A stretch of 34,695 bases of DNA from a virus. Both the position numbers and the translations under genes were made by a program. Below, one piece after another: positions 1-34,695 of the stretch (its first letter is position 1; each line of letters opens with the position of its first letter). The stretch spans positions 1 through 34,695 of IMG/VR virus record IMGVR_UViG_3300023180_000193; one strand, 5' to 3'. The notes under the pieces are model-generated. The model was not told the DNA's origin. It was given only the letters and a program-made list of their open reading frames with translations, and made no database searches.

Positions 1-1
1 C

Positions 2-301
2 GACAGAGTGCATCCAAAAGAATTTTTAGATCATTTGCCTAAATGGATGGTAGGTGTAGATGTGCTGTGGGGACATGGCTATGGGTTTGACATTACAATT
101 ATTGAAGATATGTGTCGCCAGTGCAGTAAACCTATTCCGTGGCAGTTTTGGCAGGTGCGTGATAGTCGCACGTTGTTTGCATTAGCCAAAACAGATCCTC
201 GTAAGAGTATGCAAACGGACTTGCACAATGCACTAGCAGATGCATATTTCCAAGCAAAAGGCGTACAAATGGTTTACAAAGAACTTGGAGTTACAAAATG
301 A
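2..301 (+). CDS. DEDD-family 3'-5' exonuclease (DexA-like), C-terminal fragment
   Basis: The reading frame is open from the left edge, so only the last 99 residues are here. Two nuclease motifs are visible: WGHGYGFDITIIEDM, matching the exo II pattern (GHxxxFDxxxL), and HNALADAYFQA, matching the exo III pattern (HxALxDAxxQ). Both belong to the RNase T / DnaQ-like DEDD fold; the first motif must lie outside the window. In T4 the comparable protein is DexA, which trims DNA 3' ends during host DNA breakdown. The stop overlaps the next start (ATGA), so the two are translationally coupled. The fold is fairly sure; DNA versus RNA substrate is not. Confidence 0.68.
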   Translation, partial: DRVHPKEFLDHLPKWMVGVDVLWGHGYGFDITIIEDMCRQCSKPIPWQFWQVRDSRTLFALAKTDPRKSMQTDLHNALADAYFQAKGVQMVYKELGVTK

Positions 302-525
302 CTATAGATGGGCTTACAACTGAACAATGTAAAATGTTGGATATCATGTGGGAAAAGGAAACCTGTGATGAATTGTTTGAATGGTTTCAAAGTTTGAGTG
401 AAGAAAAGTTTCATATGGCAATGACACTTCATCAAATGCTTACACATGAAATTCATGAAGAATTAGTAGAAAAAGGTACACAAGACGCTGTACAAATGTT
501 AACAAAAATTGGAGTAAAAGTATGA
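298..525 (+). CDS. Small hypothetical protein (75 aa)
   Basis: I do not recognise a family. The protein is acidic, rich in Glu and Met, and looks all-helical (LFEWFQSLSEEKFHMAMTLHQML). It has no signal peptide or membrane segment. The ATG overlaps the stop of the exonuclease and its own stop overlaps the next start (both ATGA), so it sits in a chain of coupled small genes. The coupling is the main evidence that it is expressed. Confidence 0.7.
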   Translation: MTIDGLTTEQCKMLDIMWEKETCDELFEWFQSLSEEKFHMAMTLHQMLTHEIHEELVEKGTQDAVQMLTKIGVKV

Positions 526-701
526 CAGACGGACCATTTAAATCAGCATTTGACGCTGATACAGACGGGGTAGTACGTCGAGAGATTATCACATATCGTA
601 TGAAAAATGGTATTATGGTAAAAGAAGAAGCAAGTCGTGATTATTACAAATCGGGTGACTATCATGATTCAAACAACAGTAAGCCTTTGGTTCACCAGTG
701 A
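522..701 (+). CDS. Small hypothetical protein (59 aa)
   Basis: This short frame starts at an ATG overlapping the upstream TGA (ATGA) and ends with a TGA that overlaps a GTG start downstream. The product is polar, with a predicted beta-hairpin-like stretch (REIITYRMKNGIMVKEEASRDYY), and has no membrane segment. Function is unknown. It fills what would otherwise be a 170-base gap in a fully packed operon, and the double start/stop overlap supports it. Confidence 0.62.
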   Translation: MTDGPFKSAFDADTDGVVRREIITYRMKNGIMVKEEASRDYYKSGDYHDSNNSKPLVHQ

Positions 702-862
702 TACGTTGGTATGATTATCCTATAGCATTTTTAGTAGCAGATGTAATGGCAACTGCTTTTTTCAGTATTCCTATTATAGGTGCGTTTGTTGCTTGGGGTA
801 TCTACGAAATGTGGAACTACATTTACATTCCTTGGAGGTATAATCAAGAATATGGAGAATAG
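698..862 (+). CDS. Small membrane protein (54 aa), GTG start
   Basis: A GTG overlapping the previous TGA (GTGA) opens a frame of 54 codons. The product begins MIRWYDYPIAFLVADVM and has one or two hydrophobic stretches (about residues 8-36: AFLVADVMATAFF and PIIGAFVAWGIY), then a Trp/Tyr-rich tail. This looks like a small inner-membrane protein. Similar WYDYP-starting small proteins occur in T4-like cyanophages as far as I remember. It overlaps the MazG-like gene by 11 bases. Function unknown. Confidence 0.6.
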   Translation: MIRWYDYPIAFLVADVMATAFFSIPIIGAFVAWGIYEMWNYIYIPWRYNQEYGE

Positions 863-1133
863 TCCTATAAACACACTACAACAGCTGATGACAATCACAA
901 TGGAAGAATGTGGAGAACTTACACAACGTTGTAGCAAAATAATGCGCAAGTATGAAACTTTAGACTTGATTGAAGAAGCGCAACGTGTTAAACTAGTGGA
1001 AGAATTAGGCGATGTATTTTGTATGATGGAACTGATGGTTGAACATGGAATCACAGACTGGATTGAACTACAGGATCGAGCAGACGTAAAAATAGAAAAA
1101 CTTAAGAAGTGGAGCACTCTAATCAATGAATAA
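852..1133 (+). CDS. MazG-like nucleotide pyrophosphohydrolase
   Basis: The 93-residue all-helical protein carries the metal-binding pattern of the MazG/HisE superfamily: EECGE near residue 19 and KLVEELGDVF near residue 49, followed by a terminal helix. MazG-type enzymes cleave NTPs to NMP and pyrophosphate. Phage versions have been proposed to affect host (p)ppGpp or to recycle nucleotides from degraded host DNA. The ATG at 852 is chosen because the longer frame from 780 would run far into the membrane-protein gene. It overlaps the next gene by 8 bases. Family is fairly sure; substrate is not visible. Confidence 0.8.
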   Translation: MENSPINTLQQLMTITMEECGELTQRCSKIMRKYETLDLIEEAQRVKLVEELGDVFCMMELMVEHGITDWIELQDRADVKIEKLKKWSTLINE

Positions 1134-1353
1134 GTTAATCGAAAATTTAATGAAATCGCCTGCTTGGCACGATCTACTAGATGCTGTTGTTGTAGAGCGT
1201 CTAAAAGATAGCAGAGATGTCTGCATTCAGGAGCGTGAGCGCCTTGATAAAATTGACAATCGCAAGCCATTTCAAGAAGAAGATTGGCAAAGCCTTGTGC
1301 AGGATATTCACGCACTGGACAGAATCATTGAATATTACGGTGGTAATCTTTGA
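1126..1353 (+). CDS. Small hypothetical protein (75 aa)
   Basis: A helical, charged protein (ERLKDSRDVCIQERERLDKI, then QSLVQDIHALDRIIEYYGGNL) that may form a coiled coil. No catalytic motif is visible. It overlaps the MazG-like gene upstream and a TTG-started frame downstream (TTGA), so it is part of the same coupled operon. Function unknown. Confidence 0.7.
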   Translation: MNKLIENLMKSPAWHDLLDAVVVERLKDSRDVCIQERERLDKIDNRKPFQEEDWQSLVQDIHALDRIIEYYGGNL

Positions 1354-1526
1354 CTAGACTTCGTAAGAAAAGACTGCTATTATTAGCAAGAGATGGCGGT
1401 GATCACAAACGTTGGTATAGTCAATACTGCGAACTAATAAAAGAAGGCTTGATTACTTGGCAAATTGGCATTGCCTTTTTAACAGATGAAGGCGCTATAG
1501 AATTGTATGAAATGGAAAACCAATGA
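1350..1526 (+). CDS. Small hypothetical protein (58 aa), TTG start
   Basis: A TTG overlapping the upstream TGA opens a 58-codon frame that ends in a TGA overlapping the next ATG. The product starts with a basic stretch (MTRLRKKRLLLLARDGG) and continues WYSQYCELIKEGLITWQIGIAF. No family is recognised. Without it there would be an unexplained gap of about 170 bases in an operon with no other gaps. The rare TTG start lowers confidence. Confidence 0.5.
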   Translation: MTRLRKKRLLLLARDGGDHKRWYSQYCELIKEGLITWQIGIAFLTDEGAIELYEMENQ

Positions 1527-1708
1527 AAGTAACAATGTGCGATCCTCCTAGTGGTTGGAAGTATGGATTTCCTAAACCGTTGCCAGCAGACTTGGGCGAA
1601 GATGAAAGTATCATTCCTTGGCTGTTGAGTGAGGGATATCCGCAGAAAGAGATTGACAACTGCGGCAAACACTTTTATTGTAGATATTGGGAACAGGAAG
1701 AAGAATGA
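1523..1708 (+). CDS. Conserved small phage protein (61 aa)
   Basis: The protein reads MKVTMCDPPSGWKYGFPKPL and later GYPQKEIDNCGKHFYCRYWEQEEE. I recall similar short proteins next to clamp-loader genes in T4-like cyanophages, but no function. It contains four Cys, not in a clear zinc pattern. The start overlaps the upstream stop (ATGA) and the stop overlaps gp44 by 4 bases, so it is coupled to the replication gene. Confidence 0.7.
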   Translation: MKVTMCDPPSGWKYGFPKPLPADLGEDESIIPWLLSEGYPQKEIDNCGKHFYCRYWEQEEE

Positions 1709-2619
1709 AAGAATTATGGGTAGAAAAATATCGTCCAAAGACGGTAGAAGGATATGTGTTTAGAGATGACGCACAAAGAAATCAAGTCAAAACATGGATC
1801 AAAGATAAAACTATTCCGCATTTGCTTTTTAGTGGCAATGCTGGGATTGGTAAAACTACTCTTGCTAAACTACTTTTTAACGAACTCGATGTAAATCCGC
1901 TGGACATTTTAGAAATCAACGCAAGTCGCACAAACTCAGTAGATGACGTGCGAGACAAGATTGTTGCGTTTGTACAAATGATTCCGTTTGGTGACTTTAA
2001 GGTTGTGTTGTTGGACGAGGCTGATTACTTGTCACCAAACGCACAGGCAGCATTGCGTGGTGTTATGGAAGAATATCACAGCACAGCAAGATTTATTTTA
2101 ACATGTAATTATCCAAATAGAATTATTCCAGCAATTCATAGTAGATGTCAAGGCTTCCACATTGCTAAGATTGACCAAACAGAGTTTACAGCAAGAGTTG
2201 CAGAGATTCTTATCACAGAAGGTATTACTCCAGACTTAGATACACTTGACACATATGTAAAAGCAACATATCCAGACTTGCGCAAGTGTATCAACATGGT
2301 ACAAATGAATTCAGTTGAAGGTAAACTTGTAAGCCCACAAGAAGGTGATAGTGGCGAGAGTGACTGGAAACTGGATATGGTAGAATTATTTAAAGCAGGT
2401 AAAATTGGTGATGCACGTAAGTTGTTATGTGGATCTGTACGTGCAGAAGAAATGGAAGAAATTTACCGTTGGCTTTATGATAACATTGAATTGTTCGGAA
2501 GTGAGGATAAACAAGATCAAGCAGTGCTAATTATTAAGCAAGGACTTGTTGATCACACACTTGTAGTAGATCCAGAAATTAATCTTGCAGCAACACTAAT
2601 TAGATTAGGAGCATTATGA
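1705..2619 (+). CDS. 44: Sliding-clamp loader large subunit gp44
   Basis: This 304-residue AAA+ ATPase matches the T4 gp44 / RFC small-subunit family. Visible motifs are the N-terminal ELWVEKYRPKTVEGYV box, Walker A GNAGIGKTT (44-52), Walker B VVLLDEAD (100-107), a sensor-1 TCNYPNRI stretch and the SRC arginine-finger motif (146-148). It would load the ring clamp gp45 onto primer-template DNA together with gp62. ATG 1705 is chosen over the frame's earlier GTG because it overlaps the preceding stop and begins with the conserved MKELWVEKYRP. Unusually, gp62, gp45 and regA are not adjacent: a P-loop kinase follows with a 4-base overlap. Confidence 0.96.
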   Translation: MKELWVEKYRPKTVEGYVFRDDAQRNQVKTWIKDKTIPHLLFSGNAGIGKTTLAKLLFNELDVNPLDILEINASRTNSVDDVRDKIVAFVQMIPFGDFKVVLLDEADYLSPNAQAALRGVMEEYHSTARFILTCNYPNRIIPAIHSRCQGFHIAKIDQTEFTARVAEILITEGITPDLDTLDTYVKATYPDLRKCINMVQMNSVEGKLVSPQEGDSGESDWKLDMVELFKAGKIGDARKLLCGSVRAEEMEEIYRWLYDNIELFGSEDKQDQAVLIIKQGLVDHTLVVDPEINLAATLIRLGAL

Positions 2620-3032
2620 AAATTTTAATTATGGGATTGCCAGGTAGTGGTAAAACACATCTGGCCGAACGTTTACAAAAACATTTAAATTGTGCATGGT
2701 TCAATGCGGACGAAGTAAGACATATGGCGAATGACTGGGAATTTAGTGAAGACGCTCGTATTAGACAAGCACGCCGTATGAAAAATATAGCAGATTATGA
2801 AAAAGGATGTGGCAGAGATGTAATCTGTGATTTTGTTTGTCCTACTAAAATGACACGTTACATTTTTGAAGCAGATTACGTAATATGGATGAATACAATT
2901 ATAGCAGGCAGATTCCAAGACACAAATAAAATGTTTGAAGAACCTGAAAATGCCAATTTAGTTATTGACAAATTTTTATCTGACGACGAAATAGCAAGTT
3001 TAGTAAATGTAATTGCAGGAGTACATGCTTAA
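2616..3032 (+). CDS. P-loop kinase resembling adenylylsulfate (APS) kinase CysC
   Basis: A 138-residue protein with Walker A GLPGSGKT (7-14), a NADEVR box where APS kinases have (D)GDxxR, then FSEDARIRQARRM resembling the CysC FSxxDRxENxRR signature, and a VICDFVCP strand where CysC has a VIxAxISP strand. APS kinase makes PAPS, the sulfate donor for sulfotransferases. It is shorter than bacterial CysC (about 200 aa) and the C-terminal lid is reduced, so another small-molecule or polynucleotide kinase activity is possible. It overlaps gp44 by 4 bases and the nucleotidyltransferase by 1 base. A sulfotransferase-like gene at 18,847 gives it a plausible partner. Confidence 0.78.
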   Translation: MKILIMGLPGSGKTHLAERLQKHLNCAWFNADEVRHMANDWEFSEDARIRQARRMKNIADYEKGCGRDVICDFVCPTKMTRYIFEADYVIWMNTIIAGRFQDTNKMFEEPENANLVIDKFLSDDEIASLVNVIAGVHA

Positions 3033-3442
3033 TGTTTGATTGGAAAAAACCTACAGCACAGATGCTAGGCCGTTGGCAGCCATGGCATAATGGACACACA
3101 GCACTATTTAAAAAAGCACTTGCAGAAACTGGACAAGTTTGTATTATGGTACGTGATGTTGGAGGTATTGTAGGTGAAGATGCAGGAGCAGGACGTACAG
3201 CAACACAAGATGATAATCCATTTCGTTGGAATCAAGTTAGACAAAATATTGTTGCAGGACTAGCAGAACATAACTTTACAGAAGGAGTTGAGTATGTTAT
3301 CATGCAAGTGCCTAACATTGTAGATATTAGTTATGGTCGTGGAGTAGGTTACACATTTACACAGCATGACTTAGGTGACGAAATACATAACATTAGTGCA
3401 ACTAAAATTAGAGCTAAAATGAGAGAAGAAGGAAAGTTATGA
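3032..3442 (+). CDS. HxGH nucleotidyltransferase (cytidylyltransferase-like fold)
   Basis: The 136-residue protein shows the two signature motifs of the nucleotidyltransferase superfamily: [10 protein letters not shown] near the N terminus (HxGH) and [10 protein letters not shown] near the C terminus (ISxTxIR). Members join a nucleotide to a phosphate or sulfate group; NMN adenylyltransferase (NadM-like) is the closest pattern I know. ATP sulfurylase belongs to the same fold, which is notable because a CysC-like kinase lies directly upstream (1-base overlap). The substrate cannot be read from the sequence. The stop overlaps the ferredoxin start (ATGA). Confidence 0.82.
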
Positions 3443-3780
3443 CATATATTGTAAATGATCAATGTATACGTTGTAAGCATATGGATTGCGTAGAAGTATG
3501 TCCAGTAGATTGTTTTTATGAAGGCGAAAACATGCTGGTAATTAATCCAATTGAATGTATTGACTGCGGTGTTTGTGAACCCGAATGTCCTGCAGACGCT
3601 ATCCAAGCAGACACAGCACCTGGTGCAAAACCTTGGGTAGAATTTAATAAAAAATGGAGTGATATTTGGCCTAATATTACCGAAATGCGTAAAGAAGATG
3701 TGCCAGTGGATGCAGAAGATTGGCATGGTGTAAAAGGCAAAATGCAATATTTTAGTGAGGAACCAGGGCGTGGTGACTAA
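3439..3780 (+). CDS. fdxA: 7Fe-8S ferredoxin (FdxA type)
   Basis: The 113-residue protein has nine Cys at positions 9, 12, 17, 21, 25, 40, 43, 46 and 50. This is the spacing of Azotobacter FdI-type ferredoxins, which hold one [3Fe-4S] and one [4Fe-4S] cluster. The C-terminal part ([26 protein letters not shown]) also matches alphaproteobacterial FdxA, so this is a full-length bacterial ferredoxin and not just a cluster domain. It would be a low-potential electron carrier in the cytoplasm. It is coupled to the nucleotidyltransferase by ATGA. Three radical SAM enzymes in this window are possible clients (inference). It is probably host-derived. Confidence 0.95.
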
Positions 3781-3955
3781 AAATAAAAAACTAGTAAATG
3801 ACATAGTGCGTATCAGCGTACTAGAAGAAGAAATAGCATATTACAAAACGCTACTGCAACCACATGATACAGGACACATTAACACAACTATTAGTTTCCT
3901 AAGTCAAAGAATATCAAACATTAAAGGAGAGTTAGCCGGATGGCCGTTCGATTAG
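3773..3955 (+). CDS. Conserved small phage protein (about 60 aa), GTG start
   Basis: The protein is a short helical hairpin: [21 protein letters not shown], then [19 protein letters not shown]. The PHDTGHI motif with flanking helices occurs in small proteins of T4-like cyanophages as I recall; the function is unknown. All candidate starts are GTG (3755, 3770, 3773). I chose 3773, about 12 bases after a GAGG, but the others are possible. It overlaps the end of fdxA and the beginning of thyX. Confidence 0.62.
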
Positions 3956-4626
3956 TAAGTTACACAAAAGCAACAGAAGAGTTTGTAAAAGAAGGAATCA
4001 ATAACGATGACTTGTTGGATTTGGTTGCATTTTGTGCCAGGGTAAGCAATCCTGCAAATCAAATGAATAGCGAAACAAGTGAGAAACTTGTAAAGTATTT
4101 GATCAAACATGCACACTGGAGCCCACTAGAAATGGTAAACGTATGTATGGAGATTGATACAACTCGTGATATTGCGCACCAAATTGTGCGTCATCGTAGT
4201 TTTGCATTCCAAGAGTTTTCACAACGGTATGCCAATCCAGAAGAAATGGGTGATATGTTTGTTGTGCGTGAAGCAAGACTGCAAGATCAAAAAAATAGAC
4301 AAAACTCTATTGATACTGACGACGATGTATTAAAAGACAAATGGGAAGAATTACAACAAGACGTCATGTTTGCTGCTGGTAAAGCCTATAAGTGGGCTAT
4401 AGAAAATGGAATTGCTAAAGAACAAGCTCGTGCAGTTTTACCAGAAGGATGTACAAAAACACGTCTTTACATGAATGGTACACTGCGTAGTTGGATTCAT
4501 TACATTGAGTTGCGAGGTGCTAATGGAACACAAAAAGAACACATGGAAATCGCTTGGGAGTGTGCTAAAGTCATCTCAGAGATATTTCCTCTCGCATCGG
4601 AACTCACAGATGCCGCCAATCATTGA
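3940..4626 (+). CDS. thyX: Flavin-dependent thymidylate synthase ThyX
   Basis: A 228-residue protein with the ThyX signature RHRSFAFQEFSQRY (84-97; RHRx7S pattern), which binds FAD and dUMP. Other ThyX-like stretches are HAHWSPLEM, ARAVLPEGC and the C-terminal LRSWIHYIELR. It makes dTMP from dUMP with methylene-THF and NADPH and supplies thymidine for phage DNA. It is common in marine phages, including those of hosts that themselves use ThyX. The start has a strong AAGGAGA 9 bases upstream and overlaps the previous gene by 16 bases. It overlaps the next gene by 17 bases. Confidence 0.97.
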   Translation: MAVRLVSYTKATEEFVKEGINNDDLLDLVAFCARVSNPANQMNSETSEKLVKYLIKHAHWSPLEMVNVCMEIDTTRDIAHQIVRHRSFAFQEFSQRYANPEEMGDMFVVREARLQDQKNRQNSIDTDDDVLKDKWEELQQDVMFAAGKAYKWAIENGIAKEQARAVLPEGCTKTRLYMNGTLRSWIHYIELRGANGTQKEHMEIAWECAKVISEIFPLASELTDAANH

Positions 4627-4903
4627 AGTAGATGTAGAATGGACTGAACACTACGCATGGTGGCCTGTGCGTAGCAGTTTCAGCAAAAAGCGCATCTGGT
4701 TTAAAAAATATCACGTAGGTGAAATATTTTATGATGCAATGGGTAGGCCACCTATAAAGGAAAAAAGTTGGAAACTCATTTATACTGAAAATGAGTATTT
4801 GATGTACCTTTTAAAACAGGATGAAAAATATAATCATCCTTTAGATCAGCCGCCTTTATTTATTAGTAGTAGGGGACGTAGTGGCCCCCTACCTGGGTAT
4901 TAA
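4610..4903 (+). CDS. Hypothetical protein (97 aa)
   Basis: An aromatic-rich small protein (EHYAWWPVRSSFSKKRIWF, then WKLIYTENEYLMYLLKQ) with no known motif. ATG 4610 lies inside the end of thyX; the longer upstream frame is only a shadow of thyX. Its stop overlaps the minus-strand phoH stop by 3 bases, so two convergent operons meet here with no intergenic space. A GC-rich inverted repeat lies in its 3' end (4869-4892). Confidence 0.72.
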   Translation: MPPIIEVDVEWTEHYAWWPVRSSFSKKRIWFKKYHVGEIFYDAMGRPPIKEKSWKLIYTENEYLMYLLKQDEKYNHPLDQPPLFISSRGRSGPLPGY

Positions 4904-5619
4904 GCATCTCCGTAAATAGTAAGAACTTCTTTTACCGCTTCATGTCTTTCAATATCTCCTTGAACAAAATGACATACAGCAATGTGTTGTGTGTCAGACT
5001 TTTCTAAATGGTTAACAAAATCAATAAGTCCGTTGTCTTTTAAGCGATCTGCTTGTGCTAAATCACCAGTGACAACCATTTTACTACCGTGACCTATACG
5101 TGTTAGTAGCATTTTCATTTGGTTAGGAGTTGCATTTTGCATTTCATCTGCAATTATGTAACTATTTTTAAAAGTGCGTCCTCTCATGTATGCCAAAGGA
5201 GATATTTCGATTACACCTTCTTTAATCATTCCTTCTATTTCATTTGAATAAAAATATTCACGGAATACATCAAAAATAGGTCGTGTCCATGGTGCCATTT
5301 TTTCTTCTAATGTACCTGGAAGAAATCCTAAATCTTCATCTGCACTAACTGCCGGTCTTGTAACAATAATCTTATCTACTTCTTTTTCAAAAAAACTTTT
5401 TACAGCAGCCTGTACTGCAAGCATAGTTTTACCTGTACCTGCTGGACCTATTCCAAAGACAATGTCTTTACCCGGTTCCAGTAACTTTAGTACATACGTT
5501 TCTTGATTTCTATTTCTTGGTATTATGTCTATGTTATGTTGTTTCTTTGGTAGGAAATTGTTTATTCTAACAACATTGTTGTTAAATGATTGTTGCCTTT
5601 TGGCTTTTGCTTTACCCAT
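4900..5619 (-). CDS. phoH: PhoH-like ATPase
   Basis: A 239-residue P-loop ATPase of the PhoH family: Walker A GPAGTGKT (58-65), the family motif TRPAV (87-91), GFLPG, Walker B IIADEMQN (155-162) and TGDLAQAD (184-191). PhoH proteins are frequent in marine phages; an RNA-related helicase or ATPase role has been suggested, and the phage function is unresolved. The start has a near-perfect AAGGAGG ribosome-binding site 7 bases upstream (complement of 5626-5632). It is one of only two minus-strand genes here and is divergent from the 5775 gene. Its 5' leader would contain the hairpin at 5641-5678. Confidence 0.94.
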   Translation of the reverse strand: MGKAKAKRQQSFNNNVVRINNFLPKKQHNIDIIPRNRNQETYVLKLLEPGKDIVFGIGPAGTGKTMLAVQAAVKSFFEKEVDKIIVTRPAVSADEDLGFLPGTLEEKMAPWTRPIFDVFREYFYSNEIEGMIKEGVIEISPLAYMRGRTFKNSYIIADEMQNATPNQMKMLLTRIGHGSKMVVTGDLAQADRLKDNGLIDFVNHLEKSDTQHIAVCHFVQGDIERHEAVKEVLTIYGDA

Positions 5620-5640
5620 TAAGTCCTCCTTAAAATGGTT

Positions 5641-5678
5641 TAGCAGGTGTTTCCTAGTGCAGGAAACCTTTCCTGCTA
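5641..5678. other. Two-tier hairpin upstream of phoH
   Basis: An inner stem GTTTCCT (5649-5655) pairs with AGGAAAC (5661-5667) around a 5-base loop. An outer stem TAGCAGG (5641-5647) pairs with CCTGCTA (5672-5678), with a small asymmetric internal loop. It sits between divergent promoters and phoH. No run of T follows on either strand, so a simple terminator is unlikely. A structured phoH leader or a protein-binding operator fits better. Confidence 0.6.
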
Positions 5679-5716
5679 AGGTATTTACTTTTCTAATCTA
5701 AATCATTAAGTGCGTA

Positions 5717-5745
5717 TTGAACTTTTTTTATATGTATGTTATAAT
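5717..5745 (+). promoter_or_regulatory. Sigma70-type promoter
   Basis: TTGAAC (5717-5722) is followed by 17 bases and a perfect TATAAT (5740-5745). Transcription would start near 5752 and reach the ATG at 5775. This is one of the best host-type promoters in the window and lies immediately before a late-type motif. Confidence 0.65.
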
Positions 5746-5746
5746 T

Positions 5747-5754
5747 GATAAATA
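5747..5754 (+). promoter_or_regulatory. T4-type late promoter candidate (GATAAATA)
   Basis: GATAAATA differs from the T4 late consensus TATAAATA at one base. By T4 geometry transcription would begin near 5760, 15 bases before the ATG at 5775, with GAGG as ribosome-binding site. It is in tandem with the sigma70-type promoter. Confidence 0.55.
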
Positions 5755-5774
5755 TATTAAATTGAGGAAATACC

Positions 5775-6296
5775 ATGAGCCAAGTACTAGATCAGTTAGA
5801 GGTAATTAAAAATTTAGAATCTATATATGATAGCGATTATGCATTTCGTGTATTAAAAGATTTTGAAAGAGTCATAGATGAATTGAACATCTATGTGTAT
5901 AAAAATTGGGAAAACGGTGAACTAGTACAAGGACCAAATGTTGACAGACATTGGGTTAGTTGTATGTTTATGTGGCCTCGTGATGAAATGCCAGATCCAA
6001 CTGGTGGCAAAAGATTAGCTGATTATGATTGCCAAGTTAAATATGGCAAAGGCGATATACTTGTTCCTCGTCAAATTAAGACACCAGATGATTTCCGTCC
6101 AGGCACTAAAAAAGGTAAGCTAGACAAAAAAGAAGTATGGTTTGTAAAAATTAGTATGCCTAAAAAATTAATTGCAGACATATATGGTGGTGCAATGCCT
6201 ATTGAAAAATTAGAAACTGAAGAAATTACTCCGGCTACAGGTGATGCAATGGCTGCACCAGCTGACACAGGAAATGTTGATTTAGGAGGTTTATAA
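5775..6296 (+). CDS. Conserved T4-like phage protein (173 aa), possibly structural
   Basis: A soluble protein with a highly conserved-looking core (RHWVSCMFMWPRDEMPDPTG, RLADYDCQVKYGKG, DDFRPGTKKGKLDKKEVWF) and a low-complexity Ala/Thr-rich tail. I recall close relatives in marine T4-like phages, where they are hypothetical or virion-associated; I cannot assign a function. It is the first gene after the tandem early/late promoters, and its last base overlaps the next ATG. Confidence 0.8.
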   Translation: MSQVLDQLEVIKNLESIYDSDYAFRVLKDFERVIDELNIYVYKNWENGELVQGPNVDRHWVSCMFMWPRDEMPDPTGGKRLADYDCQVKYGKGDILVPRQIKTPDDFRPGTKKGKLDKKEVWFVKISMPKKLIADIYGGAMPIEKLETEEITPATGDAMAAPADTGNVDLGGL

Positions 6297-7015
6297 TGGG
6301 TTTACGTGCAGGTGATTTAAGAGATTTAGTTTATGACATTTTTGAAATAGACTCTTACAAAAGCAAAATGGGCGATGATGCTGATATTGTAGTTGTGAGT
6401 TTTGATGTAAAACAAAAAGAAGCAGCAAAAGATTTGGTAAATTTTATAGAAACTGCACATGATTTTGTGTTAGATGCCGATCACACACCTGGAGAAGTAG
6501 ATACAGGTGTTTACAAAGTTTTTGTTGAGATTGATAGAAATAGAGATATTACTAAAAATATAATGGATATGGTAGAAGGTTTAAAAAACCTAACAGATCA
6601 AGATTTTAGATACAGATATCATAAAGCATTTAGAAGTCAAGATGTAACAGAAGACAATTTAAGTGTATCTGTTCCTGTTGACGCAGACAGCTATAATGTT
6701 GCTGTCTTAGAAAACAAAATGAATAGTTACAAAGAATTCTTTAGTAATAGTTTTGTAGATGATATAACATTGCTAGAAAACAAACTTACAATAAAAAAAG
6801 TTTACGCAGATCCTGTACAATTTGTGTTTAAAGATTTTGGTGATCGCGAAACTATGTTAGAAAATATTAAGGAAAAAATTAACGTTAACGACTATGCTGA
6901 AATTCTATTCTTAACTAAATATGTTGGAGATTACAATATTACAAAGTTTGGTAAAAGAACATTAACATTTGAAAACAAAGACAAGATACTAGTAGTAGAA
7001 AGACACCCCCAATAA
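6296..7015 (+). CDS. Conserved T4-like phage protein (239 aa), possibly structural
   Basis: The protein begins LRAGDLRDLVYDIFEIDSYKSK and ends LFLTKYVGDYNITKFGKRTL and FENKDKILVVERHP. These stretches match a conserved protein of marine T4-like phages that I remember, usually found next to the preceding gene and near phoH. No enzyme motif is seen; it is mixed alpha/beta and acidic. A virion-component role is possible from its position downstream of a late-type promoter. It is coupled by a 1-base overlap to the 5775 gene. Confidence 0.8.
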   Translation: MGLRAGDLRDLVYDIFEIDSYKSKMGDDADIVVVSFDVKQKEAAKDLVNFIETAHDFVLDADHTPGEVDTGVYKVFVEIDRNRDITKNIMDMVEGLKNLTDQDFRYRYHKAFRSQDVTEDNLSVSVPVDADSYNVAVLENKMNSYKEFFSNSFVDDITLLENKLTIKKVYADPVQFVFKDFGDRETMLENIKEKINVNDYAEILFLTKYVGDYNITKFGKRTLTFENKDKILVVERHPQ

Positions 7016-7028
7016 TAACAATAATAAA

Positions 7029-7072
7029 AAATTTGTGCCTCGGGGTAGCACTCTTAACAAAGGAACAAATTT
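7029..7072 (+). promoter_or_regulatory. Inverted repeat enclosing the endolysin ribosome-binding site
   Basis: AAATTTGT (7029-7036) is an exact inverted repeat of ACAAATTT (7065-7072), which ends at the base before the endolysin ATG. The ribosome-binding sequence AAGGA lies just inside the repeat. If the stem forms, translation of the lysis enzyme would be restrained. T4 lysozyme gene e is known to be controlled by a similar RBS-hiding hairpin on early transcripts. Confidence 0.45.
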
Positions 7073-7936
7073 ATGGCTAAAGAAGATTTCGATTTTGATT
7101 TCGAACCGTGGATGGCAGAAGAATTAATCCACAGAGATGATTGGGAAGAATGGTATGAAGCAATGTGCGAAATTCTTCCACTATGGGATATTAATACTAT
7201 TCCAAGAGTAGCAGGCTTTATTGCACAATGTGGACACGAAAGCGGCGGCTTTAGAGTTCTTACAGAAAATCTAAACTATAGTGCAAAAGCACTCAATACT
7301 ATTTTTCCAAAGTATTTCAAAAGAGCAGGAAGAGACGCAAATGAATATCATAGACAACCTGAAAAAATCGCTAATGTCATTTATGCAAACCGTATGGACA
7401 ACGGAGACACAGAGAGCGGTGATGGGTGGCGTTTCCGCGGAGGCGGCCTTATTCAGCTTACTGGACGTTACAACTACACTGAATTCGCCGAAGATGTAGA
7501 TATGACTGTAGAAGAAGCAGTGGACTATGTGCGTACCAAAAAAGGTGCGTTGGATAGTGCTTGCTGGTTCTGGGACGAAAACAACATCAATAAGCATTGT
7601 GATAATATGGACATTCTAAAAATGACCAAACGCATCAATGGTGGCACTATCGGATTAGAAGATCGCAAGAAGCATTGGGCACACGCATTAGATGTATTAG
7701 GCGGCGATATGGAAATGGAACCAGAAGAAGAAAAAGAGTTAAACACAAATCAAACTATTCGTCAAGGTTCACGTGGTCCACTAGTACAAGAAGTACAAGA
7801 GATATTGGGCATTGAGCCAGCAGATGGTATCTTTGGTCCAGGCACTGCTCGTCAAGTTAAAGAATGGCAAGCAGCAAACGGTCTAGTGGCAGATGGTATT
7901 GTAGGACCAAATACACTGGGAAAGTTGTTAGGGTAG
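7073..7936 (+). CDS. Endolysin: GH19 chitinase-like muramidase with peptidoglycan-binding domain
   Basis: The 287-residue protein has an N-terminal GH19-like lysozyme domain. The catalytic Glu is probably E56 in CGHESGGF, followed by ENLNYSAKAL, then RGGGLIQLTGRYNY (122-135), a hallmark of phage GH19 endolysins. From about residue 227 a PG_binding_1 domain follows (GSRGPLVQEVQEILG, DGIFGPGTARQVKEWQ, DGIVGPNTLGKLLG). It would cut the glycan backbone of peptidoglycan at the end of infection. It has no signal peptide, so a holin is needed. A hairpin may cover its ribosome-binding site; the spanin gene follows after 11 bases. Confidence 0.93.
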   Translation: MAKEDFDFDFEPWMAEELIHRDDWEEWYEAMCEILPLWDINTIPRVAGFIAQCGHESGGFRVLTENLNYSAKALNTIFPKYFKRAGRDANEYHRQPEKIANVIYANRMDNGDTESGDGWRFRGGGLIQLTGRYNYTEFAEDVDMTVEEAVDYVRTKKGALDSACWFWDENNINKHCDNMDILKMTKRINGGTIGLEDRKKHWAHALDVLGGDMEMEPEEEKELNTNQTIRQGSRGPLVQEVQEILGIEPADGIFGPGTARQVKEWQAANGLVADGIVGPNTLGKLLG

Positions 7937-7947
7937 GTGGTTTAGGT

Positions 7948-8436
7948 ATGGGCATGAAACTTGCAGGAGTAATGTTTTTGATAATGTGTGCTATGGGTGG
8001 CATAGGTTATTGGTATTATAATGACACGCAGCAACGCATGGCCATACTACAAGAAAACAACGCTAAACTAGAAATAGCAGTAGCAACCAACGAAGAAGCA
8101 TTAGAAAGTCTACAAGCAGATTACGCATCTGCACAAAACGAAATAGCAAGTCTAAATGATGCATACACTGCTATTCGTAGACAAAATCAAAGACTAGCTG
8201 ATAAATTACAAGAGATAGATTTAACAGCAGCAGCTATAGCAAATGCCGAAGGTATTGAACGTGCAGTAAATAGAGGTTCGGAAAATGCTGGTAGATGTTT
8301 TGAACTTCTATCGGGGGCAGAACTAACTGAAAAAGAAAGGACAGCAGAAAATGACATCGCTTTTAATAAAGAGTGTCCTTGGCTTTACGATGATTATAAG
8401 TCTCGCGGCCTGCTCAACCAAACCCCAGCAGATTGA
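7948..8436 (+). CDS. Rz-like inner-membrane spanin subunit (i-spanin) candidate
   Basis: A 162-residue protein with a single N-terminal transmembrane helix (about residues 3-22: MKLAGVMFLIMCAMGGIGYW). A long periplasmic coiled coil follows (QQRMAILQENNAKLEIAV, EEALESLQADYASAQ) and then a C-terminal region with two Cys. This is the architecture of lambda Rz. The position directly after the endolysin and the out-of-frame overlap with a lipoprotein gene support the call. I chose ATG 7948, since the longer frame runs into the endolysin; ATG 7954 is an alternative. Called by architecture, not by sequence homology. Confidence 0.72.
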   Translation: MGMKLAGVMFLIMCAMGGIGYWYYNDTQQRMAILQENNAKLEIAVATNEEALESLQADYASAQNEIASLNDAYTAIRRQNQRLADKLQEIDLTAAAIANAEGIERAVNRGSENAGRCFELLSGAELTEKERTAENDIAFNKECPWLYDDYKSRGLLNQTPAD

Positions 8437-8740
8437 GGTTAGTGCAAAACCAATAGAAAAACCAACATTAACACTACCTCCTGTTGATGAACTCAACATG
8501 AGAAAAGTAGAATGGATTGTTATCAATGAAGCTAATGTAGAAGCTGTTATTGCTAAACTAAAATCTGAAGGCAAAGCATTTGCACTATATGGATTAACAG
8601 GCGATGGCTATGGGAACTTAGGTTTAAACTTTTCAGACATCCGTGCACTAGTGCAGCAACAGCAAGCAATCATAGCAGCATACGAAGGCTATTATCAAGC
8701 AGCAGAAGAAGCAATGGAAGGTGCTGTGATAAACGAATAA
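8351..8740 (+). CDS. Rz1-like outer-membrane lipoprotein (o-spanin) candidate
   Basis: The protein has a lipoprotein signal peptide ending in the lipobox LAAC (Cys21), followed by a Pro-rich stretch (EKPTLTLPPVDELN). A domain reading FALYGLTGDGYGNLGLNFSDIRALVQQQ comes next; similar stretches occur in many phage proteins annotated as Rz1-like. It starts 86 bases inside the i-spanin gene in another frame, like the nested Rz/Rz1 pairs. Together the two would fuse inner and outer membranes at lysis, which implies a Gram-negative host. A late-type promoter overlaps its stop codon. Confidence 0.78.
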   Translation: MTSLLIKSVLGFTMIISLAACSTKPQQIEVSAKPIEKPTLTLPPVDELNMRKVEWIVINEANVEAVIAKLKSEGKAFALYGLTGDGYGNLGLNFSDIRALVQQQQAIIAAYEGYYQAAEEAMEGAVINE

Positions 8741-8743
8741 ATA
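8736..8743 (+). promoter_or_regulatory. T4-type late promoter candidate (AATAAATA)
   Basis: AATAAATAC overlaps the TAA stop of the o-spanin gene. Initiation would fall near 8749, 16 bases before the ATG at 8765, leaving room for the ribosome-binding site GAGGGC. Confidence 0.55.
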
Positions 8744-8764
8744 CGCATATATAGAGGGCAAACA

Positions 8765-9067
8765 ATGTGGGAAATGATAGATAGAATGTTTGGTGATACA
8801 CTGTGGATTTACACAGCGATTGCCGGATCGTTGCTAGGGGCAGCATTCTTAGCGTGGTTTAGAAACACACACGCAGCACTTTACTTAATGTCAAAGTTTG
8901 ATGCTCTACTAGATTATCTAGTAGATCGTTTTGGATGGGACTGGTTACAGGACGATCCAGAGGCTTGGCGCAAACGGTATCCAAAAGTAACTAAAAAGAT
9001 TGACGACCTTGAAAGTCGTTTACAAAAAATAGAGGGCAAAATAAATGATAACGGAGATGAACTTTAA
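8765..9067 (+). CDS. Membrane protein of the lysis region (100 aa), possible holin
   Basis: One clear transmembrane helix (about residues 13-32: LWIYTAIAGSLLGAAFLAWF) is followed by an amphipathic, Trp-rich segment (LVDRFGWDWLQDDPEAW) and a short coiled coil (KKIDDLESRLQKIEGKI). The position between spanins and lipase suggests a lysis role such as holin, but single-span holins are diverse and the sequence is not diagnostic. It has its own late-type promoter. Its end overlaps the lipase start by 23 bases. Confidence 0.68.
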   Translation: MWEMIDRMFGDTLWIYTAIAGSLLGAAFLAWFRNTHAALYLMSKFDALLDYLVDRFGWDWLQDDPEAWRKRYPKVTKKIDDLESRLQKIEGKINDNGDEL

Positions 9068-9806
9068 GGAGCGTAGTCTCCTTTTTGCTAACTTGGCAAG
9101 CATAGCATACAGTGACGATGTAGAAGAAGTTAAAAAAGCAGTGCGCAAACTGGGCTTTACAACAGTAGAGTTTTACAACAGAGATGGCGCACAAGCATAT
9201 CGCTTTATGAACAAAACAGATTTGGTCATAGCGTGTCGTGGTACACAACCATCAGAGTTTAATGATATCAAAGCAGACTTAAATGCTGTTCCTGTTATTG
9301 CAGAAACAGTTAGTCGTGTACACAAAGGTTTCAAAGCAGAAGTAGACGAACTTTGGCCAATGGTGTTGGAAGACATTGATCGTAAGGCAAACGCAGGCAA
9401 AAAACTTTGGTTCTGTGGACACAGCCTAGGTGCTGCAATGGCAACTATTATGGCAAGCAGGTGTCACTTGTATGAAGATATTGATCCTGTACAAGAACTT
9501 TACACATATGGTTCACCGAGAGTAGGCTGGAATGGTTACTGCAAAAGCCTAGGTGTTACACATCACCGTTGGGTCAATAACAATGATATAGTAACACGAG
9601 TACCACTAGCAGCAATGGGTTACAAACATCATGGCACTGAGCATTATATGAATGCATATGGTAAATACCGTAAGTTAACAACATGGCAACGCATAAAAGA
9701 TCGTTGGCGTGGAATGTGGATGGGCATTAAACAGGGCAAGATCGACAACTTTGGAGATCATTCAATGACCGAATATATTGCCAACTTGGAAAAAATGGAG
9801 GGCTAA
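9045..9806 (+). CDS. Class-3 lipase / esterase (alpha/beta hydrolase)
   Basis: A 253-residue alpha/beta hydrolase. The nucleophile elbow is GHSLGAA (Ser127), and the likely triad partners are Asp181 in NNNDIVTRVP and His239 in GDHSM. DLVIACRGTQPSEFND and YTYGSPRVGW are typical class-3 lipase (Lipase_3) motifs. No signal peptide is seen, so it would act in the cytoplasm or after membrane disruption, on phospholipids or storage lipids. The lysis-region position suggests a role in envelope breakdown, which is unusual for a T4-like phage. ATG 9045 follows a GAGG; ATG 9057 is an alternative. Confidence 0.92.
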   Translation: MITEMNFKERSLLFANLASIAYSDDVEEVKKAVRKLGFTTVEFYNRDGAQAYRFMNKTDLVIACRGTQPSEFNDIKADLNAVPVIAETVSRVHKGFKAEVDELWPMVLEDIDRKANAGKKLWFCGHSLGAAMATIMASRCHLYEDIDPVQELYTYGSPRVGWNGYCKSLGVTHHRWVNNNDIVTRVPLAAMGYKHHGTEHYMNAYGKYRKLTTWQRIKDRWRGMWMGIKQGKIDNFGDHSMTEYIANLEKMEG

Positions 9807-9807
9807 C

Positions 9808-10272
9808 ATGCCAAGGAAAAAGCCAGAAGATTTAAAAAGCAGTGGAGCAGCACCGGAACCTAAGCCAGCAGCAACACCTGCACCAACACCGACACCAGCA
9901 CCTGCTCCTGCTCCTGCGCCAGTTGCAGCAGCACCGGCACCGCAACCTGTAAGTGGATATCATCCTGCAGACCTAAACGGTGACGGACATGTAGATGCTG
10001 AAGAAAAAGCAATGGAACTAGAGTTTCGTCGCAAGATGCTAGAAGACCAAGATGCAATGCGTGATGCACAACGCAGCATGGCTTGGTTTGCATTAGGGGG
10101 AATGTTGCTATATCCATTCAGTGTTGTACTTGCAGTTTGGTTAAGTTTAGATCAAGCAGCAGATGTATTGGGCAGTATGGCAGCAACATACTTTGTTTCA
10201 GTTGCAGCTATTGTAGCAGCGTTCTTTGGTGGACAAGCATACACGCAGTCAAGTTCAAACAAAAAGCGGTAG
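9808..10272 (+). CDS. Pro/Ala-rich membrane protein with EF-hand-like motif; possible holin
   Basis: The 154-residue protein has a basic start (MPRKKPEDL) and a long Pro/Ala/Thr linker (about 15-50). A DLNGDGHVDAEE motif follows, resembling a single EF-hand calcium loop, then a charged helix (EFRRKMLEDQDAMRDAQRSM). Two C-terminal hydrophobic helices (AWFALGGMLLYPFSVVLAVW and AATYFVSVAAIVAAFFGG) follow. The two-helix hairpin in a lysis cluster makes it a holin candidate, but calcium binding and holin function are both guesses. ATG 9808 is chosen because it follows the lipase stop by 1 base. Confidence 0.72.
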   Translation: MPRKKPEDLKSSGAAPEPKPAATPAPTPTPAPAPAPAPVAAAPAPQPVSGYHPADLNGDGHVDAEEKAMELEFRRKMLEDQDAMRDAQRSMAWFALGGMLLYPFSVVLAVWLSLDQAADVLGSMAATYFVSVAAIVAAFFGGQAYTQSSSNKKR

Positions 10273-10291
10273 GGCCTAAATAAGTAATAGT

Positions 10292-11086
10292 ATGGACTAT
10301 TACAGCAGGTTAGGCGTGAACAAATCGGCATCGCCAGAGGAACTCAAAAGAGCATACAAAAAACTGGCGATGCAACATCATCCAGATCGTGGTGGTGATC
10401 AAAAAACTTTCCAAGAAATCAACGAAGCATACGATACATTAAAGGATCCTGCTAAACGTCAGCAGTATGATGCTCCTAAACAAACATCATATTCTAACAG
10501 ACAAGAAATGAATATGAATGATTTTTTTAACATGTTTGGTCAGAGAAGTGTTAAAAACGCAGATGTCAAAGTTAGAATAAATCTCACACTTGAAGAAGTT
10601 ATGCAAGGAAAAGATCTTATTGCATCATATAGGTTGAGAAACGGACAACAGATTGATGCTAATATTCGAATACACGCTGGTGTAGAAGATGGAGAAGTAA
10701 TAAGATATGGTGGACTAGGAGATAATGCCTACACTCAACTTCCTAGAGGAGATTTGCTAGTCCAGGTAAGAACAATGTCACACCGACATTTTAAACGTGA
10801 AGGAGCACATTTACATACTACGGCTGATGTAAACATATTTGATTTGATATTAGGCACCGAGATTGTAATAGAAAAATTGACAGGCGGTCCATTAAATGTT
10901 AAAATACCTAAAGGAACTGATCCCGGAACAGTGTTAAGTGTACACGGATATGGATTGCCAAGTAACCGTAGAGGACGTCCTGGAAATCTATATGTAAAAA
11001 TAAAAGCAAAAACACCAAAGATTGTTAATCAAAGTATATTAGAGAAGGTAAAAGACTTAAATGATGAAATTGATAGAAGCACCTAA
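10292..11086 (+). CDS. DnaJ-type co-chaperone (class B, CbpA-like)
   Basis: The N-terminal J domain is complete, with the HPD motif at residues 30-32 (LAMQHHPDRGGD). A short linker follows, then the C-terminal substrate-binding domains (EEVMQGKDLIASYRL, HTTADVNIFDLILG, IPKGTDPGTVLSVHGYGLP). The Cys-rich zinc finger of true DnaJ is absent, so it is a CbpA-like class B protein. It would stimulate host DnaK ATPase and direct substrates, possibly capsid proteins. The end overlaps the deformylase gene by 26 bases, forming a dnaJ-def-clpA operon for protein handling. Confidence 0.93.
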   Translation: MDYYSRLGVNKSASPEELKRAYKKLAMQHHPDRGGDQKTFQEINEAYDTLKDPAKRQQYDAPKQTSYSNRQEMNMNDFFNMFGQRSVKNADVKVRINLTLEEVMQGKDLIASYRLRNGQQIDANIRIHAGVEDGEVIRYGGLGDNAYTQLPRGDLLVQVRTMSHRHFKREGAHLHTTADVNIFDLILGTEIVIEKLTGGPLNVKIPKGTDPGTVLSVHGYGLPSNRRGRPGNLYVKIKAKTPKIVNQSILEKVKDLNDEIDRST

Positions 11087-11585
11087 CTTAATGTTAGAAA
11101 CTGCTGTTGACAAGTTTCCTATTGATATAATGCATCCTGCTCCTGTAGCATTAGACATGATTGATGTAATGAATAAAGAAAATGGTATAGGATTAAGTGC
11201 CAATCAGGTTGGATTTAATGGTCAAATATTTGTTATGAAAGCAAAACATAACTTGCGTAATGGAAGTCCATTGGTTGTAATCAATCCTGTCATCAGGGGA
11301 CTAAGTCAAGAAAAGGAAGCGCACGAAGAAGGTTGTCTTAGTCATCCAGGATTGTATTTAAAAGTAAGACGTCCAATAAGTTGTATGGTTGACTTTCAAA
11401 CCTTGACAAGTGACTTTAAAAATGTTATAACTGTAAGTGAGAAGTTTGATGACATTGATGCAAGAGTATTTCTACATGAATATGATCACCTTCACGGTAT
11501 TCAGTTTATTGACAGAGTTTCAAAACTTAAATACGATATGGCCGAAAAACGGAGAGTTAAAAGGATGAAGAATGGTAGAACCTAG
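11061..11585 (+). CDS. def: Peptide deformylase
   Basis: All three deformylase motifs are present: GIGLSANQVG (42-51), EGCLSHPG (90-97, metal ligand Cys92) and HEYDHLHG (139-146, metal ligands His139 and His143, catalytic Glu140). The enzyme removes the formyl group from nascent proteins. Phage deformylases are known in marine phages, where they are thought to speed maturation of phage or photosystem proteins. At 174 residues it is full length. Two Met codons begin the frame (11061, 11064). It overlaps both neighbours. Confidence 0.96.
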   Translation: MMKLIEAPNLMLETAVDKFPIDIMHPAPVALDMIDVMNKENGIGLSANQVGFNGQIFVMKAKHNLRNGSPLVVINPVIRGLSQEKEAHEEGCLSHPGLYLKVRRPISCMVDFQTLTSDFKNVITVSEKFDDIDARVFLHEYDHLHGIQFIDRVSKLKYDMAEKRRVKRMKNGRT

Positions 11586-13815
11586 CGAAGCATTACAAGC
11601 AGTTTTTGATAAAGCAGTAAATGATGCAAAAAAACTAAAACACGAGTATGTAACTTTAGAACATTTGTTGTTTGCAATACTTTGTGAAGACAAGTTTTCA
11701 GAACTCATGGAAGAGTTTGGAACTGATATTTCTGTTATGAAAAAGGTATTAGAAACATATTTACGTGACAAATGCGACGATATTAAAACCGAAGAACCAA
11801 AATATAAACCTAAAAAAACACAGTCTGTTGAAAGAATGTTAAACAGAGCATTTGCTCAAGTATTATTTCAAGGAAGAAATGAAATTGATACTCCAGACGT
11901 ATTTGTAAGCATTTTATCAGAAAAGCGTAGTTATGCATATTTTGTGACTCAGCAAAATCAAATCAACAAAGAGCAGTTTGTCAAGTTTTTACAAACGCAT
12001 TATGGTAATGAGATTGATGATCTAGATCAAGAACCAGAAAATACAGGTACAGCTAATAAAGCACTCAAAGCATTTACTAGCGACTTAAATGAGCAAGTAA
12101 AACAAGGCAAGATTGATCCTGTGATTGGACGCTCGGATGAAATAGAACAGGTTTCCCTAGCACTGGCACGGCGACAAAAAAGCAATGTGCTAATGGTGGG
12201 TGATCCAGGTGTAGGTAAAACTGCTATTGCAGAAGGACTTGCTTGGAAGATTGTTAACGGACAAGTACCAGAGTTTTTAAAAGAATACAATGTTTATGCA
12301 CTAGATATTGGTAGTATGCTTGCTGGTTCAAAATATCGCGGCGACTTTGAAGAACGTTTTAAAATGGTATTAGCAGCACTACAGAAAAAAGGCAAGACAA
12401 TCATGTTTATTGACGAAGCACACATGATTAGTGGTGCTGGTGCAGGTGGTTCTAATAGTTCTAACGATTTAGCAAATATGCTTAAACCTGCATTAGCTAA
12501 AGGAAATATTAAAGTAGTGGCCTCAACCACTTGGGAAGAATATCGCAAGTTCTTTGAAAAAGATCGTGCACTTATGCGTAGATTCCAACGTGTAGGTATT
12601 GACGAACCAAGTTCCGAAACAACTATTGAAATCTTGCAAGGTATCAAACAATATTATGAAGACTATCACGATACAGTTATTACAGATCAAGCTATCGAAG
12701 AAGCTGTAAGACTTAGTGTAAAGTACCAAGCAGATAAAAAACTTCCAGACAAGGCTATCGATTTGCTTGATGTGGCATGTGCTAGATATAAAGTAAGAGA
12801 TATCACAGATAATAAAGTTGTTACCGAAACTGAAATCATGTTTGAACTTGCAAAAATGGTTAAGATACCTGAAGAGACAGTTGCTGAACGTGAAACAGAG
12901 AGTCTTGCACACTTAGAAGAAAATATGAAAAAGAGTGTATATGGTCAAGACGAGGCTATTGAAAGCATTGTTGATAAGATTCTTGTAGCACAAGCAGGAT
13001 TAAAGCCTGAAAACAAGCCTATTGGAAGTTTTGTGTTTATGGGTCCAACAGGTACAGGTAAAACTGAAACTGCAAAGCAACTTGCACATCATTTGGGTGT
13101 AGAACTAGTCCGTTTTGATATGAGTGAGTTTCAAGAAAAACATAGTGTTAGTAAGTTTATTGGTGCACCTCCGGGATATGTAGGTTTTGAAGATGATGCA
13201 GGTCAGCTGATTATCAAACTACAAGAAAATCCTAACTGTGTATTATTGCTAGACGAAATCGAAAAGGCACACCCAGATGTAAGTAATGTTTTACTACAAC
13301 TTATGGATAACGGAATGATTACAGGTTCCAATGGTAAAGAAGCAGATGCTAGAAATGTGGTATTGATCTTAACTACAAACTTAGGTGCACAAGAAGCAGA
13401 GACTAATGCTATTGGTTTTGGTGAAAGTATGGAAAAAGAATACGAAGACACAAGCCTTAAAAAGTATTTTTCACCAGAGTTTAGAAATAGACTAGATGGT
13501 ACTATTACATTTGCAAAACTGGGTAAACCTGTTATGTTAAAAATTGTAGGCAAGTTTCTAAAAGAACTAAAAGATCAAGTCGTAGATAAAGGTGTTAACA
13601 TTGAGGTTAGTGACGAAGCACTTGACTGGCTAGTTGACAAAGGTTTTAATCCTAAAATGGGTGCCCGTCCACTACAAAGAGTCATTGATGAAAAAATCAA
13701 ACGTCCACTGTCAAGACAGTTGTTGTTTGGTGATTTAAAAGACGGCGGTTATGTACGTATTGACATTGTAGATGAAGAAATTTCTCTTGTGAATAAGGAA
13801 ACAACCAATGCCTGA
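11572..13815 (+). CDS. clpA: ClpA-type AAA+ unfoldase
   Basis: The 747-residue protein (E. coli ClpA has 758) has an N-terminal Clp repeat domain and then two AAA+ modules. D1 has Walker A GDPGVGKT (210-217) and Walker B FIDEAH; D2 has Walker A GPTGTGKT (491-498) and Walker B LLLDEIEK. There is no ClpB middle coiled coil, so this is ClpA-type and not a disaggregase. IGF at 614-616 sits where ClpA carries its ClpP-docking IGL tripeptide, so it could recruit host ClpP. No clpP is in the window. It is translated from the dnaJ-def operon (14-base overlap with def). Confidence 0.94.
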   Translation: MVEPSEALQAVFDKAVNDAKKLKHEYVTLEHLLFAILCEDKFSELMEEFGTDISVMKKVLETYLRDKCDDIKTEEPKYKPKKTQSVERMLNRAFAQVLFQGRNEIDTPDVFVSILSEKRSYAYFVTQQNQINKEQFVKFLQTHYGNEIDDLDQEPENTGTANKALKAFTSDLNEQVKQGKIDPVIGRSDEIEQVSLALARRQKSNVLMVGDPGVGKTAIAEGLAWKIVNGQVPEFLKEYNVYALDIGSMLAGSKYRGDFEERFKMVLAALQKKGKTIMFIDEAHMISGAGAGGSNSSNDLANMLKPALAKGNIKVVASTTWEEYRKFFEKDRALMRRFQRVGIDEPSSETTIEILQGIKQYYEDYHDTVITDQAIEEAVRLSVKYQADKKLPDKAIDLLDVACARYKVRDITDNKVVTETEIMFELAKMVKIPEETVAERETESLAHLEENMKKSVYGQDEAIESIVDKILVAQAGLKPENKPIGSFVFMGPTGTGKTETAKQLAHHLGVELVRFDMSEFQEKHSVSKFIGAPPGYVGFEDDAGQLIIKLQENPNCVLLLDEIEKAHPDVSNVLLQLMDNGMITGSNGKEADARNVVLILTTNLGAQEAETNAIGFGESMEKEYEDTSLKKYFSPEFRNRLDGTITFAKLGKPVMLKIVGKFLKELKDQVVDKGVNIEVSDEALDWLVDKGFNPKMGARPLQRVIDEKIKRPLSRQLLFGDLKDGGYVRIDIVDEEISLVNKETTNA

Positions 13816-14488
13816 AACAAAGAAACTGCATTACAACAAATATCTTTATAAAATGCAGTTTCGCAACTCATTAGCAGGTATTTTTCGCACTGAATGGCAG
13901 CGTAAAGGAAATCTAAGTTACGCTGCTACAAAACTCAATGAGTATAAAACACAACTTAAAACGGATACTATTATAACAAAAACAAGATGGGGAAATCCAG
14001 AGATAGTACCCATCGAAGACTATCACGATGCTAATAAACTATATAGACTCTTAAAACAGAATAAAGATTATATGATAAGATGTGAATACAACACACTTAA
14101 CCTTTATTCAAATGATTTAAATATGTTAAAAGATATAAGTAAAAAAATACACAACAAGTGTGATATATGGGAACCAAAAGTTGAAAATATTCATTTCCTT
14201 TTAACTAACGCAAATGTTATTTTAGTTGACGAAAAACCAGAGTTAGAATATAAAGTTACATTTGGAAGAAAAAGAGGTAAACCAGAACTTGCTTCCTGGC
14301 TAAAAAAGAACACAGATAAAAGCAAAGCAGGTAAGATTTTTATTTCAAACTGTGAAAAAAATAGTTTTTTGCAAGGTCAATACATTTATGCAAAAGACGA
14401 AAAGGTAATACTGTTATTGCAAATGCTTGTAGGAGATAATATTGCCCGTATCGATAAACTAGTTTCAAAACAAAACATAGATAAATAG
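13808..14488 (+). CDS. Hypothetical phage protein (226 aa)
   Basis: A basic, Lys/Asn-rich protein beginning KKLHYNKYLYKMQFRNSLAG and continuing FRTEWQRKGNLSYAATKLNEY. The second half alternates strands and helices (KVTFGRKRGKPELASWLKKN). There are no catalytic motifs, signal peptide or membrane helix. The start overlaps clpA by 8 bases, so it is co-translated with the proteostasis genes. A late-type promoter overlaps its stop codon. Function unknown; nucleic-acid binding is possible from its charge, but this is a guess. Confidence 0.8.
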   Translation: MPETKKLHYNKYLYKMQFRNSLAGIFRTEWQRKGNLSYAATKLNEYKTQLKTDTIITKTRWGNPEIVPIEDYHDANKLYRLLKQNKDYMIRCEYNTLNLYSNDLNMLKDISKKIHNKCDIWEPKVENIHFLLTNANVILVDEKPELEYKVTFGRKRGKPELASWLKKNTDKSKAGKIFISNCEKNSFLQGQYIYAKDEKVILLLQMLVGDNIARIDKLVSKQNIDK

Positions 14489-14499
14489 TTATATAAATC
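14480..14499 (+). promoter_or_regulatory. Late promoter candidates (GATAAATA and TATAAATC)
   Basis: GATAAATA (14480-14487) overlaps the TAG stop of the previous gene, and TATAAATC (14492-14499) follows. Either could drive the gene at 14515, which has GAGGA at 14505-14509. The first leaves room for a leader and is favoured by geometry. Confidence 0.5.
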
Positions 14500-14514
14500 A
14501 TTGCGAGGATTATT

Positions 14515-15081
14515 ATGGAATATTTTGCGAGAGTGGTTATGGAAAAGACCACAATAAACGAAAGTCTTGTTGAAAGTGCATTTGATAGTTATGACATTTT
14601 TGAAACAGAACAAGATGCTACAGTTATTCAAATACCACTTACAAGATTGTTAGATGAGGCAGAAGCAGACGAATATGCACAGCGTTTAGCCAACATGATG
14701 TTTGAAGCAGGTTATGAAGACTTTGACATTGAGATTTCTGCAGATGGCGATATTGCAGAAGACGAAATCACATACGAAGACGACGACGAGTTTTTTGAAG
14801 ACTATGGCGTGTTGTGGTTTAACGAAGATGACGACTTAGACGAAGCCGAGTACCAAGGACGTAAAGTTTCGCTAGGCAAGCCAATGCAAGGTGACGTTAA
14901 AAAGTTCAAAGTATATGTAAAGAATCCCAAAGGCAATGTGGTTAAAGTAAACTTTGGCGATAAGAAAAGCAAAATCAAAAAATCAAATCCAGCAAGACGC
15001 AGAAGTTTCCGTGCAAGACACAACTGTGATAATCCAGGGCCAAGACATAAGGCTCGTTACTGGTCATGCAGAAAGTGGTAA
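14515..15081 (+). CDS. Acidic/basic two-part phage protein, putative capsid-associated cargo
   Basis: The 188-residue protein has a very acidic middle (DDDEFFEDYGVLWFNEDDDLDEAE). The basic C-terminal module reads KKFKVYVKNPKGNVVKVNFG, RRRSFRARHNCDNPGP and KARYWSCRKW, with two Cys. I recall this C-terminal module at the ends of otherwise unrelated phage proteins, so it looks like a portable domain. The N terminus (MEYFARVVMEK) ends in V-M-E and may be a capsid-targeting peptide like those in later genes, though the match is weaker. It lies downstream of late-type promoters. The next gene starts 1 base after its stop. Confidence 0.82.
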   Translation: MEYFARVVMEKTTINESLVESAFDSYDIFETEQDATVIQIPLTRLLDEAEADEYAQRLANMMFEAGYEDFDIEISADGDIAEDEITYEDDDEFFEDYGVLWFNEDDDLDEAEYQGRKVSLGKPMQGDVKKFKVYVKNPKGNVVKVNFGDKKSKIKKSNPARRRSFRARHNCDNPGPRHKARYWSCRKW

Positions 15082-15082
15082 G

Positions 15083-15412
15083 ATGAAGATTGAAGATTTA
15101 AACTTAAAAATCGGTGACAAACTACCTTTCAATGTTGTAGAAGACATAGTAGTGTATATGAAAAATGATCCCGATTTTTATCGTAAAGAAGTATTTCCAA
15201 ACTTAGGTGGTGTACAAGAAGCAGTATTATCTGGTGGTAAGTTTAATAAAAAGAATCTCCTACCTATGATAGAAAAAGCATGTGAATCATATGTGCAAAA
15301 ATTTGATATTCCAAAAAGACCTGCTGATTTATTAAGCAGAGAAGAAAAAATGGAAGCTATTGGTATTTTACTTAAAGGTGAGGCAGACGCTTTCCGTAAT
15401 AAGGAATACTAA
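15083..15412 (+). CDS. Conserved phage protein (109 aa)
   Basis: A helical protein reading NVVEDIVVYMKNDPDFYRKE, then NLLPMIEKACESYVQKFDIP and MEAIGILLKGEADAFRNKEY. I recall relatives in marine T4-like phages without a function. ATG 15083 is used because it follows the previous stop directly; an upstream extension would lie inside the neighbour. Its last base is the first base of the next ATG. It is in the run of putative virion-cargo genes but lacks the (I/L)-x-E start. Confidence 0.78.
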   Translation: MKIEDLNLKIGDKLPFNVVEDIVVYMKNDPDFYRKEVFPNLGGVQEAVLSGGKFNKKNLLPMIEKACESYVQKFDIPKRPADLLSREEKMEAIGILLKGEADAFRNKEY

Positions 15413-16548
15413 TGCGTTTTCAAGAGTTCAAAAATATCAACGAAGCAAAACAAATGGGTCGGGCTTTTAATCATTTAGAAGACCTAGTGTTTTTCCACGG
15501 TGTCGAAGGAGCTCTCGAAGCAATAGAACATTTGCGTGACTTGGCTACACAAGAGGGTAGCAGCAGTATACGTATGAAATGGGACGGCAATCCACAAATA
15601 TATTGGGGTAGAGAAACAGCAGGTGGTCCACTAATACTTGGAGGACACAATCAATGGAGTCGCGGAGTTTTAGGTGACAGTCCTAAAGCAATACAAGACT
15701 TCATTATGAACAAAAGCGGAAATCCAAAAACGCCTGAAGAAAAGCAACAACGTGCAGAGTTTGCAAAACAGTTTGCAAGTATGTACGCAGACTTTGACAA
15801 AGCAACGCCAAAAGATTTTGTTGGGTTTGTTTATGGAGACGGACTATTTTTATCTCCGCCCGAGCTTAAAGACGGTGTATACACATTCTGTCCAAATCCT
15901 AAATCTCAAACTTGTTATCATGTAAGAGCAGAAAGCGAACTAGGACAACGTATTGCAAAAGCAAAGATTATGGTTGTAGGACATGCGGAGTTTCCAGAAT
16001 GGGGCATGCCAGACAGTGCGCAACAACCTAAAAACGATTTCAGTGAGTTTGGTGGCAATCCAAGTGTTATTGTACTAGGACCAGTATACAATACAAAACC
16101 AGTAAAGGTTGATACAAAAAATCTAGACACAGTGTCAAGATTTGCAAAAGCAAACAGCAAACTAATCGATGGTTTCCTAGCAAGTGTACAAGGATTAAGC
16201 GATCTCAAAAATATTATATACACCTATGTAAACCAAACAGCAAAAGCCAAAAACTTGGATAACTTGGGTGTTGAAAACTTTTTTACTTGGTTAAGTAATA
16301 GTAAAGTAAGTAAACCCAAGCAGGCAAAAATCAACGAGTTAAATAGTAAATACAATAATGCATTAAACGCTATCTTTACATTAGTAAAGCAGATTCAAAA
16401 TGCAAAAGACAATATTATAGATCAAGTAGAAGGCGAGCAAGGAGATATCTGGGATACCAACGGAGAAGGCAGAGTTCGTTATGCAGACAAAACCAAGAAG
16501 TTTGGTAATGTCAAACTTGTTCCAAGAAAAAGGTGGACACCGGGCTAA
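15412..16548 (+). CDS. Putative nucleotidyltransferase/ligase-like protein with capsid-targeting-like N terminus
   Basis: A 378-residue protein. IRMKWDGNPQIYWGR (Lys56, KxDG) resembles motif I of covalent nucleotidyltransferases such as DNA/RNA ligases, in which the Lys is adenylated. DFVGFVYGDGLF (136-147) could be motif III. GEGRVRY (351-357) followed by FGNVKLVPRKRW (364-375) resembles motifs IV and V (EGxV...KxK). About 200 residues between these sites are not ligase-like. The N terminus MRFQEFKNINEA resembles the T4 internal-protein leader MKTYQEFIAEA, with a possible cut after I-N-E. The ligase relationship is an inference from motifs; a structure prediction would decide. Confidence 0.8.
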   Translation: MRFQEFKNINEAKQMGRAFNHLEDLVFFHGVEGALEAIEHLRDLATQEGSSSIRMKWDGNPQIYWGRETAGGPLILGGHNQWSRGVLGDSPKAIQDFIMNKSGNPKTPEEKQQRAEFAKQFASMYADFDKATPKDFVGFVYGDGLFLSPPELKDGVYTFCPNPKSQTCYHVRAESELGQRIAKAKIMVVGHAEFPEWGMPDSAQQPKNDFSEFGGNPSVIVLGPVYNTKPVKVDTKNLDTVSRFAKANSKLIDGFLASVQGLSDLKNIIYTYVNQTAKAKNLDNLGVENFFTWLSNSKVSKPKQAKINELNSKYNNALNAIFTLVKQIQNAKDNIIDQVEGEQGDIWDTNGEGRVRYADKTKKFGNVKLVPRKRWTPG

Positions 16549-16564
16549 TGTTATTAAGAGAGTT
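16548..16564 (+). repeat. 17-base direct repeat, copy 1 (start of the 16548 gene)
   Basis: The first 17 bases of this gene, ATGTTATTAAGAGAGTT, are identical to the first 17 bases of the gene at 21955. Both encode the leader MLLREL. Downstream the two genes are unrelated. Confidence 0.85.
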
Positions 16565-17294
16565 ATTTGAAGCAGGCGAAAGCGTAGGTATTATTTTTGG
16601 TAGATTTAATCCTCCTCATCAAGGGCATAAAGCAGCATGGGAAGAAGCTGCAAAAAATACTCATTGGTATGTTGGCACAAACAAAAGCACAATTGGACCT
16701 AAAGATCCACTGCCTTTTGATATCAAAATACAAGCAATGGAAACTATTTGGCCTAACATAAAAGGACATATTATACCAGAACAAACATGGTGGAGTCTAG
16801 CAGCAGCAGTGTATAAAAAACATGGCGAAATCGATCTGAAAGTAATCACAGACGAAACAGATGCTAAAGTTTTTGTACCAGGCTTACAAAAACAAAACGG
16901 TGTTGAAGGTCGCCACGGTTTTTATAAGTTTAAAAGTATTGAATGGCAACCAGCGCCTCGTGTATCAAGTGCTACAGAATTGAGAGCAGCAGTTGCAAAT
17001 GATGATCCAAAAGCATTTGCTAAGGCAGCAGGCGTACCTGCAGATACAAATGTTGCTGGTGAACCATTCTTTGATCTAGTAAAATATTATCTTGGACAAC
17101 AAAATGAAGGTGCTATGAAGCGTATTGCTACATCACAATCAAACAAAGCAGATAGAACAGCAAGCAACAGCAAGCTAAAGCCAGGTTTAGACACATATAA
17201 AAAGAAACCAAAAACAAACGAAAAGTTTGCCAGTGATGCACAACGTCGAGCAGCATTTGCCGCAGGATACAAACCCAAAGGCAAGAAAAAATGA
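16548..17294 (+). CDS. HxGH nucleotidyltransferase with capsid-targeting-like N terminus and Lys-rich tail
   Basis: The 248-residue protein has three parts. First, the leader MLLRELFEAGES, with a (L)-F-E|A site like the T4 Alt leader. Second, a cytidylyltransferase-fold domain with GRFNPPHQGH (18-27, HxGH) and RVSSATELR (138-146, (I)SSTxxR-like). Third, a basic tail (KTNEKFASDAQRRAAFAAGY then KPKGKKK). The tail module recurs in phage proteins as I recall. The enzyme part would transfer a nucleotide; the substrate is unknown. ATG 16548 overlaps the upstream TAA (TAATG). The leader is encoded by a 17-base sequence identical to the start of the 21955 gene. Confidence 0.88.
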   Translation: MLLRELFEAGESVGIIFGRFNPPHQGHKAAWEEAAKNTHWYVGTNKSTIGPKDPLPFDIKIQAMETIWPNIKGHIIPEQTWWSLAAAVYKKHGEIDLKVITDETDAKVFVPGLQKQNGVEGRHGFYKFKSIEWQPAPRVSSATELRAAVANDDPKAFAKAAGVPADTNVAGEPFFDLVKYYLGQQNEGAMKRIATSQSNKADRTASNSKLKPGLDTYKKKPKTNEKFASDAQRRAAFAAGYKPKGKKK

Positions 17295-18079
17295 AATGGC
17301 ACGATATAACAGAAAAATGGAGCAACAAATACAAACGCAGCATTAACTGTAATAATCCAAAAGGCTTCAGTCAAAAAGCACATTGCGCAGGGCGTAAGAA
17401 AAAAGAAAGTATTGAAGAAGGTTATAAACTAAAACTAGAACGAGATGCAAATGTAGATGTATTGCATATTGTAAACACTGATACAGGCGGTCGTACAGAA
17501 GTGCGTGGCAAAAAAGGTTATGAAAGTGGAAACTATGATCCAAATGACAAACTACATCAACTGTTAGATCGTGTAGGCAAAAGTGCAAACATTGCAGAAC
17601 TAATAAACGGTGAAGTAGTAAGCATCAATCCAAAACACCCAGATGGTGCAAAGGCAAAAGCAGCAGCAGATGTAGCATATAATGAAAGTACAGACTTAGA
17701 TAGTCTTAGAAAATTTGTTAGGTCTCAACGAGAAGCACCTGATCAAGTTCTTTATCAAATGATGATGGCGCCAGATACTTATGGACACGCAGCATCAAAC
17801 TTTGTAAGAAGTTGGTATGAGAAAACAAAAGAAGAAAATGGTTTAAATGATGTAGATTCAGCGTTAGAAATAATGGTTGATGAACTTGGATTGAATGAAA
17901 ACTTTGCTGACGGTAAGAAAAAAGGCAAAAGCAGACCAGGGCGTGTAAAGCGTTCAGGTGCAAGTTGCAATGGTAGTGTAACAAGTTTAAGAAAACGAGC
18001 CAAGAATAGCTCAGGCGAGAAAGCGAGGATGTATCATTGGTGCGCAAACATGAAATCGGGAAGGAAGAAAAAGTCGTAG
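17291..18079 (+). CDS. Putative packaged basic protein with Cys-containing modules (262 aa)
   Basis: The leader MKWHDITEKW has an I-T-E|K site. A first small basic module follows (YKRSINCNNPKGFSQKAHCA then GRKKK), then a middle domain of unknown fold (YKLKLERDANVDVLHIVNTD; TDLDSLRKFVRSQ; PDTYGHAASNFVRSWYEK). The C-terminal module has two Cys (KSRPGRVKRSGASCNGSVTS, RMYHWCANMKSGRKKK). Both end modules look like portable phage domains. The Lys/Arg-rich ends suggest DNA contact inside the head. It overlaps the previous gene by 4 bases and the next by 40. Function unknown. Confidence 0.85.
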   Translation: MKWHDITEKWSNKYKRSINCNNPKGFSQKAHCAGRKKKESIEEGYKLKLERDANVDVLHIVNTDTGGRTEVRGKKGYESGNYDPNDKLHQLLDRVGKSANIAELINGEVVSINPKHPDGAKAKAAADVAYNESTDLDSLRKFVRSQREAPDQVLYQMMMAPDTYGHAASNFVRSWYEKTKEENGLNDVDSALEIMVDELGLNENFADGKKKGKSRPGRVKRSGASCNGSVTSLRKRAKNSSGEKARMYHWCANMKSGRKKKS

Positions 18080-18234
18080 AACTTTATCCAGACGGATATA
18101 GTAAAACGTGGAGAGAGCACGAAAGTGTTCCTGTAGAACACTACATTGCTAAACACAAAGAACACGAAGCTCGCCGAGCAAGCACAAATGAACGCCAAGA
18201 TTATTGGAAAACCTATAAGAAATACTTGAAATGA
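18040..18234 (+). CDS. Small basic hypothetical protein (64 aa), GTG start
   Basis: A highly charged protein (KHEIGKEEKVVELYPDGYSK, then EHYIAKHKEHEARRASTNER) with no known motif. It overlaps the 3' end of the previous gene out of frame by 40 bases. The start is GTG 18040 or TTG 18037, with GAGG at 18025-18028 as ribosome-binding site; both give nearly the same protein. The stop overlaps the next ATG (ATGA). Confidence 0.6.
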   Translation: MRKHEIGKEEKVVELYPDGYSKTWREHESVPVEHYIAKHKEHEARRASTNERQDYWKTYKKYLK

Positions 18235-18854
18235 ATATAAGAAAAATAAATGATCCGTGGCTGCATACCGAGGTTACAGAATATTTTTCATTTTCAGAGT
18301 TTAAAAAAATACAAGAATATTTTACTGCACTTGAAATTGATACAAGTTCTGCAATCACCATACACTTTGAAAATGATAAAAAATATAACGGAGAAGTTTC
18401 ATCAAGTCATATTATTTCAGTTGTTAAATCTTTTAATGTAAAAAGACAAAGTATGTTTTGCAATGAGCTCGATGAAATATTTAAAAAACGTTACAAAGAA
18501 TATTTAACTCAGTGTAATATAAATCCAGAGCAGGATAACTACTATTTTGACTTTTCGTTAATGATACAACCGCCAAACTTTTTAGGACATATTCATCTAG
18601 ATCATGCTTGTAGAGCAAATACACTTATCATACATATATCAGAAGAAGGAACAGGAACAGGAATATACACCGACAACAATGATGATGGATTTGTAAAATA
18701 TACAGACTGGCATCCTAATGGTGGTGTAGGATGGATGTCAAACGAAGCATCTTGGCATAGAGTTGTAAACAATAAATCTACAGATAGATATATATTTAGA
18801 TCTATGTTATTTGATAGAAACATTCCTATGCCCAACGGACTTAAACATGCTTAA
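18231..18854 (+). CDS. 2OG-Fe(II) oxygenase-like protein (207 aa)
   Basis: A double-stranded beta-helix oxygenase pattern is visible: HLD (His122, Asp124) in GHIHLDHACRANTLIIHI, distal His176 in EASWHRVVNN and Arg186 in TDRYIFRSMLF, which would bind the 2-oxoglutarate carboxylate. Phage members of this superfamily hydroxylate proteins, nucleobases or sugars; the substrate here is unknown. It is the first gene of the modification cassette and is followed with an 8-base overlap by the sulfotransferase-like gene. The iron-site residues are seen; activity is inferred. Confidence 0.78.
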   Translation: MNIRKINDPWLHTEVTEYFSFSEFKKIQEYFTALEIDTSSAITIHFENDKKYNGEVSSSHIISVVKSFNVKRQSMFCNELDEIFKKRYKEYLTQCNINPEQDNYYFDFSLMIQPPNFLGHIHLDHACRANTLIIHISEEGTGTGIYTDNNDDGFVKYTDWHPNGGVGWMSNEASWHRVVNNKSTDRYIFRSMLFDRNIPMPNGLKHA

Positions 18855-19593
18855 TCAACAAGTTAAAAAATGGTTTGACAAAGATATACTAAAAAACACA
18901 AGAAAAAATATTAACTTTATAAAAGAAGACTTGTCTCATAGTATTCCTTGTTGTGATCATATAAAAAGCAAAAATAAAATACTTGTTTTAACATCAGGAA
19001 GAACAGGCAGCAAGTTTTTTGCAGATTGGTTAAGAAATGATTTAGATTTATGGTATTGTGATTTTAGAAAATGTGAAATACCATTTGGTTATGAACCTTT
19101 TAAATGGGCAGGAGATTACAGTAGATTTTTTGACACTGCACAAAATAAACAGAGATTTGTTATTAAACATATTGCACATCATTTCGAAAACATGACCAAG
19201 GATCAAATAAAAACACTTAAAAACTTAGAGACATATAATGTTGTGTTGCTTAGAAAAAACATATTTGAAACTGCTTTAAGTCATAGTTTAGCATTCAAGT
19301 TTAAAAACTGGACCAAGTTAAAAGATGTGTCAACAGAAGTAGATTGGAATGATGTGAAGTTTTGGATTGATCATACATGTCAAAACTATGCCGACATATT
19401 AGATAAAATACACGGATTTGATTATGAAGATATTGTATATTACGAAGATTTAGTTTTTGGAAAATCTACTGTATGGAAAAATGAATCAAAAGCAAATACA
19501 GTAACCAACTACAAGCATTTAGAAGAAAAATCAAATAAATACATCTACAATGAACATAGAAGATTTACAGCATTTAGCAGGAATAAGAAATAA
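18847..19593 (+). CDS. Sulfotransferase-like protein
   Basis: The 248-residue protein has ILVLTSGRTGSKFFADWL (45-62), matching the 5'-phosphosulfate-binding loop of PAPS-dependent sulfotransferases (TxxRTGSTxL). VVLLRKNIFETALSHSLAFK further on corresponds to the 3'-phosphate-binding Arg/Ser motif. The typical substrate would be a sugar, lipid or protein tyrosine. A CysC-like kinase at 2616 could provide PAPS. ATG 18847 overlaps the oxygenase stop; the longer frame runs into that gene. The family is fairly clear, the acceptor unknown. Confidence 0.8.
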   Translation: MLNQQVKKWFDKDILKNTRKNINFIKEDLSHSIPCCDHIKSKNKILVLTSGRTGSKFFADWLRNDLDLWYCDFRKCEIPFGYEPFKWAGDYSRFFDTAQNKQRFVIKHIAHHFENMTKDQIKTLKNLETYNVVLLRKNIFETALSHSLAFKFKNWTKLKDVSTEVDWNDVKFWIDHTCQNYADILDKIHGFDYEDIVYYEDLVFGKSTVWKNESKANTVTNYKHLEEKSNKYIYNEHRRFTAFSRNKK

Positions 19594-19759
19594 GTTTACA
19601 GGGTATACACCATATACCGCTGAAAATATGAGTATTACTGGCACAGAAAAAGCAAAGATACAACGCAAGAAAAAAATAGCACCAGGCACTGAAGAATGGT
19701 TCAAGTTGTGGTTTAGCCAGCCTTTCCTCACAGGTGAAAAACCTTACAAAGATGATTGA
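19550..19759 (+). CDS. Small phage protein with LQHLAGI and GTEEWFKLWFSQP motifs (69 aa)
   Basis: The protein starts MNIEDLQHLAGIRNKF and ends KIAPGTEEWFKLWFSQPFLT. I recall both short motifs in otherwise unrelated marine phage proteins, which suggests a portable module; no function is known. It overlaps the sulfotransferase gene by 44 bases and the next gene by 8. AATAAATAC at 19534-19542 could be a late promoter but lies inside coding sequence only 8 bases before the ATG. Confidence 0.68.
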   Translation: MNIEDLQHLAGIRNKFTGYTPYTAENMSITGTEKAKIQRKKKIAPGTEEWFKLWFSQPFLTGEKPYKDD

Positions 19760-20624
19760 TCATATAGATGCGAAAGATTTCTATCAGTGGAAACCTTTTA
19801 AACAAAGAATATTAGAATCAAAGCACAATCATATAGTAATATGGAATCCGGGCGAATACAATATTACAAATGCAGTTGCAGAAGAAGAACTAGCATCAAC
19901 TATCACACAAGCAAATAAAACATATCGATTCATTACCAATAGACATTGGCCACTTTATTGGGCATATAAAACTATTGCAAGTACACATAAACAGATTTGT
20001 CCCAACAAGCCTAGTAAACTGTTTATATATCTTACAGGAAAAACTAGAGCGCACAGATGTTATTTTACAGATCAACTTGCAAGAGTTGGAATTTTAGAAC
20101 AAAACTATTTCAGTGTAAATGAATGGCCATGGAATGAAGAATATACATATGTGTATTGGAAAAATGCTAGAAAAGTTTTACTAGATAACATAAACAAAAA
20201 GGATTACTTTAATGTACCTGTACAGTTTGAAGATAGTCTTTTTAGCGTAGTAAGTGAAAGCAGAGTTGATAGTAAAATTTTCATAACTGAAAAAACTTTT
20301 ATACCGATATATCATAAACGTGCTTTTATAATACATGGCCCAGTTGGTATACATAAAAGACTACGTAAACTAGGCTTTTTTATGTTTGATGAAATATTTG
20401 ATTACACATTTGATTTTGTAACTTGCGAAAAAGAAAGAGCAAAGATTATTGCCGAACAGTTGTATCAGTTAAGCATTTCAAAAATCGAAGATTACAAAAA
20501 CTTGTTACAATATAAAGTAGAACATAACTATAACCATTTACTACATCTTGTTAAAAATCAACAATATATGCCAGATATCGATTTCACAGGATCTCCTTAT
20601 ACCCAGGCACTAAATATGTTATGA
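19752..20624 (+). CDS. Glycosyltransferase-like protein, paralog 1 of 6
   Basis: The 290-residue protein shares a pattern with five other genes here. KLFIYLTGKTRAHRCYFTDQ corresponds to the (R)xHRxxLxDxL segment, then DSLFSVVSES (VTES position), KIFITEKTFIPIYHKRAFII (TEK and RPF(I/V) positions), LRKLGFFMFDEIFDYTFDF (GFxxFDDxFDYSFD). The VTES...TEKT...PF...G pattern resembles the nucleotide-sugar end of GT10 fucosyltransferases (GT-B fold); this is an inference. ATG 19752 overlaps the previous stop; GTG 19734 is an alternative. The stop overlaps the radical SAM start (ATGA), tying the two together. Confidence 0.8.
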   Translation: MIDHIDAKDFYQWKPFKQRILESKHNHIVIWNPGEYNITNAVAEEELASTITQANKTYRFITNRHWPLYWAYKTIASTHKQICPNKPSKLFIYLTGKTRAHRCYFTDQLARVGILEQNYFSVNEWPWNEEYTYVYWKNARKVLLDNINKKDYFNVPVQFEDSLFSVVSESRVDSKIFITEKTFIPIYHKRAFIIHGPVGIHKRLRKLGFFMFDEIFDYTFDFVTCEKERAKIIAEQLYQLSISKIEDYKNLLQYKVEHNYNHLLHLVKNQQYMPDIDFTGSPYTQALNML

Positions 20625-21703
20625 AACAAAAAGCAAGTCCTTATTGTTGGGCACCTTGGATTAGTTTTCAACATGGCAATGTCCTACAGGGAAATACACC
20701 TTGTTGTGAATGGCAAGGCGATAGACATAGTGGTAGCATAGAAGACTACTTTAACGGCAAATATCTAAAAAAGATAAAAAAGGCAATGATTAATAAAGAC
20801 ATGGACTTTATTAAGACAACCTGTGCAGAATGTATTGAAAACGAAGAAGTAGGTATAAAGAGCAGACGTTTAAGATATTTTGATGATCCTCATGTGAGAG
20901 AAAATAAAACCGAAAGCGTGGTTTACTTTGATTATAGACCTAGTAACTTGTGTAATCTGAAATGCAGTATGTGTAATCCAGAAGCAAGTAGTTTGATAGC
21001 TAAAGAACTTAAAGATTTTGTAAAACAAGATTATATATTACCTAAAGACTACAAAAACTTTGACATGGCAAGTATGCGTCAAATTACTGTTATAGGTGGA
21101 GAACCAAGCATACAAAAAGAAGTTTATGATTTTTTAGATTATTGCTGCGACCTAGGATTAAATGATACTTGCCACTTGCATTTTACAACCAATGCAACCA
21201 ACTGTAATAGACAATGGATGTCAAGAGTAGAAAAATGGAAAAGTAAAAGTGTCGAAATAAGTTTAGATGGTGCAGGAAAAACTTTTGAATATATTAGAAC
21301 TAATAGTGATTGGAAAACTATTGAAAAGAACTGTAAAATATATGAGGAAGTTGTTGTCGATGTTGCATACCATATTACTGCACTTGCGTATAATATACCT
21401 AATGTAGAAGATTGGATTGAATGGTTTTTAGACAAAAAAGAAGTTGCAATATATCCAGTGCACGGTTTGCCTTATTTGGGGATGGATATTATACCAGATG
21501 ATGTTAAAAATAAAAAATTAGAATATTTAAAAAAGTTTGACAAGCCTTTTGTTAATACGCTTATTGAAATCATAGAACAAAGCACTTACAATCCTAAACT
21601 AGCTGAGAAACTGGTATACAAGACAAGAGAACAACAGGATCTGAGAAAAGGTGATATTTATAGCGTAAATGAAATATATAAATACATTATACCAGGAATA
21701 TAA
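20621..21703 (+). CDS. Radical SAM enzyme 1 (360 aa)
   Basis: The [4Fe-4S] motif CNLKCSMC (Cys111, 115, 118) is preceded by YFDYRPSNL and followed by ITVIGGEP (GGEP 159-162), as in SPASM/twitch radical SAM proteins. Additional Cys occur at the N terminus (PYCWAPW, TPCCEW, CAEC), possibly binding another cluster or zinc. Such enzymes cleave SAM to a deoxyadenosyl radical, often to modify peptides or sugars. Relatives occur in marine phages without known substrate. It is co-translated with a glycosyltransferase-like gene upstream. A perfect late promoter lies in its 3' end. Confidence 0.9.
   Translation: MKQKASPYCWAPWISFQHGNVLQGNTPCCEWQGDRHSGSIEDYFNGKYLKKIKKAMINKDMDFIKTTCAECIENEEVGIKSRRLRYFDDPHVRENKTESVVYFDYRPSNLCNLKCSMCNPEASSLIAKELKDFVKQDYILPKDYKNFDMASMRQITVIGGEPSIQKEVYDFLDYCCDLGLNDTCHLHFTTNATNCNRQWMSRVEKWKSKSVEISLDGAGKTFEYIRTNSDWKTIEKNCKIYEEVVVDVAYHITALAYNIPNVEDWIEWFLDKKEVAIYPVHGLPYLGMDIIPDDVKNKKLEYLKKFDKPFVNTLIEIIEQSTYNPKLAEKLVYKTREQQDLRKGDIYSVNEIYKYIIPGI
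21677..21685 (+). promoter_or_regulatory. T4-type late promoter (TATAAATAC, exact consensus)
   Basis: TATAAATA is a perfect match to the T4 late consensus, followed by C. Initiation would fall near 21690, 15 bases before the ATG at 21705. It lies at the end of the radical SAM gene and would serve the run of small leader-bearing genes. Confidence 0.65.
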
Positions 21704-21704
21704 A

Positions 21705-21953
21705 ATGCAGTTTATACGTGATTTATTAGAAGATGGAAGAATAGTGCGTGGTGTCAACACCACAGTCGATGTTGATATCGATCAAACAAAAGTGGAAGCT
21801 GCTAAGTTTGGTAATGAAGTGAGCATAGATGGTAAACCTGCACTTACTATGGGCGAAATGCCAAAATGGACAAAAGAACAACTGGCTGTAATGGAAGGCG
21901 GACACACGCTAGAAGAACCAAGAACCAAGTTGTTTGATTTCGATAAATACTAA
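21705..21953 (+). CDS. Small putative capsid-cargo protein (82 aa)
   Basis: The leader MQFIRDLLEDGRIVRG offers an L-L-E|D site. The rest is acidic with short strands (TTVDVDIDQTKVEAAKFGNE, VSIDGKPALTMGEMPKWTKE, then FDFDKY). No family known. The ATG is 2 bases after the radical SAM stop and 20 bases after a perfect late promoter, which fits a virion component. The larger frame upstream is within the radical SAM gene and was not used. Confidence 0.78.
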   Translation: MQFIRDLLEDGRIVRGVNTTVDVDIDQTKVEAAKFGNEVSIDGKPALTMGEMPKWTKEQLAVMEGGHTLEEPRTKLFDFDKY

Positions 21954-21954
21954 C

Positions 21955-21971
21955 ATGTTATTAAGAGAGTT
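21955..21971 (+). repeat. 17-base direct repeat, copy 2 (start of the 21955 gene)
   Basis: Identical to 16548-16564; see copy 1. The shared segment encodes MLLREL at both starts. Confidence 0.85.
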
Positions 21972-22140
21972 GCAAAATAAAAACTTTGATATATTTGTTG
22001 CGGATGTAAGAGTTCGTCACAAGTATTACAGTCAAGCGATCAAAGTTCAAGTATCTGCAAGGAATATACAGGAAGCACGTAAACAAATACAGGCAATGTA
22101 TGGTAAAGATGCTACTATTATAGGATTAAAAAAATCATGA
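21955..22140 (+). CDS. Small putative capsid-cargo protein (61 aa)
   Basis: The leader MLLRELQNK shares its first 17 bases exactly with the nucleotidyltransferase gene at 16548, but here no (I/L)-x-E site follows. The remainder is a small alpha/beta unit (FDIFVADVRVRHKYYSQAIK, then VSARNIQEARKQIQAMYG). It could be a regulatory or binding domain; nothing more can be said. It starts 1 base after the previous stop and its stop overlaps the next ATG (ATGA). Confidence 0.75.
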   Translation: MLLRELQNKNFDIFVADVRVRHKYYSQAIKVQVSARNIQEARKQIQAMYGKDATIIGLKKS

Positions 22141-22409
22141 AGATGCAAGACATTTTAGAAGCAGTGAAGCAAAGAGATCCTAGCAGTAAAACTATGCAGG
22201 ATATTCGCAAGAGTGGTGCAGCAGGTGCTCACAAAGATAAAAAGAACGTACTACCTCGCAAAGAAAAACACAAAGGCAAAGCATACGAAGAATATAAACA
22301 TGCTGATCATGCTAAAGGCAAAGATCCTATGCCAAAAAAATCGAAACCTAGCAAAGGCAGTGAACAAAAGCATCCTCTAAAAGGAAAACTTGTTGGCGGC
22401 GGCGCATAG
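22137..22409 (+). CDS. Very basic putative packaged protein (90 aa)
   Basis: The leader MKMQDILEAV has an I-L-E|A site. Then RDPSSKTMQDIRKSGAAGAH and KDKKNVLPRKEKHKGKAYEE follow, ending in KKSKPSKGSEQKHPLKGKLV. Nearly a third of the residues are Lys, Arg or His, so DNA binding is likely. The DPxxxTMxxIRxSGAxGAHKDKK stretch occurs in other phage proteins as I remember. Its 3' end overlaps a TTG-started frame by 17 bases. Confidence 0.78.
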   Translation: MKMQDILEAVKQRDPSSKTMQDIRKSGAAGAHKDKKNVLPRKEKHKGKAYEEYKHADHAKGKDPMPKKSKPSKGSEQKHPLKGKLVGGGA

Positions 22410-23394
22410 TAACACACATCATTTCATATATCTTTATAATGATAATAATGATGTATTTTTTACAAAAGATGTAAATGACCTAAAAACTTATTCTAATAAA
22501 GATTACAAATATTGTCTTATAGATAATAGCGAATGGTATAATAACTGGCAACAGTATTCTACAGATCAAAAAAAACATTTTAAGACATTTGATCTAACAA
22601 TGATATCTGGTGCAAAAATGACTTGGAAAGGTATGAAGCAACTACCTAACTATTTTTGGTCCATACCATATATCAGTGGATATTATTTAAGAGACTTGAT
22701 TTTTCCTGTGCAACCCGAATATCCTACAAAGTTGTTTACATCGTTGAACTTTAGAAAGAAACAGCATAGAGATTATTTGATAGATTATCTTGCAAAATAC
22801 GATCTAATCGAGAACAACTATATAAGTTACAAACAGTTTTCCGTCAAGAAGAATCTTGATTACAAGTTTAAGTTTTTTGATGGTGGAGAACTTGTGCTAC
22901 AAGAAGCCTACTTAAAAGATTTTGAAAGTGCTGCAAATGCACCGGAGTTCAAAGATATACCCGAACATGCATATAAAGATAGTTTGTTTAGTCTAGTAAC
23001 TGAATCTAGTACAAAAGCACTTTGGATGACTGAAAAAACTACTATTCCTATGTATCACAAACGACCTTTTATTATCTTAGCAGCACCTGGATACTATGCA
23101 TATTTAAAGTCTTTAGGATTTCATGTATTTGACGATGTTGTTGATACAAGTTTTGATTTAGAGCAAGATGTAGAAAAAAGGACAGAGATGATAGTTAAAG
23201 AGATAGTAAGATTGAATAAAATATCTTTAAAAAAACTCTACAAAAGAACTAGACACAGTGTGTTACATAACTTCCATCAAATAAAAAGAAAAGTACATTT
23301 TGGTGAACCTAGTTTAAAACATGTGCCTTTTGTGCTTTGGCACCATAAATACAATGTACAAGATAAAACGAAAATCGCTAGGATATTCAAATGA
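22393..23394 (+). CDS. Glycosyltransferase-like protein, paralog 2 of 6, TTG start
   Basis: The 333-residue protein has the family pattern in clear form: TKLFTSLNFRKKQHRDYLID with YLAKYDLIENNYISY, then DSLFSLVTESSTKALWMTEK, TTIPMYHKRPFIILAAPGYY, LKSLGFHVFDDVVDTSFDLE and a terminal helical region. The GT10-like reading is inferred from VTES/TEK/PFI. No ATG precedes the conserved region; TTG 22393 lies 7 bases after AAGGA (TTG 22390 is 4 bases away), so a TTG start is likely. It overlaps the previous gene by 17 bases and the next by 4. Confidence 0.8.
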   Translation: MAAAHSNTHHFIYLYNDNNDVFFTKDVNDLKTYSNKDYKYCLIDNSEWYNNWQQYSTDQKKHFKTFDLTMISGAKMTWKGMKQLPNYFWSIPYISGYYLRDLIFPVQPEYPTKLFTSLNFRKKQHRDYLIDYLAKYDLIENNYISYKQFSVKKNLDYKFKFFDGGELVLQEAYLKDFESAANAPEFKDIPEHAYKDSLFSLVTESSTKALWMTEKTTIPMYHKRPFIILAAPGYYAYLKSLGFHVFDDVVDTSFDLEQDVEKRTEMIVKEIVRLNKISLKKLYKRTRHSVLHNFHQIKRKVHFGEPSLKHVPFVLWHHKYNVQDKTKIARIFK

Positions 23395-23846
23395 AAATAC
23401 AAGAGATTACTGAACAAAGAGTTGACGAATTGGCGCCTATTGCTGCAATAGCTGTTCAAGCAGTATGGTGGTTATTAAAATGGGCCACTACCAAAGTAGG
23501 TTGGAGAATACTTAAATATGTTGTGTCACGACATGCGGGTAAACTTGCTGTTGGTGGTGCTGCTGCATATTACATTGATCAAGGGTGGGACTGGGTAATC
23601 GAAACAATCGGCGAAGAAGCAGCACAAATGTTGATTGATAATAAGTTTAGTATTGCAATGGCTGTTACACTTATTTTAGGTGCTGTTGCTCTTAAAAAGT
23701 TCTTTGAAAAGAAGGGCGACGAAATGGTTGCAAAATATCAAGAATCGATAAGCGAAATGACCAGTGCAGGAGCAGTTGGCGCAGTGGCAATGCCAATAGG
23801 ACAAATGCAGCGTCGAGTTTCAAAGAAGAAAAAGAAAAAAGCATAA
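23391..23846 (+). CDS. Putative packaged or membrane-active protein (151 aa)
   Basis: The leader MKIQEITEQ gives an I-T-E|Q site. Three hydrophobic stretches follow (APIAAIAVQAVWWLLKWATT; KLAVGGAAAYYIDQGWDWVI; FSIAMAVTLILGAVALKKFF), then MTSAGAVGAVAMPIGQMQRR and a Lys-only run at the end. Hydrophobic helices behind a targeting leader would suit a protein that is packaged and later inserts into the host membrane during DNA entry; this is speculation. It overlaps the glycosyltransferase-like gene by 4 bases. A late-type promoter overlaps its stop. Confidence 0.76.
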   Translation: MKIQEITEQRVDELAPIAAIAVQAVWWLLKWATTKVGWRILKYVVSRHAGKLAVGGAAAYYIDQGWDWVIETIGEEAAQMLIDNKFSIAMAVTLILGAVALKKFFEKKGDEMVAKYQESISEMTSAGAVGAVAMPIGQMQRRVSKKKKKKA

Positions 23847-23849
23847 ATA
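23842..23849 (+). promoter_or_regulatory. T4-type late promoter candidate (CATAAATA)
   Basis: CATAAATA overlaps the TAA stop of the previous gene. Initiation near 23855 leaves a short leader with CGGAG before the ATG at 23874. Confidence 0.52.
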
Positions 23850-23873
23850 ATAAAAAGAACTCCGGAGATAAAA

Positions 23874-24755
23874 ATGGCTAAAAGAGATACACATTGTTCA
23901 GATAAATGTTGCGGTTCAGATGTAAAAGCTGAAGACTGCACATGCCCACCAACATGTAAACATTGTAACTGCAATGCAAAGAATGTTAGCGAAGGTCTTG
24001 CTGATATGGCAGACATGGCAGAACGTGATCACGAAGTGCAAATGGCTCGTGCTGAACTGTACAAGATTGCAAAGTATGCTATCAAACTACACGACATGCT
24101 AAAAGGTGTTTCGGAGGCCGAAGGCATTGAAGGTTGGATGCAAAGCAAGATTACCAAAGCAGCAGACTATGTAGGTTCAGTGTATCATACACTAGACTAT
24201 GATATGGCAACAGAAAGCAAGAAAGTTTATAAGAGCACTCTTACAAACGAAGATGTAACAGAGTACAAAGCATCACTCAAAGAGCGTATGAGTCAAAAAA
24301 AAAGTGAGCTAACTGAACTAGGACCAGATACACTGTACAAGTATTGGAACAAGTCTTATGACGATGTTAGCGATCCAGACGGTAAAGATCCTGAAAAGCT
24401 AAAAAAGCGTAGAACTTTTATGAAAAAAGCAGCAGCACAGCACAACAAGAAAAAAGGTTGGGAACGCCCACAAGGTGTTAAAAAGTCTGCAGGCGATGCA
24501 AGCAAAAGTGCAGCAGCACTGGCTAAACATCTTGCTAAAAAAGATATGCGAACAGACGAATACACTGCACAGCAGCGTATACAAGCAGCAAAAGATAAAG
24601 CAGCAGCAGATAACGCTGAAGCAGATGCATTAGCAGCTCGTAACCGTAAAGAAAAAGAAATTGCTAAACTAATTAAAACTGGCGATGATAGAAAGTTGCA
24701 TACTGCAAAAGTTGATGCAGAAAGATCAAAACTAAGAAAATCTAGAATCCAATGA
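23874..24755 (+). CDS. Phage protein with Cys-rich N terminus and coiled-coil/basic C terminus (293 aa)
   Basis: The first 35 residues hold nine Cys (pairs such as CSDKCC, CTCPPTC, CKHCNC), resembling a small metal-binding module. A helical domain follows (DHEVQMARAELYKIAKYAIK, MLKGVSEAEGIEGWMQSKIT, KAADYVGSVYHTLDYDM). I recall this domain in many T4-like marine phage proteins of unknown function. The C-terminal half has DTLYKYWNKSYDDVSDPDGK and a long Ala/Lys-rich coiled coil (AAKDKAAADNAEADALAARN). A metallothionein-like role is only a guess. It has its own late-type promoter; the stop overlaps the next start. Confidence 0.82.
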   Translation: MAKRDTHCSDKCCGSDVKAEDCTCPPTCKHCNCNAKNVSEGLADMADMAERDHEVQMARAELYKIAKYAIKLHDMLKGVSEAEGIEGWMQSKITKAADYVGSVYHTLDYDMATESKKVYKSTLTNEDVTEYKASLKERMSQKKSELTELGPDTLYKYWNKSYDDVSDPDGKDPEKLKKRRTFMKKAAAQHNKKKGWERPQGVKKSAGDASKSAAALAKHLAKKDMRTDEYTAQQRIQAAKDKAAADNAEADALAARNRKEKEIAKLIKTGDDRKLHTAKVDAERSKLRKSRIQ

Positions 24756-24898
24756 AGATCAAAGAAGTAACAGAAAAGGCTCCTCCAGGTAGAGAAAAGC
24801 AAGTCAAGAAACTGAAAAAGAAGTTTGACGATCCTGGTGCGCCTTATGCTATTGCTTGGGCACAACACAACAAACACGGTAAGCCAAAGAAAAAATGA
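24752..24898 (+). CDS. Tiny basic putative capsid-cargo protein (48 aa)
   Basis: The short frame starts with ATG overlapping the previous TGA and ends with TGA overlapping the next ATG. The leader MKIKEVTEKA has a V-T-E|K site. The body PPGREKQVKKLKKKFDDPGA then PYAIAWAQHNKHGKPKKK is a lysine-rich module I have seen in other marine phage proteins. It is easily missed by length cut-offs, but the overlaps at both ends and the leader support it. Confidence 0.75.
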   Translation: MKIKEVTEKAPPGREKQVKKLKKKFDDPGAPYAIAWAQHNKHGKPKKK

Positions 24899-25464
24899 CC
24901 ACAGAAAATATTTTTTCAGTTCCATTGTATATTTCTGATGTGACTAACGAGGAAAAAGAAAAAATAAAATCTGCAATCTTAAATCACGATTTCATTTTTA
25001 TAAAAGGTACAGAACAGGGAGCTGATAGCGATTCTCTTGGAACTGATCAAGATGAAAACTTTTTTAAGTCAGGTGATTTTGAGTTTTTTGAAATGGTTGT
25101 GAGAAAACATTTAAGCAACTATCTAAAAAGCGTAGATAGTGAAATATTAGATTTTGATATTGATGTGGCATGGGTGAATAAAACGCCAAAAGGAATGAAT
25201 ATACAAACTCATAATCACAGAGATGTAGATATATCATGTGTATACTATGTGCAAACAAACGGTGACGACGGAGATCTTGTTTTGTATAGTCCCAATCCTG
25301 CACTTGATACATCAAGATGGATAGGTAAAGGGAGCCAAGTTAGAATAAAACCCAAAGAAGGACAACTGATATTTTTTCCTTCTTGGTTATTGCATTCAAC
25401 AACGCTAAATAACACTAACAACGAAAGAATAAGTGTTGCAATAGATTTTATGGAAACAAAATAA
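24895..25464 (+). CDS. 2OG-Fe(II) oxygenase, TIGR02466-like (189 aa)
   Basis: The protein resembles the putative 2OG-Fe(II) oxygenase family common in marine phages. It has NIFSVPLYISD at the N terminus, HNHRDVDISCVYYVQ with the HxD iron ligands (His108, Asp110), LVLYSPNP, and GQLIFFPSWLLHSTTLNN with distal His167 and 2OG-binding Arg178 (NERISVAIDF). These soluble enzymes hydroxylate unknown targets. It is coupled to both neighbours (ATGA upstream, 1-base overlap downstream) and belongs to the modification cassette. Confidence 0.9.
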   Translation: MTTENIFSVPLYISDVTNEEKEKIKSAILNHDFIFIKGTEQGADSDSLGTDQDENFFKSGDFEFFEMVVRKHLSNYLKSVDSEILDFDIDVAWVNKTPKGMNIQTHNHRDVDISCVYYVQTNGDDGDLVLYSPNPALDTSRWIGKGSQVRIKPKEGQLIFFPSWLLHSTTLNNTNNERISVAIDFMETK

Positions 25465-25814
25465 TGAGACCTACACAAACTGACACATACAATCTTACTC
25501 CAGTTCCATCAAGCAGTAAAGCGTATGAAAAACAGCTTGTGCGTCATGCTAAAGAATGGGATACAACCTACAATCTAGCAAGTACATTCAACTGTTCACA
25601 TTGTAAAAAATGGACACAAAAAGATAAATCGTCTACAAATGTAAAAACACCTCCTACTAATATCGATTTAAACTATAATGGATATTGTAATGTCTTAAAA
25701 CAAGATACACAGGGTATGCAAGTCTGTAACTTGTTTATGGCAAATCACTTGATAAAGATACCTGACAACGATAAAAGACCTGAAAATGCTTGGGGTCCAA
25801 AGGACAACAGATGA
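25464..25814 (+). CDS. Hypothetical protein (116 aa)
   Basis: A polar protein with four Cys in the arrangement CSHC...GYCNV...VCNLF, which might hold a metal. Otherwise it is unrecognised (AYEKQLVRHAKEWDTTYNLA; NAWGPKDNR at the end). It is coupled to the oxygenase upstream and overlaps the next start (ATGA). It may be an accessory protein to its neighbours; nothing in the sequence proves this. Confidence 0.72.
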   Translation: MRPTQTDTYNLTPVPSSSKAYEKQLVRHAKEWDTTYNLASTFNCSHCKKWTQKDKSSTNVKTPPTNIDLNYNGYCNVLKQDTQGMQVCNLFMANHLIKIPDNDKRPENAWGPKDNR

Positions 25815-26452
25815 AACTGGTTAACCTTTATCCAGAGTTTGCTGAAAATCCTTATCTCACTAAACCTATTGAACGACTTAAAGTTGAGACATTACCATTC
25901 AAAGATTTTGACAAAGATGGTTATGAAGTTCCTACTCCTCTTGAATATCTACATTACGAAATAAATGACGTAGAAATAAATAGAGAAATACAGTATCACA
26001 TTGCACCTGCACAAGAATGGTACACAGATATTGAACAAAGCGAACACGGACTTGTACTAGATCATTGCATGTTGTTAACTCGTTATGCATTTGCAGGAGA
26101 AGCAAGAGAGCAGCTAGAAGAAGTAAAACAAAATCGTCCTATACTACAAAAACTATTAAATATCAAACCTAAATGGGGTATTGACTTTTCCTTAGACTAT
26201 GTAACACACGACATAGTAATGGAAGTAATACACATAGAACAAGATTTTGATAATATAGACGAAGCACAAGCTGCAAAGGAACGTCTTGAAAGTATAATAG
26301 ATAACACAGACTGGTTTGACGGAGCAATGCGTCTATATCAGCGCAAAGACGAATGGATCAATCTTTCGAGCGACGATCATTCAGATTACAAAGCACAGTT
26401 TTTTGGTTGGCACAGAGCTTTTGACAACAAAAAAGTTTTCAACATAGCGTAA
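25811..26452 (+). CDS. Conserved hypothetical protein (213 aa)
   Basis: An acidic alpha/beta protein reading SEHGLVLDHCMLLTRYAFAG, then LNIKPKWGIDFSLDYV and DIVMEVIHIEQDFDNIDEAQ. I recall this pattern in marine phages and bacteria as an unassigned family. No catalytic motif is obvious. ATG 25811 is used because it overlaps the previous stop. A 16-base gap, one of the few in this region, precedes the next gene. Confidence 0.78.
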   Translation: MKLVNLYPEFAENPYLTKPIERLKVETLPFKDFDKDGYEVPTPLEYLHYEINDVEINREIQYHIAPAQEWYTDIEQSEHGLVLDHCMLLTRYAFAGEAREQLEEVKQNRPILQKLLNIKPKWGIDFSLDYVTHDIVMEVIHIEQDFDNIDEAQAAKERLESIIDNTDWFDGAMRLYQRKDEWINLSSDDHSDYKAQFFGWHRAFDNKKVFNIA

Positions 26453-26468
26453 CCTTGTTAAATACCTT

Positions 26469-27566
26469 ATGTTTTATTATCCATACGAGCAAAGTTTTCT
26501 TCAACGACTGAATGGAAAAATTAGCAAATCTCCCACATTAGAGCATATGGTTAGCAACCTGCACTTGCCAGAGTTTTTAAGCAAGTTGTGCATAGAGTCA
26601 AGCAATATCATTCTCGATGATTTAAAACATATTTCAAATGAAACTGTTTATTATTTTTGTCCAACAGAACCTTTGCCCTTTGTTACACCTGACTTTATGG
26701 AACAGGCAAATAAGTTGTGCAAAACAAATAACAATCATTTTTATATAGTACATAACAATCTACTTGATGATTTGGAAAACTATTATGGTACATTTTCACA
26801 TATACATTTTATCAACAACATGATATTGAATGTCGGTAGAGCATATGTGGAAAGTTTGCAGTATATCAAAATGGATAAAACATATGATTTTGATAAGGCT
26901 TACATAAATCTCAACAACAAAGGTAGATACAATCGGTATTTGCTTATTGACGAGATTTACAAACACGGTTTGGAATCACACGGTTACATCAGTTGGGATA
27001 GCAAACAATCAACAGAAGACTTGTTGCACTACAGCATTGACTACAAGTTACAATACTTTAACGGCAAAAGAATACAACTAGATAATAATATCAACTATTT
27101 AGACGAATCTATAAACTCAAGAGGATTGATAAACATTTGCAGTGAGGTTCAAGAGTATTGGTTTTATGTAAAAAATATCAGTGAAAAAACCATGTATGCA
27201 TTGATGACAGAAAAACCGTTTGTAGTTATAGGAGGACAAAATAATAACACTGTGTACAAGGACTACGGATTTGAAATATATGATGAACTATTTGATTACA
27301 CATTTGATGCAAATGATAGTTTGGAACAAAGGATAAAAGGTGTAGTTCAAAATCTAAAATATATTTCACAACAAGATTACAACAAACTGTACAACAGTGT
27401 GCGTGACAAAACCATACATAATAAAAAACAGTTTTTGCAACTAGTGCAAAAACAGCTGGAATACAGCAAAGACTTGATTTCACTGTTGAGCAAGGATAGC
27501 GATCATCCTGATATGATCAAACACAAAGGATACTACAATGGCGTCATTCAGTTACTGGAGAACTAA
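26469..27566 (+). CDS. Glycosyltransferase-like protein, paralog 3 of 6 (365 aa)
   Basis: The family pattern is present but more diverged: YINLNNKGRYNRYLLIDEIY with KHGLESHGYISW, then KNISEKTMYALMTEKPFVVI (SEK and KPF(V) positions) and DYGFEIYDELFDYTFDANDS, then LEQRIKGVVQNLKYI. The VTES position reads CSEVQEYWFYV, so this paralog lacks part of the proposed donor-binding motif and may be altered in activity. It starts after a short gap. Its end overlaps radical SAM 2 by 29 bases, again pairing a family member with a radical SAM gene. Confidence 0.78.
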   Translation: MFYYPYEQSFLQRLNGKISKSPTLEHMVSNLHLPEFLSKLCIESSNIILDDLKHISNETVYYFCPTEPLPFVTPDFMEQANKLCKTNNNHFYIVHNNLLDDLENYYGTFSHIHFINNMILNVGRAYVESLQYIKMDKTYDFDKAYINLNNKGRYNRYLLIDEIYKHGLESHGYISWDSKQSTEDLLHYSIDYKLQYFNGKRIQLDNNINYLDESINSRGLINICSEVQEYWFYVKNISEKTMYALMTEKPFVVIGGQNNNTVYKDYGFEIYDELFDYTFDANDSLEQRIKGVVQNLKYISQQDYNKLYNSVRDKTIHNKKQFLQLVQKQLEYSKDLISLLSKDSDHPDMIKHKGYYNGVIQLLEN

Positions 27567-28710
27567 AAGGTATCTCGACAGTGTAGGTGAAGGCTTTTGC
27601 TTGGAAAAATGGCACAGCAATACTGTGCATTTAGGCACAGGTACAGAGCACGGCTGTCATCATGTAGCGCCTGTCAAAATACCGCTAGAAGAAATCAAAA
27701 ACAATCCTTATGCATTATTCAACCACTCTCATAAAAGACAAGTCCGTCAAGAAATGCTACAAGGTAAAAAACCAGACGAATGTGCATACTGTTGGAGAGC
27801 AACAAAAACACAAGATAGGGTGCTACAAAGCAGCAAGTATTACAACTGGGAAAACAGAGATCAGGCCACCGGCGAATACAGTTTGCCCAAATATCTAGAA
27901 GTGAGTTTAGGAAACACTTGCAATCTAGCATGTGCATACTGCGGTCCTAGTTTCAGCAGCAAATGGGCAAGCGAAATAAAACAACATGGAAATCTGCATC
28001 ATATAGGTTATGTACCAACTATTACCAAAGATAATCCTTATAAAAAAGCGTTTATGGAGATATGGCCTAACTTACATCCTGGATTAGAAGAGTTGAGATT
28101 CACTGGTGGCGAACCTTTGCTGTATCATGAAATATTTGATCTCATAAAAGATGTTAATGAAAAATGTGATGTTATCATTAACACAGGATTGGGAGTTCCA
28201 AAAGATTTACTGGAAAAGTTTTTAGAGAAATCCTCACATATTGACACAGTGATATTTGCTATCAGTGGAGAGAGTGCAGGTGCTCAAGCGGAGTACACTA
28301 GACACGGTATCAACTACAACGACTTTTTGAAAAATGTTGAGTTGATATCAAAACAGCACAATGCTGATATAGAACTGATGACGGTTTACAATGCACTGTG
28401 TCTAGAATCATACACTGATTATATTTCAGATATGCAAAACATTGCCAAAGTAGATATAGGTGTAAGTGAACTCACTACACCCAGTTTCTTACATCACAGT
28501 CTGTTTGATGTAAATAAACAGCATCATTTAGATTTTTTAAAAAAGCACAACTCTAAAGCACACAGTCAGCTGGAAAGTATCTTGACAAAAGAACAAAAAT
28601 ATGATATAGTAGTTGAGCGTGAAAATTTTAAAAAATTTGTGAATGCTTACGATCAGCGTAGAAACACAGATTTTACACAAACATTTAAAGTATTAGGAGA
28701 ACTTATATGA
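27538..28710 (+). CDS. Radical SAM enzyme 2, twitch/SPASM-like (390 aa)
   Basis: The cluster motif CNLACAYC (Cys128, 132, 135) follows KYLEVSLGNT, and FTGGEPLL lies near residue 188. Upstream are CHHVAP and CAYCW (residues 40-86), which could bind a further cluster. The C-terminal half (FAISGESAGAQAEYTRHGIN, YNDFLKNVELI) fits the SAM-binding barrel. The substrate is not visible; relatives occur in marine phages. It overlaps a glycosyltransferase-like gene upstream and the DsbA-like gene downstream (ATGA). Confidence 0.9.
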   Translation: MASFSYWRTKRYLDSVGEGFCLEKWHSNTVHLGTGTEHGCHHVAPVKIPLEEIKNNPYALFNHSHKRQVRQEMLQGKKPDECAYCWRATKTQDRVLQSSKYYNWENRDQATGEYSLPKYLEVSLGNTCNLACAYCGPSFSSKWASEIKQHGNLHHIGYVPTITKDNPYKKAFMEIWPNLHPGLEELRFTGGEPLLYHEIFDLIKDVNEKCDVIINTGLGVPKDLLEKFLEKSSHIDTVIFAISGESAGAQAEYTRHGINYNDFLKNVELISKQHNADIELMTVYNALCLESYTDYISDMQNIAKVDIGVSELTTPSFLHHSLFDVNKQHHLDFLKKHNSKAHSQLESILTKEQKYDIVVERENFKKFVNAYDQRRNTDFTQTFKVLGELI

Positions 28711-28973
28711 GCGACAGAGTTTATGGCACAGAAGAAAAAGCAAAACTAGAGAGACTTATTCGCGAAGGAGTTACAGTCCAACAGGAGATTGAAGATTTGC
28801 AAGGTGGCTTAAAAGAAACTATTAAAGCAGTTGCCGAAGAACTCAATGTAAAACCCAGTCTTATTAACAAAGCAATCCGTGTTGCTAAAAACCGTGATTG
28901 GGGACGCCATCAAGACGAGTTTGAAGATTTGGAAACCATTGTTGCTATCACAGGTTACGACAAAGACGCATAA
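28707..28973 (+). CDS. DsbA-like double-stranded DNA-binding protein
   Basis: The 88-residue helical protein matches the size and layout of T4 DsbA (89 aa): a first helix (EEKAKLERLIREGVTVQQEI), KETIKAVAEELNVKPSLINK, then AIRVAKNRDWGRHQDEFEDL. It resembles the KDELGVDxxxxNRLLxxYHKDNREVFE core of T4. In T4 DsbA binds DNA near late promoters and assists late transcription. Its location inside a modification cassette is unusual. The call rests on pattern and length, not alignment. Confidence 0.65.
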   Translation: MSDRVYGTEEKAKLERLIREGVTVQQEIEDLQGGLKETIKAVAEELNVKPSLINKAIRVAKNRDWGRHQDEFEDLETIVAITGYDKDA

Positions 28974-29989
28974 TGCATCTAGTTACTGCTCCAGACAAAT
29001 ATGGAAAACATAATCCTTCATTTGAAGAGATTATGGTATTAAATCCTGATAATTTGCATTTTTTAGAATGGTGCGAAGAAGGTGAGGATATTGAAACTGT
29101 ACTTGAATATGCTAGTCCTCAAGTTGAAGACTATATTAGAAGACTGATAGAAGAAGATAGATTTCACTATCATTGCAATGCATTAAATGATGGCGTGCAA
29201 AAGCAATCGTACCACAAAGTCTGGGCTAACAGTGATTTGTTTTTTGCATGGCAGACGCCTGTAAAAACAAATGTTAATGCTAAAAAACTTTTCCACTGTC
29301 AAGCATATGTCACCAAGTATCACAGAGATCTGTTTTTTGATGCAGTTTACAAAACAAAACTAGACAAAGTAGCAACACTTGCATATAGCCAAGTTCAATA
29401 CGAAGGCATTGAAAAATATGCAGACTATGTGCGCAAAGAATATGTGTGGCAAGAAAAATACAAACAGTATTACACAGCATTTGAAGGACATGATGCCGAT
29501 TTAGTGCATGATGAAAAAAGCAATCCTGCACCACCACTAGAAGTATGGAATCAAAGTGCTGTAAATATCGTGCCAGAAACATTTTATCACCGCATAGGTA
29601 TTACAGAAAAAACTTATCATTGCATGTTGTTTGAAAAACCTTTTCTAATGCTTAACGGACAACATAGTCACAAGTATTTGCAAATAGAAGATTACAAACT
29701 GTATGACGATGTGTTCGATTATTCATTTGATAGCAAAGACAAAATAGAAGATAGAGTTTTCGATATAGTAGAGCAGCTGAAAGATTTACAAAACAATGAC
29801 TATGCTAACCTTTATAAAAGTTTGTATGAAACTGTGCTACACAACAAGAAAACCTACATTAGGCATTTGCTAGAAGAACCATTGCCCGAACTGTTTGAAT
29901 ACAAGAATGCTGTGTTTACACCCGAAGCAGATAAGATAATGCAAGGCATTCTCAAGGCAAAAAAACAAGCAGCAGATATTAAAATTTAA
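28973..29989 (+). CDS. Glycosyltransferase-like protein, paralog 4 of 6 (338 aa)
   Basis: The N-terminal half shares LHFLEWCEEGEDIETV with paralogs 5 and 6, then KKLFHCQAYVTKYHRDLFFD (YHRD segment). The C-terminal half reads NPAPPLEVWNQSAVNIVPET (VTES position shows VPET), ITEKTYHCMLFEKPFLMLNG, then KLYDDVFDYSFDSKDKIEDR. It groups with paralogs 5 and 6 by the NPxPPxxxW segment. The GT10-like function is inferred. It overlaps the DsbA-like stop by 1 base, and its last 11 bases overlap the convergent radical SAM 3 gene. Confidence 0.82.
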   Translation: MHLVTAPDKYGKHNPSFEEIMVLNPDNLHFLEWCEEGEDIETVLEYASPQVEDYIRRLIEEDRFHYHCNALNDGVQKQSYHKVWANSDLFFAWQTPVKTNVNAKKLFHCQAYVTKYHRDLFFDAVYKTKLDKVATLAYSQVQYEGIEKYADYVRKEYVWQEKYKQYYTAFEGHDADLVHDEKSNPAPPLEVWNQSAVNIVPETFYHRIGITEKTYHCMLFEKPFLMLNGQHSHKYLQIEDYKLYDDVFDYSFDSKDKIEDRVFDIVEQLKDLQNNDYANLYKSLYETVLHNKKTYIRHLLEEPLPELFEYKNAVFTPEADKIMQGILKAKKQAADIKI

Positions 29990-30842
29990 TCTTTTTTGTA
30001 GCCATTGGAAATATAGGATGTGTGTCATCACAGCCAGGACACAACGTGCATTGAGGAATAGGCCGATTGTGATTAGCAAAAAATGCATCAAGTTCTTGTT
30101 TTGTACTGAAAGGATCACCTGCACGATATTGTTTTAATAAATCTACAGCTCGTGGTTCGATGCTAAACTGTAAAAACAAGTCATCTTTTAATGCAGTCAA
30201 ATGACATTGGTATAGTTTACCTTTGTGAAAAAAGTTACAGGGTTCATCTTCTCCAATGCACAACTGATAAGCATCATTTATGTTGCTGTGATGCAAATAC
30301 CAAGTTTTATCCTGTATATGGTCAATAGCATTTTTTATAAAATAATAAGTGGTTTCTAAAACTGCCAGTCGCTGTCGTGTTTTCCTATCATAGTACTCAA
30401 TGCCTTCATCAACTTTGACTGTTTTATATTTGCGATCTTTGATTATTTCGTGTAAGTTGTGTTTTATTTCATCATACATGGCAGGATCATGTACACAAAT
30501 ATTTAGATAGTATCCAGTGTCTATTATCTGCCGAGCAAGGTCGGCTTTGGTGCCTAATAAAGTTCCGTTAGTAGCAACATAGTGTTCTTCTGCATCCGGC
30601 CAAAGTTTTTTCAGTTCTAGAACCCATGTCATAATATCAGGATTTGTAAATGGTTCTCCGCCATGCACTGTGACTATTTCAATGTCAACAAGTTCACTCC
30701 ACTTGGTGTAATAATCTGCATAGTCTGCAAACTTGACATGTCCTCTAAAGTTGTAGTTGTTGAAACTTTCACACCCATCACAGGTTAGATTACAAGTATT
30801 GGTAATATTGAACGCTGCATCTTCTATCACATGCTTTCTCAT
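29979..30842 (-). CDS. Radical SAM enzyme 3, SPASM-like, minus strand (287 aa)
   Basis: The cluster motif CNLTCDGC (Cys17, 21, 24) lies at the N terminus (AFNITNTCNLTCDGCESF), followed by VTVHGGEPFTNPDIMTWVLE. The C-terminal part has several Cys (CIGEDEPCNFFHKGKLYQCH; CTLCPGC) that could bind auxiliary clusters as in SPASM proteins. It is inverted within a plus-strand cassette and has almost no leader: a minus-strand TATAAATA ends 4 bases before its ATG. Substrate unknown. Confidence 0.9.
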   Translation of the reverse strand: MRKHVIEDAAFNITNTCNLTCDGCESFNNYNFRGHVKFADYADYYTKWSELVDIEIVTVHGGEPFTNPDIMTWVLELKKLWPDAEEHYVATNGTLLGTKADLARQIIDTGYYLNICVHDPAMYDEIKHNLHEIIKDRKYKTVKVDEGIEYYDRKTRQRLAVLETTYYFIKNAIDHIQDKTWYLHHSNINDAYQLCIGEDEPCNFFHKGKLYQCHLTALKDDLFLQFSIEPRAVDLLKQYRAGDPFSTKQELDAFFANHNRPIPQCTLCPGCDDTHPIFPMATKKIKF

Positions 30843-30846
30843 AACA

Positions 30847-30854
30847 TATTTATA
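30847..30854 (-). promoter_or_regulatory. Minus-strand late promoter candidate (TATAAATA)
   Basis: On the minus strand the sequence is an exact TATAAATA. By T4 geometry transcription would start at about the ATG of radical SAM 3, giving a leaderless message. A chance match in AT-rich DNA is possible. Confidence 0.35.
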
Positions 30855-30882
30855 TACACACTCGATGGACTAAATATTTTCC

Positions 30883-31878
30883 ATGCATTATGTTGTTACA
30901 TTAGATAATATAAACGATCCAACAGGGTTAGACACAGATGTTCCCGACGATGCCACACATTTGCATTTTTTGTATTGGGAAGAAGAAGCCCATACAAAGC
31001 AAGAAATGCTGTATTTCATCAGTGGCAATGCAAAAAAACTTGTACAAAAAAATGCATACACATATCACTGCAATATACTAGGCCCAAAACACATCGAAAA
31101 CACTGCCAACTATCAAGCATGGCCTGATTACGATTTGATATTGGCATTTCAAAAGCCTAGAAAAATCAAGCACGATATTGTATATAAGTTTTGTTGTATG
31201 CAAAACAGTTTGGGATATCATAGAGATTACATATGTGATAAACTATATGGCAAAGACGGTTTGTTATCATACAATGAACTCAACAGCGATGAAGGATACC
31301 TATACGAAAAGTATTTAGAAGACTGCAAACGCTATCCGCTGTGCGAGAAAAAATGGCAAGGACAAATACCAAAGTTTTTACCATGGAGCGATCACGACAA
31401 AGATTTTGTCGTAGAATATGCAGACAATCCGCCTCCACCTTTGGACTATTGGGAAAAGTGTTTGATTAATATTGTAACTGAAAGCTATTTTGATATACTT
31501 GATATCACAGAAAAATCATTCAGCAGCGTTATACACGGTAGACCAACTGTGATTGTTGGTGCTGAAAATGTTAATAAATATCTTTTTGATACATATGGAC
31601 TTGAACCGTTGCCTGGCATAGATTACAACTTCGATGCATATGAAAATCTCACAGACAGAATAGACGATTTGTGCGAACAGATAATCCACAAAGATTTTGA
31701 CGAACAAAAAATGCTAAAAACAGCAAAATATAATCAACAAGCATTGATAAAATATATTGCCAATATGCCACTTCCGCAAGTGCTTGATAGTGCAGCAGTG
31801 TTCAGTGAAAACAGTGAAAAAATTAAACAGCGTATTCGCAAAATACAACACTTGACAAAAAATCTTGTCAGTGTATAA
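30883..31878 (+). CDS. Glycosyltransferase-like protein, paralog 5 of 6 (331 aa)
   Basis: Clear family pattern: LHFLYWEEEA, YKFCCMQNSLGYHRDYICDK (CQN..GYHRDY segment), ADNPPPPLDYWEKCLINIVT then ESYFD, ITEKSFSSVIHGRPTVIVGA, and a final NFDAYENLTDRIDDL. It is closest to paralog 6, with 24 identical bases at the YHRDY segment, so the two arose by recent duplication. The gene is divergent from radical SAM 3. Its 3' end contains a sigma70-type promoter for the next gene. A GT10-like role is inferred. Confidence 0.83.
   Translation: MHYVVTLDNINDPTGLDTDVPDDATHLHFLYWEEEAHTKQEMLYFISGNAKKLVQKNAYTYHCNILGPKHIENTANYQAWPDYDLILAFQKPRKIKHDIVYKFCCMQNSLGYHRDYICDKLYGKDGLLSYNELNSDEGYLYEKYLEDCKRYPLCEKKWQGQIPKFLPWSDHDKDFVVEYADNPPPPLDYWEKCLINIVTESYFDILDITEKSFSSVIHGRPTVIVGAENVNKYLFDTYGLEPLPGIDYNFDAYENLTDRIDDLCEQIIHKDFDEQKMLKTAKYNQQALIKYIANMPLPQVLDSAAVFSENSEKIKQRIRKIQHLTKNLVSV
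31207..31230 (+). repeat. 24-base direct repeat, copy 1 (paralog 5)
   Basis: These 24 bases, encoding SLGYHRDY, are identical to 32719-32742 in paralog 6. Confidence 0.85.
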
Positions 31879-31879
31879 T
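31852..31879 (+). promoter_or_regulatory. Strong sigma70-type promoter with inverted repeat
   Basis: Perfect TTGACA (31852-31857) and perfect TATAAT (31874-31879) are 16 bases apart. TATAAT overlaps the stop of paralog 5. TGACAA (31853-31858) is repeated inverted as TTGTCA (31865-31870), which could be an operator. The gene at 31899 has AAGGAG upstream of its ATG. Confidence 0.75.
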
Positions 31880-31898
31880 AAACTTAAAAGGAGAAATC

Positions 31899-32402
31899 AT
31901 GATTCAAACCAAAGTGCCAGTTTGTTGGCAAGACCAAAACTTTTACAGTTTACCATATGAGAGTGCAGGCGGATATGGGCAAGATGAGTACATCATGTAT
32001 GGACATGATAACTACAAAGCTATTATTAATAATGATGTTGTTGTAGGCAAAAAAGAAGACATGCCAGATTTCATTTATCAGGTTATTGAAGACTTGCCTG
32101 ATCACGATCATTACGAAGTGGCATTTTACAGAACACCTCCTGCAAACATTTTGCCCGTCCACAAAGACATGTATGCCAAGTTTATGGTAATGCATGATAT
32201 TAAAGATGTTGATCAAATCACACGATACATTGTGTTTTTGGAAGATGCAAAACTAGGACACATGTTCCAGATTGAAAAAACTGTTTTTGCAGACTGGAAA
32301 CGGGGCGATGTTATTGGATGGAAAGGCAGCACACCACACGCAGCGTACAACATGGGTATTGAACACAGATATACACTACAGGTTACAGCATATGACAGAT
32401 AA
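31899..32402 (+). CDS. 2OG-Fe(II) oxygenase-like / cupin-fold protein (167 aa)
   Basis: The iron-site pattern is present: VHKDMY (His88, Asp90) after PPANILP, distal His147 in GSTPHAAYNMG and Arg157 in EHRYTLQVTAYD. RYIVFLEDAKLGHMF supplies the intervening strands. The fold is the double-stranded beta helix of 2OG oxygenases; activity and substrate are unknown. It is transcribed from a near-consensus sigma70 promoter and has a strong AAGGAG site, so it is probably expressed early. The end overlaps paralog 6 by 11 bases. Confidence 0.77.
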   Translation: MIQTKVPVCWQDQNFYSLPYESAGGYGQDEYIMYGHDNYKAIINNDVVVGKKEDMPDFIYQVIEDLPDHDHYEVAFYRTPPANILPVHKDMYAKFMVMHDIKDVDQITRYIVFLEDAKLGHMFQIEKTVFADWKRGDVIGWKGSTPHAAYNMGIEHRYTLQVTAYDR

Positions 32403-33426
32403 AGTTGTTGTAGGGTTAGACCAAAATCAAGAACTAGAAGCAGATATTGTAAAACTATGTTACACAAACAACGAAGTTAATGTTCTTAACTATATGGAAG
32501 AAGGTTACAGTAAAGACGATATCATAGAACTTGTTGACAATGATACTTTCACTGATTTTGTTGAAAACTACACATTCAAACTGCATTGCACTCATTTGGA
32601 TCCTTACACCGATAAAGAAGATATCCACGAAGAGTTTCCGGGCTATATGATGCTTACAGGTATACAACCTTTAAAGTATGAAAAAAATATTGAAAAGTTT
32701 TTTTGTTGTCAAAATCTAAGTTTGGGATATCATAGAGATTACCTTTTAGATAAACTATGGGATGCAGACTTGTTTAAAGATGGATATATCAGTTATTGGC
32801 AAGCAAAACAAGGCGATGACGACGATAACTTGTATGCAAAATATTTAAATGACATAAAAAATAAAACACTGCATCGTAAATGGCAAGATCAAATATATAA
32901 ATGGTTTGATTATGAAGAATACGAAGACAGATTAGTTTATGATTATTGGGACAATCCTCCGCCACCGCATAAGACATGGAACGCAACTGTATTTAACATA
33001 GTAACTGAGAGCTATTTTGATGTTCCAACACATAACACAAAATATCTAAGCGAAAAAACATATAGTTGTCTATTTCAAGCACAACCATTTGTACTAGTAG
33101 GATGTCAGCATCAACACAAATATCTGCAGGATGCTGGATTTTTATTATATGATGATGTTTTTGATTATAGTTTTGATGCATTACCCACAATAGAACAAAG
33201 AATTGATGCATTAGTTGATCAAATAAAAAATCTAAATAACACTTGGGCACTGCAAAAACGACTTGAAGAAAGAGCATTTAAAAATCAAGAGATTATTTTT
33301 AAAAAAATACAAAATATGGAACTTCCAGACATATTGTTCAGCAATGAGCACAGGTTTTTACCATATGCAAAAAAGCACAGAGATGATATTTTCTATGCTA
33401 AAACATTTGTAGACAAATATGTGTAA
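32392..33426 (+). CDS. Glycosyltransferase-like protein, paralog 6 of 6 (344 aa)
   Basis: Family pattern: KFFCCQNLSLGYHRDYLLDK, then GYISYWQ, DNPPPPHKTWNATVFNIVTE then SYFD, YLSEKTYSCLFQAQPFVLVG, HKYLQDAGFLLYDDVFDYSF and IEQRIDALVDQIKNL. All proposed donor-site motifs are intact. ATG 32392 overlaps the oxygenase stop; the longer frame from 32272 runs inside that gene. It is the last cassette gene before gp43. A GT10-like role is inferred; only the internal paralogy is directly seen. Confidence 0.83.
   Translation: MTDKVVVGLDQNQELEADIVKLCYTNNEVNVLNYMEEGYSKDDIIELVDNDTFTDFVENYTFKLHCTHLDPYTDKEDIHEEFPGYMMLTGIQPLKYEKNIEKFFCCQNLSLGYHRDYLLDKLWDADLFKDGYISYWQAKQGDDDDNLYAKYLNDIKNKTLHRKWQDQIYKWFDYEEYEDRLVYDYWDNPPPPHKTWNATVFNIVTESYFDVPTHNTKYLSEKTYSCLFQAQPFVLVGCQHQHKYLQDAGFLLYDDVFDYSFDALPTIEQRIDALVDQIKNLNNTWALQKRLEERAFKNQEIIFKKIQNMELPDILFSNEHRFLPYAKKHRDDIFYAKTFVDKYV
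32719..32742 (+). repeat. 24-base direct repeat, copy 2 (paralog 6)
   Basis: Identical to 31207-31230; see copy 1. Confidence 0.85.
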
Positions 33427-33438
33427 CTGTGTTAAAAT
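33410..33438 (+). promoter_or_regulatory. Sigma70-type promoter for gp43
   Basis: TAGACA (33410-33415) and TAAAAT (33433-33438) each match the consensus at 5 of 6 bases, with exactly 17 bases between. The ATG of gp43 follows at 33459 with AGGAGA at 33449-33454. Confidence 0.6.
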
Positions 33439-33458
33439 AAGTTTTATTAGGAGAGTCC

Positions 33459-34695
33459 ATGCCATATGTAGATGCATTTTTTGACAGAGACGCTGACATC
33501 ATTCGTTGTGTAGAACGCAAGGAAGGCAAGCGTCTATATAATGAATATCAAGCAAAATACACATTCTACTATGAAGATCCACGTGGCAAATACAAAAGTA
33601 TTTTTGGAGACCAACTTCAACGTGTAGTATGCAAGAATACAAAAGACTTTCGCAAGGAACTTGCTATCAACAAAGGCAAGAAAATGTTTGAGTCTGACGT
33701 AAATCCAATATTCCAATGTTTGAGTGAAAACTATCTTAACCAAGATGCACCAAAGTTGAATGTGGCGTTTTGGGATATCGAGACTGACTTTGATCCAGAC
33801 AGAGGTTTTGCTCCAGTAGAAGATCCGTTTATGCCAATCACTGCTATTACAGTGCATTTGCAATGGCTGGATATGTTGATTACAGTTGCAATGCCGCCAA
33901 AAGGTTTGCCATTTGAAGAAGCAGCAGCAATGTGCAGAGAACGTTGGGGCGAGCAGTGTATACTGTTTCCAAACAGCAAAGAAGGCGAAGGTGATATGCT
34001 GGAAGCATTCCTTGACTTGATTGAGGATGCAGATATCCACAGTGGTTGGAACAGCGAAGGTTATGATGTTCCATACACTATCAACAGAATACAACGTGTG
34101 TTAAGCAAGGATGACACAAGACGTTTTTGTTTGTGGGGACAGTTGCCCAAGCGTAGAGAATATGAAAAGTTTGGCAAGATGAGTGAAACATATGACACTA
34201 TTGGCAGAGTACATATGGACTATCTCAACTTGTATCGCAAGTACACTTACGAAGAACGTCACACATATAGACTAGATGCTATTGGTGAAATGGAAGTTGG
34301 CGAAAACAAAACTGTGTATGAAGGCACACTTGATCAACTTTACAACAACGACTTTGAAAAGTTTATTGAATACAACAGACAAGACGTTGCATTGCTTGAC
34401 AAACTGGACAAGAAACTGCGTTTTATTGATCTTGCAAATGAGATTGCACACGACAACACAGTGCTACTACAAACAACAGCAGGCGCAGTTGCAGTTACAG
34501 AACAGGCGATTGTTAATGAAGCACACAGACGTGGTATGCAGGTGCCTAACAGAGTGAATCATGAAGGCAACACAGCAGCAGCAGGTGCTTATGTTGCGTT
34601 TCCAAAGAAAGGCGTGCATGAATGGATTGGATCAATGGACTTGAACAGTCTATATCCAAGTATTATTCGTGCAATGAATATGGCACCAGAAACTA
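33459..34695 (+). CDS. 43: Family-B DNA polymerase gp43, N-terminal part (runs off window)
   Basis: The first 412 codons are present. 3'-5' exonuclease motifs are FWDIETDFD (exo I, Asp106/Glu108), HSGWNSEGYDVPYTINR (exo II) and EYNRQDVALL (exo III). The polymerase motif A, MDLNSLYPSIIR, comes just before the edge. This is the replicative polymerase of T4-like phages (usually 800-900 residues), so more than half is missing. It is preceded by a sigma70-like promoter and a good ribosome-binding site, consistent with early expression. It lies 31 kb from gp44, without regA or gp62 adjacent. Confidence 0.96.
   Translation, partial: MPYVDAFFDRDADIIRCVERKEGKRLYNEYQAKYTFYYEDPRGKYKSIFGDQLQRVVCKNTKDFRKELAINKGKKMFESDVNPIFQCLSENYLNQDAPKLNVAFWDIETDFDPDRGFAPVEDPFMPITAITVHLQWLDMLITVAMPPKGLPFEEAAAMCRERWGEQCILFPNSKEGEGDMLEAFLDLIEDADIHSGWNSEGYDVPYTINRIQRVLSKDDTRRFCLWGQLPKRREYEKFGKMSETYDTIGRVHMDYLNLYRKYTYEERHTYRLDAIGEMEVGENKTVYEGTLDQLYNNDFEKFIEYNRQDVALLDKLDKKLRFIDLANEIAHDNTVLLQTTAGAVAVTEQAIVNEAHRRGMQVPNRVNHEGNTAAAGAYVAFPKKGVHEWIGSMDLNSLYPSIIRAMNMAPET

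Follow-up and report, generated by a model that had tools for sequence, protein, structure and literature searches.

A class-3 lipase gene beside the lysis genes of a T4-like virus fragment and its recurrent neighbor, a small membrane protein

Accounts of how phages lyse Gram-negative hosts usually name holins, endolysins, and spanins (see also PMC6139136 and PMC9636201). The virus fragment analyzed here, a stretch of 34.7 kb referred to as the window (34,695 nucleotides), carries a lipase gene among its lysis genes, which raises the question of whether digestion of host lipids contributes to the way in which this phage leaves the cell. PHROG matches of the clamp loader and the DNA polymerase mark the window as T4-like. 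For the polymerase, 2582 named phage records gave matches, none of which reaches 60% identity (50.7% being the best among the matches listed), and megablast of positions 1-25000 against named phages returned no match. A marine source is likely, to judge only from the marine origin of several named relatives. Records holding a lipase of the window type reach 236-257 kb. No Rfam or tRNA hit was found in the window, sigma-70 and terminator scans stayed near chance level, and the NCBIfam search gave no useful match. The window also encodes two radical-SAM-like proteins (PHROG 14086; 20621-21703 and 27538-28710), and a similar N-terminus of the MRF/MRY-x-EF type was noticed by eye in several proteins without assigned function (window 15412-16548 and its homologues, and proteins of loci L086 and L082), where it may be a shared sorting signal.

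All genes of the lysis cassette lie on the + strand. The first encodes a GH19-like endolysin with a peptidoglycan-binding domain (7073-7936; PHROG 181, E 8.2e-71; PG_binding_1, E 9.6e-13), the Glyco_hydro_19 match of which (E 0.00037) is below its cut-off. It is followed by an Rz-like i-spanin with one transmembrane segment (7864-8436; PHROG 739, E 2.9e-7, and hydropathy), for which 7864 is the choice of the ORF caller and the true start may be later, and by an Rz1-like lipoprotein taken as the o-spanin (8351-8740; PHROG 812, E 6.2e-7, with a lipobox recognized by eye). These spanins point to an ordinary Gram-negative envelope. Next comes the gene that we call mem100 (8765-9067), whose 100-residue product has one N-terminal transmembrane segment according to hydropathy and alignment A2, and a C-terminal part that is charged and, by eye, coiled-coil-like. 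No informative family match for mem100 was obtained in Pfam, PHROG, or NCBIfam, and its structure model (pLDDT 49.7, pTM 0.27) is too poor for use. The lipase gene (9045-9806) overlaps mem100, starting 23 nt before its end, and the ATG of the following gene, PAmem, lies 1 nt past the lipase end. PAmem (9808-10272, with the ATG chosen where the ORF list has a TTG start at 9778) encodes a two-transmembrane protein by hydropathy, with a Pro/Ala-rich N-terminus, an EF-hand-like stretch (EF-hand_5, E 0.0097, below cut-off), and the two segments forming a hairpin at the C-terminus; it is a holin candidate by appearance only. The order on this strand is thus endolysin, i-spanin, o-spanin, mem100, lipase, PAmem, DnaJ, peptide deformylase, and Clp ATPase, and the initial annotation, which had placed the lipase between membrane-protein genes downstream of the endolysin and two spanins, matches this order.

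By sequence comparison and modeling, the predicted product of the gene at 9045-9806 (+ strand; complete ORF with an ATG start, 253 aa) is a class-3 lipase, and this enzyme call is solid and far beyond chance. Pfam Lipase_3 (PF01764) is matched at E 7.7e-19 (68.4 bits, the cut-off being 22) and PHROG 21992 (esterase/lipase) at E 1.6e-24; no cutinase family was matched up to E 0.1 in Pfam or PHROG, where the matches were Lipase_3, weaker families, and PHROG 21992. By phmmer, the nearest solved structures belong to the lipase of Rhizomucor miehei and its relatives (E 2.3e-14). In a fold comparison, an AlphaFold2 model (pLDDT 78.4, pTM 0.81) made from 39 aligned sequences matches 3tgl over 215 residues at 3.2 A (Z 18.7) and a plant phospholipase A1 at Z 16.0. 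The Ser-Asp-His triad that had been read from the letters, S127 in GHSLG, D181 in NNDIV, and H239 in DHS, was confirmed as complete: all three residues, and likewise the RGT loop, are invariant in 39/39 sequences of the alignment (the window lipase and 38 relatives). When the window lipase is taken together with 54 lipases linked to mem100, the serine is present in 54 of 55 (the exception being truncated) and the aspartate and histidine in 55 of 55, and the triad is kept in relatives down to 33% identity. The model falls below pLDDT 50 at residues 68-91 and 234-238; the former stretch, which follows the RGT loop, aligns with the region of the fungal lipases that we take to be the lid. Neither a transmembrane segment (by hydropathy) nor a signal peptide (by eye) was seen in the protein. 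Compared with the lipase of L003, the gene is under constraint (dN 0.042, dS 0.83; NG86, this one pair).

Where the gene lies in other genomes was examined in the close relatives of the window lipase. The lipase is abundant, with 509 and at least 593 confirmed stretches in two overlapping IMG/VR scans (and at least 590 for mem100), and the close lipases are the best 80 of each of the two lipase scans; together these gave 152 lipase loci, some contigs being present twice, and 84 distinct lipase genes. In 66 of the 84, the lipase stands beside the gene for an 84-aa virion-structural protein (PHROG 11854, E 5.3e-15), divergently in 60 and codirectionally in 6, a position that counts against a role in lysis; of the rest, 7 lie in the cassette and 2 next to mem100 with no cassette in view, and 9 have other surroundings. 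Exactly one lipase was found in each of the 22 records searched (22/22), and in three of the large records (G004, G009, and G016) this single copy lies elsewhere while the cassette is without a lipase. A conserved position in the cassette, for which the relatives were checked, was therefore not found, and the lipase as a fixed lysis gene of the phage group was rejected, given 7 of 84 in the cassette and three cassettes without it. Among the seven lipase records longer than 100 kb, all of which contain mem100, the two genes adjoin in three and are far apart in four (G004, G009, G013, and G016). The lack of shared neighbors had suggested that the lipase-bearing phages are unrelated, which is ruled out by a DNA polymerase of the window type at 78-82% identity in 5 of the 22 lipase records; because two of these polymerase-sharing records, G013 and G016, hold the lipase outside the cassette, the gene has moved within one phage group. 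A tree of 62 lipases, drawn from 84 distinct proteins (a set other than the 84 genes of the context count) by removing copies that shared a context and were at least 95% alike and by leaving out L090, L092, and L093, has starred branches that force at least four changes of cassette label. Recombination inside a mosaic gene may mimic such moves, and we therefore place little weight on the tree as evidence of independent entries into the cassette. The lipases are indeed mosaic: those of L024 and L011 are 93, 69, and 93% identical in successive segments (alignment A1, columns 106-180), which indicates recombination inside the gene. In some cassettes, among them those of L014 (5189-5755) and L036, an extra lipoprotein-like protein of CHAP type lies between the o-spanin and mem100; the L014 copy matches Pfam CHAP at E 1.5e-5 but, with 25.8 bits, stays just under the cut-off of 26, and the protein is perhaps a second peptidoglycan hydrolase.

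A different picture emerges when mem100 is followed instead of the cassette: the lipase has a recurrent partner gene, mem100, in other phage backgrounds. The mem100 loci are the best 80 of at least 590 confirmed stretches, ranked by the window's own lipase-linked mem100 in a search in which lipase-linked loci supplied 7 of the 10 query rows, so that the sample is biased toward such loci. Neighbors were labeled with a rough ORF caller and blastp to seeds, and some neighbor genes will accordingly have been missed. Labels were obtained for 74 of the 80 loci, 54 of which (54/74) have a lipase, placed within two genes and on the same strand in 52/74. In the six unlabeled loci, which were left out of the 74-locus and 41-locus counts, tblastn found mem100 in all and a lipase close by, just upstream, in L233 and L241. 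Of the loci without a cassette label, 41 have distinct mem100s (they are not independent lineages), and 37 of them have a lipase within two genes; in a control in which all neighbors of these 41 loci were clustered, the next most frequent neighbor was a 50-aa hydrophobic protein (26 loci), followed by clusters found in 10, 5, and 4, and 5/41 have a PAmem homologue within two genes. In distinct cassette-type mem100 loci, a lipase occurs within two genes in 3 of 17. In addition to the three lipase-less cassettes of G004, G009, and G016, no lipase is seen in 17 mem100 loci that carry lysis-type labels, one of which (L243) is again record G016. The pairing extends well beyond close relatives of the window, with 42 of the 54 mem100-linked lipases being 33-51% identical to the window lipase (below 60%). 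The lipase gene comes first in all 42 of these and mem100 first in all 12 closer ones; since order is thus tied to lipase subfamily, the loci represent fewer independent events than their number would suggest. Whole-record searches of 21 mem100 records without an adjacent lipase (fragments of 12-126 kb) revealed no lipase; 17 of the 20 labeled lipase-less mem100 loci were searched in this way, L185, L194, and L243 being excluded, and G016 (the record of L243) has its lipase elsewhere. The adjacency of lipase and mem100 suggests joint late action on host membranes. We found no description of the pair among open-licence PubMed Central papers, and it may still have been published.

In five loci (L214, L217, L226, L242, and L241), the pair itself adjoins spanins, in the order lipase, mem100, i-spanin, o-spanin. 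These lipases are 33-38% identical to that of the window; L214 and L217 have nearly the same layout, and so do L226 and L242; in these four loci the lipase and mem100 genes overlap by 1 nt. The backbone around the spanin-adjoining pairs, with two conserved genes upstream (the first of 122 aa) and a small protein, primase, and nrdA downstream, is shared with L248-L250 (records G046, G048, and G049), with Prochlorococcus phage P-SSM2, and with L247. An endolysin and a short acidic protein stand between the second conserved gene and the spanins in L248 and L249 (in the latter, the i-spanin is the sole spanin labeled), and L250 has an endolysin at the corresponding place, its contig ending before the spanins; in L214, the stretch between the second conserved gene and the spanins includes two further ORFs. 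The corresponding places upstream of the spanins are thus occupied by lipase and mem100 in L214, L217, L226, and L242 and by an endolysin in L248, L249, and L250, the L214-type contigs being short, so that an endolysin may lie elsewhere in those genomes. L233 has an endolysin homologue on the opposite strand, about 2 kb away from its lipase-mem100 pair. Against a link to the spanins, the pair in the 182-kb record G046 (locus L187) is separated from the endolysin and spanins by about 26 kb.

The upstream regions bear on the time of expression. In the window, an ATAAATA motif of the T4 late-promoter type (8737-8743, + strand) lies 22 nt before the mem100 start and overlaps the o-spanin stop codon. 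The late promoter reported for cyanophage S-PM2 is NATAAATA (PMC2984593). Exact copies of TATAAATA number 3 in the window against 3.6 by chance, and ATAAATA is not enriched window-wide (13 sites against 15.7 expected), with 7 of the 13 sites at most 90 nt upstream of a same-strand ORF start; the weight given to the motif before mem100 comes from its presence in relatives and not from window-wide enrichment. Among 76 distinct 80-nt regions upstream of lipases, 61 are neither in a cassette nor just after mem100 nor codirectional with the virion gene, and 56 of these 61 lipases, which start their own unit, have ATAAATA upstream: 45 of the 50 that diverge from the virion gene and all 11 of the remainder, against shuffle means of 1.5 of 50 and 0.8 of 11. 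The motif lies 21-28 nt before the lipase start in 40 of the 56. It is absent directly upstream of the lipase in the cassette (0/7), in the codirectional arrangement (0/6), and after mem100 (0/2). For mem100, the pattern depends on what precedes it: where no lipase is labeled in the two genes upstream, ATAAATA lies within 80 nt of the start in 27 of 31 distinct regions (at 19-30 nt in 26 of the 27), and where one is labeled there, in none of 32. In lipase-first loci, just 9/33 have the motif in the upstream stretch examined, so that late timing is at most a possibility for that order. A T4-late-type motif before the mem100-lipase unit, as a motif rather than a transcript, speaks against early expression of the predicted lipase.

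Our preferred reading, to which we give a little less than an even chance, is that the product is a late, cytosolic lipase that works with mem100, attacks host phospholipids, and helps to open the envelope. The annotated role in lysis comes through this analysis in part: the expectation of a conserved place in the cassette fails, and the role regains support because the lipase recurs beside the cassette gene mem100 and the pair adjoins spanins in five loci. The class-3 lipase family acts on lipid at an interface. Lacking an export signal, the lipase would be made late together with mem100 and would reside in the cytosol; mem100 would hold or admit it at the cytoplasmic membrane, where the charged C-terminal part of mem100 could bind the enzyme. 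The lipase would then hydrolyze host glycerophospholipids from the cytosolic face, and the fatty acids and lysolipids released would weaken the inner membrane. After opening by the holin, the attack might continue in the periplasm on the inner leaflet of the outer membrane, and the spanins and endolysin would finish the envelope. We infer the phospholipid substrate, the binding to mem100, and the contribution to lysis from gene context and fold.

Three other explanations have to be weighed. According to the first, which we hold to be unlikely, the enzyme recycles host lipids, freeing fatty acids and phosphate-bearing head groups for replication, and its place in the cassette is accidental. Of the 84 distinct close lipases, 47 have a Pst-, Prs-, or PiT-like gene no more than six genes away; for example, Prs and a PstB/A/C-type ABC transporter stand in line beside the lipase of L088, a PstS-type binding protein lies near that of L020, and the window itself has phoH (4900-5619, a name read from the sequence). 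However, the PiT-like label is a by-eye reading, as are the labels curli, coiled coil, and 2OG-type, and the PiT-like protein has no Pfam match; without it, the count drops to 20/84, and to 6/84 for Pst alone. In the usual layout, moreover, the lipase is on the strand opposite to the phosphate genes and has its own late-type motif, none of the seven cassette-type loci has such genes within six genes (0/7), and the recycling of lipids leaves the pairing with mem100 unexplained. The arrangement of Prs and the PstB/A/C-type transporter by the lipase (L088, 5777-10448; see also L058) is on a phage-like contig binned with a Neomarinimicrobiota MAG. A Pfam search of three proteins from a putative curli-like neighborhood gave no match.

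That the lipase is instead packaged in the virion, to attack the host envelope when the phage enters, is a proposal that we consider quite improbable. The late-type motif and the frequent place beside a virion-structural gene (PHROG 11854) are in its favor, and in cyanophage S-CREM1 a predicted distant lipoprotein-lipase homologue is reported among 14 phage proteins of the virion proteome (PMC9964418), this protein (ORF157) being comparable with the window lipase by description only. On the other hand, the window ORF consists of the lipase alone, with no fusion to a structural domain seen, and the pairing with a membrane protein is left unexplained. An arrangement of enzyme and guard, in which mem100 would inhibit the lipase in an immunity-like manner until it is needed or the pair would exclude other phages, is the least probable of the three, for although the two genes are on the same strand in 54/54 labeled loci with both and a distant fold match (9cys, Z 12.5) shows a secreted bacterial lipase effector in a structure that includes its immunity protein, they lie apart in G004, G009, G013, and G016, which would be unusual for a tight antidote pair, and mem100 is also found in cassettes without a lipase.

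For a late lipase acting with mem100 at the host membrane, known systems provide several points of comparison. The enzyme family of the window lipase is known, and the protein resembles the lipases of the Rhizomucor miehei type and plant phospholipase A1 in fold, sharing with the former the GHSLG nucleophile elbow and the Ser-Asp-His order; unlike the Rhizomucor miehei-type lipases, it is small, has no signal peptide that could be seen, and comes from a phage gene with membrane and lysis genes as neighbors. Lysis cassettes with lipolytic enzymes are likewise already known, as reported for LysB and a GDSL lipase. Mycobacteriophage LysB, a lipolytic serine hydrolase of the lysis cassette, helps to remove the outermost barrier (PMC6116114), but it is cutinase-like and splits mycolic-acid esters, whereas the window protein belongs to Lipase_3. 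In a Pseudomonas siphophage, a GDSL lipase gene is described upstream of holin and endolysin in the lysis cassette, and exogenous killing by a fusion of the GDSL lipase with an endolysin is reported to need the lipase active site (PMC12173070); this enzyme is of another family than the window lipase and has a carbohydrate-binding domain. Among marine phages, lipase annotations exist in P-SSM2 and P-SSM5. The class-3-type lipases of P-SSM2 (204 aa, 34.6% identity over 41% of the query) and of marine virus AG-345-O18 (207 aa, 28.9% over 62%) are shorter than that of the window, and in each case the next gene encodes a small hydrophobic or amphipathic protein, with primase and nrdA farther downstream. 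In P-SSM2, the lipase and then a 70-aa protein lie just upstream of the 122-aa gene, which is the same neighborhood as that of the L214-type pair but another slot. The window mem100 and spanins found no match up to E 0.01 in the lipase stretches of P-SSM2 and AG-345-O18.

A broader proposal, and a doubtful one, is that some T4-like phages possess a lipolytic module for membrane attack, in which a class-3 lipase is delivered by mem100, often together with a tiny hydrophobic protein. If this were true, host membranes would be broken from inside by the digestion of lipid, a chemical step of lysis as opposed to one based on pores or fusion, present in several phage backgrounds and sometimes at the place of the endolysin beside the spanins. 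A common lipase-mem100 pair would add lipid digestion to the means of lysis, together with free fatty acids at lysis. The hydrophobic protein, of 50-52 aa, is found near mem100 at L180:5266-5424, L169:5595-5747, L187:5491-5643, and L220:5339-5497; the L180 copy has no Pfam or PHROG match, and the protein is a holin-like candidate by appearance only.
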